Origin: Sphingomonas cannabina | Lineage (GTDB): Bacteria > Pseudomonadota > Alphaproteobacteria > Sphingomonadales > Sphingomonadaceae | Reading direction: 5' to 3' | DNA: 64,000 nucleotides | NCBI RefSeq assembly: GCF_021391395.1 | Contig: NZ_CP090059.1 | Span: 682,001 to 746,000 of the forward strand | Shown here: piece by piece, positions 1 through 64,000 of the stretch | Numbering within the stretch: the first letter of the stretch is position 1 | Layout of the letters: each line of letters starts with the position of its first letter | Notes under the pieces: model-generated | The model's input: the letters and a program-made list of their open reading frames with translations, nothing else | Told to the model about the DNA's origin: nothing | Database searches by the model: none | Made by a program: the position numbers and the translations under genes

Positions 1-1
1 G

Positions 2-109
2 GAGTTCGCGGGCTGGCAGCGCGCGATCGATCGTTCCGGGATGCCGGGCCTGCGCGTCACGCGCATTCAGCATTACCGCTCGCTCTACGAGCGCCAGCAG
101 AAGTTCTGA
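2..109 (+). CDS. C-terminal end of an unidentified protein (partial)
   Basis: An open frame enters from the left edge and ends at TGA 107-109, giving the last 35 residues, ending YRSLYERQQKF. The piece is basic and aromatic and has no motif that I recognise. It is too short to assign a family. The 5' part lies outside the window. Confidence 0.55.
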   Translation, partial: EFAGWQRAIDRSGMPGLRVTRIQHYRSLYERQQKF

Positions 110-279
110 GCGCTTACCCATTGCCGGGAATCGCATGTGGCCCGCCGTCCCTTTCGGGGGATGGCGGGCCGCTCTGTCATGTGCGACAGTCAAAACGCGA
201 GCGGAACTAATCCCACGCATCGCGAGTCATGCACAGCGAAGGTCGGTCGAACGGCCCGGCTCAATGGAGGGACTTGAAT

Positions 280-531
280 ATGGGCATCATCATCTGGCTC
301 GTTATTGGCGGCATCGTCGGCTGGCTCGCCAGCATCGTCATGCGCACCGATGCGCAGCAGGGCATCGTCCTGAACGTCGTCGTCGGCATCGTCGGCGCCT
401 TCATCGGCGGCCTGTTGTTCGGCGGCTCGATCAATCAGGCGGTCACGCTCTACACCTTCCTGGCATCGCTGGTCGGCGCGATCATCCTGCTCGCGATCGT
501 CAATCTGGTCCGCCGCGGCACCGTCCGCTGA
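280..531 (+). CDS. GlsB/YeaQ/YmgE family stress-response membrane protein
   Basis: This 83-residue, almost wholly hydrophobic protein has the glycine-rich pattern of the GlsB/YeaQ/YmgE (transglycosylase-associated) family: MGIIIWLVIGGIVGWLAS, a short polar loop with TDAQQG, then two more membrane segments (about residues 28-48 and 58-76). It should be an inner-membrane protein. In Gram-positives the family is linked to envelope stress; its biochemical role is unknown. I chose ATG 280 rather than the upstream ATG 229 because a GGAGGG Shine-Dalgarno sits at 266-271 and the family normally starts MGII. A strong terminator follows. A second family member lies at 1430-1693. Confidence 0.9.
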   Translation: MGIIIWLVIGGIVGWLASIVMRTDAQQGIVLNVVVGIVGAFIGGLLFGGSINQAVTLYTFLASLVGAIILLAIVNLVRRGTVR

Positions 532-560
532 CCGGATTGGCCGGAAAGGTTGGGAGAGGA

Positions 561-593
561 GGGGCCGTCCGGCGTCGTCGGACGGCCCCTTTT
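561..593 (+). terminator. Rho-independent terminator
   Basis: A perfect 11-bp stem (561-571 with 579-589, GGGGCCGTCCG and its complement) has a 7-nt loop and is followed by TTTT at 590-593. It ends the GlsB-type gene. The SIMPL gene converges from the right, its stop codon being at 598-600. Confidence 0.88.
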
Positions 594-597
594 CACG

Positions 598-1314
598 TCA
601 CTTGAGCAGGAAGCGCACCGTGACGCTGACCGTCACGTCCTGCTCGCCTGCGGCGATCTTGGTGTCGGCTTCCGGCGCTGCGGCCGCCATGCGCGCCATC
701 ATCATCGGCACGGGGGGAGGCGGCATGGCGCCGCCCTCGCTGATCGAGACGATCCGCTCGACCCTGAGGCCGGCCGCTTTGGCATAGAGCTCGGCCCGCG
801 CCCGCGCCTTGGCGACGGCGTCGGTGCGCGCCTCGTCCTCCGCCGCCTCGGGCTGGTCGATGGTGAGGTTGGGGCCGTCGATCTGGTTGGCGCCTTCCTT
901 CACCAGCGCATCGAGGATCGCGCCGCTCTTGCCGATGTCGCGGAAGCGGACCTGGACGGTGTTCGAGGCCTGGTAGCCGGTGATCACCGGCGCCTCGTTC
1001 TGCTGGTAGCGATACTGCGGCTGCAGCGCGATGTTCGCGGTCTGGACGTCGCGCTCGGCGACGCCGGCACGCTTCAGCGCCGCGAGCACGCGCGCCATGC
1101 GCTGGGCATTGTCGGCCAGCGCCGCGGCCGCGGTCGGCGACTGGCTCACCACGCCGGCGCGGATGATCGCGACATCGGGGACGCGGGTGGTCTTGCCGGT
1201 GGCGGTCAGGTCGAGCAGCGTGCCCTCGGGCAGCAGCACCGGGGCGGTCGCAACCTGCGCATGCGCCGCGACCGGCGCCGCGAGGGCGAGCGAAAGAACG
1301 GCGGGAAACCGCAT
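598..1314 (-). CDS. SIMPL (DUF541/YggE-like) periplasmic protein
   Basis: This 238-residue protein has a cleavable signal peptide (MRFPAVLSLALAAPVAAHAQ, cleavage near residue 20), so it is probably periplasmic. The remainder matches the SIMPL/DUF541 family: an early TATGKTTRVPDVAIIRAGVVSQ strand region, a central VQTANIALQPQY segment followed by ITGYQASN, and the C-terminal DVTVSVTVRFLL strand. Family members such as YggE have been linked to oxidative stress tolerance, but the molecular function is unknown. Length fits the family. The stop lies next to the terminator of the converging GlsB gene. It has no obvious operon partner. Confidence 0.88.
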   Translation of the reverse strand: MRFPAVLSLALAAPVAAHAQVATAPVLLPEGTLLDLTATGKTTRVPDVAIIRAGVVSQSPTAAAALADNAQRMARVLAALKRAGVAERDVQTANIALQPQYRYQQNEAPVITGYQASNTVQVRFRDIGKSGAILDALVKEGANQIDGPNLTIDQPEAAEDEARTDAVAKARARAELYAKAAGLRVERIVSISEGGAMPPPPVPMMMARMAAAAPEADTKIAAGEQDVTVSVTVRFLLK

Positions 1315-1429
1315 GAAATCCTCCTCAGCAGTATGACGTCGGCAGTAAGACGGAGGCCAGACTAGCTGGCCTCAGCCAACCGGTAATGAACGGCGCCTAC
1401 AGCTTGCGGAAATGCGCCTGAGGATAGAT

Positions 1430-1693
1430 TCAGGGCGTGCGGCGCCTCGTCACCACTCGATAGAGCGCCAGCAGCACGATCGCCCCGACGGTTGCCGCCG
1501 CATAGTTCGCGAATCCTCCCTGGATTGAGATGCCCGCTGCCTGTGCGGCGAAGCCGGCGAGCAGCGCGCCGACGATGCCGATCAGGATGGTCACGATGAT
1601 GCCGCCGGGATCCTTCCCCGGCATGATCCACTTACCCAGAATTCCCGCCACAAGACCGATCAACAACCAGCCGATGATACCGCGTTCGGGCAT
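1430..1693 (-). CDS. GlsB/YeaQ/YmgE family membrane protein (second copy)
   Basis: An 87-residue hydrophobic protein starting MPERGIIGWLLIGLVAGILGKW, with three likely membrane segments and a basic tail (VVTRRRTP). The PGKDPGG loop between the first two segments is typical of the YeaQ/YmgE group. ATG 1693 is preferred to the upstream start at 1765 because a GGAGA ribosome site lies just before it and the family begins at this point. It is only distantly similar to the copy at 280-531, so the two are not a recent duplication. It stands alone, and the 335 bases upstream hold no other gene. Confidence 0.88.
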   Translation of the reverse strand: MPERGIIGWLLIGLVAGILGKWIMPGKDPGGIIVTILIGIVGALLAGFAAQAAGISIQGGFANYAAATVGAIVLLALYRVVTRRRTP

Positions 1694-1952
1694 TTTCTGT
1701 CTCCCATGTGGTGCGCGTCGACTGCGCGCGGAGCGGAGCGTCGCTCCTGAGGCGCGGCAACGCAACCATTTCTTGAACGAAACGCTTCGGAACTAGTCTT
1801 TACGAGCGGTATGATCGTGCGGGTCTTCCGCGGCAGACCGACGCGGCGTTGCTCCAGAGTCGCAGCGGCCTAGCCATTTCTTATACACGACCTCTGCCGC
1901 GATTGCCTTTCGGCACCGGAATCGTCATGAAGCCGCGCTCTCAAATGACCCG

Positions 1953-1980
1953 CTTGAGGTCGGTGACTTATTCATATAAT
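1953..1980 (+). promoter_or_regulatory. Candidate sigma-70 type promoter for the first RND efflux operon
   Basis: A perfect TATAAT lies at 1975-1980, with CTTGAG (1953-1958) 16 bp upstream. Transcription would begin about 40 bases before the adaptor start. Apart from this, the 1694-2028 gap shows no gene. The -35 is weak, so confidence rests mainly on the -10. Confidence 0.5.
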
Positions 1981-2028
1981 ACAGCACCGCATGAACGCCT
2001 GAGGGGGGCGTGACGGAAAGTGGCGCAT

Positions 2029-3234
2029 ATGAACTACGAGACGAAGATGGTGGGCGGCGAAGCGGGCGGCTATGCGGCCTTGCCCGGCGAGGTCGCGCCG
2101 CCGCGGCGGCGGCGCTGGCTGATCATCGCCGCGATCGTCGCGATCGTCGTCGTGCTCGCCGCGGCCGCGATGTTCATGCGCGGCGGCGCTGCCGAAACGT
2201 CCAAGGGTAAGGCCGGCGCTGCCAACAGCCAGATCCCGACCGTCACGGTCGCAGTCCCGGGCCGCTCGTCGATCCGCAACGTCATCGCCGGCACCGGCAG
2301 CCTCGCCGCCAAGCGCGACATGCCGGTCGGTGTCGCCGGCGAGGGCGGCATCGTGACGCGCGTGTTGGTCGAGCCCGGCCAATGGGTCAACGCCGGCCAG
2401 GTGCTGGCGACGGTCGACCGTTCGGTGCAGGTGCAGACCGCCGATTCGCTCGCCGCGCAGATCCGCGTCGCCCGCGCCGATGCCGAGCTCGCCCAGTCCA
2501 ACTATGATCGCGCCAAGCAGCTCGTCAGCAACGGCTTCGTATCCAAGGCCGATCTCGACCAGAAGGCGGCGACCCGCGACGGCGCGGTCGCGCGCGTCCG
2601 GGCGGCCGAGGCCAGCTACAAGGAAGCGCTGGCGCGCAACCACCGGCTCGACATCCGCGCGCCCACCGCGGGCCTGATCCTCACCCGTCAGGTCGAGCCG
2701 GGCCAGATCGTCAGCTCCGGCAGCGGCACGCTGTTCCGCATGGCGATGGACGGCAAGATGGAGATGCGCGCCCAGCTGAGCGAGGCCGACATCCAGCGGC
2801 TCCACGTCGGCATCCCGGCCGAGGTGCGCCCGGTCGGCACCGACAAGGTGTTCCGCGGCACCATCTGGCAGATCTCGCCGGTGATCGACCCGCAGACGCG
2901 CCAGGGCATCGCCCGCATCGAGCTCGCCTATGATCCGGCGCTGCGTCCGGGCGGCTTCGCCTCGGTCCAGGTCGTCTCCGGTGCGGCGGTGGCGCCGCTG
3001 CTGCCGCAGTCCGCGGTTCAGAGCGACGTCACCGGCAATTTCGTCTATATCATCGACGACAAGAATCAGGCGGTACGGCGCAACGTGACCACCGGCGAGG
3101 TCTCGGACGAGGGCATTGCCATCACCAGCGGGCTTTCGGGCACCGAGCGGGTGGTGCTGACCGCCGGCGCGTTCCTCAATCCGGGGCAGAAGGTCATTCC
3201 GGTCCTCAAGAAGGCGGAGCAGGCGAAACCATGA
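2029..3234 (+). CDS. RND efflux periplasmic adaptor (membrane fusion protein)
   Basis: About 401 residues. A basic stretch (PPRRRRW) is followed by one membrane anchor (IIAAIVAIVVVLAAAAMFM), then the HlyD/AcrA plan: lipoyl half-motif with VEPGQWVNAGQVLATVD, an alpha-hairpin rich in Ala/Gln (LAAQIRVARADAELAQSNYDRA), the second lipoyl half (IRAPTAGLILTRQVEPGQIV), and a beta-barrel/membrane-proximal part ending NPGQKVIPVL. It should bridge the inner-membrane pump to an outer-membrane channel. The stop overlaps the permease start (ATGA, 3231-3234), so the two are co-translated. GTG 2020 is an alternative start with a G-rich ribosome site upstream. No outer-membrane factor gene is adjacent. Confidence 0.92.
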   Translation: MNYETKMVGGEAGGYAALPGEVAPPRRRRWLIIAAIVAIVVVLAAAAMFMRGGAAETSKGKAGAANSQIPTVTVAVPGRSSIRNVIAGTGSLAAKRDMPVGVAGEGGIVTRVLVEPGQWVNAGQVLATVDRSVQVQTADSLAAQIRVARADAELAQSNYDRAKQLVSNGFVSKADLDQKAATRDGAVARVRAAEASYKEALARNHRLDIRAPTAGLILTRQVEPGQIVSSGSGTLFRMAMDGKMEMRAQLSEADIQRLHVGIPAEVRPVGTDKVFRGTIWQISPVIDPQTRQGIARIELAYDPALRPGGFASVQVVSGAAVAPLLPQSAVQSDVTGNFVYIIDDKNQAVRRNVTTGEVSDEGIAITSGLSGTERVVLTAGAFLNPGQKVIPVLKKAEQAKP

Positions 3235-6200
3235 GCTTCCGGAACATCTCGGCCTGGTCGATCCGGAACCCTGTTCCGCCGATCGTCCTCTTCCTGTTCC
3301 TCACCATCGCCGGGCTGGTCAGCTTCTGGCGGATGGACGTCAACAACGATCCGGACATCGATTTCCCGATCGTGTGGATCTCGATCTCGCAGCCGGGTGC
3401 GGCGCCGAGCGAGCTCGAGACGCAGATCACGCAGCAGGTCGAATCGGCGGTGCGCAGCCTTCAGGGCATCGACGAGATCAACTCGACGGTGACCGAGGGC
3501 CAGTCGCAGACGATCGTCCAGCTCGACATCGGCATGCCGGTCGACCGCGCGGTCGAGGACGTGCGCAGCGCCATCCAGCAGATCCGCGGCAACCTGCCCG
3601 ACGGCATCCTGGAGCCGCAGATCGGCCGCGTCGACACGTCGAGCGACAATGACGTCGCCAGCTTCACCGCGCTCGCGCCCGACATGACGGTCGAGCAATT
3701 GAGCTGGTACATCGACAACACGGTGCGCAAGGAGCTGCTGTCGATCTCCGGCATGTCGGCGGTGAACCGCAACGGCGGCGTCGACCGCGAGATCCGGGTG
3801 ATTCTCCACCCCGACAAGCTCCAGTCCTATGGCCTCACCGCCAGCCAGGTGAACCAGCAGCTTCGCCAGGTGAATCTCGACGCGGCGGGCGGCAAGGCGG
3901 AGATTTCCGGCTTCGAGCAGGCGGTGCGCGTGCTCGGCAACGCCAAGGATGCCTATACGCTCGGCCAGACCCAGATCGCGGTGGGCGGCGGGCGCACGAT
4001 CCGCCTGTCCGACATCGCCGACGTCAAGGACCTCTACGCCGAGCAGAAGAGCTTTGCGCGCTTCAACGGCAACCAGGTGATCTCGTTCGACATCCAGCGC
4101 GCCAAGGGCGCGTCGGACGTCACCGTGTTCCACGCCGCCGAGAAGAAGCTGAAGGAGCTCGAGAAGACCAATCCCAAGGTCCATTTCGAGCTCCTGTTCA
4201 ACCAGAGCAAATACGCCGAGGAGCAGTTCCACACCGCCATGGAGGCGATGGTGGAGGGCGCGGTGCTGGCGGTGCTGGTGGTGCTGCTGTTCCTGCGCGA
4301 CTGGCGCGCGACGATCATCTCGGCGCTGGCGATCCCGCTGTCGGCGATCCCGAGCTTCTGGTTCATGGACCTGATGGGCTTCACGCTCAACCAGATGACC
4401 TTGCTCGCGCTCAGCCTGGTCGCGGGCGTGCTGGTCGACGACGCGATCGTCGAGATCGAGAACATCGTGCGCCACATGCGCATGGGCAAGTCGGCCTATC
4501 AGGCCTCGATCGACGCCGCCGACGAGATCGGCATCGCCGTGCTCGCCACCACCATGTCGATCGTCGCGGTGTTCCTGCCGGTCGGCCTGATGCCGGGCAT
4601 CTCGGGCCAGTTCTTCAAGAATTTCGGCCTCACCGTCGTCGCGTCGGTGCTGATGAGCCTGGCGGTCGCGCGCATGGTGACGCCGATGGTCGCGGCCTAT
4701 TTCCTCAAGGCGCACGGCCATGCCGAGCACGCCGGCGGACCGGTGATGGGCGGCTACCTCAAGCTGCTCAGCTGGACGCTGCGCCACCGCTGGTCGGCGG
4801 TGGTCGCGGGCATGATCGCGCTCGGGCTCACCATCTGGCTCGCCTTCTCGGGCGTGATCCCGATGACCTTCCAGCCCGAGCAGGACCAGGACGACGTCAC
4901 CGCGACGATCGAGATGGTGCCGGGCACCTCGCTCGAGCAGACCCAGGCGGTGGTGACGCGCGTCGCCAACCTGCTGCGCCGCGAGCCGGCCGTGGAGAGC
5001 GTCTATGAGCGCGCCTTCGTCGGCAACGGCCGCGTGATCGCGATGCTCAAGAAGAAGCGCGACGAGAAGAGCACGCAGTTCGAGCGCCGGCTGGCGCCCG
5101 AGCTGCTCAAGATCCCCGATGCGCGCGTCGGCTTCCGCTCGCAGTTCGGCTGGGGATCGAGCGGTCGCGACCTCACCATCACGCTCGGCGGCGAGGATCC
5201 CAAGCTCTTGACCCAGACCGCGCTCACGCTGGTCAACCAGATGTCGGGCATGAAGCAGGTGGTGGCGCCGCGCATCGCCGGCGACCTCAACCGGCCGGAG
5301 ATCGTGATCCGCCCGCGGCTCGACCTGGCGGCCGATCTCGGCGTGACCACGGCGGCGCTCAGCAACGCGATCCGCATCGCGACGCTCGGCGACATCGACC
5401 AGAACAGCGCGAAGTTCTCGCTGTCGGATCGCCAGATCCCGATCCGCGTGGCGTTGCAGGAAAGCGCGCGGGCGCGGCTGTCGACGATCAAGAACCTGCC
5501 GGTGGCGACCGAGAACGGCGGTTCGGTGCCGCTCGGCGTCGTCGCCGACATCGGCTTCGGCGCCGGCCCGACCAAGATCGAGCGTCTCAACCTGCAGCGC
5601 CGCCTGATCGTGGGCGCCGACCTCGCCCAGAACCCGGCGACCGGCAAGCCCTATGTCTCGGGCGACGTGATGAAGCAGATCCACGCGCTGCCGATCATGA
5701 AGAACCTGCCGGTGGGTGTCGGCGAGCTCACCGTCGGCCAGGCCAAGTGGCAGGCGGAGATGATCACCAACTTCCTGATCGCGCTGGCGTCGGGCGTGTT
5801 CCTGGTGTTCGCGGTGTTGGTGCTGCTCTACCGCAGCTTCATGTCGCCGCTGGTCAACATGGGCTCGCTGTTGCTGGCGCCGTTGGGCGGCCTGATCGCG
5901 CTGGCGATCGTCGGGGAGCCCTTGTCGATGCCGGTGCTGATCGGCGTGCTGATGCTGTTCGGCATCGTCGCCAAGAACTCGATCCTGCTGATCGACTTCG
6001 CGCTGGAGGAGATGAACAAGGGCGTCGACATGTTCACCGCGCTGGTCGACGCCGGGCACAAGCGCGCCCAGCCGATCGTGATGACCACGGTGGCAATGGT
6101 CGCCGGCATGGTGCCGACCGCGCTGTCGCTGTCCGGCGACTCGTCGTGGCGCGCGCCGATGGGCACGACGGTGATCGGCGGCCTGATCCTCTCGACCGTG

Positions 6201-6389
6201 CTGACGCTGGTGATCGTGCCGGCGAGCTTCAGCCTGGCAGTGGGGATCGAGCGCTGGATCGGGCCGAAGCTCGGCCGCCGCCTGCTCACCTATCGTCCGG
6301 GCGACGACGGCAAGCCGGTGATCGAGCATCAGCCGGGCGGACGCATCGGGCACAAGCCCGGCGACGGCGAGATTCAGCCGGCGGAATGA
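3231..6389 (+). CDS. RND efflux pump permease (AcrB/HAE type)
   Basis: This 1,052-residue protein has the family length and plan: first membrane segment ([17 protein letters not shown]), large periplasmic loop, a cluster of segments including [11 protein letters not shown] around residue 402 (the paired aspartates of the proton relay in TM4), a second periplasmic loop, and a final cluster with [13 protein letters not shown] near residue 914. It uses the proton gradient to extrude drugs or other small molecules as a trimer. It overlaps the adaptor by 4 bp. The substrate cannot be read from the sequence. The 3' end runs directly into a large palindromic element. Confidence 0.95.
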
Positions 6390-6390
6390 G

Positions 6391-6522
6391 AGTCTGTTTG
6401 TAAAGGCGGCACCGGCCCGCTCCCCCACCCGGCCACCCAACGGCAGTATCTTATGGGTGGCCGGGTGGGGGAGCGGGCCGGTGCCGCCGAAATGCGCCGT
6501 CAGGCGCATTTCCAAACAGACT
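6391..6522. repeat. Composite palindromic element (nested inverted repeats)
   Basis: An outer 10-bp inverted repeat (AGTCTGTTTG at 6391-6400, complement at 6513-6522) encloses a perfect 35-bp inverted repeat (6405-6439 with 6454-6488, 14-nt loop) and a smaller hairpin (AAATGCGCC at 6490-6498 with 6503-6511). Folded, it makes a stem carrying two arms. It begins 2 bp after the permease stop and could end transcription, but it is much larger than a normal terminator and has terminal inverted repeats like a non-coding mobile (REP or MITE-like) element. Confidence 0.75.
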
Positions 6523-6536
6523 ATAAGAGATGCTTG

Positions 6537-6562
6537 AACAATCCCCGGTTTCGGGGATTGTT
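6537..6562 (+). terminator. Second hairpin downstream of the palindromic element
   Basis: A perfect 11-bp stem (AACAATCCCCG 6537-6547 with 6552-6562) with a GTTT loop. It may end transcription from the efflux operon or act in the leader of the DUF445 gene. It overlaps the first in-frame ATG (6530) of that gene, which argues for the downstream start at 6569. Confidence 0.5.
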
Positions 6563-6568
6563 TCGGGC

Positions 6569-7840
6569 ATGACGCTCGCGCCGCGCGCTCTCAACCTCAA
6601 CGGAAGCGCGGCGCCGCCTGCGCTGAGGCGGATGCGGCTGGTCGCGACCGGGCTGTTGGTGGCGATGGCCGGCGTCTATCTCGCCGCGCGCTATTTCCAG
6701 CCGGTGCATCCGGCGATGGGTTTCGTCCGCGCCTTTGCCGAGGCGGCGATGGTCGGCGGCCTCGCCGACTGGTTCGCGGTGACGGCGCTGTTCCGCCATC
6801 CGCTCGGGCTGCCGATTCCGCACACGGCGATCATTCCCAGGAACAAGGATCGCATCGCCGGCGCGCTCGCCGCGTTCCTGCGCGACAATTTCCTGATCCC
6901 GCGCGTGGTGGCGCGGCGGATGCAGCGGGTCGACCTCGCCGGTGCGGCGGGGCGCTGGCTGGCCAATCCTTCGCCATCGGGAGAGGGCAAACTGCGGCGC
7001 GGTGCGAGCCGGCTCGCCGCCGACGTGCTCGAATCGCTCGACCAGGAGCGATTGGGCGGCATGGTACGCGGCGCGCTGGCGGGGCGGCTGCGCGCGCTCG
7101 ACGTGGCGCCGCTGCTGGGACAGGCGCTTGCCGCGGCGATCGCCGACAACCGCCATGTGCCGCTGCTCGACGGCATCATCCGCTGGGCAGGGCGCGTGGT
7201 CGAGGCGAACGAGCCGATCGTCCGCGACATGGTGCGCCAGCGCGCCGGCGCGGTGCTGCGCTGGACCGGGCTCGACGCGACGCTGGCCAACGCGATCCTG
7301 GACGGCCTCACCAAGCTGGTCACCGAGATGGCCGAGAACCCGGACCATCCCCTGCGTGAAAAGGCGGAGGAGGGGCTGGCGAAGCTCGCCGACGATCTCC
7401 AGCACGATCCGGCGATGCAGGAGCGGGTGGCGGCGTTCAAGGACGAGCTGCTCGACAATCCCGCGCTCGCCGATTGGTGGCAGGGCGTGTGGGAGCAGCT
7501 GCGCGCGGCGATGCTCAAGGCCGCGCGCGATCCCGATGCGGTGATCGCCGGCCGCTTCGGCGAGGCGCTGCGCCAGCTCGGCACCACGCTGCAGCAGGAC
7601 GCGAAGCTCGCCGCGACGATCAACCGCTTCGCCCGCCGCGCTGCGGTCGGCACGGCGGCCGACTATGGCGACGCAATCGTGCGGCTGGTGTCGGACACGA
7701 TCCGCGGCTGGGACGCGCGTACCATCACCGGGCGGCTCGAGAATGCCGTCGGCCGCGACCTCCAGTATATCCGCATCAACGGCACGCTCGTCGGTGGTCT
7801 GGTGGGTGTGCTGATCCACACGGTGGATGTGGCGCTGTGA
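6569..7840 (+). CDS. DUF445 domain membrane protein
   Basis: About 423 residues. An N-terminal membrane helix (LVATGLLVAMAGVYLAARYF) is followed by the DUF445 signature region (VGGLADWFAVTALFRHPLGLPIPHTAIIPRNKDRIA), a long helical region of amphipathic repeats, and a C-terminal membrane segment (LVGGLVGVLIHTV). This matches the YjiN/DUF445 family of inner-membrane proteins, whose function is unknown. ATG 6569 is chosen over ATG 6530 because the 13 extra codons lie in a perfect hairpin and the family starts close to the membrane helix. It stands alone between two repeat elements. Confidence 0.88.
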   Translation: MTLAPRALNLNGSAAPPALRRMRLVATGLLVAMAGVYLAARYFQPVHPAMGFVRAFAEAAMVGGLADWFAVTALFRHPLGLPIPHTAIIPRNKDRIAGALAAFLRDNFLIPRVVARRMQRVDLAGAAGRWLANPSPSGEGKLRRGASRLAADVLESLDQERLGGMVRGALAGRLRALDVAPLLGQALAAAIADNRHVPLLDGIIRWAGRVVEANEPIVRDMVRQRAGAVLRWTGLDATLANAILDGLTKLVTEMAENPDHPLREKAEEGLAKLADDLQHDPAMQERVAAFKDELLDNPALADWWQGVWEQLRAAMLKAARDPDAVIAGRFGEALRQLGTTLQQDAKLAATINRFARRAAVGTAADYGDAIVRLVSDTIRGWDARTITGRLENAVGRDLQYIRINGTLVGGLVGVLIHTVDVAL

Positions 7841-7861
7841 TCTACGCACTCTCCCGCCATG

Positions 7862-7938
7862 CCGGACTTGTTCCGGCATCCACGGTGCAACAATGCACGG
7901 CACTATGCAGGGATGGGTGGACCCCGGAACAAGTCCGG
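7862..7938. repeat. Paired palindromic repeat (REP-like)
   Basis: CCGGACTTGTTCCGG at 7862-7876 is repeated in inverse orientation at 7924-7938, and each arm is itself partly palindromic. The pair sits between two converging genes (stop of DUF445 at 7840, stop of the HAD gene at 7960), where it could form a bidirectional terminator. Confidence 0.75.
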
Positions 7939-7959
7939 GGTGACGGATGGGGCGAGGGG

Positions 7960-8634
7960 CTAGCGCCAATCCAGAATCGGCCAGCCCCGCTGCGTCGCCA
8001 ACGTGCGGAGCGGACCGTGCGCATTCACCGCGAATGGCTCGTCGGCCCATTCCAATGCCGGCGCATCGGAGACATGGTCGCTGTAGAAGCGGATATGGGC
8101 GTCGTCCCGCGCGATCCCCTGCGCCGTCAGCCACGCCTCGATCATCCGGAGCTTGGCGGGGCCGTAGCAATTCTCGCCGGCGATGCGCGGCAGGATCGCG
8201 TCGTCAGGGCCGCGCTCGCTGCCGGTCGCGATCACGTCGTCGAAGCCCAGCCGCTTGGCGATCGCGCCGACGTAGAAGGCATAGGATGCGGTCGCCATCA
8301 CCAGCCGGTAGCCGGCACCGCGATCCTCCGCGATCCGGCGTCGCGCGCCATCGAGCACGCCGCGCGCGAGCAACTGGTCGGCGAAACCCTCCGCCAGCGC
8401 CTCCGCCTGCGCCGTGGCCAGCGACCGGCCCAGCATCCAGCGCTGCGTCGCCTGCTTGAGGCCGGCGCGGTCGATCAGCCGCGCGCCATAGGCGAGCGTC
8501 GCCAGCCCCGCCGCCGGCCACATCACCGTCCGCCACCGCCCACTGCGCGCCACCGCGAAGCGCAGGAAACGCGTCCAGGTGGGATCGCGCGTGATCGTCT
8601 TGTCCATGTCGTAGATGGCGATGCGATGCGGCAT
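7960..8634 (-). CDS. HAD-IB family phosphatase
   Basis: A 224-residue protein whose N-terminus, MPHRIAIYDMDKTITRDPTW, holds the HAD nucleophile motif DxDxT (D9, D11). Later motifs also fit subfamily IB (phosphoserine-phosphatase/SerB-like): VMATASYAFYVGAIAKRLGFDDVIAT (motif II serine/threonine region), and the acidic FYSDHVSDAPALEWADEPFAVN of motif IV. It probably dephosphorylates a small phosphorylated metabolite or lipid head group in the cytoplasm; the substrate is not evident. The start was placed at ATG 8634 because residues before it are low-complexity and basic. The gene is divergent from mlaE, and the 62 bases between them must hold both promoters. Confidence 0.85.
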   Translation of the reverse strand: MPHRIAIYDMDKTITRDPTWTRFLRFAVARSGRWRTVMWPAAGLATLAYGARLIDRAGLKQATQRWMLGRSLATAQAEALAEGFADQLLARGVLDGARRRIAEDRGAGYRLVMATASYAFYVGAIAKRLGFDDVIATGSERGPDDAILPRIAGENCYGPAKLRMIEAWLTAQGIARDDAHIRFYSDHVSDAPALEWADEPFAVNAHGPLRTLATQRGWPILDWR

Positions 8635-8696
8635 GAGGGCGCGCTTCGCACCCTTCTCCTTGCGGCGCCAGCCGAATGTAGTGCAAGGACGGCGCG

Positions 8697-9803
8697 ATGA
8701 GCGCACCGGCCGACTTCGTCGAGGATGCCGCCGACGGCGGGACGCTGCGCTTTTCCGGCAATCTGTCGCTCGCGTGCCTCGGCGACGTGCCCGAACGGCT
8801 GAATGCGCTGACGGGCGAGGTGAAGCGGATCGACCTCTCCGGCATCGATCGCATCGACACGATCGGCGCCTGGGTGATCCATCGTTTCGCGCGCGATCGC
8901 GGCGCCAGCGTCGACGGGCTCTCCGCCGACGGGAAGCACCTGCTCGACCAGGTCGAGAACGCCGACCAGCCGATCGCGATGCCGGAGCGCCCGCTGCCGG
9001 CGTTCCTGCGCGTGATTGCGCAGGTCGGCGAAGCGATCATCACCGCGGCCAAGACGCTGGTCGGCCTGCTCGGCTTCATGGGCGCGACCGTGCTCGCGTT
9101 CCTGACGCTGATCCGCCATCCTTCGCGCTTCCGCTTCAACGCGACGGTGCAGCGGTTCGAGGTGGTCGGCGTCACCGCGCTCGGCATCATCGGGCTGATG
9201 AGCTTCCTGATCGGCATCGTCATCGCCCAGCAGGGCGCGGTGCAGCTGCGCCAGTTCGGCGCCGAGGTGTTCACGATCAACCTGGTCGGCCGCATCACGC
9301 TGCGCGAACTCGGCGTGCTGATGACCGCGATCATGGTCGCCGGCCGCTCGGGCTCGGCCTTCGCGGCGCAGATCGGCACGATGAAGCTGACCGAGGAGAT
9401 CGACGCGATGCGCACGATCGGCGTGTCGCCGATGGAGGCGCTGGTGGTGCCGCGCACGCTGGCGGCGGTGCTGATGATGCCGCTGCTCGGCTTCTATTCC
9501 TCGGTGATCGCGATCATCGGCGGCGGCTTGTTGTGCTGGGTCAGCCTCGACATCCCACCCGTCACCTTCGTCCAGCGCATCCGCGAGGTGGTGCCGATCA
9601 CCGACCTCTACGTCGGCCTGGTCAAGGCGCCGGTGTTCGGCGCGATCATCGCCATCGCCGGCTGCTTCCAGGGGATGCAGGTCGAGGGCGACGCCGAACA
9701 GGTCGGCGCCCGCACCACCGCCGCCGTGGTGCAGGCGATCTTCCTGGTGATCGTGCTCGACGCCTTCTTCGCCGTCTTCTTCACCTGGATCGGCTGGATC
9801 TGA
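8697..9803 (+). CDS. MlaE-type lipid ABC transporter permease with N-terminal STAS domain
   Basis: This 368-residue protein has two parts. Residues 1-100 look like a STAS domain (GTLRFSGNLSLACLGDVPERLNAL, IDLSGIDRIDTIGAWVIHRF), which in E. coli is a separate protein, MlaB. Residues 110-368 are the MlaE permease, with GVTALGIIGLMSFLIGIVIAQQG, the conserved ELGVLMTAIMVAGRSGSAFAAQIGTM stretch and five or so membrane segments. It is the inner-membrane core of a Mce-type phospholipid transporter. The TGATG overlap with the ATPase gene shows tight coupling. The STAS fusion is common in alphaproteobacteria. Confidence 0.93.
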   Translation: MSAPADFVEDAADGGTLRFSGNLSLACLGDVPERLNALTGEVKRIDLSGIDRIDTIGAWVIHRFARDRGASVDGLSADGKHLLDQVENADQPIAMPERPLPAFLRVIAQVGEAIITAAKTLVGLLGFMGATVLAFLTLIRHPSRFRFNATVQRFEVVGVTALGIIGLMSFLIGIVIAQQGAVQLRQFGAEVFTINLVGRITLRELGVLMTAIMVAGRSGSAFAAQIGTMKLTEEIDAMRTIGVSPMEALVVPRTLAAVLMMPLLGFYSSVIAIIGGGLLCWVSLDIPPVTFVQRIREVVPITDLYVGLVKAPVFGAIIAIAGCFQGMQVEGDAEQVGARTTAAVVQAIFLVIVLDAFFAVFFTWIGWI

Positions 9804-10606
9804 TGGCCGACGAGGACATCGTCGTCCGTGTCCGCGGACTCAGGAACAGCTTCGGCGAGCAGGTCGTGCACGAGAATCTCGACCTCGACGTGCGCCGCGG
9901 CGAGATATTGGGCGTGGTCGGCGGCTCGGGCACCGGCAAGTCGGTGCTGATGCGCTCGATCATCGGCCTGCAGACCCCCGACGCCGGCGAGGTCGAGGTG
10001 TTCGGCGAGCCCACCATCGGCCGTGACGACAACGAGACGATCGACATCCGCAAGCGCTGGGGCGTGCTGTTCCAGGGCGGCGCCTTGTTCTCGACGCTCA
10101 CCGTCTCGGAGAACGTCCAGGTGCCGATCCGCGAGTTCCATGGTGATATGGACCCGGTGCTGATGGCCGAGATCGCCGCTTACAAGGTGGTGATGGCCGG
10201 CCTGCCCGCCGACGCCGGCCCCAAGTTTCCCGCCGAGCTCTCGGGCGGCATGAAGAAACGCGCCGGCCTCGCCCGCGCGCTCGCGCTCGATCCGGAGCTG
10301 CTGTTCCTCGACGAGCCGACCGCGGGGCTCGACCCGATCGGCGCCGCCGCGTTCGACGATCTCACTCGCTCGCTGCAGAAGACGATGGGACTCACCGTCT
10401 TCCTGATCACGCACGATCTCGACACGCTCTACGCGATCTGCGACCGCGTCGCGGTGCTGGCCGACAAGAGGGTGATCGCGGTCGGCACGATTGACGAGCT
10501 GCTGGCCCTGGATCACCCCTGGATCCAGGAATATTTCAACGGCCCCCGCGGCCGCGCCGCGACGGCGAGCGTCGCGCGCGCCGGGGAACGGGCGACGGCA
10601 CGATGA
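9803..10606 (+). CDS. MlaF-type lipid transporter ATPase
   Basis: A 267-residue ABC ATPase. Visible motifs: Walker A GGSGTGKS (about residues 40-47), the family-typical FQGGALFSTLTVSENV Q-loop region, signature LSGGMKKRAGLARAL, Walker B ELLFLDEPT and the switch histidine in LITHD. These match MlaF/Mce-associated ATPases. It powers phospholipid movement between inner and outer membranes together with the MlaE and MlaD proteins on either side. ATG 9803 overlaps the mlaE stop, and the next gene starts 10 bp downstream. Confidence 0.93.
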   Translation: MADEDIVVRVRGLRNSFGEQVVHENLDLDVRRGEILGVVGGSGTGKSVLMRSIIGLQTPDAGEVEVFGEPTIGRDDNETIDIRKRWGVLFQGGALFSTLTVSENVQVPIREFHGDMDPVLMAEIAAYKVVMAGLPADAGPKFPAELSGGMKKRAGLARALALDPELLFLDEPTAGLDPIGAAAFDDLTRSLQKTMGLTVFLITHDLDTLYAICDRVAVLADKRVIAVGTIDELLALDHPWIQEYFNGPRGRAATASVARAGERATAR

Positions 10607-10615
10607 GGTAAGGCC

Positions 10616-11596
10616 ATGGAAACGCGATCCAACCATGTCCTGGTCGGCGCCGTGACGCTGATCCTGCTGCTGACGCTGGCGGCGTTCACCGTCTGGCTGT
10701 CGCGCTGGGGCAGCGCCGAGGCGAAGGAGTACGACATCTTCTTCAAACAGTCGGTCGACGGGCTCGCCAAGGGTTCGGCGGTGGCCTTCTCCGGCGTACC
10801 CTCGGGCCAGGTGAAGGACATCGCGCTCTACAAGCCCGATCCGCAGTTCGTGCGCGTGCGCATCACCGTGAACGAGGAGACGCCGGTGCTGGAGGGCACC
10901 ACCGCCAGCATCCAGGGCGTCGGCTTCACCGGGGTCAGCCAGATCCAGCTCGACGGCGCGGTCAAGGGCGCGCCGCCGATCCGCTGCCCGAGCCGCGACG
11001 CCTCCGCCGCCTGCCCGTTCGGCGTGCCGGTGATCCCGACCAAGCAGGGCGGGCTCGGTGCGCTGCTGAGCTCGGCGCCGCGGCTGCTCGAGCGGCTGAC
11101 GACCTTGACCGAGCGGCTGACCGAGCTGCTCTCCGACAAGAACCAGGCATCGATCGCCGGCATTCTCGCCAACACCAACCGCCTGACCGACGCGCTCGCC
11201 GATCGCGGGCCCGAGATCGCGGCGACGCTGGCTCAGACGCGCGTCGCGATCCAGCAGGCGGGCGACGCCGCGGAGAAGATCGGCGATCTCGCCGCGACCA
11301 GCAACGGTCTGCTCCGCGACGATATCCGGCCGGTGGTCGGCAACCTCAACAAGGCCGTTGCCGCCGCCCAGCACAGCATGGAGAGCCTCGACGGCGCGAT
11401 CGGCGATGCCAAACCCGCGATCCAGGGCTTCTCCAAGACCACGCTGCCCGAGATCAACCAGCTCATCCAGGATCTGCGCGTGATGTCCGCGTCGCTCTCG
11501 CACGTCGCCGAGAAGATCGATCAGGGCGGTGCCAGCTCGCTGGTCGGCTCGCCCAAGCTGCCCGATTACAAGCCCCGGAAGGGAGAGCGCCAATGA
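10616..11596 (+). CDS. MlaD/Mce-domain lipid-binding protein
   Basis: A 326-residue protein with one N-terminal anchor (VLVGAVTLILLLTLAAFTVWL, about residues 8-28) and then a Mce domain (EYDIFFKQSVDGLAKGSAVAFSGVPSGQVKDIAL, GVGFTGVSQIQLDG). The long C-terminal half is helical (LLERLTTLTERLTELLSDK, AAQHSMESLDGAIGDA) and may extend the substrate tunnel into the periplasm. It would form a hexameric ring on MlaE and carry lipids across. A GAGG ribosome site precedes ATG 10616, and the stop overlaps the lipoprotein start by ATGA. It is longer than E. coli MlaD, as is common in alphaproteobacteria. Confidence 0.92.
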   Translation: METRSNHVLVGAVTLILLLTLAAFTVWLSRWGSAEAKEYDIFFKQSVDGLAKGSAVAFSGVPSGQVKDIALYKPDPQFVRVRITVNEETPVLEGTTASIQGVGFTGVSQIQLDGAVKGAPPIRCPSRDASAACPFGVPVIPTKQGGLGALLSSAPRLLERLTTLTERLTELLSDKNQASIAGILANTNRLTDALADRGPEIAATLAQTRVAIQQAGDAAEKIGDLAATSNGLLRDDIRPVVGNLNKAVAAAQHSMESLDGAIGDAKPAIQGFSKTTLPEINQLIQDLRVMSASLSHVAEKIDQGGASSLVGSPKLPDYKPRKGERQ

Positions 11597-12177
11597 AGAA
11601 GCTCGCGATCCTCGCCCTGCTGCCGTTGGTCGCCGCCGTCGCGGGCTGCATCCGCTTCGGCGCCGAACCGCCGCCGTCGCTGCTGACGCTCAACACCCAG
11701 GCGGCGCTGCCGGCCGGCGCGGTGCCGGGCAGCGGCACGCCGGTCGCGGTCGTGGTGCCGTCCGCGCCGCAGGAGATCGCGACGCAGCGCGTGCCGGTCC
11801 GCGCGACCGACACCAGCATCGCCTATGTCAAGGATGCCGTCTGGGTGGAGCCGCCCGCGCGGCTGTTCGCGCGCCTGCTGTCCGATACGCTGATCGCGCG
11901 CACCGGGCGGATGGTGGTGTCGGGGCGGCAGGCGTTTTCCAATCCCGGCGCCACCCTCGGCGGCGAGCTCAGGAGCTTCGGCATCGACGCCGCGGGCAAC
12001 CAGGCGGTGGTGATCTACGACGCCAGCCTGATCCGCGAGCAGGGCGGCAAGCTGGAGAAGCGCCGCTTCGAGGCGCGGGTCCCGGCGAGCGCGATCGAGC
12101 CGGGGCCGGTGGGCGTGGCGCTCAATCAGGCGGCCAATCAGGTCGCGACCGAGGTCGCCGACTGGGTGGGGCGCTGA
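11593..12177 (+). CDS. ABC-type transport auxiliary lipoprotein (PqiC-like)
   Basis: A 194-residue lipoprotein: a signal sequence MKKLAILALLPLVAAVAGC with a lipobox ending at Cys19, followed by the PqiC/ABC-trans-aux plan (SLLTLNTQ, then RVPVRATDTSIAYVKDAVWVEPPARLFARLLSDTL, and a conserved C-terminal region with NQAANQVATEVADWV). In the PqiABC and related Mce systems this lipoprotein sits in the outer membrane and caps the lipid tunnel. It is translationally coupled to mlaD by an ATGA overlap, and is the last gene of the operon, followed by a repeat pair. Confidence 0.88.
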   Translation: MKKLAILALLPLVAAVAGCIRFGAEPPPSLLTLNTQAALPAGAVPGSGTPVAVVVPSAPQEIATQRVPVRATDTSIAYVKDAVWVEPPARLFARLLSDTLIARTGRMVVSGRQAFSNPGATLGGELRSFGIDAAGNQAVVIYDASLIREQGGKLEKRRFEARVPASAIEPGPVGVALNQAANQVATEVADWVGR

Positions 12178-12184
12178 ATCTAAC

Positions 12185-12288
12185 GTCACCCCGGCGAAGG
12201 CCGGGGTCCCACCAAGCCTCCAGCCCGATACTCGAACCTCTTGTCCGACGATTGCGGCACAGTGGACCCCGGCCTTCGCCGGGGTGAC
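12185..12288. repeat. Perfect 24-bp inverted repeat pair (REP-like)
   Basis: The arm at 12185-12208 (GTCACCCCGGCGAAGG...) is repeated exactly in inverse at 12265-12288, with about 56 bp between. Each arm is internally dyadic (CCCCGGCGAAGGCCGGGG). It lies between converging genes and so may terminate both. It differs in sequence from the other repeat pairs in the window. Confidence 0.8.
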
Positions 12289-12305
12289 GAATGCTGGTTC
12301 TTCGC

Positions 12306-13151
12306 CTACGGCGCCCGGCGCACGCCGATTGCCAGATCACAGACATTGGCGCCGACCGGCACCGTCGGCGGCTCCGGCGTCTCGCGCGATTTGATGTAGG
12401 CGGCGAAGCGAGCGTTATCCGTCGCCCGATACTGGAAATGCGGCCGCTCGGCGGCCGGCAGCTCACTCGCCAGGCGCACGCTGACGATGCCGGTGCGCTC
12501 GGCTGCCGTGGCATAGACCCCCATCGGGGCCTCGCTCCGGGGCAGCGACGACAGGTTGGCCATTCCCTCGATGATCCGCCCCACCACCGTGTAGTTGCGG
12601 TCGAGCCGGCGCGCCGACTGGCCGATCGGCGTGAACAGCTCCGATCCGCTGCCGGTGTTGGGCAGCGCGTCGCGTGCGACTCCGACCGAGCCGTAGCAAT
12701 GCGTCAGCCACGCCTTCTTGCCATCGGTCGCGATCGGCCAGCCGTCCGCGGTGAAGCCCGAGGCCGACGAATAGGCGTCGGCCTTCCCCATCCGCTGCGC
12801 CGCCTCGAACGCGCCGATCTCGAACTCGGCGGCGGGCGAGGGCACGACGTCCGCCGGCAGCGGCTTCTTCTCTGTGGGATCGCCCCACTGAGCCACCCAG
12901 TTCTCCTGTACGCGATAGACGCTCTCGCCGTCCCACCAGCGCGCGGCGATCAACCGCTTGATGTTGGCGACGTGCTCGGGCGCGAACCGCGGCGCGAGCC
13001 GGACCGCGACAGTGCGGTTGCCGGTGAGCGAGATCACCATGATCTCGTCGTCGGGAATCGCGCGCCAATCCTCGGGTGCGGGATCATAGGGCTTGGGCGG
13101 CGTGGCAGGGGCGGCTTGCGCGAGCAGCGCGGCGAGGATCGGCATCAGCAT
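12306..13151 (-). CDS. Cyclophilin-type peptidyl-prolyl isomerase, exported
   Basis: A 281-residue protein. A short signal-like N-terminus (MLMPILAALLAQAAPATPP) leads into a cyclophilin domain: IMVISLTGNRTVAVRLAPRFAPEHVANIKRLIAARWWDG, VYRVQENWVAQWGDP (the R/Q core of the active site), and GSELFTPIGQSARRLDRNYTVVGRIIEGM. It should catalyse proline cis-trans isomerisation in the periplasm. Insertions around WLTHCYGSVGVARDALP make it longer than a minimal cyclophilin. The start could equally be the second ATG at 13145. The gene converges with the Mla operon and lies back to back with tRNA-Ser. Confidence 0.85.
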   Translation of the reverse strand: MLMPILAALLAQAAPATPPKPYDPAPEDWRAIPDDEIMVISLTGNRTVAVRLAPRFAPEHVANIKRLIAARWWDGESVYRVQENWVAQWGDPTEKKPLPADVVPSPAAEFEIGAFEAAQRMGKADAYSSASGFTADGWPIATDGKKAWLTHCYGSVGVARDALPNTGSGSELFTPIGQSARRLDRNYTVVGRIIEGMANLSSLPRSEAPMGVYATAAERTGIVSVRLASELPAAERPHFQYRATDNARFAAYIKSRETPEPPTVPVGANVCDLAIGVRRAP

Positions 13152-13230
13152 GAGCGGAACGTCGCACGCACGCGAAGGTCGCGCAATCGCTTGCCTCCCG
13201 GCCGCGCGTCCCTTAGGGCGCTTCGCTCGC

Positions 13231-13321
13231 GGAGCGGTGGCCGAGTGGTCGAAGGCGCTCGCCTGGAAAGTGAGTATACGGCAAAACCGTATCGAGGGTT
13301 CGAATCCCTCCCGCTCCGCCA
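13231..13321 (+). tRNA. tRNA-Ser (anticodon GGA)
   Basis: The acceptor stem GGAGCGG (13231-13237) pairs with CCGCTCC (13311-13317), followed by discriminator G and encoded CCA (13319-13321). The anticodon loop CTGGAAA gives GGA. There is a long variable arm (class II, TATACGGCAAAACCGTAT region) and a standard GGTTCGAATCC T-arm. The 3' end of this gene is the integration site of the island that follows. Confidence 0.97.
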
Positions 13322-13322
13322 C
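13298..13322 (+). other. attL: tRNA-Ser 3' end core repeat
   Basis: The 25 bp from the T-arm through CCA plus one base are identical to 32230-32254. The tRNA copy on this side is intact, as expected when an integrase uses the tRNA 3' end and restores it on insertion. Confidence 0.9.
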
Positions 13323-13455
13323 CAACCCCTCCACAGGGGTTCGTAAAAGACCACTGGGATCGACCTTTTCTCCCTGATTACCGATGTTTAGCTGACCAGA
13401 TCGGCCATGGCCGTCCGTATCCGTCCGAGCCCATTTGGTGATTCGGCGGGATCGG

Positions 13456-13487
13456 AACGTGGTACGCGCGGTCGAAAAACGTGGTAC
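13456..13487 (+). repeat. Direct repeats AACGTGGTAC before the integrase (possible arm-type sites)
   Basis: AACGTGGTAC occurs at 13456-13465 and 13478-13487, spaced 22 bp, about two helical turns, between attL and the integrase start. Related GTGGTA motifs lie near attR (TGGTAC 32161-32166 and GTGGTAT 32169-32175). Position and spacing suggest integrase arm-binding sites or an integrase autoregulation site; this is inference. Confidence 0.5.
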
Positions 13488-13503
13488 TTTTGGGAGATCG
13501 ACA

Positions 13504-14845
13504 ATGCTCAGCGAATCCAAGGTCCGCGCGGCCAAGCCGCGTCCCAAGCCCTACAAGCTCAGCGATAGCAATCGCCTATTTCTTCTCGTGACCCCGAGCG
13601 GCGGTAAGCTCTGGCGCTGGACCTATACCTATGACGGCAAGCAGAAGGGCATGGCGTTCGGCGCCTACCCTCATGTGTCCCTGGCCGACGCTCGGGCCAA
13701 ACGGGATGAGGCTTATACCCAGCTTTGCGAGGGCCACGACCCGTCCGTGGTGAAGAAGCTCAAGATCGAGGCCAATATCGAAGCGGGGCGTCAGACGTTC
13801 GAGCGGGTCGCACGCGAATGGCATGAGAATGCCAGGGCGCAGTGGGCGGCAATCCACGCGAGCGACGTGATCCGCAGCCTGGAGCGGGACGTCTTCCCCA
13901 CGATTGGTGCGCTTCCCATCGCGCAACTGACGCCGCCGCTCGTGCTGGGCGTGCTGCGGGAGGTCGAGGCGGGCGGATCGATCGAGACGGCCAAGCGCAT
14001 CCGGCAGCGTATCTCCGCCGTCTTCGTCTACGCGATCGCGCAGGGCATCGCGGCGACCGATCCCGCCGAGAAGCTGGACGCCGTCCTCAAGCCGCTCCGC
14101 AACGGCCGACAGCCCGCGATCACAGAGCTCGCGCCGCTTCGCAAGATGATCATCACGGCCGAGGAGGACTATGCCCGTCCGATCACGCGTCTGGCGCTGC
14201 GCTTCCTCGCCTTGACTGCGGTGCGCCCGAGCGAGCTGCGGGAAGCCCGCTGGGACGAGTTCGAAGAACTGAACGGCAAGGAGCCGCTCTGGCGCATTCC
14301 TTCGGCCCGCATGAAAGGGGACCTTAATCGCAAGGAGGAGGTCGACGGCGATCACCTCGTCCCACTCGCTCACCATGCGGTTTCGGTGCTCAAGGCCCTC
14401 TGGCCGCTCACCGGCACCGGCGAGTTGCTGTTCCCGAGCAATCGCCATACGCATCGGCCGATGAGCGAGAACGCGATCGGCTATTTGCTCAACCGTGCCG
14501 GCTATCACGGCCATCATGTGCCGCACGGGTTCCGCGCCGCGTTCTCGACGATCATGAACGAGTGGGGCCGAGCGGCATGGCAAGGACCATGACCGCAAGG
14601 TCATCGACCTGATGCTGGCCCACGTCCCCAAGGAAAAGGTCGAAGGCGCCTACAATCGCGCCGCCTACATGCCGCGCCGGCGTGAGCTCGCACAGGTTTG
14701 GGCGGATATGCTGAGCGATGGCCTTCCCGATCCGGGCGCTCTTATCGATCGGCCGGTGAAGGCAATCGGGCCGCGGTCACGGCGGTCGTTTGCGCCGCTC
14801 GTTGACGGCAACTTCCGATTTCCGGCTCGTCGCCGGGCGGCATGA
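13504..14845 (+). pseudogene. P4-family tyrosine integrase, frameshifted
   Basis: The first frame (13504-14592) holds the DUF4102-like N-terminus (MLSESKVRAAKPRPKPYKLS), the SAM-like core-binding region and the catalytic Arg (AVRPSELREARW, near residue 241) and HGFR box (near residue 341). It runs into TGA straight after NEW. The next frame continues the protein exactly: ERHGKDHDRKVIDLMLAHVP, then the catalytic Tyr in GAYNR (codon 14651-14653), ending at 14845. The change maps to TGGGG at 14563-14567, where homologues would have TGGG: one extra G. The 5' product lacks the nucleophile, so it should be inactive unless the base is an error or is bypassed. Confidence 0.88.
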
Positions 14846-15259
14846 CGAAAGTGGCGGGGCATCGCCCCGCCGCAACGATAAGAGATAGAGCGTTCCGACC
14901 ACGGTGCGCCAGCCTGCCGCCTCCGCTTCGTCTCAACATCGTGCGCTCAGCCGCAGCTACTCTTCATTCCAATATGCACGATATCGTTCGATTTACTATT
15001 GGTTGCTGGCCGATGGGCGAAGGCGGGGGCCGCGAAGATTCAAACTACCGGTCAACAGGATTGCCGCACCGCGGCCGGGTGCCTCCGCGCATGTCCAAAC
15101 CCCAGGGCTAAAGGCGGCGGCGCATGTCCAAGCATGTTTCTCACGCCCGGCTTGGAGCGGTTTGGGGCTGGCCTCAGCTGCGTCAAAACAATCGAATTAT
15201 ATCAGCATTATAATGTTCTTATAATCTCGTCCCACGCTACACATTTCGTCTGCCCGAGA
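14846..15259. other. Non-coding stretch after the integrase, with an AT-rich patch
   Basis: I see no convincing gene in these 414 bases. A 12-base motif (GCGCATGTCCAA) appears twice around 15088-15135. From about 15186 to 15230 the composition changes sharply to AT-rich, with TTATAT, a CATTATAATG palindrome (15206-15215) and TATAAT at 15209-15214 and 15220-15225. This could be a promoter region or recombination debris. Confidence 0.4.
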
Positions 15260-15463
15260 TCACCGTGGCGCCCTGCGCGGCAATTGGGAGAGATTCGTCT
15301 CGGGGCTGCCAGGCGGGGTCTCGGGCCTCTTGCCGAGATCGACCATTGCGCGTTCCAGCCGCTCGAACCGCGCCGTGATTTCGGCGAGTGGATCATAGTC
15401 TGCAGCCTCGGCGATCACCTTGAAAGAGCGCCAGATCCGGCGCGCGGTTCCCATGAGCTTCAT
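15260..15463 (-). CDS. Small hypothetical protein, charged helix
   Basis: A 67-residue protein: MKLMGTARRIWRSFKVIAEA, then an acidic/basic helix (LAEITARFERLERAMVDLGKR) with a heptad-like pattern, and a proline-rich tail. I do not recognise a family. An AAGGAG ribosome site lies 9 bases before ATG 15463, which supports this start over the upstream in-frame ATG at 15499. It follows the HxlR regulator and is probably the last gene of the RND efflux operon. Confidence 0.6.
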   Translation of the reverse strand: MKLMGTARRIWRSFKVIAEAADYDPLAEITARFERLERAMVDLGKRPETPPGSPETNLSQLPRRAPR

Positions 15464-15498
15464 CGCGATTGCTCCTTTTCCGGGACCGGCCTGTTGCA

Positions 15499-15834
15499 TT
15501 ACGCCGCTCGCCAGCCTGCGAGCGCGTCGAGGGACGGTCTCAAGGCAGTGGCGAGCGTTGCAAGCGTGTAGACGTGGCTTGCCCGTGGCGGCGGCAGATA
15601 GTGCCGCTCGACCAGCCCCGCGCGTTCCAGCGCGCGAAGCCGGTCAGTCAGGATGTTCGCACTGACGCGCGGAATTGCGGTTCTCAGGTCCGCGAACCGG
15701 TGCTCGCCGGCATTGAGACAAAGCAAAATCTGCAATGTCCAGCGCCCCTCGATCTTCTCGAGCGGATCCCCGCCCGGGGTGGCGATCCCTCGGCAGGACA
15801 TCCCAGATGGATCGACGGGTTTAGCTATGCTCAC
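15499..15834 (-). CDS. HxlR-type winged-helix transcriptional regulator
   Basis: A protein of up to 111 residues with the HxlR fold: DPLEKIEGRWTLQILLCLNAGEHRFADLRTAIPRVSANILTDRLRALERAGLVERHYLPPP, i.e. helix, recognition helix and beta-wing, followed by a short dimerisation helix. The family usually begins with a cysteine and the GGKW-like motif; here it is EGRW, and a Cys lies about 20 residues before it. The GTG start (15834) overlaps the permease stop in GTGA, so it is co-translated with the pump; ATG 15801 is an alternative. A second regulator at the tail of an efflux operon that already has a TetR gene is unusual. Confidence 0.85.
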   Translation of the reverse strand: MSIAKPVDPSGMSCRGIATPGGDPLEKIEGRWTLQILLCLNAGEHRFADLRTAIPRVSANILTDRLRALERAGLVERHYLPPPRASHVYTLATLATALRPSLDALAGWRAA

Positions 15835-18800
15835 GCTGCTGCCACCACCATCGCCGCTGCCGGCGGCGGACTCTGCTCGCCTGGCTTGATCCGGTACCAG
15901 AGCGCATAGAGCGCGGGCAGGAACACCAGGGTCAGGACCGTTCCGACCAGCGTGCCGCCGATCAGCGTGAAGGCCATCGCCCCCCAGAACACCGAATGGG
16001 TGAGCGGCACGAAGGCGAGGACCGCCGCCAGCGCCGTCAGGATCACCGGCCGTGAGCGCTGCACCGTCGCCTCGACCACGGCATCGAACGGCGTCCGGCC
16101 ATGCTCCTCATTCTCATGGATCTGCCCGATCAGGATCAGCGTGTTGCGCATCAGGATGCCGGCCAATGAGATCAGCCCCAGAATGGCGTTGAAGCCGAAC
16201 GGCTGACCGGTCAGCAGCAGCGTCGGCACCACGCCGATCAATCCGAGCGGCGCGGTCAGCAGCACGATCGTCATCGCCGAGAAGCTGCGGACCTGCAGCA
16301 TGATGACGATCATCATCAGCAGGATCATGATCGGGAAGACCGGCGCCAGCGCGGCATTGGCCTTGCCCGCCTCCTCGATCGAGCCGCCCATGACGATGTG
16401 ATATCCCGACGGCAGCGTGTCGATCACCGGCCGGAGCTTCCTGAACATCGCGGTCGAGACGTCGGGCGGCTGCAGGCCGTTGGCGATGTCGCCGCGCACG
16501 GTGATCGTCGGCATGCGATCGCGACGGAGCAGGATCGGATCCTCCATGCGCAGCTCGAGCGTGCCGATCTGGCTGATCGGCACGCGCTGGCCGTTCGTCG
16601 CGGTCAGCGTGAAATCGCCGATACGCGCCGGATCAAGCCGCGCCCCGCCGGCGGAGCGCGCGACCATGTCGACGGTGCGGATGTCCTCGCGGACCTGCGA
16701 GACCGTCACGCCCGAAAGAAGGAACTGAAGCTGCTCGCCGACATCGCCTGAGGTCAGACCCATCGCGCGCAGTCGGTCCTGATCGAGCACGAAGTGCAGC
16801 GTCGGCACGAGCTCGCCCCAATCGGTGTTGACGGTGCGCATCATCGGATCCGCGACCATGATCGCGCGGACCCGCTCGGCGATGGCGCGCACCTTGTCGA
16901 CGTCGGGACCGCTGACGCGGAACGCCACCGGATAGGGTGAAGGCGGGCCAAAGACGAGCTGCGTCACCCGTACCCGCGCCGCGGGAGCGAGACCGTCGGC
17001 TACCGCCTGCCGCAAGCGCTCCTTCAAGGCGTCGCGTGCCTCCTCGTCGGGCGTGCGCACGACGATCTTGGCGAAGGACGGGTCGGGCAGTTCGGGCGAA
17101 AGCGCCATGAAGAAACGCGGTGCACCCTGCCCGACATAGGCGGTAACGACCTGCGCCTCCGGCTGTTTGCGCAGCCAGGTTTCGACCGTTCCCGTCGCGG
17201 CGCTGGTCTGCTCGATCGAGGTGCCCTTGGGCATCTGGACCTCGACCAGAACCTCGGGGCGGTCGGAGGTGGGGAAGAACTGCTTCTTCACCAGCGCCAT
17301 GCCCGCGCCGGCGACGAGGAACGCGACCAGGGTCGCGATGGTCACCAAACGGTTGCGTGCCACCGCCCAGCGGATCAGACGACGCACCCTTTGGTAGCGC
17401 GGCGTCTCGTAGATGGCGTCGTGGCCGCCTTCGACCGGCTTGATCGCCGGTAGCAGCTTGACGCCCATATAGGGCGTGAAGACCACCGCCACGACCCAGG
17501 AGGCGAGCAGGGCGAAGCCGACGACCCAGAAGATGTTGCCGGCATATTCTCCCGCCGTGGACTTCGCGAAGCCGACCGGCATCAGGCCGATCACCGTCAC
17601 CAAGGTGCCCGCCAGCATCGGTGCAGCGGTGTGGCTCCATGCATAGGCCGACGCCTTGATGCGGTCGAACCCCTCTTCCATCTTCACGACCATCATCTCG
17701 ATCGCGATGATCGCATCATCGACGAGCAGGCCGAGCGCCAGGACCAGAGCGCCGAGCGTGATACGGTCCAGCACCCTGTCGGTCGCCCACATGATGACCA
17801 GGACGATCGCAAGCGTCAGCGGCACCGCGCCCGCCACGACGATGCCGACCCGCCAGCCGAGTGCGATGAAGCTGACGATCATCACGATCGCGAGCGCTTC
17901 GAAGAACGTCCGCATGAACTGGTCGACCGCCGCCGAGATGTTCACCGACTGGTCGGTCACGGGATCGAGGACCATCCCGAGCGGCAGCTCGGACGAGATC
18001 GCCTGGACTTCGGCCTTCAGCGACTTGCCGAGATCGAGCCCGTTCCAGCCCTCGCGCATCACCACGCCCAGCAACAGGGCTGGTTCGCCCTGGTTGCGGA
18101 TCAGGAAGGTGGCCGGATCCTCATAGCCGCGACGAACCTCGGCGATGTCCGCCAGGCGCACGGTCTTGCCATTGGCGACGATCGGCAAATCGCGAATCTT
18201 CTCGAGATCGTCGAACGCGCCGTCGAGCCGCACCAGCACCTGCGGCCCGTTGGCCTCGATAGCGCCGGCCGGGGTGACCAGGTTCTGCTGGGCCAACGCC
18301 GAGAATATCGCGCGCGGCGCGATCCCCAGCGTCGCCAGCCGGTCCTGCGCGAACTCGACATAGATGCGCTCGGGCCGTTCGCCGACGATATTGACCTTCT
18401 TGACGCCGGGGACGTGGAGCAGCCGCTGGCGCAGCGCCTCCGCCTGGCGGGCAAGCTCGCGCTGCGGCTCGCCCTTCGCCTTCAGCGCATAGAGTGCGAA
18501 GGTCACGTCGCCATATTCGTCGTTGACGAACGGACCAGCGACGCCGCGAGGTAGCTTGGGCGCCTCATCCTGCAGCTTCTTGCGCGCCTGGTAGAACTGC
18601 TCCTGCACTTCAGAGGGGGGCGTCTGGTCGCGCAGGATCAGCGTGGTGAAGGCAAGGCCGGGCCGGGTGAAGGTTTCCGCGCGATCGTACCAGCGCAGCT
18701 CCTGCAGCCGCTTCTCGAGCGGCTCGGCGACCTGATCCTGCATCTCCTGCGCGGTGGCGCCAGGCCAGGCGGTGACCACCGTCATCTGCTTGATGGTGAA

Positions 18801-18947
18801 GCTCGGATCCTCGGCGCGGCCCAGGCTGAGGAAGGCTACGATCCCGGCGAGCGTGATGGCGATGATGAAGAACAATGTGACCGCCCGCTCGCGGACGGCG
18901 AGGGCGGACAGGTTGAACTTGTCCCTGGGCTCTTGGGTCTCGCTCAA
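15831..18947 (-). CDS. RND efflux permease of the island
   Basis: A 1,038-residue RND transporter: N-terminal segment TLFFIIAITLAGIVAFLSLG, first periplasmic loop (FVNDEYGDVTFALYALKAKG), membrane cluster with GLLVDDAIIAIEMMVVKMEEG around residue 407 (the TM4 aspartate pair), second loop, and a final cluster (GILMRNTLILIGQIHENEEHG). It belongs with the AcrB/AcrD/AcrF superfamily, and is only distantly related to the pump at 3231-6389. It is coupled to the adaptor gene by an ATGA overlap at 18944-18947. It would work with that adaptor and the divergent outer-membrane factor. Substrate unknown. Confidence 0.94.
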   Translation of the reverse strand: MSETQEPRDKFNLSALAVRERAVTLFFIIAITLAGIVAFLSLGRAEDPSFTIKQMTVVTAWPGATAQEMQDQVAEPLEKRLQELRWYDRAETFTRPGLAFTTLILRDQTPPSEVQEQFYQARKKLQDEAPKLPRGVAGPFVNDEYGDVTFALYALKAKGEPQRELARQAEALRQRLLHVPGVKKVNIVGERPERIYVEFAQDRLATLGIAPRAIFSALAQQNLVTPAGAIEANGPQVLVRLDGAFDDLEKIRDLPIVANGKTVRLADIAEVRRGYEDPATFLIRNQGEPALLLGVVMREGWNGLDLGKSLKAEVQAISSELPLGMVLDPVTDQSVNISAAVDQFMRTFFEALAIVMIVSFIALGWRVGIVVAGAVPLTLAIVLVIMWATDRVLDRITLGALVLALGLLVDDAIIAIEMMVVKMEEGFDRIKASAYAWSHTAAPMLAGTLVTVIGLMPVGFAKSTAGEYAGNIFWVVGFALLASWVVAVVFTPYMGVKLLPAIKPVEGGHDAIYETPRYQRVRRLIRWAVARNRLVTIATLVAFLVAGAGMALVKKQFFPTSDRPEVLVEVQMPKGTSIEQTSAATGTVETWLRKQPEAQVVTAYVGQGAPRFFMALSPELPDPSFAKIVVRTPDEEARDALKERLRQAVADGLAPAARVRVTQLVFGPPSPYPVAFRVSGPDVDKVRAIAERVRAIMVADPMMRTVNTDWGELVPTLHFVLDQDRLRAMGLTSGDVGEQLQFLLSGVTVSQVREDIRTVDMVARSAGGARLDPARIGDFTLTATNGQRVPISQIGTLELRMEDPILLRRDRMPTITVRGDIANGLQPPDVSTAMFRKLRPVIDTLPSGYHIVMGGSIEEAGKANAALAPVFPIMILLMMIVIMLQVRSFSAMTIVLLTAPLGLIGVVPTLLLTGQPFGFNAILGLISLAGILMRNTLILIGQIHENEEHGRTPFDAVVEATVQRSRPVILTALAAVLAFVPLTHSVFWGAMAFTLIGGTLVGTVLTLVFLPALYALWYRIKPGEQSPPPAAAMVVAAA

Positions 18948-20026
18948 TGGACCGCTCCCGCCGCGATGCGGACCTGCTGGCCCTGGTGGAGCATGTGCGC
19001 GCCCAGCGCGACGAACCGCTCGCCCGGCCGCAGCCCGGCCGTCACGGTCGCGGACTCCTCGCCGATCGTAGCCAGTTTCACCGAACGCCAGTTGACCTTT
19101 GGGCTCGCCCGGCCGGCAATCACCCAGACCCCCGGCCCTTGTCCGCGATCATAGATCGCGCTGAGCGGAACCGAGAGCGTCGGTGCCTGACCGGGTACGC
19201 CCAGGCGGATCGTGACCGTCGAACCCAACGGGGCGGCCGCGGGAGCGCCGGCAAGGACGAAGCGCGCCTCGAAGGTCCGCGTCGCCGGATCGGCCGCATC
19301 ACTGAGCTGCCGCAGCCGCGCGGTGCCGCCAAGCCCGCTATAGGTCCGCGCCTCCGCCTCCGTGCCCAGCGCGGGCCGAAGCGTCTCGGGCAGCGCGACG
19401 ATCGCTTCGCGCGGGCCTGAGCGCGCAAGCCGGACGACGGTCTGGCCGGCAGCGACCACCTGTCCCGGCTCGGCCAGCGTCTCGGCGACGGTGCCGTCCG
19501 CGTCGGCGACGAGCACCGTATAGCCGGCATCGTTCCGGCTGACGCGCGCCTGCGCCTCGGCGGCGGAGAGCTGCGCGCGTGCGGCAAGGGCCGCAGCCTT
19601 TGCCTGGTCATAGGCGGAAGCCGATACCGCCCCTGCCGACACCAGATCGCGGTAACGCGCCTCGTCGGCGGCGGTCTGGACCGCGCGGGCGCGTGCGGCG
19701 GCGACGGTGCCGGCCGCTGCCTGCGCCACGAGCGTATAGTCGGTCGGGTCGATGCGCATCAGCGGCTGCCCACGGCGGACGACCTGCCCGGCGTCGACCA
19801 GCCGCGCCACCACCTTGCCCCCGACTCGGAAGCCGAGGTCGCTCTGCACCCGCGAGCCGACGATGCCGGTGAACTCGTGATTCGCGCCCTCGGCCGCGCC
19901 GGCTGCAGCGATTCGCACCAGCGGCGGCGCGGTGCGCGGATCGGCGTCCGATTGCCCGCATCCGGCCAGCGCACCGGCTGCCAGTCCAAGGATCCCGACC
20001 GTTCGGGCGCAAGACGATATCGACAC
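18944..20026 (-). CDS. RND efflux adaptor lipoprotein of the island
   Basis: About 360 residues. Start GTG 20026 is chosen because CAGGAGGAAC lies just before it and translation from it gives a clean lipoprotein signal (MSISSCARTVGILGLAAGALAGC). The open frame extends to ATG 20065, but that start would lack a usable signal. Downstream: lipoyl halves (GGKVVARLVDAGQVVRRGQPL and VADADGTVAETLAEPGQVVAAGQTV), an alanine-rich hairpin and a beta-barrel domain. It is lipid-anchored and links pump to channel. Transcription probably starts just upstream at the TetR operator 20066-20089. Confidence 0.9.
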   Translation of the reverse strand: MSISSCARTVGILGLAAGALAGCGQSDADPRTAPPLVRIAAAGAAEGANHEFTGIVGSRVQSDLGFRVGGKVVARLVDAGQVVRRGQPLMRIDPTDYTLVAQAAAGTVAAARARAVQTAADEARYRDLVSAGAVSASAYDQAKAAALAARAQLSAAEAQARVSRNDAGYTVLVADADGTVAETLAEPGQVVAAGQTVVRLARSGPREAIVALPETLRPALGTEAEARTYSGLGGTARLRQLSDAADPATRTFEARFVLAGAPAAAPLGSTVTIRLGVPGQAPTLSVPLSAIYDRGQGPGVWVIAGRASPKVNWRSVKLATIGEESATVTAGLRPGERFVALGAHMLHQGQQVRIAAGAVH

Positions 20027-20065
20027 GCAGGTTCCTCCTGTCCAGTCGGAACCAGATGTCATCAA

Positions 20066-20089
20066 GTGACCAATATGTCAACTAGTCAC
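20066..20089 (-). promoter_or_regulatory. Predicted TetR operator A, at the adaptor-permease promoter
   Basis: GTGACCA...TAGTCAC forms a 24-bp imperfect palindrome. It encloses a minus-strand TTGACA (-35, positions 20081-20076). The same spaced motif occurs at 20763-20786 before the outer-membrane factor gene. The matching ends and equal spacing suggest that one TetR protein binds both. The -10 on this side is weak (CATCTG). Confidence 0.65.
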
Positions 20090-20105
20090 AAGCAAGCGCT
20101 CGGCC

Positions 20106-20735
20106 TCAAGGCGCGAGACTGCGCAGCACCAGCCCGGTCACCTCGGTCTGCGCATCGGGCAGAAGGTCGAGGCTGCGCTCGAGGAAAACCGGGTCGATGA
20201 AGGGCAGGAAGGCATAGAAGATCGACCGGCGGGTCTCGTCGAGCGGGGTCTTGCGCTCGAACTCGCCATTCTCGCGGCCTTCCTTCAGGATCTCTTCGAG
20301 CAGGCTCTGCAAGCGCTCGGTATAGGCCCGCACGACCTCCCAGTTTTCGGACGAGGCATTGACCGCGAGCTCGTAAAGCTTGCGATCGGAGAAGAGCAGC
20401 TCGACGGTTGCGGTGGTGGCGGTTTTCGCAAATCTGCGCAGCTTGTCGGTTGCGTCCTGTCCCTGATCCACCGCCTCCCGGACCTGGTCGAACAGCCCGC
20501 TCACGCACTCGTCGCAGATCGCCTCGCCGATCGCCTGCTTCGATTCGAAGAAGCGGTAGATATAGGCCTTGGAGAAGCCGATCTCGCGCGCGAGATCCGA
20601 AACTGTCGTCTTGGTATAGCCATAATGCGCGAAGCATTCGCGCGCTGCCTTCACGATCTGGTCCCGTACCGAATGTTCCGCCGGCCCGCGCGCGGCGGCC
20701 TTGCTTGTGCTCTGATTTTTCATGGCGGCATCCAT
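20106..20735 (-). CDS. TetR/AcrR-type repressor of the island efflux system
   Basis: A TetR regulator of about 209 residues: N-terminal helix-turn-helix (VRDQIVKAARECFAHYGYTKTTVSDLAREIGFSKAYIYRFFESKQAIGEAI), then a helical ligand domain including CDECVSGLFDQVREAVDQGQ. The start is uncertain: ATG 20735, 20723 and 20786 are in frame, none with a strong ribosome site. ATG 20786 would lie in operator B, so a downstream start is preferred. The gene lies between the pump operon (same strand, downstream) and the divergent channel gene, and probably represses both and itself. Confidence 0.88.
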   Translation of the reverse strand: MDAAMKNQSTSKAAARGPAEHSVRDQIVKAARECFAHYGYTKTTVSDLAREIGFSKAYIYRFFESKQAIGEAICDECVSGLFDQVREAVDQGQDATDKLRRFAKTATTATVELLFSDRKLYELAVNASSENWEVVRAYTERLQSLLEEILKEGRENGEFERKTPLDETRRSIFYAFLPFIDPVFLERSLDLLPDAQTEVTGLVLRSLAP

Positions 20736-20752
20736 AGCGCCAAAAGCCCGGA

Positions 20753-20786
20753 TTGACAAATTGTGACCATTTTCGTTATTAGTCAT
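20753..20786 (+). promoter_or_regulatory. Promoter with TetR operator B for the outer-membrane factor gene
   Basis: TTGACA (20753-20758) is followed after 17-18 bp by a TTATTA/TATTAG -10. The operator GTGACCA...TAGTCAT (20763-20786) covers the spacer and -10, so a bound repressor would block polymerase. It matches operator A at both ends with the same 14-base gap between the GTGAC and GTCA half-sites. Confidence 0.65.
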
Positions 20787-20826
20787 TGCCCCTGAGATGG
20801 TTCATGGGCTGTTGGCGGACGATCGC

Positions 20827-22278
20827 ATGCGCATTTCATCTTCAATCCTGACGGTTGTCGGGACAGCCGGGTTGCTCGGCGGCTGTGCCGTCGGTCCGTC
20901 CTATGTGGCGCCGGAGGTGGCGGCGCCACTGGCGTTCATGGGCAGTCCCGCCGTCGAGGCCGCCACGGGCCAGGCCGCGAACGTCGATCTGGTGAACTGG
21001 TGGCGATCGTTCGACGATCCGCTGCTGGCGAACCTGGTCGAACGCGCGCTGGCGCAGAACCTCGACCTGCAGCAGGCGAGCGCCCGTGTCGTGCAGGCGC
21101 GCGCCGCGCTGCGCCACGCCAGGGCCGACCTCCTTCCCTCCGGACAGGTCAGCGGCCAGGCCAGCGAGAACTATCAATCGCTCGAGACGCCGCAGGGCCG
21201 CATCGCCAGCGCCTTGCCCGGCTTCGAGCGCGAGGCGCAGAGCTATGACCTGAACCTCGGCGCGAGCTGGGAGCTCGATCTCTTCGGGGGCAAGGACGCC
21301 GCCCGCGACGCCGCACGGGCCGACTGGCAGGCATCCGCGGCCGGCGCCGCCGCGGCGAGACTGGCCGTCGCGGCGCAGACCGCCGACACCTATGTCGCGA
21401 TCCGCAGCCTGCAGGCGCGGCTCGACGTCGCCCGGGACCAGCTACGGGTCCAGCAGCAGCTGGTCGATCTGGTCGCACTCCAGTATCGAAAAGGCGTGGC
21501 GGCCGAATTGCAGCTGCGGCAGGCCGAGGGGGCACTGGCGCAAGTCAAAGCCGGCGTTCCGGAGCTCGAGCAGAATCTCGACGCCGCGATGAACGCGCTG
21601 GACGTGCTGCTCGGCCTCCAGCCCGGCTCGACCCGACCCGAGCTCGCGGCCGTCGCGCCGATCCCCAATGTCCCTGCGGTCGCGGACGCGGGGGGCCCGG
21701 CCGCCTTGCTGCGCCGGCGGCCGGACATCATCGCGGCGGAGCGCACGCTCGCCGCGTCTAATGCGCGGATCGGCGTCGCGATCTCCGAATATTATCCGAA
21801 ATTCTCACTGAGCGGGCTGCTCGGCACGGCGACCATGGGCGTCGGCGGATTGTTCGGCGGCAATGCCACCCAGGCCAGCGGCGTTCTCGGGTTGCGCTGG
21901 CGCCTGTTCGACTTCGGCCGCATCGATGCCGAGATCGCCGCCGCGCGCGGCCGCAACGCCGAGGCGCTCGCTGCCTATCGCCTGACGGTCCTCAGGGCAT
22001 CGGAGGATGTGGAGAACGCCTTTTCGGCGCTCGTCAAGCAGCAGGCCCGCGCGCAGATCCTCGACCAGGGTGTCTCTTCGCTCACCAGGGCGCGCGCATC
22101 CTCGCTCGCAGCCTATAAGGGCGGCGTGTCCAGCCTGCTCGACGTGCTCGACGCCGACCAGCGCCTTCTCGCCAGCCGCGATGCCGAAATCCAGTCGAAG
22201 GCGGCCGCCGCCCGCGCCGCCATCGCTTCCTTCCGGGCGCTCGGCGGAGGATGGGATGCCTCGATTGCGGCCGGCTGA
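20827..22278 (+). CDS. Outer-membrane efflux channel lipoprotein (NodT/OprM family)
   Basis: About 483 residues from ATG 20827, chosen because it gives an ideal lipoprotein signal (MRISSSILTVVGTAGLLGGC, Cys20); ATG 20797 would add ten unneeded residues. Two OEP repeats are visible, each with long coiled-coil helices (NLDLQQASARVVQARAALRH, then LYRKG-type loop LQYRKGVAAELQLRQAEGAL) and a second half with RRRPDIIAAERTLAASNARIG and LAAYKGGVSSLLDVLDADQRLL. It forms the trimeric exit duct for the pump encoded on the other strand. Divergent arrangement under one TetR is inferred from the shared operators. Confidence 0.93.
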   Translation: MRISSSILTVVGTAGLLGGCAVGPSYVAPEVAAPLAFMGSPAVEAATGQAANVDLVNWWRSFDDPLLANLVERALAQNLDLQQASARVVQARAALRHARADLLPSGQVSGQASENYQSLETPQGRIASALPGFEREAQSYDLNLGASWELDLFGGKDAARDAARADWQASAAGAAAARLAVAAQTADTYVAIRSLQARLDVARDQLRVQQQLVDLVALQYRKGVAAELQLRQAEGALAQVKAGVPELEQNLDAAMNALDVLLGLQPGSTRPELAAVAPIPNVPAVADAGGPAALLRRRPDIIAAERTLAASNARIGVAISEYYPKFSLSGLLGTATMGVGGLFGGNATQASGVLGLRWRLFDFGRIDAEIAAARGRNAEALAAYRLTVLRASEDVENAFSALVKQQARAQILDQGVSSLTRARASSLAAYKGGVSSLLDVLDADQRLLASRDAEIQSKAAAARAAIASFRALGGGWDASIAAG

Positions 22279-22301
22279 GCCGGCAAGGTGGGTCCGGCTT
22301 C

Positions 22302-22347
22302 AGGGTCGCTGCTGCATGGGCGGCTTTCTCGCCGATGCAGCAGCCCT
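22302..22347 (+). terminator. Hairpin after the outer-membrane factor gene
   Basis: A 10-bp stem (GCTGCTGCAT 22308-22317 with 22335-22344), extended by AGGG/CCT on the outside, lies 24 bp after the stop. There is no T-run, so it may be a weak or Rho-assisted terminator or only an mRNA 3' stabiliser. Confidence 0.45.
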
Positions 22348-22421
22348 GCCCACTGCCCGGCTGGACCATATTGCGTGCCGGCAACCCAATCCCCTCCATT
22401 CACAACGCGGAGCCCATCACC

Positions 22422-23315
22422 ATGGATGACGTCATCATCATCGGCGGCAGCTTTGCCGGTCTCGCCGCCGCGCTGCAGCTCGGCCGCGCCCGCCGCAAGG
22501 TCACCGTTCTCGATACCGGCCTGCCGCGCAACCGCTTCGCCGGCCACTCGCATGGCCTGCTCGGCCATGATCACAAGCCACCGCTGGACATCCTGGCCGA
22601 GGCGCGGCAGCAGCTGGCGCGCTATCCCACGATCAGGCTGGTCAATGCCCGGGCCGACAGTATCTCGGGCGCCATCGACGATTTCTCCGTCCTCATTGGC
22701 GATGGCGAAAGCCTTGCGGCGCGCCGCCTGATCCTGAGCTATGGCGTCGTCGACCAGATGCCCGAGGTTCCGGGCTTTGCCAAAGGCTGGGGCAGATCCA
22801 TCGTGCCCTGCCCCTATTGCGACGGCTTCGAAGTCGCCGACCAGCATTGGGGCCTCGTCTGGTCCGGCCCGCAGTCGCACAATCATGTCAGGCTGTTCCA
22901 CGACTGGACCGACAGCTTGACGGTCCTGGCCGATGGCCACGAAATTCCATCCGATATCCGAACCGATCTGTGGCGCCGCAAGATACCTGTCGTCGATGGC
23001 CGGATCACCGAAATCGGCCATCACGGGAGCCATAGCGCCACCGTCGTGCTCGATACCGGCTCCAAGGTTTCGGTCGACATCCTGTTCGCGCATCCGCGCA
23101 ACAAGCCGTCCGCGAGCCTGCATGAATCGCTGGGTCTCGCCACGGTCGATATGCCCCTCGGCATCGCCCTCAAGGCCGACGAGCGCCGCGAAACCAGCAT
23201 GCCCGGCATCTACGCCGCCGGCGACCTCGCCAATCCCCTTATGCCCTCGGTCACCACGGCATCCTGGCAAGGCGCGATGGCGGGCATCTTCGCCCAGCAA
23301 TCGATGCTGGTTTGA
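22422..23315 (+). CDS. Thioredoxin-reductase-like FAD oxidoreductase
   Basis: A 297-residue flavoprotein: FAD-binding motif IIIGGSFAGLAAALQLGRAR near the N-terminus, the CPYCDGFE redox pair near residues 130-134, and the C-terminal FAD motif GIYAAGDLANP. This is the plan of the thioredoxin reductase/NAD(P)-dependent oxidoreductase class of about 300 residues. The NAD(P)-binding glycine motif between them is degenerate (VWSGPQSHNHVRLFHDW), so the usual pyridine-nucleotide site may be lost or changed. It could reduce a thiol or oxidise a small thiol as in the GliT/HlmI group. It lies 143 bp after the efflux channel and is read in the same direction. Confidence 0.85.
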   Translation: MDDVIIIGGSFAGLAAALQLGRARRKVTVLDTGLPRNRFAGHSHGLLGHDHKPPLDILAEARQQLARYPTIRLVNARADSISGAIDDFSVLIGDGESLAARRLILSYGVVDQMPEVPGFAKGWGRSIVPCPYCDGFEVADQHWGLVWSGPQSHNHVRLFHDWTDSLTVLADGHEIPSDIRTDLWRRKIPVVDGRITEIGHHGSHSATVVLDTGSKVSVDILFAHPRNKPSASLHESLGLATVDMPLGIALKADERRETSMPGIYAAGDLANPLMPSVTTASWQGAMAGIFAQQSMLV

Positions 23316-23399
23316 GAGCACAGATTCCGCGGTTGCCGCGGGCCATTCTATTCTGAGAGTTGCGGCCGGCGGCAGGGACAGGCGCCGGTTGCTTGCAAG

Positions 23400-24218
23400 C
23401 TATTCCACGAGTGGGATACACGGCTGGGTAAGCCAGTATGACTCCGTTTCGTCGGAACACCAAAACCCCTCGAATAGCCTGGCGATCTTCAGGCCTTGGA
23501 GCGCCTCCGCTTTCCCAAGAATCAGTGTGTAGAAGCTATCCCAATGGACCCATGCTAAAAGCGAGTGATCGGGGGCGATCAAACGTTTCACGCCATATTG
23601 TGGGAGGTCGGTCATGCCGTCCCACAGATCACCTTGTTCCAATAGGCTAACGTTTACTAGGCGCTCGTCATCGCCAAACTCATCTCCCACGATCAACTGG
23701 TTATTACCGGCTCTTCTGAAGACGGCGGCGAGGCTGGTTTGCATTAGCGGCTCGAAGCGTCCTTCGGTGGGCGGAAATATGCGATGCTGAGAGCAGTAAG
23801 AAGCTAGCCGATCGGACTTGGCGGTGTCCGCAAGGTCATGTCTGAGGCCGCCGATACTCGTTCGAAGAGCCTGATCCAATTCGCGGTGGTCGGCAAAACC
23901 GGCCTGCTGGCAGATCGTTCGCCAGCCGATCTGCCGTCCATATCGCTTTGCCACGCCATCGACGCCTTCGGGATCAATCTCCTTGCCAACGCGTCGATTA
24001 GCCGCCTCTTCGTCCATCCACTCCAATAAACCGAGTGTGGCTGGTGCCGCTGAACCTGAGAGGACCAGCGTCCCATGTTCGCAGGTTTTCGGGTCTAGCC
24101 CTTCTACAGTGAAAAATGGATGGAGGGCGACAAAGCCGTGCGTGTATGCGCCACCAAACCAAGGTAAGATTGGGGTGCCGTCCGGCGGGCCAAACTTATC
24201 TCGGTCGATCGTATCCAT
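23400..24218 (-). CDS. Hypothetical protein (272 residues)
   Basis: A soluble, acidic protein with no signal peptide or membrane segment. Notable stretches are LPWFGGAYTHGFVALHPFFTV near the N-terminus, a helical middle (GWRTICQQAGFADHRELDQAL), and an aromatic C-terminus (LLAWVHWDSFYTLILGK, GFWCSDETESYWLTQ). The tail faintly resembles DUF2711-type proteins, but I would not assign it. Its composition is less GC-rich than its neighbours, which fits recent arrival in the island. It stands alone, convergent with the oxidoreductase gene. Confidence 0.7.
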   Translation of the reverse strand: MDTIDRDKFGPPDGTPILPWFGGAYTHGFVALHPFFTVEGLDPKTCEHGTLVLSGSAAPATLGLLEWMDEEAANRRVGKEIDPEGVDGVAKRYGRQIGWRTICQQAGFADHRELDQALRTSIGGLRHDLADTAKSDRLASYCSQHRIFPPTEGRFEPLMQTSLAAVFRRAGNNQLIVGDEFGDDERLVNVSLLEQGDLWDGMTDLPQYGVKRLIAPDHSLLAWVHWDSFYTLILGKAEALQGLKIARLFEGFWCSDETESYWLTQPCIPLVE

Positions 24219-24578
24219 GCCCCGTTCTAATTGCCAACCGGTGCGATGTCAGCTCCCGCACTAAGGCGACTCCAGAGCGAGTGCTACATTTGGGGCGTAA
24301 GCGGTCATTCCGCTGAGACGGCTCTCGATCGGCAGCTATCGAGGATCTCGCGCCCCAAAACGGACTGACCGCTCATGGCCCGACATCGGTAGGGCGGGTA
24401 CTGGTGTAAGTCGCCGGCCCCATAATCACGGTCGCTCAGCGGCTAAGTCGCCATCCTTGGAAGCTATCGTTGGCCCATGTTCGGCGGACACGCAGATGGT
24501 CCACTCTAGTTAACTGTCGCGAGCGAAGACAGCGAAGGCGCGGACGCTCGCCCGGTCTGTTCGCTCACGTGATGGTGA
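24219..24578. other. Gene-free stretch, less GC-rich
   Basis: Nothing coding is convincing in these 360 bases. There are short dyads (for example CTCGATCG...CTATCGAG around 24325-24345) but no terminator or promoter I can defend. The lower GC content continues from the hypothetical gene to the left. Confidence 0.4.
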
Positions 24579-25157
24579 CTAGCCTTTACGTCGGGCATAT
24601 GCACGGCGTGCTTTGGAGCGATTGCCGCAATCGCTCATCGAACACCATCGCCGCGGCTTGCTCCGGCTTTCATCGATGAACAGCCACCCGCAGTCCGGAC
24701 CCGCGCACAGGCGCAGCTTCGCGGCGCGCTCGCTCGCGAGGAGGGCAACGAAGTCACGGGCGACCAGCCCGAGGAGCGACAGCGGCACGATCGCTTGATC
24801 GAAATGCCACCTTAGCGATTTCCCCGACCAGATCGGGGTCGGCAAGCTTCCGGACGCGCGCTGGACAACGGCATTCAGATCCGCCTCGTCGGGATCCTCG
24901 CTCCGAGCCACCGCAAGGCCGATCCGGAAGATTGCTTCGCGCAATGCGTGCACCCGCTCCAGCTCGATCTCCATGTGCGAGAAAGCAGCCGCCTGGTCGC
25001 TTTCGATCAGCCCTTGCTCAACGGCCCAAGCGACAACGTCCTGCCAGGTTTGCAGCCGCTCCGCGGGCTCGGGGGAGAGGTGCCAGCCGGCGGTGTTCGC
25101 GAACTCCAGCGACAGGCTGCCGCCGATCCCGGCCGAAATTCGTATCTGCTCCGTCAT
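24579..25157 (-). CDS. CGNR zinc-finger regulator (ABATE domain)
   Basis: A 192-residue protein. The N-terminal 130 residues match the ABATE (stress-induced activator) domain: LSLEFANTAGWHLSPEPAERLQTWQDVVAWAVEQG and RVHALREAIFRIGLAVA. The C-terminus is a CGNR zinc finger: LCAGPDCGWLFIDESRSKPRRWCSMSDCGNRSKARRAYARR, with four cysteines and the diagnostic CGNR. These are putative transcription factors. It is divergent from the membrane protein at 25265, with palindromic TAACC sites in the 107 bp between, so it may control that gene and itself. Confidence 0.9.
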   Translation of the reverse strand: MTEQIRISAGIGGSLSLEFANTAGWHLSPEPAERLQTWQDVVAWAVEQGLIESDQAAAFSHMEIELERVHALREAIFRIGLAVARSEDPDEADLNAVVQRASGSLPTPIWSGKSLRWHFDQAIVPLSLLGLVARDFVALLASERAAKLRLCAGPDCGWLFIDESRSKPRRWCSMSDCGNRSKARRAYARRKG

Positions 25158-25194
25158 CGCCTTCTTTTTGCTTGTCGCGCGGACATAGCTAATC

Positions 25195-25212
25195 TAACCA
25201 TATAACCGGTTA
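25195..25212. promoter_or_regulatory. TAACC palindrome between CGNR regulator and membrane protein
   Basis: TAACCGGTTA is a perfect 10-bp palindrome at 25203-25212, with an extra TAACC half-site at 25195-25199. It sits between the two divergent genes. A possible -10 (TATAAC, 25201-25206) overlaps it, but no good -35 is seen. It is a candidate operator for the CGNR protein. Confidence 0.4.
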
Positions 25213-25264
25213 AACGGAATGCAGGTCCGCTGCCTGCGGCCGGCAATCGTCGAGGGAGGTCTCT

Positions 25265-26566
25265 TTGTCGAAGGGGCTGATGCTTTCATTCTACCTCGTG
25301 GCGTTGATGGCCATATCGGGGGTGGTGGCGACCTTGGCAATTGGCGGCCGGCCTGATCCGACGGGTCCAGCAGCCGCGCTTGACGGCACATGGCGCTTCC
25401 ATCCCGGAGACAATCCGAGCTGGGCCGATCCGCAGCTCGATGACCTGACCTGGGATCGCATCGATCTGCTGTCGCTCCCAAGCAACCGCGATGGCGACGT
25501 CGGGTTGCCCGGCTTGCTGTCAGGCTGGAATGCGCACGGACACCCGAAACTGGAAGGATATGGTTGGTATCGCCGCCATGTAACCCTCCCGGCAGGCAGC
25601 GATTTCGCGGTCCTCGGCCCAACCATGGTGGACGATGGCTATGAGATGTTCTGGAACGGCCGTCCGCTCGGCGGCATCGGCCGTCTCGGCGCCCATCCGC
25701 ATGTCATCGGCGCGCGTCCCTATCTGGCGCGGCTTCCCCGGCAAACCGGTGAACGTTCGGGAGTGCTGGCAATCCGGACGTTCATGCAGCCAGGCTTCGA
25801 TCGTGATAATGTCAGCGGTGGTCTGAGAAGCGTGCCCACGCTTGCCGAGGCGAGCTTCGGCGAGAGTCTGCATCGCGCGCAGTGGATGCGGACGATCGCC
25901 GGCTACATCGTCGAAGTCGCGCTGCCGTTCATGATGATATTGCTGGCATGCATGGCGCTGGTCGCGGCCCGTTCGATCGCCAGGCCAAGTTTCGCGCGCT
26001 GGTTGGCTTTCGCGCTCGTCGCGACCGGCTTCCTTCGAATGGGTAATGCCATCGGATCCTGGACCGACCTGCTCAGCGCTCCCATGCTGGCCGTGCAGAA
26101 TCCTGTAATCCTTTCGCCGCTCGCGATGCTCGGTTGGACCGCGGCCTGGAACGAGTGGGCGGACGGGCGCGATCGGCCGGTCGTCCTGCTGATCGCCCTG
26201 GCCGCCTGGGGAGCGAGAGTGGTCGGCGCCATCATGGAAATAACTGCTGTGACCACGCTCGCGCGCTATGTTTATATCGGGCTCTTTGTCGTGATCGCGC
26301 TCCGTATCGCCAAACGCGGCCCACAAAGGGGTTTGGCCCTGGCCACGATGGGCGTCGTTGCGACCGCCTTGTTCATCAACGAAATCAAAAAGCTGGGCAT
26401 CCCGGACATCTGGTTCCCGTTCAATATCGGCGTGACCCTGACGCAATATGCGCTCGCGGTCGCGACGCTGCTTCTGCCCTTTCTGCTCAGCGGCGGCGAC
26501 AAACGCGGTGCAACTGCACAGGCTGACTCGCCGGATCGCGCGCTTGCGGGCCCAACGGGTAGCTGA
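25265..26566 (+). CDS. 7-TM membrane protein with jelly-roll-like ectodomain
   Basis: A 433-residue protein from TTG 25265, chosen because GAGGGAGG lies 5-6 bases upstream; ATG 25280 is possible. Residues 5-27 form a membrane segment. Residues about 35-205 are periplasmic and resemble a GH2-type sugar-binding beta-sandwich (LDGTWRFHPGD, EGYGWYRRHVTLPAG, VDDGYEMFWNGRPLGGIG). From about 215 onward there are roughly seven membrane helices (IVEVALPFMMILLACMALVAA to YALAVATLLLPFLL). This layout resembles 7TMR-DISM receptors, but there is no kinase, GGDEF or other output domain after the last helix. Function unknown. Confidence 0.75.
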   Translation: MSKGLMLSFYLVALMAISGVVATLAIGGRPDPTGPAAALDGTWRFHPGDNPSWADPQLDDLTWDRIDLLSLPSNRDGDVGLPGLLSGWNAHGHPKLEGYGWYRRHVTLPAGSDFAVLGPTMVDDGYEMFWNGRPLGGIGRLGAHPHVIGARPYLARLPRQTGERSGVLAIRTFMQPGFDRDNVSGGLRSVPTLAEASFGESLHRAQWMRTIAGYIVEVALPFMMILLACMALVAARSIARPSFARWLAFALVATGFLRMGNAIGSWTDLLSAPMLAVQNPVILSPLAMLGWTAAWNEWADGRDRPVVLLIALAAWGARVVGAIMEITAVTTLARYVYIGLFVVIALRIAKRGPQRGLALATMGVVATALFINEIKKLGIPDIWFPFNIGVTLTQYALAVATLLLPFLLSGGDKRGATAQADSPDRALAGPTGS

Positions 26567-26797
26567 CGGAGTCGGCTTCCCGCATCTGGCCACCCGAAAC
26601 CTCCCAATCGGCAACCGGCCCATATGCCGATATCGAATGCTTCCATATCCAATGACCGAAACTGGGGCGGCTGCCGTCGCCCGCCTCGTGGCCCCGCGCT
26701 TCGGAATAGCCTCGGAGGCTGACGGCCCGATCGGCCCGTCAGCCGCCCGGCAACATGTGCCGCCGGTCGATGCACACTCGGCCGGTGCGGGGCGCGG

Positions 26798-27835
26798 TCA
26801 GTTCGCCGGCTGCGCGATGGGGAAGCGCCAACGGCCTTCGAGCACCTCCGCACGCGGGCGGAACAGGCGCACCGTATAGTTCCAGCCGTCCGTGACCGGC
26901 AGGCAGTTGGGCGTCGTGCCATCGCATCCGCCGAACTGGATGGTGACCGAGCCGTCCGCCGCCTTCTTCGCAGTGAGGCTGTTCACCGAATAGGCGTTGC
27001 CGGGATTGGAATCGAAATAGCCGTCGCGATTGTAGACGGTGACCGACCAGAAGCCGTCGACCGGCACCTCGCCGACCGTCAGCCTGTAGACGGTGCCGCC
27101 GTCGTTCCGTGCCGGCGTGACCGGATAGTAGAGCGCGTCCCGGTCGCGGTTTCCGCCCCAGAGCAGCGCGCTCGCGATCAGGTGCTTCACCGGATCGACG
27201 TCGCGGGCATGCGCGCCATAGGCGCCGCGCGTGTCGGTGAGCGTGGTGCCGAGGACGAGCAGCGCCGACCTGACCTTCTGCAGGCTGTCCTCGTCCCAGT
27301 CGGGAACCGCGAACGTGCCGGGGCTGCGCTGGCTGACCTTGATCGCGTCCTGCAGGGCATGGACCTGCCGGACCTCCTCCGGATCGGAGAAATCGACGAG
27401 GAAGCGGACCACCACCGTGGCATAGCGGGTGCCCGCCGTCTCCCTGGTCAGGGTGTAGGTGCCGGGCTCGTCATGGGCGATCGGCGTGAGCTGGTCCTGG
27501 TTGACGACCTGCATTCCCATGAAGCGCCTGGCGCCGTGCGGCAGCGTGATCGTCACCGGCCCGGCGTCGAGGTCGAACACGCCGAACGAATAGAGCGTGT
27601 CGCGGTTGGGGCGGATAATCCCCCGCTGCCCCGGCGCGGCGAGGGCGCGCCCGTGCTGGAGCTTGCCGAAGGCGCCGGCCTTCACCGTATGCGCGAAATA
27701 GACGTCGCTCTGCGCGCGGCTGTAGTTCTCGACGGTGACCGGCTCGCGCGCCGGTCCGGCCTGCTGGGCCGAGGCGGCCGGCCCCGCGACGGCCGCGGAC
27801 GCCGCGGCGAGGATGACGGTACTGGTCTTTCGCAT
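26798..27835 (-). CDS. DUF1254/DUF1214 periplasmic protein
   Basis: A 345-residue exported protein: signal peptide MRKTSTVILAAASAAVAGPAASAQ, a DUF1254-like N-terminal part (ENYSRAQSDVYFAHTVKAGAFGKLQH, RDTLYSFGVFDLDAGPVTITLP) and a DUF1214-like C-terminal part (GGTVYRLTVGEVPVDGFWSVTVYNRDGYF, ending LFRPRAEVLEGRWRFPIAQP). Function of the family is not established. The start at 27835 follows a GGAGAGC ribosome site. It is divergent from the LysR gene at 28022, the usual layout for a LysR-controlled target. The 231 bases between it and the 25265 gene hold nothing that I can name. Confidence 0.88.
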   Translation of the reverse strand: MRKTSTVILAAASAAVAGPAASAQQAGPAREPVTVENYSRAQSDVYFAHTVKAGAFGKLQHGRALAAPGQRGIIRPNRDTLYSFGVFDLDAGPVTITLPHGARRFMGMQVVNQDQLTPIAHDEPGTYTLTRETAGTRYATVVVRFLVDFSDPEEVRQVHALQDAIKVSQRSPGTFAVPDWDEDSLQKVRSALLVLGTTLTDTRGAYGAHARDVDPVKHLIASALLWGGNRDRDALYYPVTPARNDGGTVYRLTVGEVPVDGFWSVTVYNRDGYFDSNPGNAYSVNSLTAKKAADGSVTIQFGGCDGTTPNCLPVTDGWNYTVRLFRPRAEVLEGRWRFPIAQPAN

Positions 27836-28021
27836 GATGCTCTCCGTTTGGACGGGCATGGGTCCATGCCTGCCTGCCAGACTGCCGATGCAGCTGGGCG
27901 CCGCGCCGTCCGGCGGGCGGCGGTCACGAACGATTTCCTTCGCCTCCGCATCTATCTCGTCAGATATGGAAGTGAAGACGCATGGATGGCAGCCTTCCTC
28001 TCGAATATGGTAGGAACGGCC

Positions 28022-28921
28022 ATGGACCTGAACGCCGCCCGGATGTTCGTCGCCGTCGTGCAGGCGGGAAGCCTTTCGGCCGCGGCCGCCCGCCTCGACA
28101 TCCCCTTGCCGACGCTGAGCCGCCGCATCCGCGCGCTCGAGCGCCAGCTGGACGTGCAGCTGCTGGAGCGCTCCGCGCGCGGTACCAGGCTGACCGACGC
28201 CGGGAACCGCCTCTACGAACATGCGGGCCGCGGCGTCGAAGCGCTGCTCGAGGCCGAGCAGGCGGTGGTGAGCGACCAGGCTCAGCTGAAGGGACGTCTG
28301 CGGCTCTCGCTCCCCCAGTCGTTCGAGCCGTGGTGGGACCTGCTCGCCGCCTTCCAGCACCGCTATCCCGACATCCAGGTGCATGTTCATTCGACCGAGC
28401 GGCGCGTGGACCTGACCGAGGACGGCATCGACGTCGCTCTGCGCGTCGGCGCGATCGTCCATGAGACGATGGTCGCCCGGCACATGCTGTCCTACCGGCA
28501 TGTGCTCGTCGCCAGCCCGGAGCTGGTCGGGCGCCTGGGCATGCCCGCGGAACCCGACGCGCTCCACCGCCTTCCCTGCGCGGCCTGGGCGTCGCGCGTC
28601 GACGTTCCGCCCCGCTGGGAGCTCGGCGGGCACCGGATCGAGCCACGCTCCATCCTCTCGACCAACGACTATCATCATCTGCGCCGCCGCGCGCTCGACG
28701 GCGACGTGGTCACCGAGCTCCCGCCGTTCCTCGCCGGGCCGGCGATCCGCGAGCAGCGCCTGGTGCCGCTCCTTCCCGGGCACCCGCTGCCCGAACAGGC
28801 GATCCACCTGCTCTATCCGGCCCATCGCCACCCCTCGACGATCGTCCGGACCTATCTCGACTTCTGCCGCGGCTATCTCCCGCGGATCGTTGCAGCCTGT
28901 GCGGTCGCCGGCCCCGGATGA
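28022..28921 (+). CDS. LysR family transcriptional regulator
   Basis: A 299-residue LysR protein: winged helix-turn-helix in the first 60 residues (MDLNAARMFVAVVQAGSLSA, LDIPLPTLSRRIRALERQL, LLERSARGTRLTDAG) and a periplasmic-binding-like effector domain (GRLRLSLPQSFEPWW, DGIDVALRVGAI). It resembles the subgroup that controls small exported or redox enzymes. ATG 28022 is favoured by AGGAA six bases upstream; ATG 28007 is in frame. It is transcribed away from the DUF1254 gene and probably regulates it through the 186-bp gap. Confidence 0.9.
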   Translation: MDLNAARMFVAVVQAGSLSAAAARLDIPLPTLSRRIRALERQLDVQLLERSARGTRLTDAGNRLYEHAGRGVEALLEAEQAVVSDQAQLKGRLRLSLPQSFEPWWDLLAAFQHRYPDIQVHVHSTERRVDLTEDGIDVALRVGAIVHETMVARHMLSYRHVLVASPELVGRLGMPAEPDALHRLPCAAWASRVDVPPRWELGGHRIEPRSILSTNDYHHLRRRALDGDVVTELPPFLAGPAIREQRLVPLLPGHPLPEQAIHLLYPAHRHPSTIVRTYLDFCRGYLPRIVAACAVAGPG

Positions 28922-28967
28922 CTGCGCCGCGTCGCCGCGTCCCGTTCCCGGCATCGTGGGCGGAGCG

Positions 28968-29393
28968 TCACGCCCCTTCGAGCAGCAGCGCGAGGATGTC
29001 CGGCGCGGCGCGTATCCTGCGCCGGTGATATTGCGCCAGCGCCCGGTTGAGGCCCGTGCGGTCGCCGGCGCCGAGCAGCGCCGCGATCGCCGCATGCTCT
29101 TCGGGAATGCCCTCCAGCGCCCGCGCCTCGACCTGCCGATAGGATGCCAGCCGGTCGTTGAGCCGCGCCACCGCCCGCCCATGCTCGCCGCTGCCGGTCG
29201 CCCGCGCGATCGCCAGGAACAGGCTGGGCGCGTCCGGCTCTCCCGGCCGGGGCGGAGGGGAACCGATGCGCTTGAACGCCGCCCGGCCGACGGCGAGGCC
29301 GAGGATGCTGCCCGTTCCAGGCATAGAGGTCGCGCAGCGCCGCCTCGCTCGGCAGCGGCACGCGGAACCCGTCATGCGCGGGTGCCTCGAGGT
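28968..29393 (-). pseudogene. C-terminal remnant of a GntR/FCD-type regulator, frameshifted
   Basis: The remnant reads EAPAHDGFRVPLPSEAALRDLYAWNG in one frame and then, from ILGLAVGRAAFKRIG to the stop at 28968, in another. The change is at GGG (29311-29313, minus strand), where one extra G explains the shift. The helical tail (LNDRLASYRQVEARALEGIPEEHAAIAALLGAGDRTG) looks like the ligand-binding domain of FCD-type GntR regulators. The DNA-binding domain is missing, cut off where the recombinase remnant begins. Family assignment is tentative. Confidence 0.6.
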
Positions 29394-30065
29394 CTCGTCA
29401 GCCGGCCCCGGCGCCAGGACGACACGGTCCGTCTGAATGCTTTTCTGCTCGCCGCGCTCGAGTTCGCCCTTGATTGCTCCGGACTGGTCCACGAGCACGC
29501 GCCGCAATCTAAACCCTGCCGGACCACCCTGCCGGAAACCGAGTTCGATCAGCCGGCATTGGCCGGCAAAGACCTTGGTGGATAACTCCCGGCTGTATTC
29601 GCCGGCCATGGCGCGCTTGACGCCCTTGACGATCGTCGAGATCGGGCTGCCGTCATTCTCGAATTGCTCGGCGCAATAGTGGACGGCAATTCCCGCCCGG
29701 CGACATATATACTCATAATAGGCGCTCTCATCGGCATCCTGAAACCGGCCCCATCGACTGACGTCGTAGACGAGGATAGCCTGGAAGTCTGCCGCCCCGG
29801 CGCTTACGTCCTCGATGAGGCGCTTGAGCGCGTCGCGACCGTCGATGCGAAGGCCGCTCTTGCCTTCGTCCGCATAGGTTCGAACGATCGAGAAGCCGCG
29901 GCTGGCGGCATAGTGTCGAATGGCCTCCGCCTGATTCTCCGTGGAGTATCGCTGATGGTCGGTGGACATCCGGACATACTCGGCGGCCCGTATCTCCGTC
30001 GGTTCATCTGAACGCTGGGTCTGCGGATCTAGCCAACTCTCCAAGCACCGGACCTCACTGTTCAT
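29394..30065 (-). pseudogene. Serine recombinase (resolvase), truncated at its C-terminus
   Basis: About 224 residues are recognisable: EIRAAEYVRMSTDHQRYSTENQAEAI with the catalytic serine region, TYADEGKSGLRIDGRDALKRL, ILVYDVSRWGRFQDADESAYYE and ISTIVKGVKRAMAGEYSRELS. The large serine recombinase should go on for another 250-350 residues after VVLAPGPADE, but here the frame runs into unrelated GntR-type sequence, giving a 365-residue hybrid frame. The catalytic domain is intact, but the DNA-binding part is lost, so recombination activity is unlikely. It marks an older mobile element within the island. Confidence 0.8.
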
Positions 30066-30154
30066 CGTGCGGCCGCGCCTGACGATTCCTAGAGATGGTG
30101 TGAGCGCAGGACTCGTCCCGCACGCTTGACGACATAGCGGGAAAGGAATGGAAG

Positions 30155-30493
30155 ATGTTTCCGAAAACGGGCAGCAGATTACATTCCGGGAGCGGCGAGA
30201 CCGATCTGGCGATCATGATATCGCAGGCACTCTTTGCAGAGCTGGGGGCCAGTCACCGAGCTACGAAGACCGCGATGGGGTGGACGGGGGCCAGCGAGCG
30301 CACGGTCAAACACTGGCTGGCGGCAGCCCACGTGCCGAAAGGCAATCATCTTGTGTCGCTGGCCCGGCACTCCGACCAGGTGCTCTGGGCCATTCTCATG
30401 GCAGCTGGCCGCGGGGATTTGCGCATCGCACTGGATCTGGGCACGATACGGGTCAAGTTGCTTGAACTGGCCACGCTTCTGGAAGGGGAATGA
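30155..30493 (+). CDS. Small mobile-element-associated DNA-binding-like protein
   Basis: A 112-residue protein starting MFPKTGSRLHSGSGETDLAI, with a helix-turn-helix-like middle (MGWTGASERTVKHWLAAAHVP) and a leucine-rich C-terminal helix (IRVKLLELATLLEGE). The middle reads like a DNA-binding helix pair of the kind seen in phage and island accessory proteins; I know similar proteins only as hypotheticals beside serine recombinases. AAGGA precedes ATG 30155. It is divergent from the recombinase remnant, 89 bp away, and may once have regulated it. Confidence 0.7.
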   Translation: MFPKTGSRLHSGSGETDLAIMISQALFAELGASHRATKTAMGWTGASERTVKHWLAAAHVPKGNHLVSLARHSDQVLWAILMAAGRGDLRIALDLGTIRVKLLELATLLEGE

Positions 30494-30595
30494 GCCGATT
30501 GCGCATACCGGCGCAGTCCTTTGTCGCTTCAGCTTGGCACTGGCTCGTGTTACAAAACCTCTGAGAGATTTTAATTCAATCTGAGGATTCGTCAC

Positions 30596-31216
30596 ATGGC
30601 GCCCGTGCCAGAGACCCAGCGCGACCGGCTGCGTGACCTGCTCGTCCAGCACCCCGTCGCGCGTGCGCAGGAGCTGCGCAATGCCGGCATCGCCGCTGCG
30701 ACGATCGCGCGCGCCGTGAAGGACGGCGAGGTCGAGCGCGTCGGCCGTGGCCTCTACCAGCGTCCGGACGCAGCGATCGATGCGGCGCACGCGCTTGCCG
30801 AAACCGCGAAGCGAATCCCCAAGGGAGTGATCGCAATGGTCTCGGCGCTCGCTTTCCACGGGCTCACCGACCAGATGCCGCGCAAGGTCTGGGTGGCGAT
30901 CGGGCCGGGCGACTGGTCGCCCGTCTCTTCCTATCCACCGACCCGGATTGTCCGTTTCAGCGAGAAATACCTCCGCGAGGGAGTCGAGCACCACATGATC
31001 TCGGGCGTCAGCGTTCCGATCTACTCGATCCCCAAGACGCTCGCCGACCTGTTCCGCAATTCCAAGCTGGTCGATCGCTCGGTGGCGGTCGAAGGGCTGC
31101 GTGCGGCGCTCGACCAGCGCAAGGCCACGCCGGCCGCGATCGCACAGGCGGCAAAGGCCGGCGGCGCCTGGCGCATCATGCGGCCCTATCTCGAGGCGCT
31201 CACTTTCAATGGCTAG
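30596..31216 (+). CDS. AbiEi-type antitoxin (type IV toxin-antitoxin)
   Basis: A 206-residue protein with an N-terminal winged helix (RLRDLLVQHPVARAQELRNAGIAAATIARAVKDGEVERVGRGLYQRPD) followed by the AbiEi C-terminal domain (VIAMVSALAFHGLTDQMPRKVWVAI, ISGVSVPIYSIPKTLADLFRN). In AbiE systems this protein represses the operon and counteracts the AbiEii nucleotidyltransferase without direct binding. Its last 8 bases overlap the toxin gene (ATGGCTAG). The 100 bp upstream are relatively AT-rich and could hold the autoregulated promoter. The pair protects against phage or stabilises the island. Confidence 0.92.
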   Translation: MAPVPETQRDRLRDLLVQHPVARAQELRNAGIAAATIARAVKDGEVERVGRGLYQRPDAAIDAAHALAETAKRIPKGVIAMVSALAFHGLTDQMPRKVWVAIGPGDWSPVSSYPPTRIVRFSEKYLREGVEHHMISGVSVPIYSIPKTLADLFRNSKLVDRSVAVEGLRAALDQRKATPAAIAQAAKAGGAWRIMRPYLEALTFNG

Positions 31217-32072
31217 TGAACGGGCCAACCGGGCGGCATCGGTCAAGGATCGTCTGCTCAACCTCGCCAGGCGCGACGGCCGCGTCTTCGACGTCGTGCT
31301 CGTCCGCTACGCATTGGAGCGCCTGCTCTACCGGCTCTCGCTCTCGAAGCACCGCGACCGCTTCGTGCTGAAGGGCGGCATGCTGGTCACGATCTGGCTG
31401 CCCGGGGGCAACCGCGAAACCCGCGACGCCGATTTCCTCGGCTACGGCGATGCCAGTGAAGCGACGATCCGCGCGACCTTCGCCGAGATCATGGCGATCG
31501 CAAGCGATGACGGCCTGCGCTTCGACATCGACAACATGACCGTCGCAACCATTCGCGACGACATCGAATATGGCGGCATCCGCCTGCGCGTGTCGGCCTA
31601 TCTTGAGCGCACCCGGATTCCGATGGTGGTCGACATCGGCTTTGGCGACGCGCTTCCGACGCCGCCCGGTGAACTGGACTATCCGACCCTGCTCGACATG
31701 GAGGTGCCGCGGATTCGTTCCTATCCGCCGGTCACCGTCATTGCCGAGAAATTCCAGGCAATGGTCCAGCTCGGCATCGGCAATGGCCGGATGAAGGACT
31801 ACTACGATCTCTGGGCGCTGCCGCAGGCCATGCCCATCGCGGCGGACGAACTGGATGCAGCGATCCGGGCGACATTCGAGCGGCGCGGGACCGACATACC
31901 GCGCGAGCGGCCGCCCGGCCTGTCCCCCGAGCTGGCCGACGACGAGACCAAGCAGCGCCAGTGGCGCGCCTATGCCGCCTCGATCGAGCTCGAAGGCGTG
32001 TCGTTGGCTGAGGTCGTCGAGGCCATCTGGGCTTTGGTCGGCCCCTCCTGCCAGCGACTGGCGGGAAGCTGA
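31209..32072 (+). CDS. AbiEii-type nucleotidyltransferase toxin
   Basis: A 287-residue protein with the AbiEii/AbiGii fold: FVLKGGMLVTIWLPGGNRETRDADFLGYG carries the nucleotidyltransferase GG...DxD motif (TRDADF), and the later PPVTVIAEKFQAMVQLGIGNGRMKDYYDLWAL is the second conserved block with the catalytic lysine and the KDYYDL motif. It should modify RNA (tRNA nucleotidylation is known for some relatives) and stop growth when not neutralised. The sequence looks intact and active. It overlaps the antitoxin gene by 8 bp. Only about 160 bp separate it from attR. Confidence 0.92.
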   Translation: MASERANRAASVKDRLLNLARRDGRVFDVVLVRYALERLLYRLSLSKHRDRFVLKGGMLVTIWLPGGNRETRDADFLGYGDASEATIRATFAEIMAIASDDGLRFDIDNMTVATIRDDIEYGGIRLRVSAYLERTRIPMVVDIGFGDALPTPPGELDYPTLLDMEVPRIRSYPPVTVIAEKFQAMVQLGIGNGRMKDYYDLWALPQAMPIAADELDAAIRATFERRGTDIPRERPPGLSPELADDETKQRQWRAYAASIELEGVSLAEVVEAIWALVGPSCQRLAGS

Positions 32073-32229
32073 GGTCTTGCAAACGTATCGTGGGTTCGAT
32101 TACCATGATGGGAGTCGAGCTGAGCCTGCAAGGCGTTGGTTTCAGGCGAAAAAGTCCTCATGGTACTTGTGGTATCCGGCGGACGAGGACGAATTCGGGT
32201 CTTTGCAAAAACAATCGCTTAGCGCCTGA

Positions 32230-32254
32230 GTTCGAATCCCTCCCGCTCCGCCAC
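32230..32254 (+). other. attR: duplicated tRNA-Ser 3' end
   Basis: The 25 bases match 13298-13322 exactly, after which the two flanks diverge (A at 32255 versus C at 13323). Upstream of the repeat there is no tRNA body, so this is the leftover end made by integration. TGGTAC and GTGGTAT motifs at 32161-32175 may be integrase arm sites. Confidence 0.9.
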
Positions 32255-32315
32255 AGCTTTCCGATAACATATGGGTCAATCGGCGCCCGCGCCGCCTAGG
32301 GAGCGAATTGGAGAG

Positions 32316-33170
32316 ATGCAAGCGAACCTCGTCTGGTCGGTATCGGCGCTGCTCGGGGAGGGGCCGATCTGGCTCCCCGCCGACGAGGCGCTGTGGTTCG
32401 TCGACATCAAGCAGGACCGGCTGCATCGCTTCGTGCCGGAGAGCGGCGAGCGCGAGACCTTCCATGTCGACAATCGCCCGAGCTTCGCGGTGCCGGCGGC
32501 GGCCGGCGGTCTGATCCTGGGGACGGGCCGCGAACTGGTACGGTTCGAGGACGGTGCGGTGGTCGAGCGGCTGGCCACGATCCCGATGCCGGTCGGCAAC
32601 CGCACCAATGACGCGACCGTCGATCCCGAGGGGCGGCTGTGGTTCGGCACGATGGACGACGGCGAGCGCGATCCCAGTGGCCGCGTCTACCGGTTCGACG
32701 GCACGCTGACCGAGATGGGTTGCGCCTGCACCATCACCAACGGCCCGGCGGTGAGTCCCGACGGGCGCTGGCTCTACCATGTCGATACGCTCGCCGGGCA
32801 GGTCTGGCGTTACGATATCGGCGGCGATCCCGACCGGCTGGAGAATGGCGAGCTCTTCGTCACCATCGCGCCGGACGACGGCCATCCCGACGGCGTCACC
32901 TGCGACGCCGAAGGCTGCCTGTGGGTGGCGCTGTGGGGCGGCTGGGGCGTGCGGCGCTATTCGCCGGAGGGCGAGCTGATCGCCACGGTCGCTCTACCGT
33001 GCGCGCAAGTGACCAAGGTGGCGTTTGGCGGCCCGGACCTTCGCACCGGCTATGTCACCACCGCCAGCGTCGGCCTCAGCGCCGACGCGCTGGCGGCGCA
33101 GCCGCTCGCGGGCGGGCTGTTCGCGTTCGAGGCGCCGGCGCCGGGCCTGCCGCCCAACGTCGTGCGCTGA
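32316..33170 (+). CDS. SMP-30/gluconolactonase-type sugar lactonase
   Basis: A 284-residue six-bladed propeller protein of the SMP-30/LRE family. Key sites are visible: the metal-ligand Glu in LLGEGPIW, the NRTNDATVDPEGRLWFGTMD block (Asn and Asp ligands) and SPDGRWLYHVDT, HPDGVTCDAEGCLWVALWGGWGVRRY. It hydrolyses aldonolactones in the cytoplasm. With the dehydrogenase next to it and dgoK/dgoA further on, its substrate is probably D-galactono-lactone (inference). It is the first core gene after attR. GGGAG upstream of ATG 32316 may serve as ribosome site. Confidence 0.9.
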   Translation: MQANLVWSVSALLGEGPIWLPADEALWFVDIKQDRLHRFVPESGERETFHVDNRPSFAVPAAAGGLILGTGRELVRFEDGAVVERLATIPMPVGNRTNDATVDPEGRLWFGTMDDGERDPSGRVYRFDGTLTEMGCACTITNGPAVSPDGRWLYHVDTLAGQVWRYDIGGDPDRLENGELFVTIAPDDGHPDGVTCDAEGCLWVALWGGWGVRRYSPEGELIATVALPCAQVTKVAFGGPDLRTGYVTTASVGLSADALAAQPLAGGLFAFEAPAPGLPPNVVR

Positions 33171-33203
33171 TCAGAGTCTGCCCGTTTTAAGTTGAGGCGA
33201 TGT

Positions 33204-33273
33204 GCTCCTGCGAAGGCAGGAGCCCTGGATCACCCGTATCGCTCGTGGCCAAGGCTCCTGCCTTCGCAGGAGC
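33204..33273. repeat. 21-bp inverted repeat pair (REP-like)
   Basis: GCTCCTGCGAAGGCAGGAGC(C) at 33204-33224 is inverted exactly at 33253-33273. Each arm is a near palindrome. The right arm is identical over 21 bp to 56111-56131, so this is a dispersed repeat family. It lies between converging genes and may terminate both. Confidence 0.8.
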
Positions 33274-33281
33274 GCTGACGC

Positions 33282-34217
33282 CTAGAAGGCGAAGGGCGCC
33301 ACCGTCTCCCGCTCCGCCGACAGGAAGGCATCGGCGACCAGCTCGAGCGGGCGCGGATCGACATCGCTTTCGCCCTTCGCGATCAGCTCGGCGAAGCGCG
33401 CATAAAGGCCGGAATATTCGCGGTCGGGCGCCTCGCGCGGTGCCTCGCCCGGCAGCGCCAGGATGCTGCCGCCCATCGACAGGCGCAGCGTGCCCGCGTC
33501 GGTATCGACCTCGATGTCCCAGGTCTGTGGGCCGGTCTGGAGGAAGTCGAACTCCGCCGTTACCGATGCCTTGCCCGACCGCATTGCCAGGCTGGCGGCG
33601 ATCGGGGTGTCGCGCCCCTCCGGCGTCGCGAGCCGCGCCGAATCGAGCAGTACCGGCTCGGGCAGGATCGCGGTGACGATCGACAGCGCGTTGATGCCCG
33701 GATCGAACACCCCGAAGCCGCCCGCGGTCATGATCCATTCCTGACCGGGATGCCAGCGGCGGATGTCCTCCTTCCAGATCACCCGCACGGCATCGATACG
33801 CCGGTCCGCGAGCCACGCGCGTGCCGGCGCGACACCGGCGGCTTCGCGCGAATGCCAGGTCGCGAACAGCGTCACGCCCTTGGCCTTGGCCTGGCGGGCG
33901 AGATCGTTGATCTCGGAAACGGTGGCTGCCGGCGGCTTCTCCAGCATGACGTGCAGCCCCGCCGCGATCGCCTGGGCGGCGATGTCGTGGCGTCCGGCCG
34001 GGGGCGTGCAGAACGACACCGCGTCGAGCGCATGGCCGGCGGCGATCAGCTCGGCGATGTCGTGGTGCGCCGGGATGCCTTCCACATGGGCATGGCGGCT
34101 GGCGGTCGCGACCAGGGCGAAGCGCGGATCGGCGGCGATCGCGGGAAGATGCTGGTCGCGCGCGATCTTGCCAATTCCGACCAGGCCCAGCCTGATCGCC
34201 CCGCCCGCAGTCGCCAT
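33282..34217 (-). CDS. Gfo/Idh/MocA-type sugar 1-dehydrogenase (probably D-galactose)
   Basis: A 311-residue oxidoreductase: Rossmann motif RLGLVGIGKIARDQHLPAIA near the N-terminus, AVSFCTPPAGRHDIAAQAI, and the family signature LHVMLEKPPAAT (catalytic Lys). The C-terminal sheet domain includes WKEDIRRWHPGQEWIMTAGGFGVFDPGINAL, with the FDPGINAL stretch typical of the galactose/arabinose 1-dehydrogenase group. Reaction: D-galactose plus NAD(P)+ to D-galactono-lactone, first step of the De Ley-Doudoroff route. L-arabinose is an alternative substrate for close relatives. It is divergent from the mutarotase gene. Confidence 0.87.
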   Translation of the reverse strand: MATAGGAIRLGLVGIGKIARDQHLPAIAADPRFALVATASRHAHVEGIPAHHDIAELIAAGHALDAVSFCTPPAGRHDIAAQAIAAGLHVMLEKPPAATVSEINDLARQAKAKGVTLFATWHSREAAGVAPARAWLADRRIDAVRVIWKEDIRRWHPGQEWIMTAGGFGVFDPGINALSIVTAILPEPVLLDSARLATPEGRDTPIAASLAMRSGKASVTAEFDFLQTGPQTWDIEVDTDAGTLRLSMGGSILALPGEAPREAPDREYSGLYARFAELIAKGESDVDPRPLELVADAFLSAERETVAPFAF

Positions 34218-34331
34218 TCTCCACCTTCCTTTTATAAGATATATCTGCTTCTATCCCCGCCAATGGTGCTACCAACGGCGCCGCCGGACGGCAAGGGCGG
34301 TGCGACCGGATCAGGGAAAAGGGACGAGAGG

Positions 34332-35480
34332 ATGACAGGCAGGATCACGCTCATGGCGGCCGCTGCGATTGCCGTGGTGCTAGCAGTGCCGGCCGAGGCC
34401 GCGACCGCGAGGCGCGGCAGCTTCGGCAAGCTTCCCGACGGGCGCGAGGTGCCGTCGGTCACGCTCAGCAACGGCAAGGGCGTGTCGGCGACGGTCATCG
34501 CCTATGGCGCGGCGCTGCAGTCGCTGGTGCTCCCTGACCGCGCGGGCAAGCCGGCAGACATCACACTCGGCTATCCGACGATCGACCTCTATCTTTCCAA
34601 GCCGCAGTATTTCGGCGGCACCGTCGGCCGTTTCGCCAACCGCATCGCCGCCGGCCGCTACAGCATCGGTGGACAGAGCTACCAGGCGCCGGTCAACGAC
34701 GGCGCCAACTCGCTCCACGGCGGCAAGACCGGCTTCGATAAGGTGCTGTGGACCGTGGCGTCGGTGACGTCCGGTCCCACCGCATCGGTCACGCTGCGCT
34801 ACGTGAGCCCCGACGGCGACCAGGGCTATCCCGGGACGATGACGGTCGACGCGATCTATTCGCTCGACGAGAGCAACGCGCTGACGATCGAGTATCGCGC
34901 GACCACCGACAAGCCGACGATCGCCAACATCACCAACCACGCCTATTGGAACCTGTCGGGCGAGGGCTCGGCGAACGGCGCGATGGGGACGCTCGTCACC
35001 ATTCCGGCCGACACCTATCTCCCGACCGATTCGGGCGCGATCCCGACCGGCGAGTTCCGCTCCGTCGCCGGCACGGTGTTCGACTTCCGCACGCCGCACG
35101 CGATCGGCGAGCGTGTCCGCGATGCGAGCGACCAGCAGATCGTGTTCGGGCGCGGCTATGACCATAATTGGGTGGTGGGGAAGACCGTCACGTCCGACCT
35201 CCACCTGATGGCGCGCGCCCACGACCCGAGCTCGGGTCGTGGCTTCGAGCTGTGGTCGAACCAGCCGGGGCTGCAGTTCTATTCGGGCAATTTCCTCGAC
35301 GGCACCAGCTCCGGCAAGGCGCGCCGCATCTACCGCGAGGGCGACGCCTTCGTGATGGAGCCGCAGATCTTCCCCGACACGCCCAACCAGCCGAAGTTCG
35401 GATCGGCGATGCTCAAGCCCGGCGAAACCTACCGCAACGTCATGACCTATCGCTTCGCCGTCGGCGACGGCGCCAAGTAG
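34332..35480 (+). CDS. Aldose 1-epimerase (galactose mutarotase), exported
   Basis: A 382-residue mutarotase with a signal peptide (MTGRITLMAAAAIAVVLAVPAEAAT), so it acts in the periplasm. Catalytic features are visible: GRFANRIAAGRYSIGG, GANSLHGGKTGFDK (base-side His), ITNHAYWNL (catalytic His) and a C-terminal MEPQIFPDTPNQPKF with the catalytic Glu. It interconverts alpha and beta anomers of galactose or related sugars before uptake or oxidation. It is divergent from the dehydrogenase and followed after 1 base by the convergent regulator gene. Confidence 0.92.
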   Translation: MTGRITLMAAAAIAVVLAVPAEAATARRGSFGKLPDGREVPSVTLSNGKGVSATVIAYGAALQSLVLPDRAGKPADITLGYPTIDLYLSKPQYFGGTVGRFANRIAAGRYSIGGQSYQAPVNDGANSLHGGKTGFDKVLWTVASVTSGPTASVTLRYVSPDGDQGYPGTMTVDAIYSLDESNALTIEYRATTDKPTIANITNHAYWNLSGEGSANGAMGTLVTIPADTYLPTDSGAIPTGEFRSVAGTVFDFRTPHAIGERVRDASDQQIVFGRGYDHNWVVGKTVTSDLHLMARAHDPSSGRGFELWSNQPGLQFYSGNFLDGTSSGKARRIYREGDAFVMEPQIFPDTPNQPKFGSAMLKPGETYRNVMTYRFAVGDGAK

Positions 35481-35481
35481 C

Positions 35482-36216
35482 TCAGTCGCCCTCGGCCGTC
35501 TCGATCAGCTCGAGCACGTCGCCGATGATCCGCCGCATCGCCGCGCGCGCGCCCTCGGAATCGCGCGCCAGGATCGCGTCCTTGACCGCGGCGTGATCGG
35601 CCACGCTCGCGCTGCGGCCCTTGATGCGGTTGGTGAAGCGGATCGAGGTGCGCAGCGCCGTCGCCACCACGTCGCGGAACTGGGTGTAGAAGGGGTTCTG
35701 CGACGCGCGCAGCACCGCGACGTGGAAAGCGATGTCCGCGTCGAGCGTGTCGTCGAGTCCCTTCTCCGCCGCTTCCATCCGCGCGAGTCCGGCGGTGATC
35801 CGCGCGAAATCCTCGTCGCTGCCGAAACGCGCCGCCAGCGCGGCCGCCTCCGGCTCGATCCCGGCGCGCAGCTGGTTGAACTGGCGCAGCAGGTCGACCG
35901 AGAATTTGCGCTCGAGCAGCCAGCGCAGCACGTCGGTGTCGAACAGGTTCCACGAGCTCGCCGGCTGGATCACCGTCCCCTGACGCGGCCGCGCGCTGAG
36001 CAGCCCCTTGGCGGTCAGCATCTTCACCGCCTCACGCGTTACCGAACGGCTGACGCCGTGTTGCTTGGCGAGCTCGGCCTCGGTCGGGAAGGTCTTGCCC
36101 TCGTAGTGGCCGGTGACGATGGCCCGTCCCAGGCTGTCGAGCATGCCGTAGGTCAGGTTGCGCCCGAGCGCCGCCCGCCCGTCGGCGGCCTCCGGATCGG
36201 TGTAGGAAGTCGCCAT
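35482..36216 (-). CDS. FadR/GntR-family regulator (DgoR-like)
   Basis: A 244-residue GntR regulator: winged helix TEAELAKQHGVSRSVTREAVKMLTAKGLLSARPRQGTVI and an FCD ligand domain (LDADIAFHVAVLRASQNPFY with metal-binding His, SVADHAAVKDAILARDSEGAR). It resembles the regulators of galactonate and hexuronate use. It is divergent from the symporter-dgoK-dgoA operon and most likely represses it until a pathway intermediate binds. The effector is inferred only from the neighbours. GAAGAGGGG precedes ATG 36216. Confidence 0.9.
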   Translation of the reverse strand: MATSYTDPEAADGRAALGRNLTYGMLDSLGRAIVTGHYEGKTFPTEAELAKQHGVSRSVTREAVKMLTAKGLLSARPRQGTVIQPASSWNLFDTDVLRWLLERKFSVDLLRQFNQLRAGIEPEAAALAARFGSDEDFARITAGLARMEAAEKGLDDTLDADIAFHVAVLRASQNPFYTQFRDVVATALRTSIRFTNRIKGRSASVADHAAVKDAILARDSEGARAAMRRIIGDVLELIETAEGD

Positions 36217-36286
36217 CCCCTCTTCGTCCTCATCTGAGGCCTATCGGCCGCCCTGTTCATCGCCTAGGTTAGCCGTTGCGTGGCGC

Positions 36287-36314
36287 TGGACAAGTCCCAT
36301 AAATCAGATAAATG
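36287..36314 (+). promoter_or_regulatory. Candidate promoter of the symporter-dgoK-dgoA operon
   Basis: TGGACA (36287-36292) and TAAATG (36309-36314) are 16 bp apart in the 158-bp region between the divergent regulator and the operon. The -10 region overlaps the AT-rich ATAAATCAGATAAAT motif, a plausible operator for the GntR protein. Neither box is strong. Confidence 0.35.
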
Positions 36315-36374
36315 AACCGGATAGGCGCGAACAACGGCGGATAGTGCCGCCGGAACGGGGCGGGGAGAGCATGT

Positions 36375-37967
36375 ATGGGGCTGTCGACCATCGATGTCAT
36401 CGTCGTGATCGCTTATGCGATCGGCATCTTCGGCCTGGCGCAATGGGTATCGCGCGAAAAGGCGGGGCACGCCAAGGACACCTCCGACTATTTCCTCGCG
36501 TCCAAGAACCTGCCGTGGTGGGCGATCGGCGCCTCGCTGATCGCGGCGAACATCTCCGCCGAGCAGATCGTCGGCATGTCCGGATCGGGCTATGCGATCG
36601 GGCTCGCCATCGCCTCCTATGAGTGGATGGCGGCGGCGACGCTGCTGATCGTCGGCAAGTTCTTCCTGCCGATCTTCCTCAGGAACGAGATCTACACGAT
36701 GCCGCAGTTCCTGGAGCGGCGGTACGGACGCACGATCCGCAGCCTGATGGCCTGGTTCTGGCTCGCGCTCTACGTGTTCGTGAACCTCACCTCGATCATC
36801 TGGCTCGGCTCGATCGCGGTGACCAAGGTCGCCGGCATCGACCAGAACGTCGCGCTGGTCGTGCTCGGCGCCTTCGCGCTGCTCTATCAGCTGCGCGGCG
36901 GGCTCAAGGCGGTGGCGCTGACCGATATCGTCCAGGTGACGCTGCTGGTGCTCGGCGGCCTGGTCGTCGCCTATCTGACCCTAAGCGAGATCGGCAACGG
37001 CGACCTGTTCGCGGGCTGGCACAAGCTCGTGACCACCGCGCCCGATCATTTCCACATGATCCTGAAGCCCGGCGATCCGCATTACATGGACCTGCCGGGC
37101 CTGTCGGTGCTGATCGGCGGCATGTGGATCGCCAACCTCAGCTACTGGGGCTTCAACCAGTACATCATCCAGCGCGCGCTCGCGGCCAAGAACATCAACG
37201 AGGCGCAGAAGGGCGTGTTGTTCGCCGCCTTCCTCAAGCTGCTGATGCCGCTGATCATCGTGCTGCCGGGTATCGCCGCGGTGCTGCTCGCGCCCGATCT
37301 GTCGAAGCCGGACGAGGCCTATCCGACGATGATGCGGCTGCTGCCGACCGGGCTGCTCGGCCTGGTCTTCGCGGCGCTGATCGCGGCGATCATCGCCTCG
37401 ACCGCATCCAAGATCAATTCGATCGCGACGATCTTCACCCTCGACGTCTATGCCAAGTTCCGCGGCGTGCGCACCGCCGCCGAGGATTCTGAGGGCAAGG
37501 CGCGCGAGGAGCGGCACCTGGTGCTGGTCGGCCGCATCACCGCAGCCGCGGCGATCGCCATCGCCATCCTCACCGCGCGCCCGCTGGTCGGCGCATCGGA
37601 GCAGGCGTTCCAGTTCATCCAGGAGTTCACCGGCTTCTTCACGCCGGGCATCACCGTGATCTTCCTGCTCGGCCTGTTCTGGAAGCGCGCGAACGAGGTC
37701 GGCGCGATCGCCGCGGCGGTGGCGTCGGTGGTGCTGTCGGCGGTGTTCAAATATCAATGGGCGTCGCTGCCGTTCATGGACCGGATGGGCGTCGTATTCC
37801 TGATCGCGCTCGCGCTCGCGGTGGTGCTGTCGCTGGTCACGCCGCAAAAGCCCGGCACCGATACGATCGAGACCGGCGACGTGCGCTATGCAACCTCGAC
37901 CGGATTCAATATCGGGGCGATCGGCGTGGTCCTGATCCTGGTCGCGCTCTACGCGACCTGGTGGTGA
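36375..37967 (+). CDS. Sodium/sugar symporter (SSS family, SGLT-like)
   Basis: A 530-residue membrane protein with about 14 helices. Family marks include DYFLASKNLPWWAIGASLIAANISAEQIVGMSGSGYAIG (TM1-TM2, the SSS signature in the sugar group), YWGFNQYIIQRALAAKNINEAQKG and ASTASKINSIATIFTLDVY (sodium site serines). It imports a hexose, probably galactose, with sodium. GGGGAGAG lies 7 bases before ATG 36375. The next gene, dgoK, begins 4 bp after its stop, so uptake and breakdown are in one transcript. Confidence 0.93.
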   Translation: MGLSTIDVIVVIAYAIGIFGLAQWVSREKAGHAKDTSDYFLASKNLPWWAIGASLIAANISAEQIVGMSGSGYAIGLAIASYEWMAAATLLIVGKFFLPIFLRNEIYTMPQFLERRYGRTIRSLMAWFWLALYVFVNLTSIIWLGSIAVTKVAGIDQNVALVVLGAFALLYQLRGGLKAVALTDIVQVTLLVLGGLVVAYLTLSEIGNGDLFAGWHKLVTTAPDHFHMILKPGDPHYMDLPGLSVLIGGMWIANLSYWGFNQYIIQRALAAKNINEAQKGVLFAAFLKLLMPLIIVLPGIAAVLLAPDLSKPDEAYPTMMRLLPTGLLGLVFAALIAAIIASTASKINSIATIFTLDVYAKFRGVRTAAEDSEGKAREERHLVLVGRITAAAAIAIAILTARPLVGASEQAFQFIQEFTGFFTPGITVIFLLGLFWKRANEVGAIAAAVASVVLSAVFKYQWASLPFMDRMGVVFLIALALAVVLSLVTPQKPGTDTIETGDVRYATSTGFNIGAIGVVLILVALYATWW

Positions 37968-37971
37968 TCCG

Positions 37972-38844
37972 ATGAGTCTTGGCCCGCGCTTCCTCGCCGT
38001 CGATTGGGGGACGACCAACCGGCGGGTCTATCTGATCGAGGACGGCGCGGTCGCCGAGACCGAACGCGACGATCACGGCGTGGTCGCCGTGACCGATTTC
38101 GCCGGTGAGGTGACCGCGATCCGGGAGCGGTTCGGTGCCCTGCCGATGCTGCTCGCCGGCATGGTCGGGTCGAACATCGGTTGGCGGGCAGCTCCCTATG
38201 TCCCCGCGCCTGCCGGCATCGCCGCGCTGGTTGCCAATCTGCTGTGGATGGACGACCGCACCGCGATCATTCCCGGCCTGTCGTTCGTCGACGGCGGGCG
38301 GGGCGACGTGATGCGCGGCGAGGAGGTCCAGCTCCTCGGCGCCTGCGCGGCCGGCTTGGCGCCGGGCGACGCGCTGCTCGTCCAGCCGGGCACACATTGC
38401 AAATGGGCGGAGATGGCGGGCGGTGAGGTCGCGCGCTTCACCACGGCGATGACCGGCGAGCTGTTCGCATTGCTGCGCGGCCACGGCCTGCTCGCGGCGC
38501 AGCTCGGCGCCGACGTGACGCCGGGCGAGGCGTTCCTCGCCGGCGTGCGCGAGGGGGCGAAGCGCGACCTTGCCGCCTCGCTGTTCGGCATCCGCGCCGC
38601 CAAGCTGCTCGGCCTGCGCGACGACGAGGACGCCGCCTCCTTCGCCAGCGGTCTCGTCATTGGCAGCGACGTCGCCGCACGGCTCGCCGAGACGCGTCAC
38701 GACCGCGCCTATGTGTTGGCCGACCCCAAATTGGGCGGCCTCTATGTCGCCGCGATCGAGGCGCATGGCCGTGCCGCCGAACTCGTCGACAGCCACGCCG
38801 CCTTCATCGCCGGCATCCATCAGATCGGAGCCCTGATCCCGTGA
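37972..38844 (+). CDS. dgoK: 2-dehydro-3-deoxygalactonokinase
   Basis: A 290-residue kinase with the DgoK N-terminal phosphate-binding loop AVDWGTTNRRVYLIE, a GMVGSNIGWRAAPYVPAPAG motif, and the conserved LVQPGTHCKWAEM block followed by TTAMTGELFALLRGHGLL. These features are typical of KDGal kinases. It phosphorylates 2-keto-3-deoxygalactonate at O6 using ATP. Its TGA overlaps the GTG start of the aldolase gene. Together with dgoA it defines the pathway as galactose/galactonate rather than glucose. Confidence 0.93.
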   Translation: MSLGPRFLAVDWGTTNRRVYLIEDGAVAETERDDHGVVAVTDFAGEVTAIRERFGALPMLLAGMVGSNIGWRAAPYVPAPAGIAALVANLLWMDDRTAIIPGLSFVDGGRGDVMRGEEVQLLGACAAGLAPGDALLVQPGTHCKWAEMAGGEVARFTTAMTGELFALLRGHGLLAAQLGADVTPGEAFLAGVREGAKRDLAASLFGIRAAKLLGLRDDEDAASFASGLVIGSDVAARLAETRHDRAYVLADPKLGGLYVAAIEAHGRAAELVDSHAAFIAGIHQIGALIP

Positions 38845-39467
38845 GTCACATCGCCGCCTTCGACGCTGCCTTCGCCCGCTGTCCGCTCGTCGCCATCCTG
38901 CGCGGCGTCCGCCCGGACGAGGTCGAGGCGGTCGGCGACGCGCTGGTCGCGGCCGGCTTCACGCTGATCGAGGTTCCGCTCAACTCGCCCGATCCGCTCG
39001 ACAGCATCGCGCGGCTGGCGCGCCGTTTCGAGGGACGGGCGGTGATCGGCGCCGGTACGGTGCTCAGCGCCGCGGACGTCGCCGCCGTGCAGGGCGCGGG
39101 CGGCACCATGATCATCTCGCCCAACGCCAACCCGGCGGTGATCGGTGCGAGCGCGGCGGCGGGGCTGGTCTCGCTCCCCGGCATCGCCACCCCGACCGAG
39201 GCCTTTGCCGCGCTCGAAGCAGGCGCGACCGCGCTCAAGCTGTTCCCGGCGGAAGGGGCGTCGCCCGCCGTCGTCAAGGCGATACGGGCGGTGCTGCCCA
39301 AGGGGACGCGCGTGCTCGCGGTGGGCGGGATCACCTCCGCCGACCTCGCGCGCTGGACCGAGGCGGGCACTGCCGGGTTCGGCCTCGGCTCCGCGTTGTA
39401 CCGACCGGGATTGACCGCCGATGAGGTCGGTAGCCGCGCCCGGGACTTCGTGGCCGCGCTGAACTGA
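38841..39467 (+). CDS. dgoA: 2-dehydro-3-deoxy-6-phosphogalactonate aldolase
   Basis: A 208-residue KDPG/KDPGal aldolase: CPLVAILRGVRPDEVEAVGDAL, the catalytic Glu in TLIEVPLNSPDPLDSI, IGAGTVLSAADV, and the Schiff-base Lys in ATALKLFPAEG. It splits KDPGal into pyruvate and glyceraldehyde 3-phosphate, the last step of the De Ley-Doudoroff route. The start is GTG 38841, overlapping the dgoK stop (GTGA). A hairpin terminator follows 1 bp after its stop. Confidence 0.93.
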   Translation: MSHIAAFDAAFARCPLVAILRGVRPDEVEAVGDALVAAGFTLIEVPLNSPDPLDSIARLARRFEGRAVIGAGTVLSAADVAAVQGAGGTMIISPNANPAVIGASAAAGLVSLPGIATPTEAFAALEAGATALKLFPAEGASPAVVKAIRAVLPKGTRVLAVGGITSADLARWTEAGTAGFGLGSALYRPGLTADEVGSRARDFVAALN

Positions 39468-39468
39468 G

Positions 39469-39496
39469 CGTCATCCCGGCTTTCACCGGGATGACG
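39469..39496. terminator. Bidirectional hairpin between converging operons
   Basis: CGTCATCCCGG (39469-39479) pairs perfectly with 39486-39496 around a 6-nt loop. It sits between the dgoA stop and the stop of the exporter permease on the other strand. The GTCATCCCGG...CCGGGATGAC core is also typical of REP-type repeats. Confidence 0.75.
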
Positions 39497-39508
39497 GCGT
39501 TTCTCCTC

Positions 39509-42019
39509 TCACTCATATCGCAGCGCATGGACCGGATTGGTCTGCGCCACCCGCCAGGCGTGGGCGGCGATCGTCGCGATCGCGATTCCCAGCGCCAGCC
39601 CGCCCGCGAGCAGGAACGGCAGGGGGCTGAGGCTGATGCGGCTCTCGAATCCGTTCAGCCAATCGCGCATCGCCCACCAGGCGATCGGCCAGGCGATCAG
39701 GTTGGCCACCAGCACCGGCCGGCTGAACTGCCAAACCAGCAGCCGCACGATGTCCTGCGTCCGCGCGCCCAGCACCTTGCGGATGCCGATCTCCTTGGTG
39801 CGCCGCTCGGCGGTGAAGGCGGCGAGGCCGAACAGCCCGAGGCAGCCGATCACCACCGCGAGGATGGCGAACATGCCGAACAGCTGCGCGCGCTGCTCGT
39901 CGCCGTTGTAGAGGTCATGGACGATGTCCTCCGCATGGCGCGCCTCGAACGGCACGTCGGGGGCGAGCCGCTTCCAGATCGCCTCGACACGCGCGCGGAT
40001 CACGTCGGGCGCCACGCCTTGGTAGCGCACGAGCAGGTTGTTGTAGCCGACCGTCTGGTAATAATAGAGGATCGGCTGCAGCGGCTCGCGCACCGTACGG
40101 TAGCGCACGTCGCTGACGACGCCGACCACCGTCGCCGGCAGCCAGCCGTATTTCGCGGTGTCGGTGAGGCCGGTCTGGAGCGGCTGGCCGATCGCCGCCT
40201 GGGCACTGGCGAAACCGAGGCGCTTCGCTGCCGATTCGGACAGCAGCACGTTGACGCCGCGCGCCACCAGGGCGCGCTCGGCCGCATCGTCGGGCGGCGA
40301 CGGCGTGGTCGCGTCATCCATCGGATTGGCTTCGGAGAAGTTGCGCCCGGCGATCAGCTTCATGCCGAGCGCGTCGATCACGCCGGGATCCATGCCGTAG
40401 AAGCCGATGTCGCTCTCGGTGGTGGCACCCGGACGCTTCGCGCTGGTCATCGAATTGTTGCCGGTAGCGACTCCGATCGTCGAGCGGCCGACGGCGGTCA
40501 CGCCGGGAATGCCGCGGACCTCCTGGACCAGTGTCTTCTGGATGCGTTCGATCTTGGGCGTGCTGAGGCGCCGCACCTGGAGCAGCCCCTCGCGCTTGTA
40601 GCCCTGATCGGCCGAGCGCGCGTACATCGTCTGCGCATAGATGACGGAGGTGCACACGATCAGTCCGATCGACACTGCGAACTGCCCGATCACCAGGATC
40701 GAGCGCAGCCGCCCGCTTCCCTCGGCATCCGCCGCCGACTTGTTGGCCTTGAGCACGCGCGCGGGCTGGAAGCGCGACAGGTAGAAGGCGGGATAGAGCC
40801 CGCCGGCGAGCCCGACCACGACGATGAGGCCGAGGATCGGCAGCAGCATGCCGTCGCCGCCGAAATAATGCACGCTCATGTCGGTATCGAGGAAACCGTT
40901 GAGCGCCGGCGTCGCGAGCTCGACCAGCGCGAGCGCGATCAGCATCGCGATCGCCGCCACCAGCACCGATTCCCCCACGAACTGCGTGACGAGCTGGCGT
41001 CGGGTCGCGCCCAGCACCTTGCGCAGCGCCACCTCGCGGGCGCGCTGGCTGGCGCGCGCGGTGGCGAGGTTGGTGAAGTTAACGCAGGCGATGCCCAGGA
41101 TCAGCAGCGCGATGACGATGAAGCTGATCATCGTCGCCTTGTCGCCGGTGGATCGCTGCGCCCCGACCTGCGCCTCGCCGAGGTGGATGTCGCGAAGCGG
41201 GGTGAGGTGCCAATCCTGGACATCGCCCTGGTTGGTGCGCTTGCCGTCGGTGATGTCGTCGGGGATGTTGCGCTTCTCCCAGGCGGGGAACTGCGCCTCG
41301 ATCGCCTTGGGGTCCACGCCGGGGCGCAGCTTGGCGTAGATGAAGCCGTTCTGGTTGCCCCAGCCGGTGACGGTCCCCGGCGACCGCGCGAAATAGGTGT
41401 CGGGATCGAAGCGCGCCACCAGGTCCATCGGCACGGTCGTGTTCTTGGGCAGGTCCTTGAACACGCCCGTCACGCGATAATCCGCCTCCATGTCGCCGCT
41501 GTTCAGCGTCAGCGTCTGGCCGACCGGATTGGCCGTGCCGAAGCGCTTGGCCGCCTCGGTCTCGCTCAGCACGACGGCGTGCGGATCGTCCAGCACATGC
41601 GCCGGATCGCCGCGGACGAAGGGTATCTGCAGGATGTCGAAGATCGGCCCGTCGACCAGCAGCGCGTTCTCGGGCCGGGTCGCCTGGCCGTCCTGGATCA
41701 CCGTGACCGGCGGCGTCGTGACGTAGACCACCTGCTCGAACTGCGGGAAATCCTTCTTGAGCGCGCGGCCGGCGGCGATGCTCGTCACCTGCAGCTTCAT
41801 CTCCTCGCCGCCGGTCTCGGTCGCCTTGTAGAAGTCCTGGAGCTGGAAGGAACGGTCGGCGTCCTTCATCCAGGCGTTGTAGCTGAACTCGTAGCGCACG
41901 AAGTTCAGGATCAAGAGGCACGCCGCGATGCCGAGCGACAGCCCGAAGATGTTGATGAAGGCGTAGGTCTTGTTCTTGGCGAGCGACCTGAGGCCGACGA
42001 TCACGTAATTGCGCCACAT
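39509..42019 (-). CDS. FtsX/MacB-type ABC exporter permease (distal copy)
   Basis: An 836-residue permease with two half-modules. Each has a MacB periplasmic core domain and FtsX membrane segments: TM1 YAFINIFGLSLGIAACLLILNFV, a large periplasmic domain, FVNFTNLATARASQRAREVALRKVLGATRRQLVTQFVGESV, LVVVGLAGGLYPAFYLSRFQP, a second core domain, and AAFTAERRTKEIGIRKVLGARTQDIVRLLVWQFSRPVLVAN. Eight helices are expected. Ten base pairs separate it from the paralogous permease upstream. It is the last gene of the operon. Such permeases export peptides or lipids rather than importing solutes; the substrate is unknown. Confidence 0.9.
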   Translation of the reverse strand: MWRNYVIVGLRSLAKNKTYAFINIFGLSLGIAACLLILNFVRYEFSYNAWMKDADRSFQLQDFYKATETGGEEMKLQVTSIAAGRALKKDFPQFEQVVYVTTPPVTVIQDGQATRPENALLVDGPIFDILQIPFVRGDPAHVLDDPHAVVLSETEAAKRFGTANPVGQTLTLNSGDMEADYRVTGVFKDLPKNTTVPMDLVARFDPDTYFARSPGTVTGWGNQNGFIYAKLRPGVDPKAIEAQFPAWEKRNIPDDITDGKRTNQGDVQDWHLTPLRDIHLGEAQVGAQRSTGDKATMISFIVIALLILGIACVNFTNLATARASQRAREVALRKVLGATRRQLVTQFVGESVLVAAIAMLIALALVELATPALNGFLDTDMSVHYFGGDGMLLPILGLIVVVGLAGGLYPAFYLSRFQPARVLKANKSAADAEGSGRLRSILVIGQFAVSIGLIVCTSVIYAQTMYARSADQGYKREGLLQVRRLSTPKIERIQKTLVQEVRGIPGVTAVGRSTIGVATGNNSMTSAKRPGATTESDIGFYGMDPGVIDALGMKLIAGRNFSEANPMDDATTPSPPDDAAERALVARGVNVLLSESAAKRLGFASAQAAIGQPLQTGLTDTAKYGWLPATVVGVVSDVRYRTVREPLQPILYYYQTVGYNNLLVRYQGVAPDVIRARVEAIWKRLAPDVPFEARHAEDIVHDLYNGDEQRAQLFGMFAILAVVIGCLGLFGLAAFTAERRTKEIGIRKVLGARTQDIVRLLVWQFSRPVLVANLIAWPIAWWAMRDWLNGFESRISLSPLPFLLAGGLALGIAIATIAAHAWRVAQTNPVHALRYE

Positions 42020-42029
42020 GGGATGGGTC

Positions 42030-44489
42030 CTACTCGTAGCGGAGGGCGTGGATGGGGTTCATGCGCGCGACGCGCAGCGCATGGCCGGCGACGGTCGCGA
42101 CCGCGATGGCGAGCGCCAGCAGGCCGGCGATCGCGAACGGCCCCGGCCCCAGCGCAATGCGCGCGTCGAAGCCGTTGAGCCAGTCGCGCATCGCCCACCA
42201 GGCGGCGGGCCAGGCGATCAGGTTGGCGAGCACGACGGGCTTGGAGAATTGCCAGACGAGCAGCCGGACGATGTCGCGCACCGTGGCGCCGACCACCTTG
42301 CGGATGCCGATCTCCTTGGTGCGCCGCTCGGTCGCGAAGGCGGCGAGGCTGTAGAGGCCGAGGCAGGCGATCACCACCGCCAGCGCGGAGAAGGCGGCGA
42401 ACAGTGCGCCGCGCGCGCGCTCGGCCGCGTAGAGCTCGCGGACGATGTCATCGGCGAAGCGCGCCTCGAACGGGATCTCGGGCTCGAACCTGCGCCAGAC
42501 CTTGTTGAGGCCCGCCATCACCTCACCCGGCCGGGCGCCGGCATAGCGGACCAGCACCTGGCTGGTGTGCTCGGGATCATAGACATAGACGATCGGATCG
42601 ACCGCATCGCGCGCGGTACGGAACCTTGTGTCCTCGACCACGCCGACGATCGTCGAAGGGACCATCGGGAAGGCAGTGAACGCGATCTCGAAGCGCTGCC
42701 CGACGGCCGCCTCGGGCGTGCGATAGCCGAGCTTGGCCGCGGCGGAGCGGTTGATCACCACGTTGACGCCGCGCGCGACGAGATCGGCGGGGGTCGCGCC
42801 GGCGATCCGGTCGGCGGCGAAGCGGTCGCCGAGCAGGCGGCCGGCGAGCCGCCCGATGCCCATCGTGCTGAGGAAGTCCGCGTCGACGCTGTAGAATCCC
42901 ATCGTGACCCATGGTGCACCGGCGCCGCCGCGCATCAGCCGGACCGGGGTTTCGGGGGCGCCCAGCTCCAGGCCGGCGCGGCCGACGCCGGTGACGCCGG
43001 GAACCGCGAGCATCAGGGGACGCGCCGCCTCATATTCGGCGCCCTGGGTGAAGCGCCAGGCGTTGGTGATCTGGATCAGCCCGTCGCGGCGGTAGCCGGG
43101 ATCGACGCGCTCGATGAAGCGCGTCTGCGACCAGATCACCGCGGTGCTCGCGATCAGCCCGATCGCGACCGCGAACTGGACGACGACGAGCACCGCGCGC
43201 AGCCGGCCGCTCCCCGGCGTCTCCGCCGCGGCCCGGCCGGTCCGCAGCACCTGCGCCGGCCGGAACCGGCTGAGGTACAATGCCGGATAGAGGCCGCCCG
43301 CCAGCCCGGTGACGGCGAACAGCCCGAGCGCGGGCAGCAGCATCCCGCGCTCGCCGAGATAGGTGACGCGCATCTCGGCGCCCATCAGATGGCCGATCCA
43401 CGGCGTCGCCAGCTCGGCGATGGTGAGCGCGATCAGCATCGCCGCGGCGGCGATCAGCAGGCTCTCGCCGAGGAACTGGACGATCAGCTGGCCGCGGGTC
43501 GCGCCGAGCACCTTGCGCAGCGCCACCTCGCGCGCCCGCTGCGTCGCGCGTGCGGTGGTGAGGTTGACGAAGTTCATCACCGCCATGCCCAGCGTCAGCA
43601 GCGCGACGATCGCGAAGGTGGCGAGCGCGCGCGGATCGCCGGCCGGCGTGAGCGCCTTCCCCTGCGCCCGGCCGAGATGGACGTCGCCGAGCGGCACCAG
43701 ATGGAAGTCGAACGCATCGGCGATCGATATCGGCTTGCCCTCGAACATTCCGGGCGGCCACGCGCGTTTCTTCCAGGCGGGAAGCGCGGCGTTCACCGCG
43801 GCGGCATCAGCGCCGGCGCGCAGCTTGACGTAATGCTGCTGGTCATTGTTGCCCCAGCTGCGGCTCTCGGGCGGCATCTGGTTGATGTCGCGGCGGAAGA
43901 TGATGCCCAGGCGCAGGCTGGTGTTCTTCGGCAGGTCGCGCAGCACGCCGGTGACCCGATGATCGCGCTTGCCGCCCCCGGCGCCGAGGCTGAGCAGCTT
44001 GCCCAGCGCGTTGGCGGTGCCGAACTGACGGATCGCCTCGCTCTCGGTCAGCACGATCGAGTTGACGTCGGGAAACGCGGTGGCGGCCGAGCCTTGGGCG
44101 AAGGGCAGCGCGAAGACCTTGAAGAACTCGGGATCGACGGTGGTCGCGTCGATGAACATCGGCTGGCCGTCGTGCTCGGTGACGGTCTTGCCCGCGGCGA
44201 GCGAGGTCACCGCCTCGACCTGCGAGAAGCCGGCGAGCCCCTCGTACAGCGGAAAGGGAGAGGTTTGCGAATGGACCTCCGCCATGTTGGGCGGACGGAC
44301 CGTCGTCTGGACCTGGTAGACTCGGTCCACGTCGCGCAGCCAACTGTCGTAGCTCCGCTCGTAATTGACATAGGCGAGGATCAGCAGCGACCCGGCCAGC
44401 CCGAGCGCGAGGCCGCCGATGTTGACCGCTGCATAGGCCGGGCTGCGCGCCAGCGTGCGAAACGCCACGGTCAGATAGTTGCGCCACAT
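42030..44489 (-). CDS. FtsX/MacB-type ABC exporter permease (proximal copy)
   Basis: An 819-residue paralogue of the next gene, with the same double-module plan: MWRNYLTVAFRTLARSPAYAAVNIGGLALGLAGSLLILAYVNY, a periplasmic core domain, ATQRAREVALRKVLGATRGQLIVQFLGESLL, and TERRTKEIGIRKVVGATVRDIVRLLVWQFSKPVVLANL. The two share the same start motif (MWRNY), and much of the membrane part, while the periplasmic domains have diverged. This suggests an old tandem duplication and perhaps a heterodimer. Start ATG 44489 follows a GGGGAGAGGA ribosome site and lies 26 bp after the ATPase stop. Confidence 0.9.
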   Translation of the reverse strand: MWRNYLTVAFRTLARSPAYAAVNIGGLALGLAGSLLILAYVNYERSYDSWLRDVDRVYQVQTTVRPPNMAEVHSQTSPFPLYEGLAGFSQVEAVTSLAAGKTVTEHDGQPMFIDATTVDPEFFKVFALPFAQGSAATAFPDVNSIVLTESEAIRQFGTANALGKLLSLGAGGGKRDHRVTGVLRDLPKNTSLRLGIIFRRDINQMPPESRSWGNNDQQHYVKLRAGADAAAVNAALPAWKKRAWPPGMFEGKPISIADAFDFHLVPLGDVHLGRAQGKALTPAGDPRALATFAIVALLTLGMAVMNFVNLTTARATQRAREVALRKVLGATRGQLIVQFLGESLLIAAAAMLIALTIAELATPWIGHLMGAEMRVTYLGERGMLLPALGLFAVTGLAGGLYPALYLSRFRPAQVLRTGRAAAETPGSGRLRAVLVVVQFAVAIGLIASTAVIWSQTRFIERVDPGYRRDGLIQITNAWRFTQGAEYEAARPLMLAVPGVTGVGRAGLELGAPETPVRLMRGGAGAPWVTMGFYSVDADFLSTMGIGRLAGRLLGDRFAADRIAGATPADLVARGVNVVINRSAAAKLGYRTPEAAVGQRFEIAFTAFPMVPSTIVGVVEDTRFRTARDAVDPIVYVYDPEHTSQVLVRYAGARPGEVMAGLNKVWRRFEPEIPFEARFADDIVRELYAAERARGALFAAFSALAVVIACLGLYSLAAFATERRTKEIGIRKVVGATVRDIVRLLVWQFSKPVVLANLIAWPAAWWAMRDWLNGFDARIALGPGPFAIAGLLALAIAVATVAGHALRVARMNPIHALRYE

Positions 44490-44515
44490 CGGTCCTCTCC
44501 CCTGTCTCCTTCCGG

Positions 44516-45196
44516 TCAGGCGGCGCGGCGCTGTTCCTGCAGGATGCGGCCGTCGAGCATGTTGATGACGCGGCTGGCGTAGTCGGCGTGCGCCGGCGAG
44601 TGCGTCACCATCACGATCGTCGAGCCCTCGGCGTTGAGGCCCTGGAGCATCCGCATCACCTCCTCGCCATGATGCGTGTCGAGGTTGCCGGTCGGCTCGT
44701 CCGCCAGGATGAGCTTGGGCTCGGCGACCAGCGCGCGGGCGACGGCGACGCGCTGTTGCTGGCCGCCCGACAGCTGGCTCGGGCGGTGGCGCGCGCGGTG
44801 GGCGATGCCGACGCGGTCCATCACCTGCTCGACGCGGCGCTTGCGCTCGGCGGCGGGGACGTCGTGGTAGAGCAGCGCGAGCTCGACGTTCTCGCGCACC
44901 GACAGCTCGTCGACCAGGTTGAAGCTCTGGAAGATGAAGCCGATGTTCTGCTTGCGCACCTCGGCGAGCCGGGCCTCGCTCAGTCCCGCGACCTCCTGGC
45001 CGGCGAAGACGTAGGATCCGCTGGACGGGCTGTCGAGCAGCCCCATCAGGTTGAGCAAGGTCGACTTGCCGCAGCCCGACGGGCCCATCACCGCGACGAA
45101 CTCGCCCTCGGCGATGTCGAGGTCGATGCCGTCGAGCGCGGTCGTCTCGACGGTGTCGGTGCGGTAGACCCGCGAGAGCGCACGCATGCTGAGCAT
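44516..45196 (-). CDS. MacB/LolD-type exporter ATPase
   Basis: A 226-residue ABC ATPase: Walker [11 protein letters not shown]-loop [18 protein letters not shown], signature [15 protein letters not shown], Walker [13 protein letters not shown] and switch region [11 protein letters not shown]. This is the MacB/LolD/FtsE class that pairs with FtsX-type permeases. Two starts are possible: ATG 45214, which overlaps the adaptor stop as ATGA, and ATG 45196, which has AAGGA six bases upstream and gives the usual N-terminus ([13 protein letters not shown]). It supplies energy for both permeases downstream. Confidence 0.92.
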
Positions 45197-45210
45197 TGCT
45201 TGTCCTTTCG

Positions 45211-46503
45211 TCATTGGCTGAGGTCCAGCCGGTCCTTGTCGGTGAGGCCGGTATAGGGGGAGGTGAGGATGCGCTCGCCCGGCTGGAGCCCATCGAGCAC
45301 CTCGATCGTCTCGGCGTTGCGGCGGCCGAGGCGGACCTGGCGCTTGATCGCCGAGCGGCCGTCGGGGGCGACCACGAATACCCAGTTGCCGCCGGTGTCG
45401 TTGTAGAAGCTGCCGTTGGGCACCAGCACCGCCGGCGCGGGATCGCCGAGGGTGAGGCGCGCCTGCAGCGTCTGGCCGCGCTGGATGTTGGCGGGCTCGG
45501 CGCCGATGAACTGCAGGTCGATCTGGAACTGCCCGTTCTGGACCTGCGGATAGATTTTGGCGACGCGCGCCTGATACTGGCGCCCGCCCGACTCGATCGT
45601 GGCGCGCTGACCGAGCTGGACGCGGCCGAGGTAGAATTCCTCGACGCCGGCCATCAGCTTGTTGCGTCCCGGGCTATCGATCTGGCCGATCCGCTCGCCG
45701 CGCTGCATCGACTGGCCGACCTGGATCGAGAAGCCGGAGAGCTGCCCTGCGACCGGTGCGCGCAGGTTCAGCGAATCGAGATTGGTGCGGGCAAGCGCGA
45801 GGCCCGACTGCATCGACTGCGCGGCCGCCTGCTGCTGGCTGAGCTGGCCGACTTGCAGCCGCTCGTCCGTGGCCTGGCTGCGCTTGAGCACCGCGACGCG
45901 GCGGCGCTGGTATTCATAGGTGTCGCGGGTGTCGGCGAACTGCTTGCCCGGCACGAAGCCGCGTGCGGCGAGCGGCGCCTCGCGCTCGTACTGGCGCTTG
46001 GCCTTGGCGGCGTCGAGCTCGGCCTCGAGCACCGCGCGCTCGTTGGCAAGGCGGGTCTGCGCGAGCGCCAGCTCCTGGCTGCGCATGTTGTTGATCTGCT
46101 GCTCGACCTCGGTCTGGCGGGCGAGGGTGGAGAGCTGGAGCTCGGCGTTGGAGAGCACCGCGATCATCTGACCCTTGGCGACGGTGGCGCCGTCCTCGAC
46201 CAGCAGCTTCTCGACGCGCCCGCCCTCGACGGCGTCGAGATAGACGGTGAGCAGCGGCGTGACCCGCGCGCGCAGCGGAATGAAATCCTCGAAGGTCCCG
46301 CGCGTCACCGGCGAGATCGTCACGCGGTCGGCGGCGAGCGTCTGGCTGCTCGACGTCGGGGCGAACCACCAGAACAGCAGGATCGCGCTCGCCAGCGCCG
46401 CCACGCCGGCGGCGATCTTGATGCGCGGCGACAGCCCCTTGCGCTCGACGACGCGGTCCATGCCGCTGCCCGAGACCGGCGCTTCGCTCTTCTCGTTCTT
46501 CAT
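45211..46503 (-). CDS. MacA/HlyD-like periplasmic adaptor of the exporter
   Basis: About 430 residues: one membrane anchor (IKIAAGVAALASAILLFWW), then adaptor domains: VEGGRVEKLLVEDGATVAKGQMIAVLSN (lipoyl half), a long coiled coil (LARQTEVEQQINNMRSQELA), LRAPVAGQLSGFSIQVGQSM (second half) and a C-terminal barrel. The open frame begins at ATG 46527, with ATG 46518 and 46503 also in frame. A sigma-54 promoter at 46531-46546 predicts transcription from about 46520, which excludes 46527, so 46503 (MKNEKSEAP) is preferred with moderate confidence. First gene of the adaptor-ATPase-permease-permease operon. Confidence 0.85.
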   Translation of the reverse strand: MKNEKSEAPVSGSGMDRVVERKGLSPRIKIAAGVAALASAILLFWWFAPTSSSQTLAADRVTISPVTRGTFEDFIPLRARVTPLLTVYLDAVEGGRVEKLLVEDGATVAKGQMIAVLSNAELQLSTLARQTEVEQQINNMRSQELALAQTRLANERAVLEAELDAAKAKRQYEREAPLAARGFVPGKQFADTRDTYEYQRRRVAVLKRSQATDERLQVGQLSQQQAAAQSMQSGLALARTNLDSLNLRAPVAGQLSGFSIQVGQSMQRGERIGQIDSPGRNKLMAGVEEFYLGRVQLGQRATIESGGRQYQARVAKIYPQVQNGQFQIDLQFIGAEPANIQRGQTLQARLTLGDPAPAVLVPNGSFYNDTGGNWVFVVAPDGRSAIKRQVRLGRRNAETIEVLDGLQPGERILTSPYTGLTDKDRLDLSQ

Positions 46504-46530
46504 CCGCACGACGCTCATGGCGGTCATTCA

Positions 46531-46546
46531 AGCAATCCTTGTGCCA
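46531..46546 (-). promoter_or_regulatory. Sigma-54 (-24/-12) promoter of the exporter operon
   Basis: On the minus strand TGGCAC (46546-46541), AAGGA, TTGCT (46535-46531) matches the RpoN consensus TGGCAC-N5-TTGCW at every position. Predicted transcription start about 46520. Two enhancer-like dyads lie 68-104 bp upstream, and the adjacent regulator is a sigma-54 activator. Confidence 0.85.
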
Positions 46547-46587
46547 GCGCCGATCACAAGGCGATATCGGTCATATGTCGGCAAAAG

Positions 46588-46624
46588 TGTCCGCATCCGG
46601 ACAGTCGCTGTCCGGGTGCGGACA
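46588..46624. promoter_or_regulatory. Tandem enhancer dyads (UAS) for the exporter promoter
   Basis: Two perfect dyads TGTCCG-N4-CGGACA lie at 46588-46603 and 46609-46624. Their centres are 21 bp apart, two helical turns, and they sit about -68 to -104 from the predicted start. Together they form an 18-bp inverted repeat with a single mismatch. This is the layout expected for an NtrC-type activator. Confidence 0.8.
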
Positions 46625-46645
46625 CCGGCCGGCGCGCCTGCACGG

Positions 46646-46783
46646 TCACGCGGCGATGCTCGGAACCGCGAGCGCGGCAGTCTGGACCTTGGCCGGCAGC
46701 GGCGCCGACGAAGCGAGGGTGAGCGCCGCGGTGGCGACGAAGGCGCCGAGCACGCTCAGCAGGCGAAAGGTCGAGAGGGTCAT
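46646..46783 (-). CDS. Small secreted-peptide-like protein (45 residues) under sigma-54 control
   Basis: MTLSTFRLLSVLGAFVATAALTLASSAPLPAKVQTAALAVPSIAA (written here only as its three parts: basic start MTLSTFR, hydrophobic core LLSVLGAFVATAALTLA, and a mature part of about 20 residues rich in Ala and Pro). It looks like a Sec signal peptide with a short mature peptide. AAGGAGAAG lies 6-7 bases before ATG 46783. A sigma-54 type promoter lies 35 bases upstream of the start codon, with two activator dyads before it. It points the same way as the exporter operon and could encode a signal, substrate or accessory factor of it; no family is recognised. Confidence 0.7.
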   Translation of the reverse strand: MTLSTFRLLSVLGAFVATAALTLASSAPLPAKVQTAALAVPSIAA

Positions 46784-46828
46784 GATGCTTCTCCTTGGCG
46801 GCGGCACGATGCCGACGGGCAGGAACAG

Positions 46829-46844
46829 AGCATCGAGCGTGCCA
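46829..46844 (-). promoter_or_regulatory. Sigma-54 (-24/-12) promoter of the small-peptide gene
   Basis: Minus strand TGGCAC (46844-46839), GCTCG, ATGCT (46833-46829): one mismatch to TGGCAC-N5-TTGCW, with the essential GG and GC kept at the right spacing. Predicted start of transcription about 46818, 35 nt before ATG 46783. Two dyads of the exporter-promoter type lie upstream. Confidence 0.72.
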
Positions 46845-46899
46845 ACCGCGGTTTTCCGCCGTTTTCGCTGCTCATGGTGCAATTGGCACGCGAATTGAT

Positions 46900-46936
46900 T
46901 GTCCGATATCGCACAGTTTCTGTACGAGAGCGGACG
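46900..46936. promoter_or_regulatory. Tandem enhancer dyads (UAS) for the small-peptide promoter
   Basis: TGTCCG-ATAT-CGCACA (46900-46915, one mismatch to the dyad) and TGTACG-AGAG-CGGACG (46921-46936, two mismatches) have centres 21 bp apart, the same spacing as the pair at 46588-46624. They lie about -82 to -118 from the predicted start, and also just before the regulator's ATG (46940), so autoregulation is likely. Confidence 0.68.
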
Positions 46937-46939
46937 ATC

Positions 46940-48311
<1,372 letters not shown>

Positions 48312-48322
<11 letters not shown>

Positions 48323-49643
48323 TCGCCGCTTCACCGTCGGTCTCGCGGCCTGGGTCGCCGCACTGTTCGTCGCGCTGCTCGCGTTCATCGCGGCGATCGC
48401 GACCGAGGGGCTGGGCGCCGCGCGGATCGTTGCCGGCATCCTGGTGATCGCCGCCGCCTGGGGACTGTGGAACCATGTCTCGCGCACCAACGTGGCGGTG
48501 GCGCGTTTCCTGGAGGCGCTGCGCTTCGGCGATTTCGGCGCACGGTTCGAGCGGCAAGGCGACTCCGGCTTCCAGGAACTCGGTCAGGCCTTCGACAATG
48601 CGCTCGCCGCGCTGCGCGCCGACCGCGACAAGGCGGCCGACGAGCTTCGTTTCCGCGAGGCGCTGGTCGACGACATGCCGATCGCGCTGCTCACCGTGGA
48701 TGAGGTGGGGCGGGTCGCGCCGGGCAACAAGGCGGCACGCTCGCTGTTCCGCCACGTCCACGGCGCACGGCCGGAGGATTATGCGGTCTACGGCAGCACT
48801 TTCGCCAAGCGCCTCGGCGACGACGGTGCGGCGCGCGAGGAGGTGCTGCTGCTCAGCCTCGACGGCCGCCCTCAGCGCGCGCTGGTGCGCTCGGCAGTGC
48901 TGGAACGGCTCGGTGCGCGCGTGCGCGCGGTGACGGTGCAGCCGATCCAGGGCACGCTCGACGCGGTCGAGATGGCGGCACAGACCGACATCGTCCGCGT
49001 GCTGACCCATGAGATCCTCAATTCGCTGACCCCGGTGACCTCGCTCGCCTCGACCGCCGCCGCGCTGCTGGAGGGCCAGCCGCCTGCCGCCACCGCCGAG
49101 CTGGCCGACGCCCGCATCGCCGTGAGCACCCTCGCGCGCCGTGCTGAGGGGCTGCAGCATTTCGTCGAGAGCTATCGCGCGATCGCGCGGCCGCCGGTGA
49201 TCGAGCGGACCGGCTTCGCGGCGCTGCCATGGGCGGAGGAGCTTGCCCGCCTCTTCGCAGCCGACTGGCCGGCGGTGCCGCTGGCACTGTCGGTGACGCC
49301 GCCGGGGCTGCAGCTCGACGCCGATCGCAACATGCTGGCGCAGGTGCTGATCAACCTTCTCCGCAACGCCGCCGAGGCGACCTCCGCGACGCGCAGCGAC
49401 CCGTCGGTGGCGCTGCGCATCTTCACCGAACGCGAAGGCCGCGCCGGCATCGAGATCGAGGACAACGGCCCCGGAGTGCCCGACGGGCTCAAGGGCGACA
49501 TCTTCCTGCCCTTCTTCACTACCCGCAAGACCGGCACCGGCGTCGGCCTCAACCTCGCCCGCCAGATCGTGATCGCGCATGGCGGCACGATCGACATCGC
49601 CGACGCGCCGCAGGGCGGGGCGCTGTTCCGGATCCTGCTGTAG
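48312..49643 (+). CDS. Sensor histidine kinase, partner of the NtrC-type regulator
   Basis: A 443-residue kinase: two N-terminal helices (LAAWVAALFVALLAFIAAIAT and ARIVAGILVIAAAWGLWN) with almost no periplasmic loop, a HAMP-like linker, a PAS-like domain (LVDDMPIALLTVDEVGRVAPGNKAARSLF), the H-box VLTHEILNSLTPV (His about residue 232), N-box INLLRNAAEA and G-boxes EDNGPGVPDG and GTGVGLNLARQI. The lack of a periplasmic sensor suggests that it detects a membrane or cytoplasmic signal, such as envelope damage or the state of the exporter. It is translated with the regulator (11-bp overlap). Confidence 0.92.
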
Positions 49644-49651
49644 GCGGCGAA

Positions 49652-49723
49652 TTCCGTTCGTCCCGAGCGAAGTTGAGGGACGGCCCCATCCCCGTGTCTC
49701 GACTTCGCTCGACACGAACGGAA
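49652..49723. repeat. Imperfect inverted repeat (72 bp)
   Basis: TTCCGTTCGT (49652-49661) pairs with 49714-49723, and inner parts (GAGCGAAGT with ACTTCGCTC) also pair, giving about 30-bp arms with a few mismatches. It lies between the converging kinase and MFS genes and probably serves as a terminator; the length suggests a REP-like element. Confidence 0.7.
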
Positions 49724-49747
49724 CAGGAGGCGACTCCTATTTTGCTC

Positions 49748-51295
49748 TCAGTCGAGGTGCCGGAGATCGCGGCCGCGTGTCTCCCGGCCGAACACCGCGA
49801 CCAGCGCCAGCGCCAGCGCCGTCGGCGCCATCAGCGCAAGCGCGGCGAGGCCGAGCGCCGGCTTCAGCGCCAGGATGCCGAGCAGCTGCGCGAGGAGGCC
49901 GCCCGCCTTGCTGCACGCCGCCACCCAGCCGGTGGCGCGGCCGCGCACGCGGAACGGAAAGCTCTCCGCCGCATAGGGCAGGATGATGGCGATGATGCCG
50001 TTGCTGCCGACGATCAGCAGCGCCACCGGCCACACCGGGCTCATCCCGCCGCCGGTCTCCAGCCACAGCACGCCGGCGAGCCCGGCCAGCGTCACCGCGA
50101 TCATCGCGACCAGCGAATATTTGGTGCTCCACCGGCTGTAGAGCAGCGCGGCGAGGAACACGGTGGGGAAGGCGATCAGCGCCGATTCGGCGAGCAGCCG
50201 GCTCGATACCGCGGTGCTGTAGCCCTTAGCGACGAGATCGGCCGGCAGCCACAGGAGCAGCCCGAAGTTGATGAAACCCCAGGCCAGCGCAGTGAGGCTG
50301 AGCGCGGCGAGCTTGCCGACCAGCGCGCCGCCGGTGAGGCGATGGCTGACCGCCGGCGCCGAGGCGGCCGGCGCGACCCGGCGTGCCGAGGATCCGAAGC
50401 GCCGCATCACCTGCTCCGCTTCCCCCGTGCGGCCGCGCGCGATCAGGAAGCGCGCGCTCTCCGGAATGAACGCGCCGAGCAGGACCAGCGCCAGCCCGGT
50501 CGGCAGGTTGAGCAGCCACAGGATGCGCCAGCCGAACACCGGTTGGAACAGCGCCGACGAGCCGCTCGCCGCGAAATAGCCGCCGACCGCGCCCAAGCCG
50601 CCGACCAGCACCAGGCTCCAGCCGCGATGGCGGCTCGGCATCATCTCGGCGAGCAGGGCATAGGTGACCGGCAGCATCCCTCCCGCCGCCGCGCCCATCA
50701 TGAAGCACATGCCGACGTTCCAGGCGAGGCTCGGCATCGCCCCGCAGATCGAGGTGCCGACGAACATCACCGCGGACAGCAGGATCGACGCCTTGCGGCC
50801 GTAGATATCGGCGATGATCCCCCAGACCACCGATCCGGTGACGGTGCCCGCCAGCGCGGCGAACGGCACCAGCGAGACCGTCGCGGTCGACGCATGATAT
50901 TCATGCGTCATGCCGTTGAGCGTGAAGCCGAGGCTCGCCGGCTTCATCGTGTCGATGATCAGCGCCAGCACCAGCACCGCCATCAGCCCCCAGTGCGCGG
51001 GGCCGAGCGCCGCATCCTCGGGCGCGACGATCTCCACGCCGGCGGCGGCGGCGCGCTGGCGGGCGACGTTGGTCGGCACCAGCCCATAGGCGGCGAGCGC
51101 GACGCCGCCGACGATCAGCCCCATGCCGAAGATCATCCCCGGATCCATCGGCATCCCGGCCATGTGATAGCCCATGCTCCGGCTGGCAAGGAACATGGGC
51201 AGATGCAGCAGCACCCCGGCCGTCACCGCGGCGCAGCCGATGATGAAGGCCCAGAGGCCGGTACGTTCGGAAAGGACCGTCGCGCGCGTTGCCAT
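49748..51295 (-). CDS. MFS transporter
   Basis: A 515-residue membrane protein with about 12 helices. The cytoplasmic loop WGIIADIYGRKASILLSAVMFVG carries the MFS motif (D-x-x-G-R-K/R), and a second, ESARFLIARGRTGEAEQVMRRFG, marks the sugar/metabolite-H+ symporter type after TM6. The first two helices are followed by an unusual inserted loop (RQRAAAAGVEIVAPEDAALG, about residues 79-98). It reads in the same direction as the dehydrogenase gene upstream, 17 bp away, so it may carry a sugar acid used by that pathway. Confidence 0.88.
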   Translation of the reverse strand: MATRATVLSERTGLWAFIIGCAAVTAGVLLHLPMFLASRSMGYHMAGMPMDPGMIFGMGLIVGGVALAAYGLVPTNVARQRAAAAGVEIVAPEDAALGPAHWGLMAVLVLALIIDTMKPASLGFTLNGMTHEYHASTATVSLVPFAALAGTVTGSVVWGIIADIYGRKASILLSAVMFVGTSICGAMPSLAWNVGMCFMMGAAAGGMLPVTYALLAEMMPSRHRGWSLVLVGGLGAVGGYFAASGSSALFQPVFGWRILWLLNLPTGLALVLLGAFIPESARFLIARGRTGEAEQVMRRFGSSARRVAPAASAPAVSHRLTGGALVGKLAALSLTALAWGFINFGLLLWLPADLVAKGYSTAVSSRLLAESALIAFPTVFLAALLYSRWSTKYSLVAMIAVTLAGLAGVLWLETGGGMSPVWPVALLIVGSNGIIAIILPYAAESFPFRVRGRATGWVAACSKAGGLLAQLLGILALKPALGLAALALMAPTALALALVAVFGRETRGRDLRHLD

Positions 51296-51312
51296 GCGCG
51301 CGATCTATGCCC

Positions 51313-52881
51313 TTATTCCGGGTCGCCGTCGATGATGCGCGGCAGGCCGAGCGGATTGGCCTGTTGGACCGGTGCCGGCAGCAGCACGTCGGGGATGTCC
51401 TGGTAGCAGACCGGCCGCAGGAAGCGCTCGATCGCCGCGGTGCCGACCGAGGTCGAACGCGGGTCCGACGTCGCCGGGAACGGCCCGCCATGAACCATCG
51501 CATAGGAGACCTCGACGCCGGTTGGCCAGCCATTGGCGAGGATGCGGCCGGCCTTGCGCTCGAGCAGCGGGATCAGCGGCCGGGCGAGCTCGGCGTCGGC
51601 GTCGTCGAGATGGAGCGTCGCGGTCAGCTGGCCCTCCATCGCCGTCAGCACCTGGGCGACCTCGTCGAGATTGTCGGCACGCACGATGATCGAGGCGGCG
51701 CCGAACACCTCGTGCGCCAGCTCCGGATTGGCGATGAAGTTGGCGGCGGTGGTGGCGAACAGCGCCGCGCGGCCGCGGTTGCAGCCGGTGCCCTCGGCCC
51801 CGCGCGCCAGCGTCTCGACCGCGCCATGGCCGGCGATCTCGGTGACGCCGCGGTCGTAATTGGCGTGGATGCCGCTGGTCAGCATCACCTGCGGCTGCGC
51901 CTCCGCCAGTGCGTCGGCGGCGGTGGCGGCGAAGCGGTCGAGGTCGGGCCCGGCGAGCGCCAGCACGATACCCGGGTTGGTGCAGAACTGCCCCGATCCC
52001 AGCGTCAGCGACCCGACATAGGCCTTGCCCAGCGCCTCCGCGCGCGCGGCGAGCGCGGCGGGGAACAGCAGCACCGGATTGACGCTCGACATCTCGGCAT
52101 AGACCGGGATCGGCTCGGGCCGATTGTTGGCGATGTTGACGAGGGCAAGCCCCCCGCCACGCGAGCCGGTGAAGCCGACCGCCTTGATCCGGGGATCGGC
52201 GACCAGCGCGGCGCCGAGCTCGTTCGCGGGGCCCTGCACCAACGAGAACACGCCCTCCGGCAATCCGCTCGCGGCGACGGCATCGCGGATCGCCTGCCCG
52301 ACCAGCGCCGAGGTGCCGGGATGCGCCGGATGCCCCTTCACCACCACCGGACAGCCGGCGGCGAGCGCCGAGGCGGTGTCGCCGCCGGCGACGGAGAAGG
52401 CGAGCGGGAAGTTCGACGCCCCGAACACCGCGACCGGGCCGACGCCGATGCGGCGCTGGCGCAGGTCCGCGCGCGGCAGCGGCTGGCGCTCCGGCAGCGC
52501 GGAATCGATGGTGACGCCGGCCCAGCGCCCCTGGCGGAGCACCCGCGCGAACAGACGGAGCTGTCCGGCGGTGCGGCCGCGCTCGCCCTCGAGGCGCGGG
52601 CGGGGGAGGCCGCTTTCCTGCATCGCGCGGACGATCAGCTCGTCGCCGATCGCTTCGATATTCGCGGCGATCGCTTCGAGGAACGCGGCGCGCGCCTCGG
52701 GCGTGGTCTCGCGATAGGTGTCGAAAGCCTCGTCGGCGAGCCGGCACGCCTCGGCGACATGATCGACGGTGGCGACCGAGAAGGGCGGATCGAGCGCTTC
52801 ATTGGTGGCGGGATCGAAGCCGGTGAAGGTCTCGTCCGTCGTGACCGCGCGTGCGCCGATCAGGAAGCTGCCGTCCATCAT
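51313..52881 (-). CDS. 2-ketoglutarate-semialdehyde dehydrogenase (NADP-type ALDH)
   Basis: A 522-residue aldehyde dehydrogenase. Features: [46 protein letters not shown] (cofactor site), [12 protein letters not shown] (catalytic Glu region), SGQFCTNPG (catalytic Cys) and a C-terminal [14 protein letters not shown]. The [16 protein letters not shown] and EMSSVNP patterns mark the KGSADH group of oxidative pentose and hexarate breakdown: 2,5-dioxovalerate to 2-oxoglutarate. It adjoins an MFS transporter but no dehydratase, so the substrate pathway (arabinose, xylose, glucarate or galactarate) is open. ATG 52878 is an alternative start. Confidence 0.88.
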
Positions 52882-52959
52882 GAACTCCTCGGGTATTGGA
52901 TGTGCCCGGCGCAGATAGCGATACCAACGGCTGAGGTCATCGCCCCTGATGCGGAAAAT

Positions 52960-54489
52960 TTATCGCTCCAGCCCAATTTTGCCTTCCAGCCACGCCGCCG
53001 CATCGTCGGGGGAGCGTTTGTCTGTGTCGCGATCGACCATATAGTTGGCCTCGCGCATCGCCTCGACCGGCACGCGGTCGACGAGCGGGCGGAGCGCGGC
53101 GAGGAACGCCTCATCCCGCGCGCGCCGCGGCGATACCAGCATGATCGCGTCGTATCCCGGGATCGCACCCTTCGGGTCCGTCAGCACGACGAGCTTGTCG
53201 GCGGCGATACGGCCGTCAGAGGAGAAGGCGGGGATGACGTCGGCCGCGCCGCTCTCCAGCGCGCGGTACATGAAGGTCGGCTGATAAGGCCGCGCCGATC
53301 GGAAGCGCAGGCCATAGGAGTCGCGCACCGCCCGCCATTCGGGCCGTTCGAGGAACTCGATGTCGGTAGCGAGATCGAGCCGCGGCGCGACCGGCGCGAG
53401 GTCGGCGATGCTGCGGATGCCGCGCCGTGCGGCGTCATCGCCGCGCATCGCGAAGGCATAGGCGTTCTCGAAACCGAGCGTCCCTGCCAGCCCCACGCCA
53501 TGCGTCTTCATCGCCCAGTCGCGCACGCCGGCGACGATCGCCGCGCGCGGCGGCACGTCGCTGCGCTTCATCTCGTTGGTCCAGATCGTGCCCGAATAGT
53601 CGACATAGACGTCGACATCGCCCGCCGCGGTCGCGGCAAAGGCGACTACCGATCCCAGTCCCTCGCGATATTCGACGCGATAGCCGGCCTCCTCCAGCTG
53701 GTGTCCGATCAGGCGGGCGAGGATATATTGCTCCGAGAACCCCTTGGCACCGACCACGACCGTGCCGCGCTTGCCGGCGAAGCGCGGGGCCAGCGCCACC
53801 GCCAGCCCCAGCGCGAGCACCGCCAGCGCGCCGATCCACATCCAGCGCCGCCGCGTCGCGATGCCGCGCTCGGCGAGCCCGAGCAGGGCGTCGACGCCTA
53901 GCGCCAGCCCCGCGGCGGCGGCGCAGCCGGCCAGCACCAGCGCCCAGTTCTGGGTCTGCAGCCCGGCGAAGATCAGGTCGCCGAGGCTTGGCTGGCCGAC
54001 GGTGGTGGAGAGCGTCGCCGCGCCGATCGTCCACACGGCCGCGGTGCGGATGCCCGCCATCAGCACCGGCGCGACAAGCGGCGCCTCGACCAGACGGAGC
54101 TTCTGCCAGCGCGTCATACCGACGCCGTCGGCTGCCTCCAGCACCGCCGGATCGAGGTTGGCGAGCCCGGTCACCCCATTCCTCAGGATCGGCAGCAACG
54201 CATAGAGCGCGAGCGCCAGCAGCGACGGCAGGAAACCGAGCGCCGGCACGCCGCCGCCGACCAGCGCCGACACCCAGAGCAGAATCGGATAGAACAGCGC
54301 GAGCAGCGCCAGCGATGGGATCGTCTGGACGAGGCTCGCGAGGCCGAGCGACACCCGCGCCACCAGCGGACTGCGCGCCGACGCCACGGTCAGCGGGATC
54401 GCCAGCACCAGCCCGAGCAGCAGCGCGGCGGCGGCGAGCAGCACATGGCTGCCGAGCAGGTCGGGGACGCGCGCCCAGGCGCCGCTCAT
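52960..54489 (-). CDS. Osmoprotectant ABC transporter permease fused to its binding protein
   Basis: A 509-residue fusion. Residues 1-215 are a permease with about five helices and the EAA-like loop (ADGVGMTRWQKLRLVEAPLVAPVLMAGIRTAAVW). After another helix (WIGALAVLALGLAVALAP) the rest is a periplasmic betaine/choline-binding domain of OpuAC type (VVVGAKGFSEQYILARLIGHQLEEAG, DVDVYVDYSGTIWTNEM, YDAIMLVSPRRA). It imports glycine betaine, choline or similar compounds. The start overlaps the ATPase stop (ATGA), so the ATPase is translated first. The binding domain is tethered, so no separate binding protein is needed. Confidence 0.92.
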   Translation of the reverse strand: MSGAWARVPDLLGSHVLLAAAALLLGLVLAIPLTVASARSPLVARVSLGLASLVQTIPSLALLALFYPILLWVSALVGGGVPALGFLPSLLALALYALLPILRNGVTGLANLDPAVLEAADGVGMTRWQKLRLVEAPLVAPVLMAGIRTAAVWTIGAATLSTTVGQPSLGDLIFAGLQTQNWALVLAGCAAAAGLALGVDALLGLAERGIATRRRWMWIGALAVLALGLAVALAPRFAGKRGTVVVGAKGFSEQYILARLIGHQLEEAGYRVEYREGLGSVVAFAATAAGDVDVYVDYSGTIWTNEMKRSDVPPRAAIVAGVRDWAMKTHGVGLAGTLGFENAYAFAMRGDDAARRGIRSIADLAPVAPRLDLATDIEFLERPEWRAVRDSYGLRFRSARPYQPTFMYRALESGAADVIPAFSSDGRIAADKLVVLTDPKGAIPGYDAIMLVSPRRARDEAFLAALRPLVDRVPVEAMREANYMVDRDTDKRSPDDAAAWLEGKIGLER

Positions 54490-55271
54490 GTGCCTGCTTC
54501 CAATGCGGCGAGCCGATGCGCCTGCTCGCGCGGCACCGCCACCAGTGCGGCTGCCTCCGGTCCCCCGGCGCCGGCGAGCAGCGCGGCAGGCGTCTCGTCG
54601 GCGACGATCCGGCCCCGCGCCATCACCAGCACTCGATCTGCGGTGAGCAGCGCCTCGGCCATGTCGTGCGTCACCATCAGCGTGGTCAGCCCCAGCCGCT
54701 CGTGCAGCGCGCGGATCGAGCGGCCGAGCGCGTCGCGCGTCACCGGATCGAGCGCGCCGAACGGCTCGTCCATCAGCATCAGGCGCGGCTCCGTCGCCAG
54801 CGCCCGCGCGACGCCCACCCGCTGCCGCTGCCCGCCGGACAGCGCGTCCGGCGTCCGCTTGGCGAGATCAGGGGATAGCTCGACCAGCTCCAGAAGCTCG
54901 CCGACCCGCCCGTTCACCTTGCGCCCGGCGAGTCTGAGACCGATCGCGATATTCTCTCCCACCGTCATGTGCGGGAACAGGCCGACGTTCTGGAAGACAT
55001 AACCGATCCGGCGCCGCAGCAGGTGCGGCGGCTCGTCGGTTGCGTCGACGCCATCGATCGTCACCCGCCCACTGGTCGGCTCGACCAGTCGGTTGATCGT
55101 CTTGAGCAGCGTCGACTTGCCCGAGCCCGACTGGCCGACCAGCGCGACGAAGCTGCCCCCGCCGATCTCCAGGGTGACCTCGTCGACCGCCCGCACGTCG
55201 CCCGGATAGGTTACCGCGAGGCGATCGAAGCCGATGCTCGGGCCGGGGCTGGAGGCTGGCATGTCCGCCAT
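54486..55271 (-). CDS. Osmoprotectant ABC transporter ATPase
   Basis: A 261-residue ATPase of the OpuBA/ProV type: Walker A GQSGSGKST, Q-loop FQNVGLFPHMTVGENIAIGLRL, signature LSGGQRQRVGVARAL, Walker B LMLMDEPFGALDP and H-loop VTHDMAEAL. There is no C-terminal CBS pair, as in the shorter OpuBA/YehX forms. Start ATG 55271 (MADMPASS) lacks a clear ribosome site; ATG 55262 is an alternative. It is divergent from the SDR gene, with 39 bp between, and energises the fused permease. Confidence 0.9.
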   Translation of the reverse strand: MADMPASSPGPSIGFDRLAVTYPGDVRAVDEVTLEIGGGSFVALVGQSGSGKSTLLKTINRLVEPTSGRVTIDGVDATDEPPHLLRRRIGYVFQNVGLFPHMTVGENIAIGLRLAGRKVNGRVGELLELVELSPDLAKRTPDALSGGQRQRVGVARALATEPRLMLMDEPFGALDPVTRDALGRSIRALHERLGLTTLMVTHDMAEALLTADRVLVMARGRIVADETPAALLAGAGGPEAAALVAVPREQAHRLAALEAGT

Positions 55272-55310
55272 TTCTGCGCGACGGTGACGACAAAGGAAAG
55301 GGGAGGGGCC

Positions 55311-56102
55311 ATGCAGAAGGCGATCTTCATCACCGGCGGCGGATCGGGCATCGGCCGCGCGATCGCGGTGCGCTTCGCGCGCGAAGGCTGGCGGATCGGA
55401 CTCGCCGACGTGAACGAAAGCGGGTTGGCGGCGACTGCGGCGCTGCTCCCGGACGGCGCCGACACCTATGTCATGGACGTGCGCGACCGCGATGCCTGGC
55501 GCGCGAGCCTCGCCGATTTCACGGCCAAAAGCGGCGGAAGGCTCGACGTGCTCGCCAACAATGCGGGTATCGCGCTCGGCGGCCCTTTCGCCGAGGCCGA
55601 CTTCGCCGAGATCGACCGCACCGTCGCGATCAACTTCATGGGCGTGATCAACGGCGCGCGGATCGGTCATGCCTATCTGAAGGCAACGCCCGGCGCGTGC
55701 CTGCTCAATACCGCCTCGGCGTCGGCGATCTACGGCTCGGCGGGCCTCGCGACCTATTCGGCGACCAAGTTCGCCGTGCGCGCGCTGACCGAGGCGCTCG
55801 ACGGCGAATGGCATGCCGACGGCATCAAGGTGCGCGGGCTCGTGCCGGGTTTCATCGACACGCCGCTGCTCGACCCGGCGGCCGCCGGCTCCAATCGGTC
55901 GATCCGCGAGACGGTGGTCGCGGCCGGGCTCGAGCTCAGCACGCCGGATCAGGTCGCCGACGCCGCCTGGGATGCGGTACACGGCGATGCGGTGTTCGCC
56001 TATGTCGGCAAGACCGCGCATCGCCTCCGCTTCGCCGCGCGCTGGATGCCAGGGCGGCTCCGCAAGATGATGCGGCAGGGCGCGGTGGCGCAGACGGAAT
56101 AA
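55311..56102 (+). CDS. Short-chain dehydrogenase/reductase
   Basis: A 263-residue classical SDR: cofactor motif TGGGSGIGRAIA (residues 8-19), NNAGIALGG, catalytic Ser in NTASASAIYG and YSATK (Tyr and Lys). The Asp in GLADVNES after the second strand favours NAD(H). The C-terminal helix is basic (RWMPGRLRKMMRQG) and could touch membranes. Substrate unknown. GGGAGGGG precedes ATG 55311. It shares the 39-bp intergenic space with the divergent transporter ATPase, and converges with the dehydratase gene. Confidence 0.9.
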   Translation: MQKAIFITGGGSGIGRAIAVRFAREGWRIGLADVNESGLAATAALLPDGADTYVMDVRDRDAWRASLADFTAKSGGRLDVLANNAGIALGGPFAEADFAEIDRTVAINFMGVINGARIGHAYLKATPGACLLNTASASAIYGSAGLATYSATKFAVRALTEALDGEWHADGIKVRGLVPGFIDTPLLDPAAAGSNRSIRETVVAAGLELSTPDQVADAAWDAVHGDAVFAYVGKTAHRLRFAARWMPGRLRKMMRQGAVAQTE

Positions 56103-56111
56103 CCCCCCCGG

Positions 56112-56131
56112 GCTCCTGCCTTCGCAGGAGC
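56112..56131. terminator. Hairpin between SDR and dehydratase genes (dispersed repeat arm)
   Basis: GCTCCTGC (56112-56119) pairs with GCAGGAGC (56124-56131) around CTTC. With one more base on the left (56111), it is identical to the right arm of the repeat at 33253-33273. It separates two converging genes. Confidence 0.7.
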
Positions 56132-56140
56132 ACCGGGAAC

Positions 56141-56431
56141 TCAGTCGACGATCGCGTCGATCGCCGTCGCGAGATCGATGTCCCGCGCCGACAGTCCACC
56201 GGCATCGTGCGTCGTCAACAGGATATCCACACGATTGTACACATTGGCCCATTCGGGGTGATGATCCGCCTTCTCCGCCATCAGCGCGACCTGCGTCATG
56301 AAGGCGAAGGCCTCGGCGAAATCGTCGAAGGTGAAGCGGCGGCGGATCGCGTCGCGTCCGTCGTCGTAATCCCAGTCGGGCAGGCCATCGAGCGCCTCGG
56401 CGCGTTCGGCTTCGCTCAGCGGCTCGATCAT
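56141..56431 (-). CDS. phhB: Pterin-4a-carbinolamine dehydratase
   Basis: A 96-residue protein with the complete family motif [18 protein letters not shown]...[12 protein letters not shown] (two histidines after Asp, and a third His with Asp downstream). It dehydrates the pterin carbinolamine formed by aromatic amino acid hydroxylases. ATG 56431 is used because AGGAGAGG lies just before it; the frame extends to 56464. No hydroxylase gene is nearby. Confidence 0.9.
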
Positions 56432-56522
56432 AACCTCTCCTTGGAGCGTGCATTGGTTCGGCACCGGGCCGGTGCCGGTTCAGCGTAGCTGAAATCGACT
56501 CCGACGATTAAGAGCAGAGGCG

Positions 56523-56924
56523 ATGAGCCCGCAAGACCGCTTCGCGCCCGACGCCGCCGAGATCGAACGGCTTGCCCGCGCGAGCTTGGCGCGGATTCCG
56601 GCGCCATTCGCCGAGCATCTCGCCGACGTGGTGCTGATCGTCGAGGATTTCGCCGACGACGAGACCCTGGACGCGATGGGCATCGAGGACCCGTTCGAAC
56701 TCACCGGCCTCTACCACGGCCGCCCCATCGGCCAGAAATCGTCGTTCGATTCGGGCGCGATGCCCGACCGCATCCACCTCTACCGCCGCCCCATATTGGA
56801 GGAATGGATCGAGACCGGCGTCGGGCTCGAACGGCTGGTGCATCATATCGTCGTGCACGAGGTGGGACATCATTTCGGCCTGTCGGACGACGACATGCAT
56901 GGCCTAGAGGATTCGGCGGATTGA
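56523..56924 (+). CDS. Small zincin-like metallopeptidase family protein
   Basis: A 133-residue protein with HEVGHHFG near the C-terminus (HExxH zinc site), preceded by RPILEEWIETG...LVHHIVV. The N-terminal part (LADVVLIVEDFADDETLDAMGIEDPFELTGLYHG) matches the small DUF1025/zincin-like family. Proteolysis has not been shown for it; the fold suggests a minimal zinc peptidase. Its TGA overlaps the TTG start of ccmA, an association that may simply reflect operon packing. Confidence 0.88.
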   Translation: MSPQDRFAPDAAEIERLARASLARIPAPFAEHLADVVLIVEDFADDETLDAMGIEDPFELTGLYHGRPIGQKSSFDSGAMPDRIHLYRRPILEEWIETGVGLERLVHHIVVHEVGHHFGLSDDDMHGLEDSAD

Positions 56925-57505
56925 GCGCGGCGCTCGCGTTCGAGGGTGTGACCGGGGTTCGCAGCGGTCGAACCTTGTTCGACAGCCTGTCCTTTACGCT
57001 CCGTCCCGGCGACGCGGCGCTGGTCACCGGTCCTAACGGGGTCGGCAAGTCGAGCTTGATCCGGATCGCCGCCGGCCTGCTGACGCCCGCCGCAGGGCGG
57101 GTGACAGGGGACGGTGCGCGCGCGCTGATGGCGGAGACGGCGGCGTTCGACGGCGACCGCCCGCTTGCCGAGGCGCTGCGCTTCTGGGCTGTGCTTGACC
57201 TGTATGATGATCCACGCGGCCGGGTCAGCGACGCGCTCCACGATACCGGCCTCGCCGCACTCGCCGCCGTCCCGGTGCGGCTGTTGTCGACCGGCCAGCG
57301 TCGCCGCGCCGCTTTCGCCCGCGTGGTCGCCAGCCGCGCGCCGGTGTGGTTGCTCGACGAGCCGGCCAACGGGCTCGACCAGGTGTCGCTGGCGACGCTG
57401 GAACGGCTGATCGCACGCCATCGCAGTGAGGGCGGCATCGCGCTGGTGGCGACGCATCTTCCGGTCGACCTTCCCGGTGCGGCCACGATCGGGCTGACGC
57501 CATGA
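56921..57505 (+). CDS. ccmA: Heme exporter ATPase CcmA
   Basis: A 194-residue ATPase: Walker A GPNGVGKSS, signature LSTGQRRRAAFARV and Walker B VWLLDEPANGLD, with the short CcmA length. In cytochrome c maturation system I, CcmA-CcmB drive release of holo-CcmE. The start is taken as TTG 56921, overlapping the upstream stop (TTGA); no better in-frame ATG or GTG is available close by. ATGA links it to ccmB. The other ccm genes (C, D, E, F, G, H) are not in the window. Confidence 0.88.
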   Translation: MSAALAFEGVTGVRSGRTLFDSLSFTLRPGDAALVTGPNGVGKSSLIRIAAGLLTPAAGRVTGDGARALMAETAAFDGDRPLAEALRFWAVLDLYDDPRGRVSDALHDTGLAALAAVPVRLLSTGQRRRAAFARVVASRAPVWLLDEPANGLDQVSLATLERLIARHRSEGGIALVATHLPVDLPGAATIGLTP

Positions 57506-58137
57506 TCGCGATCATCGCCCGGGAGGTACGGCGTGGCTATGCCGGCGGCGGCACGACGCTGGTCGTGGTGTTCTTCCTGCTCGTGACCGTCCTGTTCCCC
57601 TTCGCAGTCGGTCCGGACGGCGCGCTGCTCGCGCGGATCGGCGGGGGAGTGATCTGGGCGGCCGCGCTGCTCGCCGCGCTGCTGCCGGTCGAGCGGCTGA
57701 TCGGCCCCGATCTTGAGCAAGGCGTATTCGACCAGTTCGCGGTGCGCGGGCTCTCGATGGCGGGCGTCGCCGCCGCCAAACTCGCCGGCCATTGGCTCGG
57801 TTTCGCGCCACCGCTGATGCTGGCGGCGGTGATCGCGGCCGGCCTGCTCGGGCTGCCGGGCGAGCTGCTGCTCAGGGTCGAGATCGGCCTGCTGATCGGC
57901 ACGCCAGGTCTTGCCGCGCTGGGTATCGCCACCGGCGCGCTGGTGGCGGGGCTGCGGGGCGCGGGCGCGCTGGCCGGGCTGGTGATGCTGCCGCTGGCGG
58001 TGCCGTTGCTGATCTTCGGTGCCGGCTCGCTCGAAGGCGGCACCGGCGCGCTCAAGCTGCTCGCAGCGGTGAGCCTGCTGCTGGTCGCCGGCGCTCCGCT
58101 CGTTGCGGGAGCAGCGATTCGGATGGGACGAAGCTGA
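57502..58137 (+). CDS. ccmB: Heme exporter permease CcmB
   Basis: A 211-residue membrane protein with six helices and the CcmB marks LVVVFFLLVTVLFPFAVGPD near the N-terminus, ERLIGPDLEQGVFDQFAVRG and KLAGHWLGFAPPLM. The length is typical. It works with CcmA and CcmC in c-type cytochrome maturation at the inner membrane. ATG 57502 overlaps the ccmA stop. A long inverted repeat follows 8 bp after its stop. Confidence 0.92.
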   Translation: MIAIIAREVRRGYAGGGTTLVVVFFLLVTVLFPFAVGPDGALLARIGGGVIWAAALLAALLPVERLIGPDLEQGVFDQFAVRGLSMAGVAAAKLAGHWLGFAPPLMLAAVIAAGLLGLPGELLLRVEIGLLIGTPGLAALGIATGALVAGLRGAGALAGLVMLPLAVPLLIFGAGSLEGGTGALKLLAAVSLLLVAGAPLVAGAAIRMGRS

Positions 58138-58145
58138 AGAGTTTT

Positions 58146-58286
58146 GTTCACGCAGAGGCGCAGAGAGCGCAGAGTCGGTGTGGCTTCGTCGGCGACAGCC
58201 GAAATCAACCGCCGGTCGATCGAGTTGAATAGACGCGCGCTGCCGCGCGCGAGACATCTCTGCGCTCTCTGCGGCTCTGCGTGAAC
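58146..58286. repeat. Long inverted repeat with 29-bp arms (MITE/REP-like)
   Basis: Arms 58146-58174 and 58258-58286 match at 28 of 29 positions (GTTCACGCAGAGGCGCAGAG...). They enclose 83 bp with an internal GCGCGC dyad. The element fills the gap between converging ccmB and methyltransferase genes. The CGCAGAG-type unit is found between genes in many proteobacteria. Confidence 0.75.
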
Positions 58287-58294
58287 AAGAACCT

Positions 58295-59164
58295 CTACCG
58301 CGACCACCGCGCAAAAATGGCCGTCGGCAACACCAACCCGCGCGCTTCCTCGCGTACGCCGAGTTCGCCCGCCTCGATCGTCCCACCCAAGTCACCGAGC
58401 TCCTGCCTCAGCAGCTCCCCGATCGCGAGCGCCGACATGCGCACGGCATAGACGGTGAGGAACAGAAAGCGCGACCTATCGTCGAGCAACCGCCGGCAAT
58501 CCGCGATCAACCCCGGCAGCCCTTCCTCCAAGCGCCAAGTCTCGCCGGTCGGACCGCGGCCGAACTTGGGCGGATCGAGCAGGATGCCGTCATAGCGCCG
58601 CCCCCGCCGCACCTCGCGCGCGGTGAACTTGCTCGCATCCTCGACCAGCCAACGGATCGGACGGTTGGCCATGCCCGACAGCTCGGCATTGGCGCGCGCC
58701 TGCTCGACCGATTTCTTCGAGGCATCGACATGCACCATCCGCGCCCCGGCGGCCGACAAGGCCAGCGTGCCGACGCCGGTGTAGCCGAACAGGTTGAGGC
58801 ACTCGGGGTCCCCGGCGCCGTCCAGCCGCTCGCGCATCCAGCTCCACACCGGCGCCATGTCCGGGAAGAAGCCGAGGTGGCGGAACGGCGTGGTCTGGGC
58901 GGTGAAGCGGGCCTCCTGCCACCGGAGCGGCCAGCCTTCGTGCGGCACCGGCTTGTCGAACCGCCAGCGCCCGCCGCCTTCTTCGTCGGAACCGGGGACG
59001 AACTCGCCATGCGCGTCCCAGTCGGCGGATGCGGGTGCCCACATCGCCTGCGGCTCGGGGCGGATGAAACGATAGGGTCCGTAGCGTTCGAGCTTGCGGC
59101 CGTGGCCCGAGTCGACGAGGCCGTAGTCGGCCCAGGGTTCGCCGATAAGCGTGAGGAGGCTCAC
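58295..59164 (-). CDS. Class I SAM-dependent methyltransferase (RlmI/RlmL-like)
   Basis: A 289-residue methyltransferase: FTAQTTPFRHLGFFPDMAPVWSWM, SAM motif LNLFGYTGVGTLALSAAGA, acidic loop HVDASKKSVEQARANAELSG and catalytic LLDPPKFGRGP (DPPK). These match the group of rRNA cytosine methyltransferases related to RlmI and RlmL, without their PUA or THUMP domain. It probably methylates 23S rRNA, but this is by family only. The GTG start at 59164 overlaps the thrC stop (GTGA). Last gene of the minus-strand operon. Confidence 0.85.
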   Translation of the reverse strand: MSLLTLIGEPWADYGLVDSGHGRKLERYGPYRFIRPEPQAMWAPASADWDAHGEFVPGSDEEGGGRWRFDKPVPHEGWPLRWQEARFTAQTTPFRHLGFFPDMAPVWSWMRERLDGAGDPECLNLFGYTGVGTLALSAAGARMVHVDASKKSVEQARANAELSGMANRPIRWLVEDASKFTAREVRRGRRYDGILLDPPKFGRGPTGETWRLEEGLPGLIADCRRLLDDRSRFLFLTVYAVRMSALAIGELLRQELGDLGGTIEAGELGVREEARGLVLPTAIFARWSR

Positions 59165-60561
59165 GCCTTCGCCACCGCCCGCTCGGCGATGTAGCCGCTC
59201 ACCGCCTCGAAGGTCGCGGGCAGCACATCGAAACGCTCCTCGCGCTCGAACAGATCGCCGACCCGGCCCGGCAGGCTCGGCCGCACCCCCGTCGCGCGCT
59301 CGACCGCATCGCCGAACTTGGCGGCATGAGCGGTCGCGAGCGTCACCACCGGCACCTCGGCGGGCAGATCCGCCCGGCGCGCGGCGGCGAGGCCGATCGC
59401 TGTGTGCGGGTCGATCACCTGGCCAGCCTCGGCACTGGCCCAGCGCATCGTCTCCGACATCTCGCCAGGCTCGATCCGGTCGCTCGCGAACAGCGCCGTC
59501 GCGCCCTCGCGCTGGGCATTGGTGAGGCGCATCGCCCTGGTCGTCTCGAACCCCTTCATCTGTTCCGCGATCGCGGCCCCGTCGCGGCCGGCGAGGTCGA
59601 ACAGCAGCCGCTCGAAGTTGGAGCTGACCTGGATGTCCATGCTCGGCGCCGCGGTCGGCGTCACGGTGCCGGTCGAATAATCGCCGCTCGACAGCGCGCG
59701 GTGGAGGATGTCGTTGACGTTGGTCGCGACGATCAGCTTCGCGACCGGCAGTCCCATCCGCGCCGCGACATAGCCGGCGAAGACATCGCCGAAGTTCCCC
59801 GTCGGGACGCTGAAGGCGACCGGCCGGGTGGGTGCGCCGAGCCGGACGGCGGCATAGAAATAATAGACCACCTGCGCCATCAGCCGCGCCCAGTTGATCG
59901 AATTGACCGCCGACAGCGCGAACCGGCCGGAGAAGGCGGTGTCGTTGAACATCGCCTTCACCAGCGCCTGCGCCTGGTCGAAGTCGCCCTGGATGGCGAT
60001 GTTGTGGACGTTTGGCGCGAGCACCGTCGTCATCTGCCGGCGCTGCACCTCGGAGACGCGGCCCTCGGGGTGGAGCATGAAGATGTCGACATGCTCGCGG
60101 CCGGCAAGCGCGTCGATCGCGGCGGAGCCAGTGTCGCCGCTGGTCGCGCCGACCACGGTCAGGTGGGTGCTGCCGCCGGTCAGGAACCGCTCGAACAATA
60201 GGCCGAGGAACTGCAGCGCGACGTCCTTGAAGGCGAGCGTCGGCCCGTGGAACAGCTCCAGCAGGAAATGGCGCGGGTCGAGTTGGACGAGCGGCGTCAC
60301 CGCGGCATGGGCGAAGCGGCCGTAGGCGGCCTCGCACATCGCGCGGAGCTCGGCTTCGGTGAGCGCATCGCCGACGAACGGCGCCATGATCCGGACCGCC
60401 GTCTCGGGGTAGGAGAGGCCGGCGAGGCCCGCGATCTCGTCCACCGAAAGCGCCGGCCAGGCGTCGGGAACATAGAGCCCGCCGTCGCCGGCGAGGCCGG
60501 CGAGCGTCGCGTCGCGGAAGTCGAGAGCGGGCGCCTGGCCCCGGGTGCTGACGTAGCGCAT
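59161..60561 (-). CDS. thrC: Threonine synthase
   Basis: A 466-residue PLP enzyme: MRYVSTRGQAPALDFRDATLAGLAGDGGLYVP is the ThrC start, followed by PLP lysine region LAFKDVALQFLG, GATSGDTGSAAI, and GNFGDVFAGYVA. It converts O-phosphohomoserine to threonine. The long form (class I/gamma-proteobacterial type) is right for the length. ATG 60561 is preferred over ATG 60600 because the extra residues are proline-rich noise. It follows SURF1 in the same direction after 60 bp, and is coupled to the methyltransferase gene. Confidence 0.95.
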   Translation of the reverse strand: MRYVSTRGQAPALDFRDATLAGLAGDGGLYVPDAWPALSVDEIAGLAGLSYPETAVRIMAPFVGDALTEAELRAMCEAAYGRFAHAAVTPLVQLDPRHFLLELFHGPTLAFKDVALQFLGLLFERFLTGGSTHLTVVGATSGDTGSAAIDALAGREHVDIFMLHPEGRVSEVQRRQMTTVLAPNVHNIAIQGDFDQAQALVKAMFNDTAFSGRFALSAVNSINWARLMAQVVYYFYAAVRLGAPTRPVAFSVPTGNFGDVFAGYVAARMGLPVAKLIVATNVNDILHRALSSGDYSTGTVTPTAAPSMDIQVSSNFERLLFDLAGRDGAAIAEQMKGFETTRAMRLTNAQREGATALFASDRIEPGEMSETMRWASAEAGQVIDPHTAIGLAAARRADLPAEVPVVTLATAHAAKFGDAVERATGVRPSLPGRVGDLFEREERFDVLPATFEAVSGYIAERAVAKA

Positions 60562-60621
60562 GTCGGGCGAGCGCTTAGCGGGCGGGGGAGAGGGCGGCAA
60601 GCAAGCCGGGCTTGGCCGCGC

Positions 60622-61260
60622 TCAAGCCGGAGGCGGCGGCTCGGTGCCTCGCAGCCGCCGGCGCAGCGCGATCGCGTAGATGATAAGGGCGATGGCAGCG
60701 AAGACGAACCACTGCACCGCATAGGCGAGATGGTTGTTGGGTACCGCCGACAGGTCCGGTCCCGGATTGGCCGCGAGCCCGGCGACCGGCGTGCTGGCGA
60801 CCAGCATCAGCGTCTTGGGCGTGCGGTCGAACAGGCCGCCGATCAGCGAACGGTGGTTCGGCGCATGACTGATCCAGCCGCTGACTTCGCCGCCCTTCCA
60901 GGCGGGATGTCCCTCCGGCGAGCTCGCGACTCCGAGCTGGACGGTGAGCGGCGGCCCCTCCGCCCCGGTCGCGCAGGTCACGATCTGGCGCCAGCCGGGC
61001 TTGCCGCTCGCGTCGCGCCCCGCTTCGCGGCTCCACGACAGCGGGCGCAGGCAATAAGCGGAGGATTTGCGGAACAGCACCTCGTCGCCGGTGCCGAAGC
61101 GCGGCCAGACGACCGGCGGCGCATGGAGATTGGCAGCATAGCGCTCGAGCGCGGCGAGCTTCTCGTGCCGGCGCTGGAGTTGCCAGATGCCGAGCCCGAT
61201 CATCGCCGCGACGGCTACAGCCACGACGATCGTCGCGACGATCGGGACCGGCCGCCTCAT
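60622..61260 (-). CDS. SURF1-family cytochrome oxidase assembly protein
   Basis: A 212-residue protein with the SURF1 plan: N-terminal helix VPIVATIVVAVAVAAMIGLGIWQLQRRHEKLAALE (GxWQxxRxxxK motif), a periplasmic domain, and C-terminal NNHLAYAVQWFVFAAIALIIYAI (HLxYAxqWf motif). It inserts heme a or stabilises subunit I during cytochrome aa3 assembly. Start ATG 61260 overlaps the DUF983 stop (ATGA). Together with ctaB, ctaG and ctaE it forms the oxidase maturation operon. Confidence 0.92.
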   Translation of the reverse strand: MRRPVPIVATIVVAVAVAAMIGLGIWQLQRRHEKLAALERYAANLHAPPVVWPRFGTGDEVLFRKSSAYCLRPLSWSREAGRDASGKPGWRQIVTCATGAEGPPLTVQLGVASSPEGHPAWKGGEVSGWISHAPNHRSLIGGLFDRTPKTLMLVASTPVAGLAANPGPDLSAVPNNHLAYAVQWFVFAAIALIIYAIALRRRLRGTEPPPPA

Positions 61261-61655
61261 TCGGGCGCCTTGATCCGACCCTCGCGCGCGGCGTTGCGAT
61301 ATTCGGCGGCGAGCAGCCATGCCTTGGCGATGCGCAGCGATCCCACCACGCCGGCGAAGGTGATCGGAATCCACAGCAGCATATGGACCCACAGCGGCGG
61401 ACGGACGGTGAAGTCGGTGACCAGCGCCAGGATCACCACCACCGCTCCGACGCCGAGCGTCAGGAAGGCGGCGGGGCCGTCACCGACGTTGAAAGCGGAG
61501 AAATCGAGCCCGCACGCGCGGCATTTGGGAGCGAACTTGACCGGTCCCTCGAACAGCGTGGAAGCGCCGCAGCGCGGACACAGCCCTTTCAGCGATGCGG
61601 CGGCAATCGTCGGGGCGGCGCTCTCCGAAGCCGCGGCGGGTGTCGGGTCAGGCAC
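61257..61655 (-). CDS. DUF983 zinc-ribbon membrane protein
   Basis: A 132-residue protein: a zinc ribbon (LCPRCGAS...PKCRACGLDFSAF, two CxxC pairs), then two helices (FLTLGVGAVVVILALVTDF, HMLLWIPITFAGVVGSLRIA). DUF983 genes lie beside cytochrome oxidase assembly genes in many alphaproteobacteria, so a role in oxidase biogenesis is likely but unproven. It overlaps the DUF3291 gene by 8 bp at its start and SURF1 by 4 bp at its end. Confidence 0.9.
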   Translation of the reverse strand: MPDPTPAAASESAAPTIAAASLKGLCPRCGASTLFEGPVKFAPKCRACGLDFSAFNVGDGPAAFLTLGVGAVVVILALVTDFTVRPPLWVHMLLWIPITFAGVVGSLRIAKAWLLAAEYRNAAREGRIKAPE

Positions 61656-62154
61656 GGCCTTCGCACCAGGGATCGGGCTGCATGTCGACCGGAGCGCCGG
61701 GCAGGCCGGGCGCGGGGAAGCGCGTCTTGAAGGTGAAAGCGCGTTCGCTCGGCCCGAAGCGGTCGATCATCCACAGCCGCGCCAGCCCGTCGGCAAGGGT
61801 CGGAATTTCGCCGGCCGGGATCCACCACAGCGCCTGATAGGCACCTTCGTAGCGCTCGAACCAGGACTTGCGCTGCGCCATCACCGGCGTGTGCTGGCTG
61901 CGATAGACGAAGCCGAACAGCGTTTCGGCGTCCGCCCATACCGACATGTTGGCGATCACCAGCGGATCGGGCGTCGGCTGGAGGTCGGTGGCGTTGTTGC
62001 CCTCGCCGGTCAGTCGCCAGACGAATCCCGGGCTGGCCTCGGCCAGCGCGTTGATCCGGTCGAGCTCGGCGAAGAAGCCGGCGACCTGGGGGTGCTCGGG
62101 CGGCGCGATCAGCCGCCCGATGTTGATCTGCGCGAGATGCCAGCCGGCGCTCAC
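61648..62154 (-). CDS. DUF3291 domain protein
   Basis: A 168-residue soluble protein: HLAQINIGRLIAPPEHPQVAGFFAELDRINALAEASPGFVWRL, VIANMSVWADAETLFGFVYRSQHTPVM and WWIPAGEIPTLADGLARLWMI fit DUF3291, a ferredoxin-like (dimeric alpha-beta barrel) family akin to monooxygenases. No catalytic role is known. Its place inside an oxidase operon may only be packing: 8-bp overlap with DUF983 and 12 bp after ctaE. Confidence 0.88.
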   Translation of the reverse strand: MSAGWHLAQINIGRLIAPPEHPQVAGFFAELDRINALAEASPGFVWRLTGEGNNATDLQPTPDPLVIANMSVWADAETLFGFVYRSQHTPVMAQRKSWFERYEGAYQALWWIPAGEIPTLADGLARLWMIDRFGPSERAFTFKTRFPAPGLPGAPVDMQPDPWCEGRA

Positions 62155-62166
62155 TCAGCCGCCCAA

Positions 62167-63084
62167 TCAACCACCATGCACCGGCGCGCCCCAGCCGCCC
62201 CAGACGTAGATCGAGACGAACAGGAACAGCCACACCACGTCGACGAAGTGCCAGTACCAAGCCGCCGCTTCGAAGCCGAAGTGCTGGCGCGGCGTGAAGT
62301 CGCCCTGATAGGCGCGGATCAGGCAGACGATCAGGAAGATCGTACCGATGATCACGTGCACGCCGTGGAAGCCAGTCGCCATGAAGAACGACGCGCCATA
62401 GTTGATCCCCGCGAACGGGAACGGCGCATGGGCGTACTCGTATGCCTGGATCGAGCTGAACAGCAGGCCGAGCAGGATCGTCAGCCACAGCCCCTTCAGC
62501 ACGCCGTCGTTCTCGCCGACGCCGATCAGGCCCCACAGGCCACGCTTGGCGCCGCCGCGCTGGCCGTGGATCAGCGCATGGTGCGCCCAGGTCACGGTGG
62601 TGCCGGAGAGCAGCAGGATGAAGGTGTTGAGCAGCGGGAACTCGAACGCGTTCAGCACCTCGAGCCCCTTGGGCGGCCATTGGCCGGCGGCATCGGTCAA
62701 CAGCTCGACCGTGCCCTTCTCGCCGTGCGCGCCGGGGACGTAGCTGATCGCCGCCGGGAACAGCGAGAAATCGAAATAGGCCCAGAACCAGCCGACGAAG
62801 AACATCACCTCGGAGGCGATGAACAGGATCATGCCGTAGCGCAGGTGGAGCTGCACGACCGGGGTATGGTCGCCGCGATGCGCCTCGCGGATCACGTCGC
62901 TCCACCAGAAGAACATCGTCGCCAGCACGCCGGCCATGCCGAGCGCGAATATCCAATGGCCATAGTCATGGCCCTTCATCCACATGATGCCGCCCGACGC
63001 CAGGATCAGCGCGGCGATCGATCCCATCAGCGGCCAGGGGCTCGGTGGCAGAATATGATAGTCGTGGTTCTTGGCTCCGGCCAT
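62167..63084 (-). CDS. ctaE: Cytochrome c oxidase subunit III
   Basis: A 305-residue membrane protein with seven helices and classic subunit III motifs: HDYHILPPSPWPL at the start, GMILFIASEVMFFVGWFWAYFDFSLFP, LLSGTTVTWAHHALI, FFMATGFHGVHVIIGTIFL and FEAAAWYWHFVDVVWLFLFVSIYVWG. It is part of the aa3 terminal oxidase. Subunits I and II are not in the window and probably lie beyond ctaB, to the right. Confidence 0.96.
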   Translation of the reverse strand: MAGAKNHDYHILPPSPWPLMGSIAALILASGGIMWMKGHDYGHWIFALGMAGVLATMFFWWSDVIREAHRGDHTPVVQLHLRYGMILFIASEVMFFVGWFWAYFDFSLFPAAISYVPGAHGEKGTVELLTDAAGQWPPKGLEVLNAFEFPLLNTFILLLSGTTVTWAHHALIHGQRGGAKRGLWGLIGVGENDGVLKGLWLTILLGLLFSSIQAYEYAHAPFPFAGINYGASFFMATGFHGVHVIIGTIFLIVCLIRAYQGDFTPRQHFGFEAAAWYWHFVDVVWLFLFVSIYVWGGWGAPVHGG

Positions 63085-63119
63085 CGTCGCGTCCCTGTTA
63101 GGCGTGTTTGCTGGTTGCT

Positions 63120-63653
63120 CTAGCTTGCAGTCTTGCCGGAATCCACCGGGTAAAACGTGTAGCTGAGCGTGATCGTCTCGACGTCCTTGGTATCGGGATC
63201 GGTGCGCAGCTTCGGATCGACGAAGAAGATCACCGGCATCCGCACCGTCTCGCCCGGCTGCAGCGTCTGCTCGGTGAAGCAGAAGCACTGGATCTTGGTG
63301 AAATATTTCGCCGCCTGATAGGGCGTGACATTGTAGGTCGCCGTCCCCGTCACCGGCACGTTCGAGCGGTTGGTGGCGGTGAAGAACGCCATGTCGCGCG
63401 CGCCGACGTCGATCGTCTCCTGCTCGAGCTCGGGCTTGAAGCTCCAGGCGAGCTTGGGGCTGACGTTGCTGTCGAAGGCGATGCTGATCTTCTCACCCGT
63501 AGCCCCCGGCGCCTTGCTGCCGCGGTTGGTGGTGCCGTCGAGCCCGGTCGCCTCGCAGAACATGCGGTAGAGCGGCACGCTCGCGAAGCCGAGCCCGGTC
63601 ATGCAGCAGATGCCGACCACGGCGAGGAGAGCGGTGCGCGTGTTGCGGTTCAC
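63120..63653 (-). CDS. ctaG: Cytochrome c oxidase assembly protein CtaG/Cox11
   Basis: A 177-residue copper chaperone: one helix near the N-terminus (ALLAVVGICCMTGLGFASVPLYRMFCEATG, with the conserved PLYxxFC) and a periplasmic domain with IQCFCFTEQTLQPGE (CFCF copper site) and MPVIFFVDPKL. It delivers Cu(B) to subunit I. The start is GTG 63653, overlapping the upstream stop (GTGA), giving the usual N-terminus. Confidence 0.95.
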   Translation of the reverse strand: MNRNTRTALLAVVGICCMTGLGFASVPLYRMFCEATGLDGTTNRGSKAPGATGEKISIAFDSNVSPKLAWSFKPELEQETIDVGARDMAFFTATNRSNVPVTGTATYNVTPYQAAKYFTKIQCFCFTEQTLQPGETVRMPVIFFVDPKLRTDPDTKDVETITLSYTFYPVDSGKTAS

Positions 63654-63787
63654 GGCGCCATCCCCGCCTTGATCTTGGCGATGGTGATCGCGAACATCAG
63701 GATGACGAAGGCGCCGAGCAGCAGCGCCATCACCCGCGCGCGGGAGCGCTGCCGGGCGCGATAGCGTTCTTCTTCCTGCGGAGTCAT
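63650..63787 (-). CDS. Small membrane protein between ctaB and ctaG (CoxF-like)
   Basis: A 45-residue protein: a basic, charged N-terminus MTPQEEERYRARQRSRARV, then one helix (MALLLGAFVILMFAITIAKI) and KAGMAP. Small single-helix proteins of this sort occupy this place in many alphaproteobacterial oxidase operons. It is coupled on both sides: ATG 63787 overlaps the ctaB stop, and its TGA overlaps the ctaG start. Role unknown; it may be an assembly factor. Confidence 0.85.
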   Translation of the reverse strand: MTPQEEERYRARQRSRARVMALLLGAFVILMFAITIAKIKAGMAP

Positions 63788-64000
63788 GCCACCCACCTGT
63801 CGATCACCACGGCCGCGAACAGCAGCGCCAGATAGAAGAGCGAGTAGCGGAACAGCCGCTTCTCGGGGAGCATTGCATCGCCCTCGCTCGCGGTGCGCAG
63901 CGCCACCTGCAGCGCCATCGCGCCGAACACCGCGCTGAGCGCGATCGAGATCAGGCCGTAATAGGCGCCGGTCAGCCCCAGCGGCCAGGGCGCGACCGCC
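63784..64000 (-). CDS. ctaB: Protoheme IX farnesyltransferase, C-terminal part
   Basis: The frame enters from the right edge and gives the last 71 residues: AVAPWPLGLTGAYYGLISIA, helix ALSAVFGAMALQVALRT, PEKRLFRYSLFYLALLFAAVVID and stop at 63784-63786. The ARxLF-like step K-R-L-F-x-Y-S-x-x-Y is the conserved end of heme O synthase (CtaB/COX10). It makes heme O for the oxidase. The N-terminus is outside the window. Confidence 0.9.
   Translation of the reverse strand, partial: AVAPWPLGLTGAYYGLISIALSAVFGAMALQVALRTASEGDAMLPEKRLFRYSLFYLALLFAAVVIDRWVA

Follow-up and report, generated by a model that had tools for sequence, protein, structure and literature searches.

What controls transcription from the intergenic region that separates an NtrC-type regulator gene from a divergent ABC exporter operon in Sphingomonas cannabina, and which genes answer to it? 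The window (the whole stretch of 64,000 nucleotides that was analysed) had been read before from its letters alone. This sequence-only reading had proposed that two sigma-54 promoters, each with a pair of dyads 21 bp apart, tie a small peptide gene and the exporter to one two-component system. Judged from the features listed below, the region is probably a switch for sigma-54-dependent transcription that the divergent kinase/regulator pair operates.

Paired dyads and putative sigma-54 elements

39509..42019, minus strand: MacB_PCD/FtsX permease 2
42030..44489, minus strand: MacB_PCD/FtsX permease 1
44516..45214, minus strand: ABC transporter ATPase
45211..46518, minus strand: HlyD/RND-type periplasmic adaptor; start set by its kept N-terminus, the frame could open at 46527
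46531..46546, minus strand: P1, predicted -24/-12 element upstream of the exporter operon (TGGCACAAGGATTGCT); agrees with the consensus at 11 of 12 positions
46588..46624, no strand: putative P1 enhancer, two perfect TGTCCG-N4-CGGACA dyads (46588-46603, TGTCCGCATCCGGACA; 46609-46624, TGTCCGGGTGCGGACA), centres 21 bp apart
46646..46783, minus strand: small ORF of 45 codons with hydrophobic N-terminus and Shine-Dalgarno sequence AAGGAG
46829..46844, minus strand: P2, predicted -24/-12 element TGGCACGCTCGATGCT before the 45-codon ORF; 11 of 12 consensus positions
46884..46899, plus strand: P3, sigma-54-like element TGGCACGCGAATTGAT facing the regulator gene; C of the -12 replaced by A
46900..46936, no strand: putative P2 enhancer, two weaker dyads (46900-46915, TGTCCGATATCGCACA; 46921-46936, TGTACGAGAGCGGACG), centres 21 bp apart; overlaps the predicted P3 start
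46940..48322, plus strand: NtrC-type response regulator (GAFTDA), divergent from the exporter
48312..49643, plus strand: histidine kinase whose membrane N-terminus is short; its gene overlaps that of the regulator

Both minus-strand -24/-12 elements of the sequence-only reading were recovered to the base, and both dyad pairs upstream of them were re-read at the positions given. P1 and P2 each carry the GG of the -24, the GC of the -12 and consensus flanks, consistent with sigma-54 promoters, and the genome encodes RpoN. Transcription starts were predicted 12 nt past the -12 C, with a precision of a base or two, at 46520 for P1 and 46818 for P2. The dyad centres accordingly lie at about -76/-97 and -90/-111, within the distance of about 70-120 bp that had been estimated. 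Each dyad spans 16 bp, and the half-sites of a pair start at 0, 10, 21, and 31 bp, i.e. on one helical face. The divergent gene was correctly taken to encode an NtrC-type activator accompanied by its kinase: the protein scored above the cut-offs for the receiver (PF00072), Sigma54_activat (AAA+, PF00158), and HTH_8 (Fis-type helix-turn-helix, PF02954) domains.

The sequence-only reading had held the repeated spacing to be unlikely by chance and had suggested a genome scan. The paired-dyad pattern was searched with up to three mismatches in the 4.39-Mb genome, and the backwards pattern served as control. Four places were found: P1 (no mismatch), P2 (one), and two distant ones (two and three), so that P1 and P2 are the best two places of the whole genome. 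The backwards pattern was found nowhere, and none of 200 dinucleotide shuffles of the intergenic region scored as high as the real sequence for either the module or the pair. Together with the presence of the module in all orthologous loci (see below), these results speak for a spacing that is not due to chance. The loose pattern TGGCAY-N6-TGCW alone was not enriched genome-wide (29 places versus 32 for the backwards control), and a single -24/-12 match therefore means little. The weight of the case rests on the combination of dyad pair and -24/-12 element and on its conservation.

Conservation and promoter architecture among relatives

Orthologous loci were picked by regulator homology alone in 60 relatives, 36 of the same genus and 24 of the same order. 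A regulator orthologue was present in 10 of the 36 same-genus and 12 of the 24 same-order genomes. At a regulator identity of at least 53%, these 22 genomes gave 23 loci, which with the window make up the 24 loci counted here. G030 holds two copies of the whole cluster, with a kinase frame of 217 aa in one (L046, G030:C23) and of 443 aa in the other. Two loci were left out of the counts: L063 has no adaptor match, and L062 (G002, 2805-7371 in the orientation of the regulator) is a more distant regulator-kinase/exporter cluster in which the regulator is 42-47% identical, one dyad is present, and no clear -24/-12 element was called.

The dyad pair and a -24/-12 element were found in the window and in all 23 orthologous loci. 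With spacings of 20-22 bp allowed, the best module score of each of the 24 loci was reached by none of 200 shuffles; without a constraint on spacing, 34 of the 42 distances between sites that fell within 10-45 bp measured 20-22 bp. In a three-locus alignment the motifs stood out as islands of identity. The regulator gene diverges from the adaptor gene and is followed by the kinase gene in 23 of 23 loci; the kinase frame is short in L046 and is cut by the end of the stretch fetched in L057. ATPase and permease genes come next, with the exceptions of L061 (no permease scored) and L057 (a permease piece only), and the sequences of L042 and L053 stop inside the adaptor. Loss of the motifs in relatives with the same genes had been named as the observation that would speak against the sequence-only reading, and a dyad pair with a -24/-12 element was retained in all 23 loci.

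Among the best 80 of 557 named wider relatives, which comprised many Bacteroidota as well as Alteromonadales, Kordiimonas, Acidobacteria, and others, 23 had a strong dyad pair when spacings of 18-24 bp were allowed, and 18 of 25 pairs were spaced at exactly 21 bp. In each of five shuffles, none of the 80 had a strong pair. No pair was found with the consensus used in 57 of the 80; the code has therefore drifted or differs there.

The 12 same-order loci contain one module, directly before the adaptor gene, and no second one. In the 12 same-genus loci (window included), dyads lie near both ends of the region. The -24/-12 element of P2 was present in all 12 of these, whereas the exporter-proximal dyads were followed by such an element in only eight. 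No usable one was found in L042-L045, and in L043-L045 the proximal dyads abut the adaptor start codon, so the exporter of these four loci would need to be read from P2. An explanation that is possible, if unlikely, is that P2 alone works generally, with a small-ORF leader and the exporter as one operon, the proximal dyads as a second enhancer or a remnant, and a small ORF devoid of protein function. The constancy of P2 agrees with this, as does the small ORF itself, which is poorly conserved in sequence and reduced to a remnant of 24 codons in L044. The retention of P1 in eight of the 12 same-genus loci and the position of the single same-order module argue against it, and so does the codon-position variation of the small ORF: position 3 varied more than position 2 in six of six pairs, position 1 at least as much as position 3 in three of the six. 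We read this pattern as a modest sign of coding.

The small ORF matched no Pfam or NCBIfam family, and among 5.8 billion proteins searched it had two matches (96 and 89% identical). Same-genus loci usually hold a fast-evolving hydrophobic small ORF along with the two dyad pairs. Related ORFs occupy the same place in L039 (15 of 31 residues identical) and L041 (11 of 31), and those of the other same-genus loci are hydrophobic and hardly alignable to that of the window. The proposal that exporter and small peptide gene are both governed by one NtrC-type system is supported, with qualifications: the dyad pair and a -24/-12 element are present in all loci, four of the 12 same-genus loci lack the P1 -24/-12 element, and the small ORF is poorly conserved in sequence.

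P3 had been overlooked in the sequence-only reading. It was found in the window and in 10 of 11 further same-genus loci (not in L048), always with TTGAT, and in none of the 12 same-order loci; TGGCAC-N5-TTGAT occurs once in the genome. We term it sigma-54-like because the C of the -12 is missing. Its predicted start (46910) falls inside the P2 dyads, and for this reason autoregulation of the regulator gene is proposed. A sigma-70 promoter was not found at the region by prediction. The kept ATCAA beside P3 was considered as an IHF site and rejected, the second half being missing when judged by eye against the consensus.

The kept N-terminus of the adaptor (MSVVRM and the like) begins at 46518, about +3 from P1. 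The adaptor start codon lies at +2/+3 also in L040, L041, L046, and L047 and further off in L039 (+18), L048 (+15), and L049 (+29). Sigma-54 elements with a start codon at +2/+3, which would give near-leaderless messages, were noted at 46518-46531 of the window and in L040, L041, and L043-L047.

Candidate targets elsewhere in the genome

One of the distant dyad pairs (genome positions 3501709-3501745) is followed 97 bp later by TGGCACGGGGGATGCA and then by the gene of a 94-aa protein with a signal-like N-terminus and two cysteines; the gene divergent from it is presumably infA-like. Homologues of the two-Cys protein were detected in 16 of the 32 genomes searched. A module precedes two tandem homologues in G004, and a weak one was seen in G021. 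Modules accompanied the homologue in three of the six genomes with this regulator versus none of the 10 without a close orthologue. The distant module before two-Cys homologues in the window genome and in a second genome appears, on sequence grounds, to represent a regulon in trans.

The same-genus dyad scan covered 31 of the 36 genomes (all except G007, G015, G019, G020, and G035). With up to two mismatches, five distant pairs were found in 11 regulator-bearing genomes, four of them with a -24/-12 element, versus one pair, without such an element, in 21 genomes lacking a close regulator orthologue. With 3-mismatch pairs added the contrast was weak, -24/-12 elements being present at four of 15 pairs versus one of 17. 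Individual pairs lay before other genes. In G006 (L185, 2477-2582) a dyad pair and TGGCCCGTCCCTTGCG precede a TonB-dependent receptor gene. In G003 (L184, 2424-2516) a dyad pair and TGGCACGCATCCTGCG point at pcm, with a tRNA-Cys gene between them on the other strand; beyond pcm lies what we take to be the end of a tolC gene (L189). Coregulation of an outer-membrane channel through the pcm module was rejected, as the tRNA-Cys gene intervenes and the search detected none at pcm in the other 15 of 16 genomes. A 1-mismatch pair in G004 (G004:C15) was also discarded as a target; it lies inside a coding region and has no -24/-12 element.

Could another regulator, e.g. an exporter repressor, occupy the dyads and a different sigma-54 activator serve the -24/-12 elements? 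At E <= 0.001, the genome yields 17 matches to this type of regulator. Moreover, 15 of 20 two-Cys matches (L199-L218) have a -24/-12 element (at least 9 of 12 positions) within 160 bp upstream, many of them in genomes without this regulator, where other activators must therefore serve similar promoters. The dyad pair, however, was seen together with the gene of this regulator in all 24 loci examined, at a near-constant distance and in a placing typical of activators, and distant pairs with up to two mismatches occur mostly in genomes having this regulator. We consider a separate dyad-binding regulator improbable. Least probable of all is that the array before P1 acts mainly as an RNA hairpin that terminates or stabilises the transcript of the small ORF: the array does sit just past the small-ORF stop, folds at -28.6 kcal/mol in the window, and has spacers complementary at three or four of four positions in the window, L039, L041, L042, and L043, but no intrinsic terminator was called in 46400-47000, spacer complementarity is only 0-2 of 4 in L040 and L046-L049 and 1 to 4 in same-order arrays, where no ORF precedes the array, and dyads fold by symmetry anyway. 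An Rfam search over the window returned one tRNA, located elsewhere, and nothing at the intergenic region.

As to the two-Cys family itself, its small secreted-type proteins share the pattern C...TGS...C-K-T-R-x-x-W. Three of the five two-Cys genes without a -24/-12 element (L201, L205, L206) are the second of a tandem pair whose first gene has one.

Proposed mode of control and relation to known systems

The elements, synteny, conservation, domain content, and distant module read from the DNA argue for control by the divergent kinase/regulator pair, and from them we infer a course of regulator binding, sigma-54 transcription, and autoregulation. Dimers of the phosphorylated regulator would bind the neighbouring dyads of a pair along the same helical face, form an AAA+ ring, and contact sigma-54 polymerase at the -24/-12 element by looping. 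Opening of P1 would yield the exporter and opening of P2 the small hydrophobic peptide. Through the P2 dyads, which cover the P3 start, the regulator may tune its own gene, probably by repression, and a distant copy of the module would place at least one small two-Cys protein of the secreted type under its control. The sensor-regulator pair thus appears to use one conserved site pair to activate the exporter and the very small hydrophobic peptide, together with one or more small secreted proteins encoded at a distance.

The proteins agree with a MacB-type exporter. Permeases and ATPase scored above the Pfam cut-offs and the adaptor above those of HlyD_3 and TIGR01730; the cut-off of the MacB equivalog NF007826 was not reached. 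Of the named families listed, DarBCD, the darobactin exporter of NCBIfam, came closest to adaptor and ATPase. Assignment to it was rejected, since no score reached its cut-off: the adaptor scored 179.4 against 450, the ATPase 275.1 against 375, and the two permeases 99.4 and 60.3 against 700. For the regulator, the best NCBIfam model was TIGR02915 (PrsR, PEP-CTERM response regulator), and with 343.3 bits against a cut-off of 502.6 it was not accepted as PrsR; the window regulator adjoins an exporter. By simple hydropathy, all membrane segments of the kinases of the 24 loci lie within residues 1-58. At least two segments were seen in 20 loci and one in L041, L042, L058, and L061; the kinases of L046 and L057 are incomplete. 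No periplasmic (outer) sensor domain was evident by this measure, and for this reason the likeliest signal would be one perceived within the membrane or by way of the transporter. As regards signal and substrate, we infer that an envelope- or peptide-stress detoxification response is likeliest, a role suggested by family names and analogy.

Two kinds of system invite comparison. In ZraPSR-type envelope systems, an NtrC-type regulator and its kinase are accompanied by a divergent, sigma-54-driven small periplasmic protein. The window resembles them in its regulator/kinase pair and a divergent small target with a putative sigma-54 element; it differs in that the main target is an ABC exporter and in that the regulator gained 310.3 bits against the ZraR cut-off (NF007689) of 760, so it was not assigned to ZraR. 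In Bce-type peptide-antibiotic modules, an FtsX-type permease stands beside a kinase whose membrane N-terminus is short and which lacks an outer sensor domain, and the regulator is OmpR-type. The window kinase, with two close membrane helices and no outer sensor domain by simple hydropathy, likewise stands beside an FtsX-type permease, whereas the predicted output is sigma-54-dependent and NtrC-type, and a periplasmic adaptor is added. It is a tentative and rather unlikely suggestion that the system corresponds, in a Gram-negative organism, to the Bce-type detoxification modules but has a sigma-54 output. The kinase would then read the MacB-like exporter or the membrane state, and its NtrC-type partner, through a dyad-pair enhancer kept in several phyla, would fire the exporter and lineage-specific small secreted peptides serving as cargo or kinase feedback.

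At the position of the GAFTGA loop, 14 of the 24 regulators, including that of the window, have GAFTDA, seven GAFTGA, and three GSFTDA. In the part available, PMC4641369 lists GAFTDA among variants that would retain activity, and the portion seen of PMC10714721 describes a pull-down with a GAFTDA regulator that did not recover RpoN. PMC12316311 (2025), as far as its consulted text goes, computed for Gammaproteobacteria, Opitutia, and Bacteroidia that sigma-54 promoters precede COG0577 FtsX/MacB-type permeases, a prediction described there as the first evidence for a link between sigma-54 and the permease. The same portion mentions neither an activator or its binding site nor a small peptide or Sphingomonas, and the activator pipeline described there retained only GAFTGA proteins, unlike the GAFTDA regulator of the window. 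In the open-access literature, we did not meet the activator, the paired operator, the distant targets, the small peptide, or P3, and found, among the matches listed, no paper joining sigma-54 with Sphingomonas or with an HlyD exporter. Among the matches listed there, those to the dyad letters as text all looked unrelated and those to darobactin plus RpoN held nothing relevant; the main text of PMC3162934 contained none of the six transporter or taxon words looked for.

Sigma-54 two-component control of an exporter is of a known kind; new here, as far as the open-access literature goes, are the specific operator code and the added small targets. The code (two dyads 21 bp apart plus a -24/-12 element) is a concrete one for an uncharacterised family of sigma-54 regulators beside MacB-like exporters, and the targets of this family can therefore be listed from sequence. 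The fast-evolving small secreted-type proteins, tied to the exporter by putatively shared control, offer a lead on exporter cargo or the kinase signal. The number of permease copies varies among the loci: two are present in the window (39509-44489) and L041, one in several same-genus loci, and three in L050, L051, and L054-L056.
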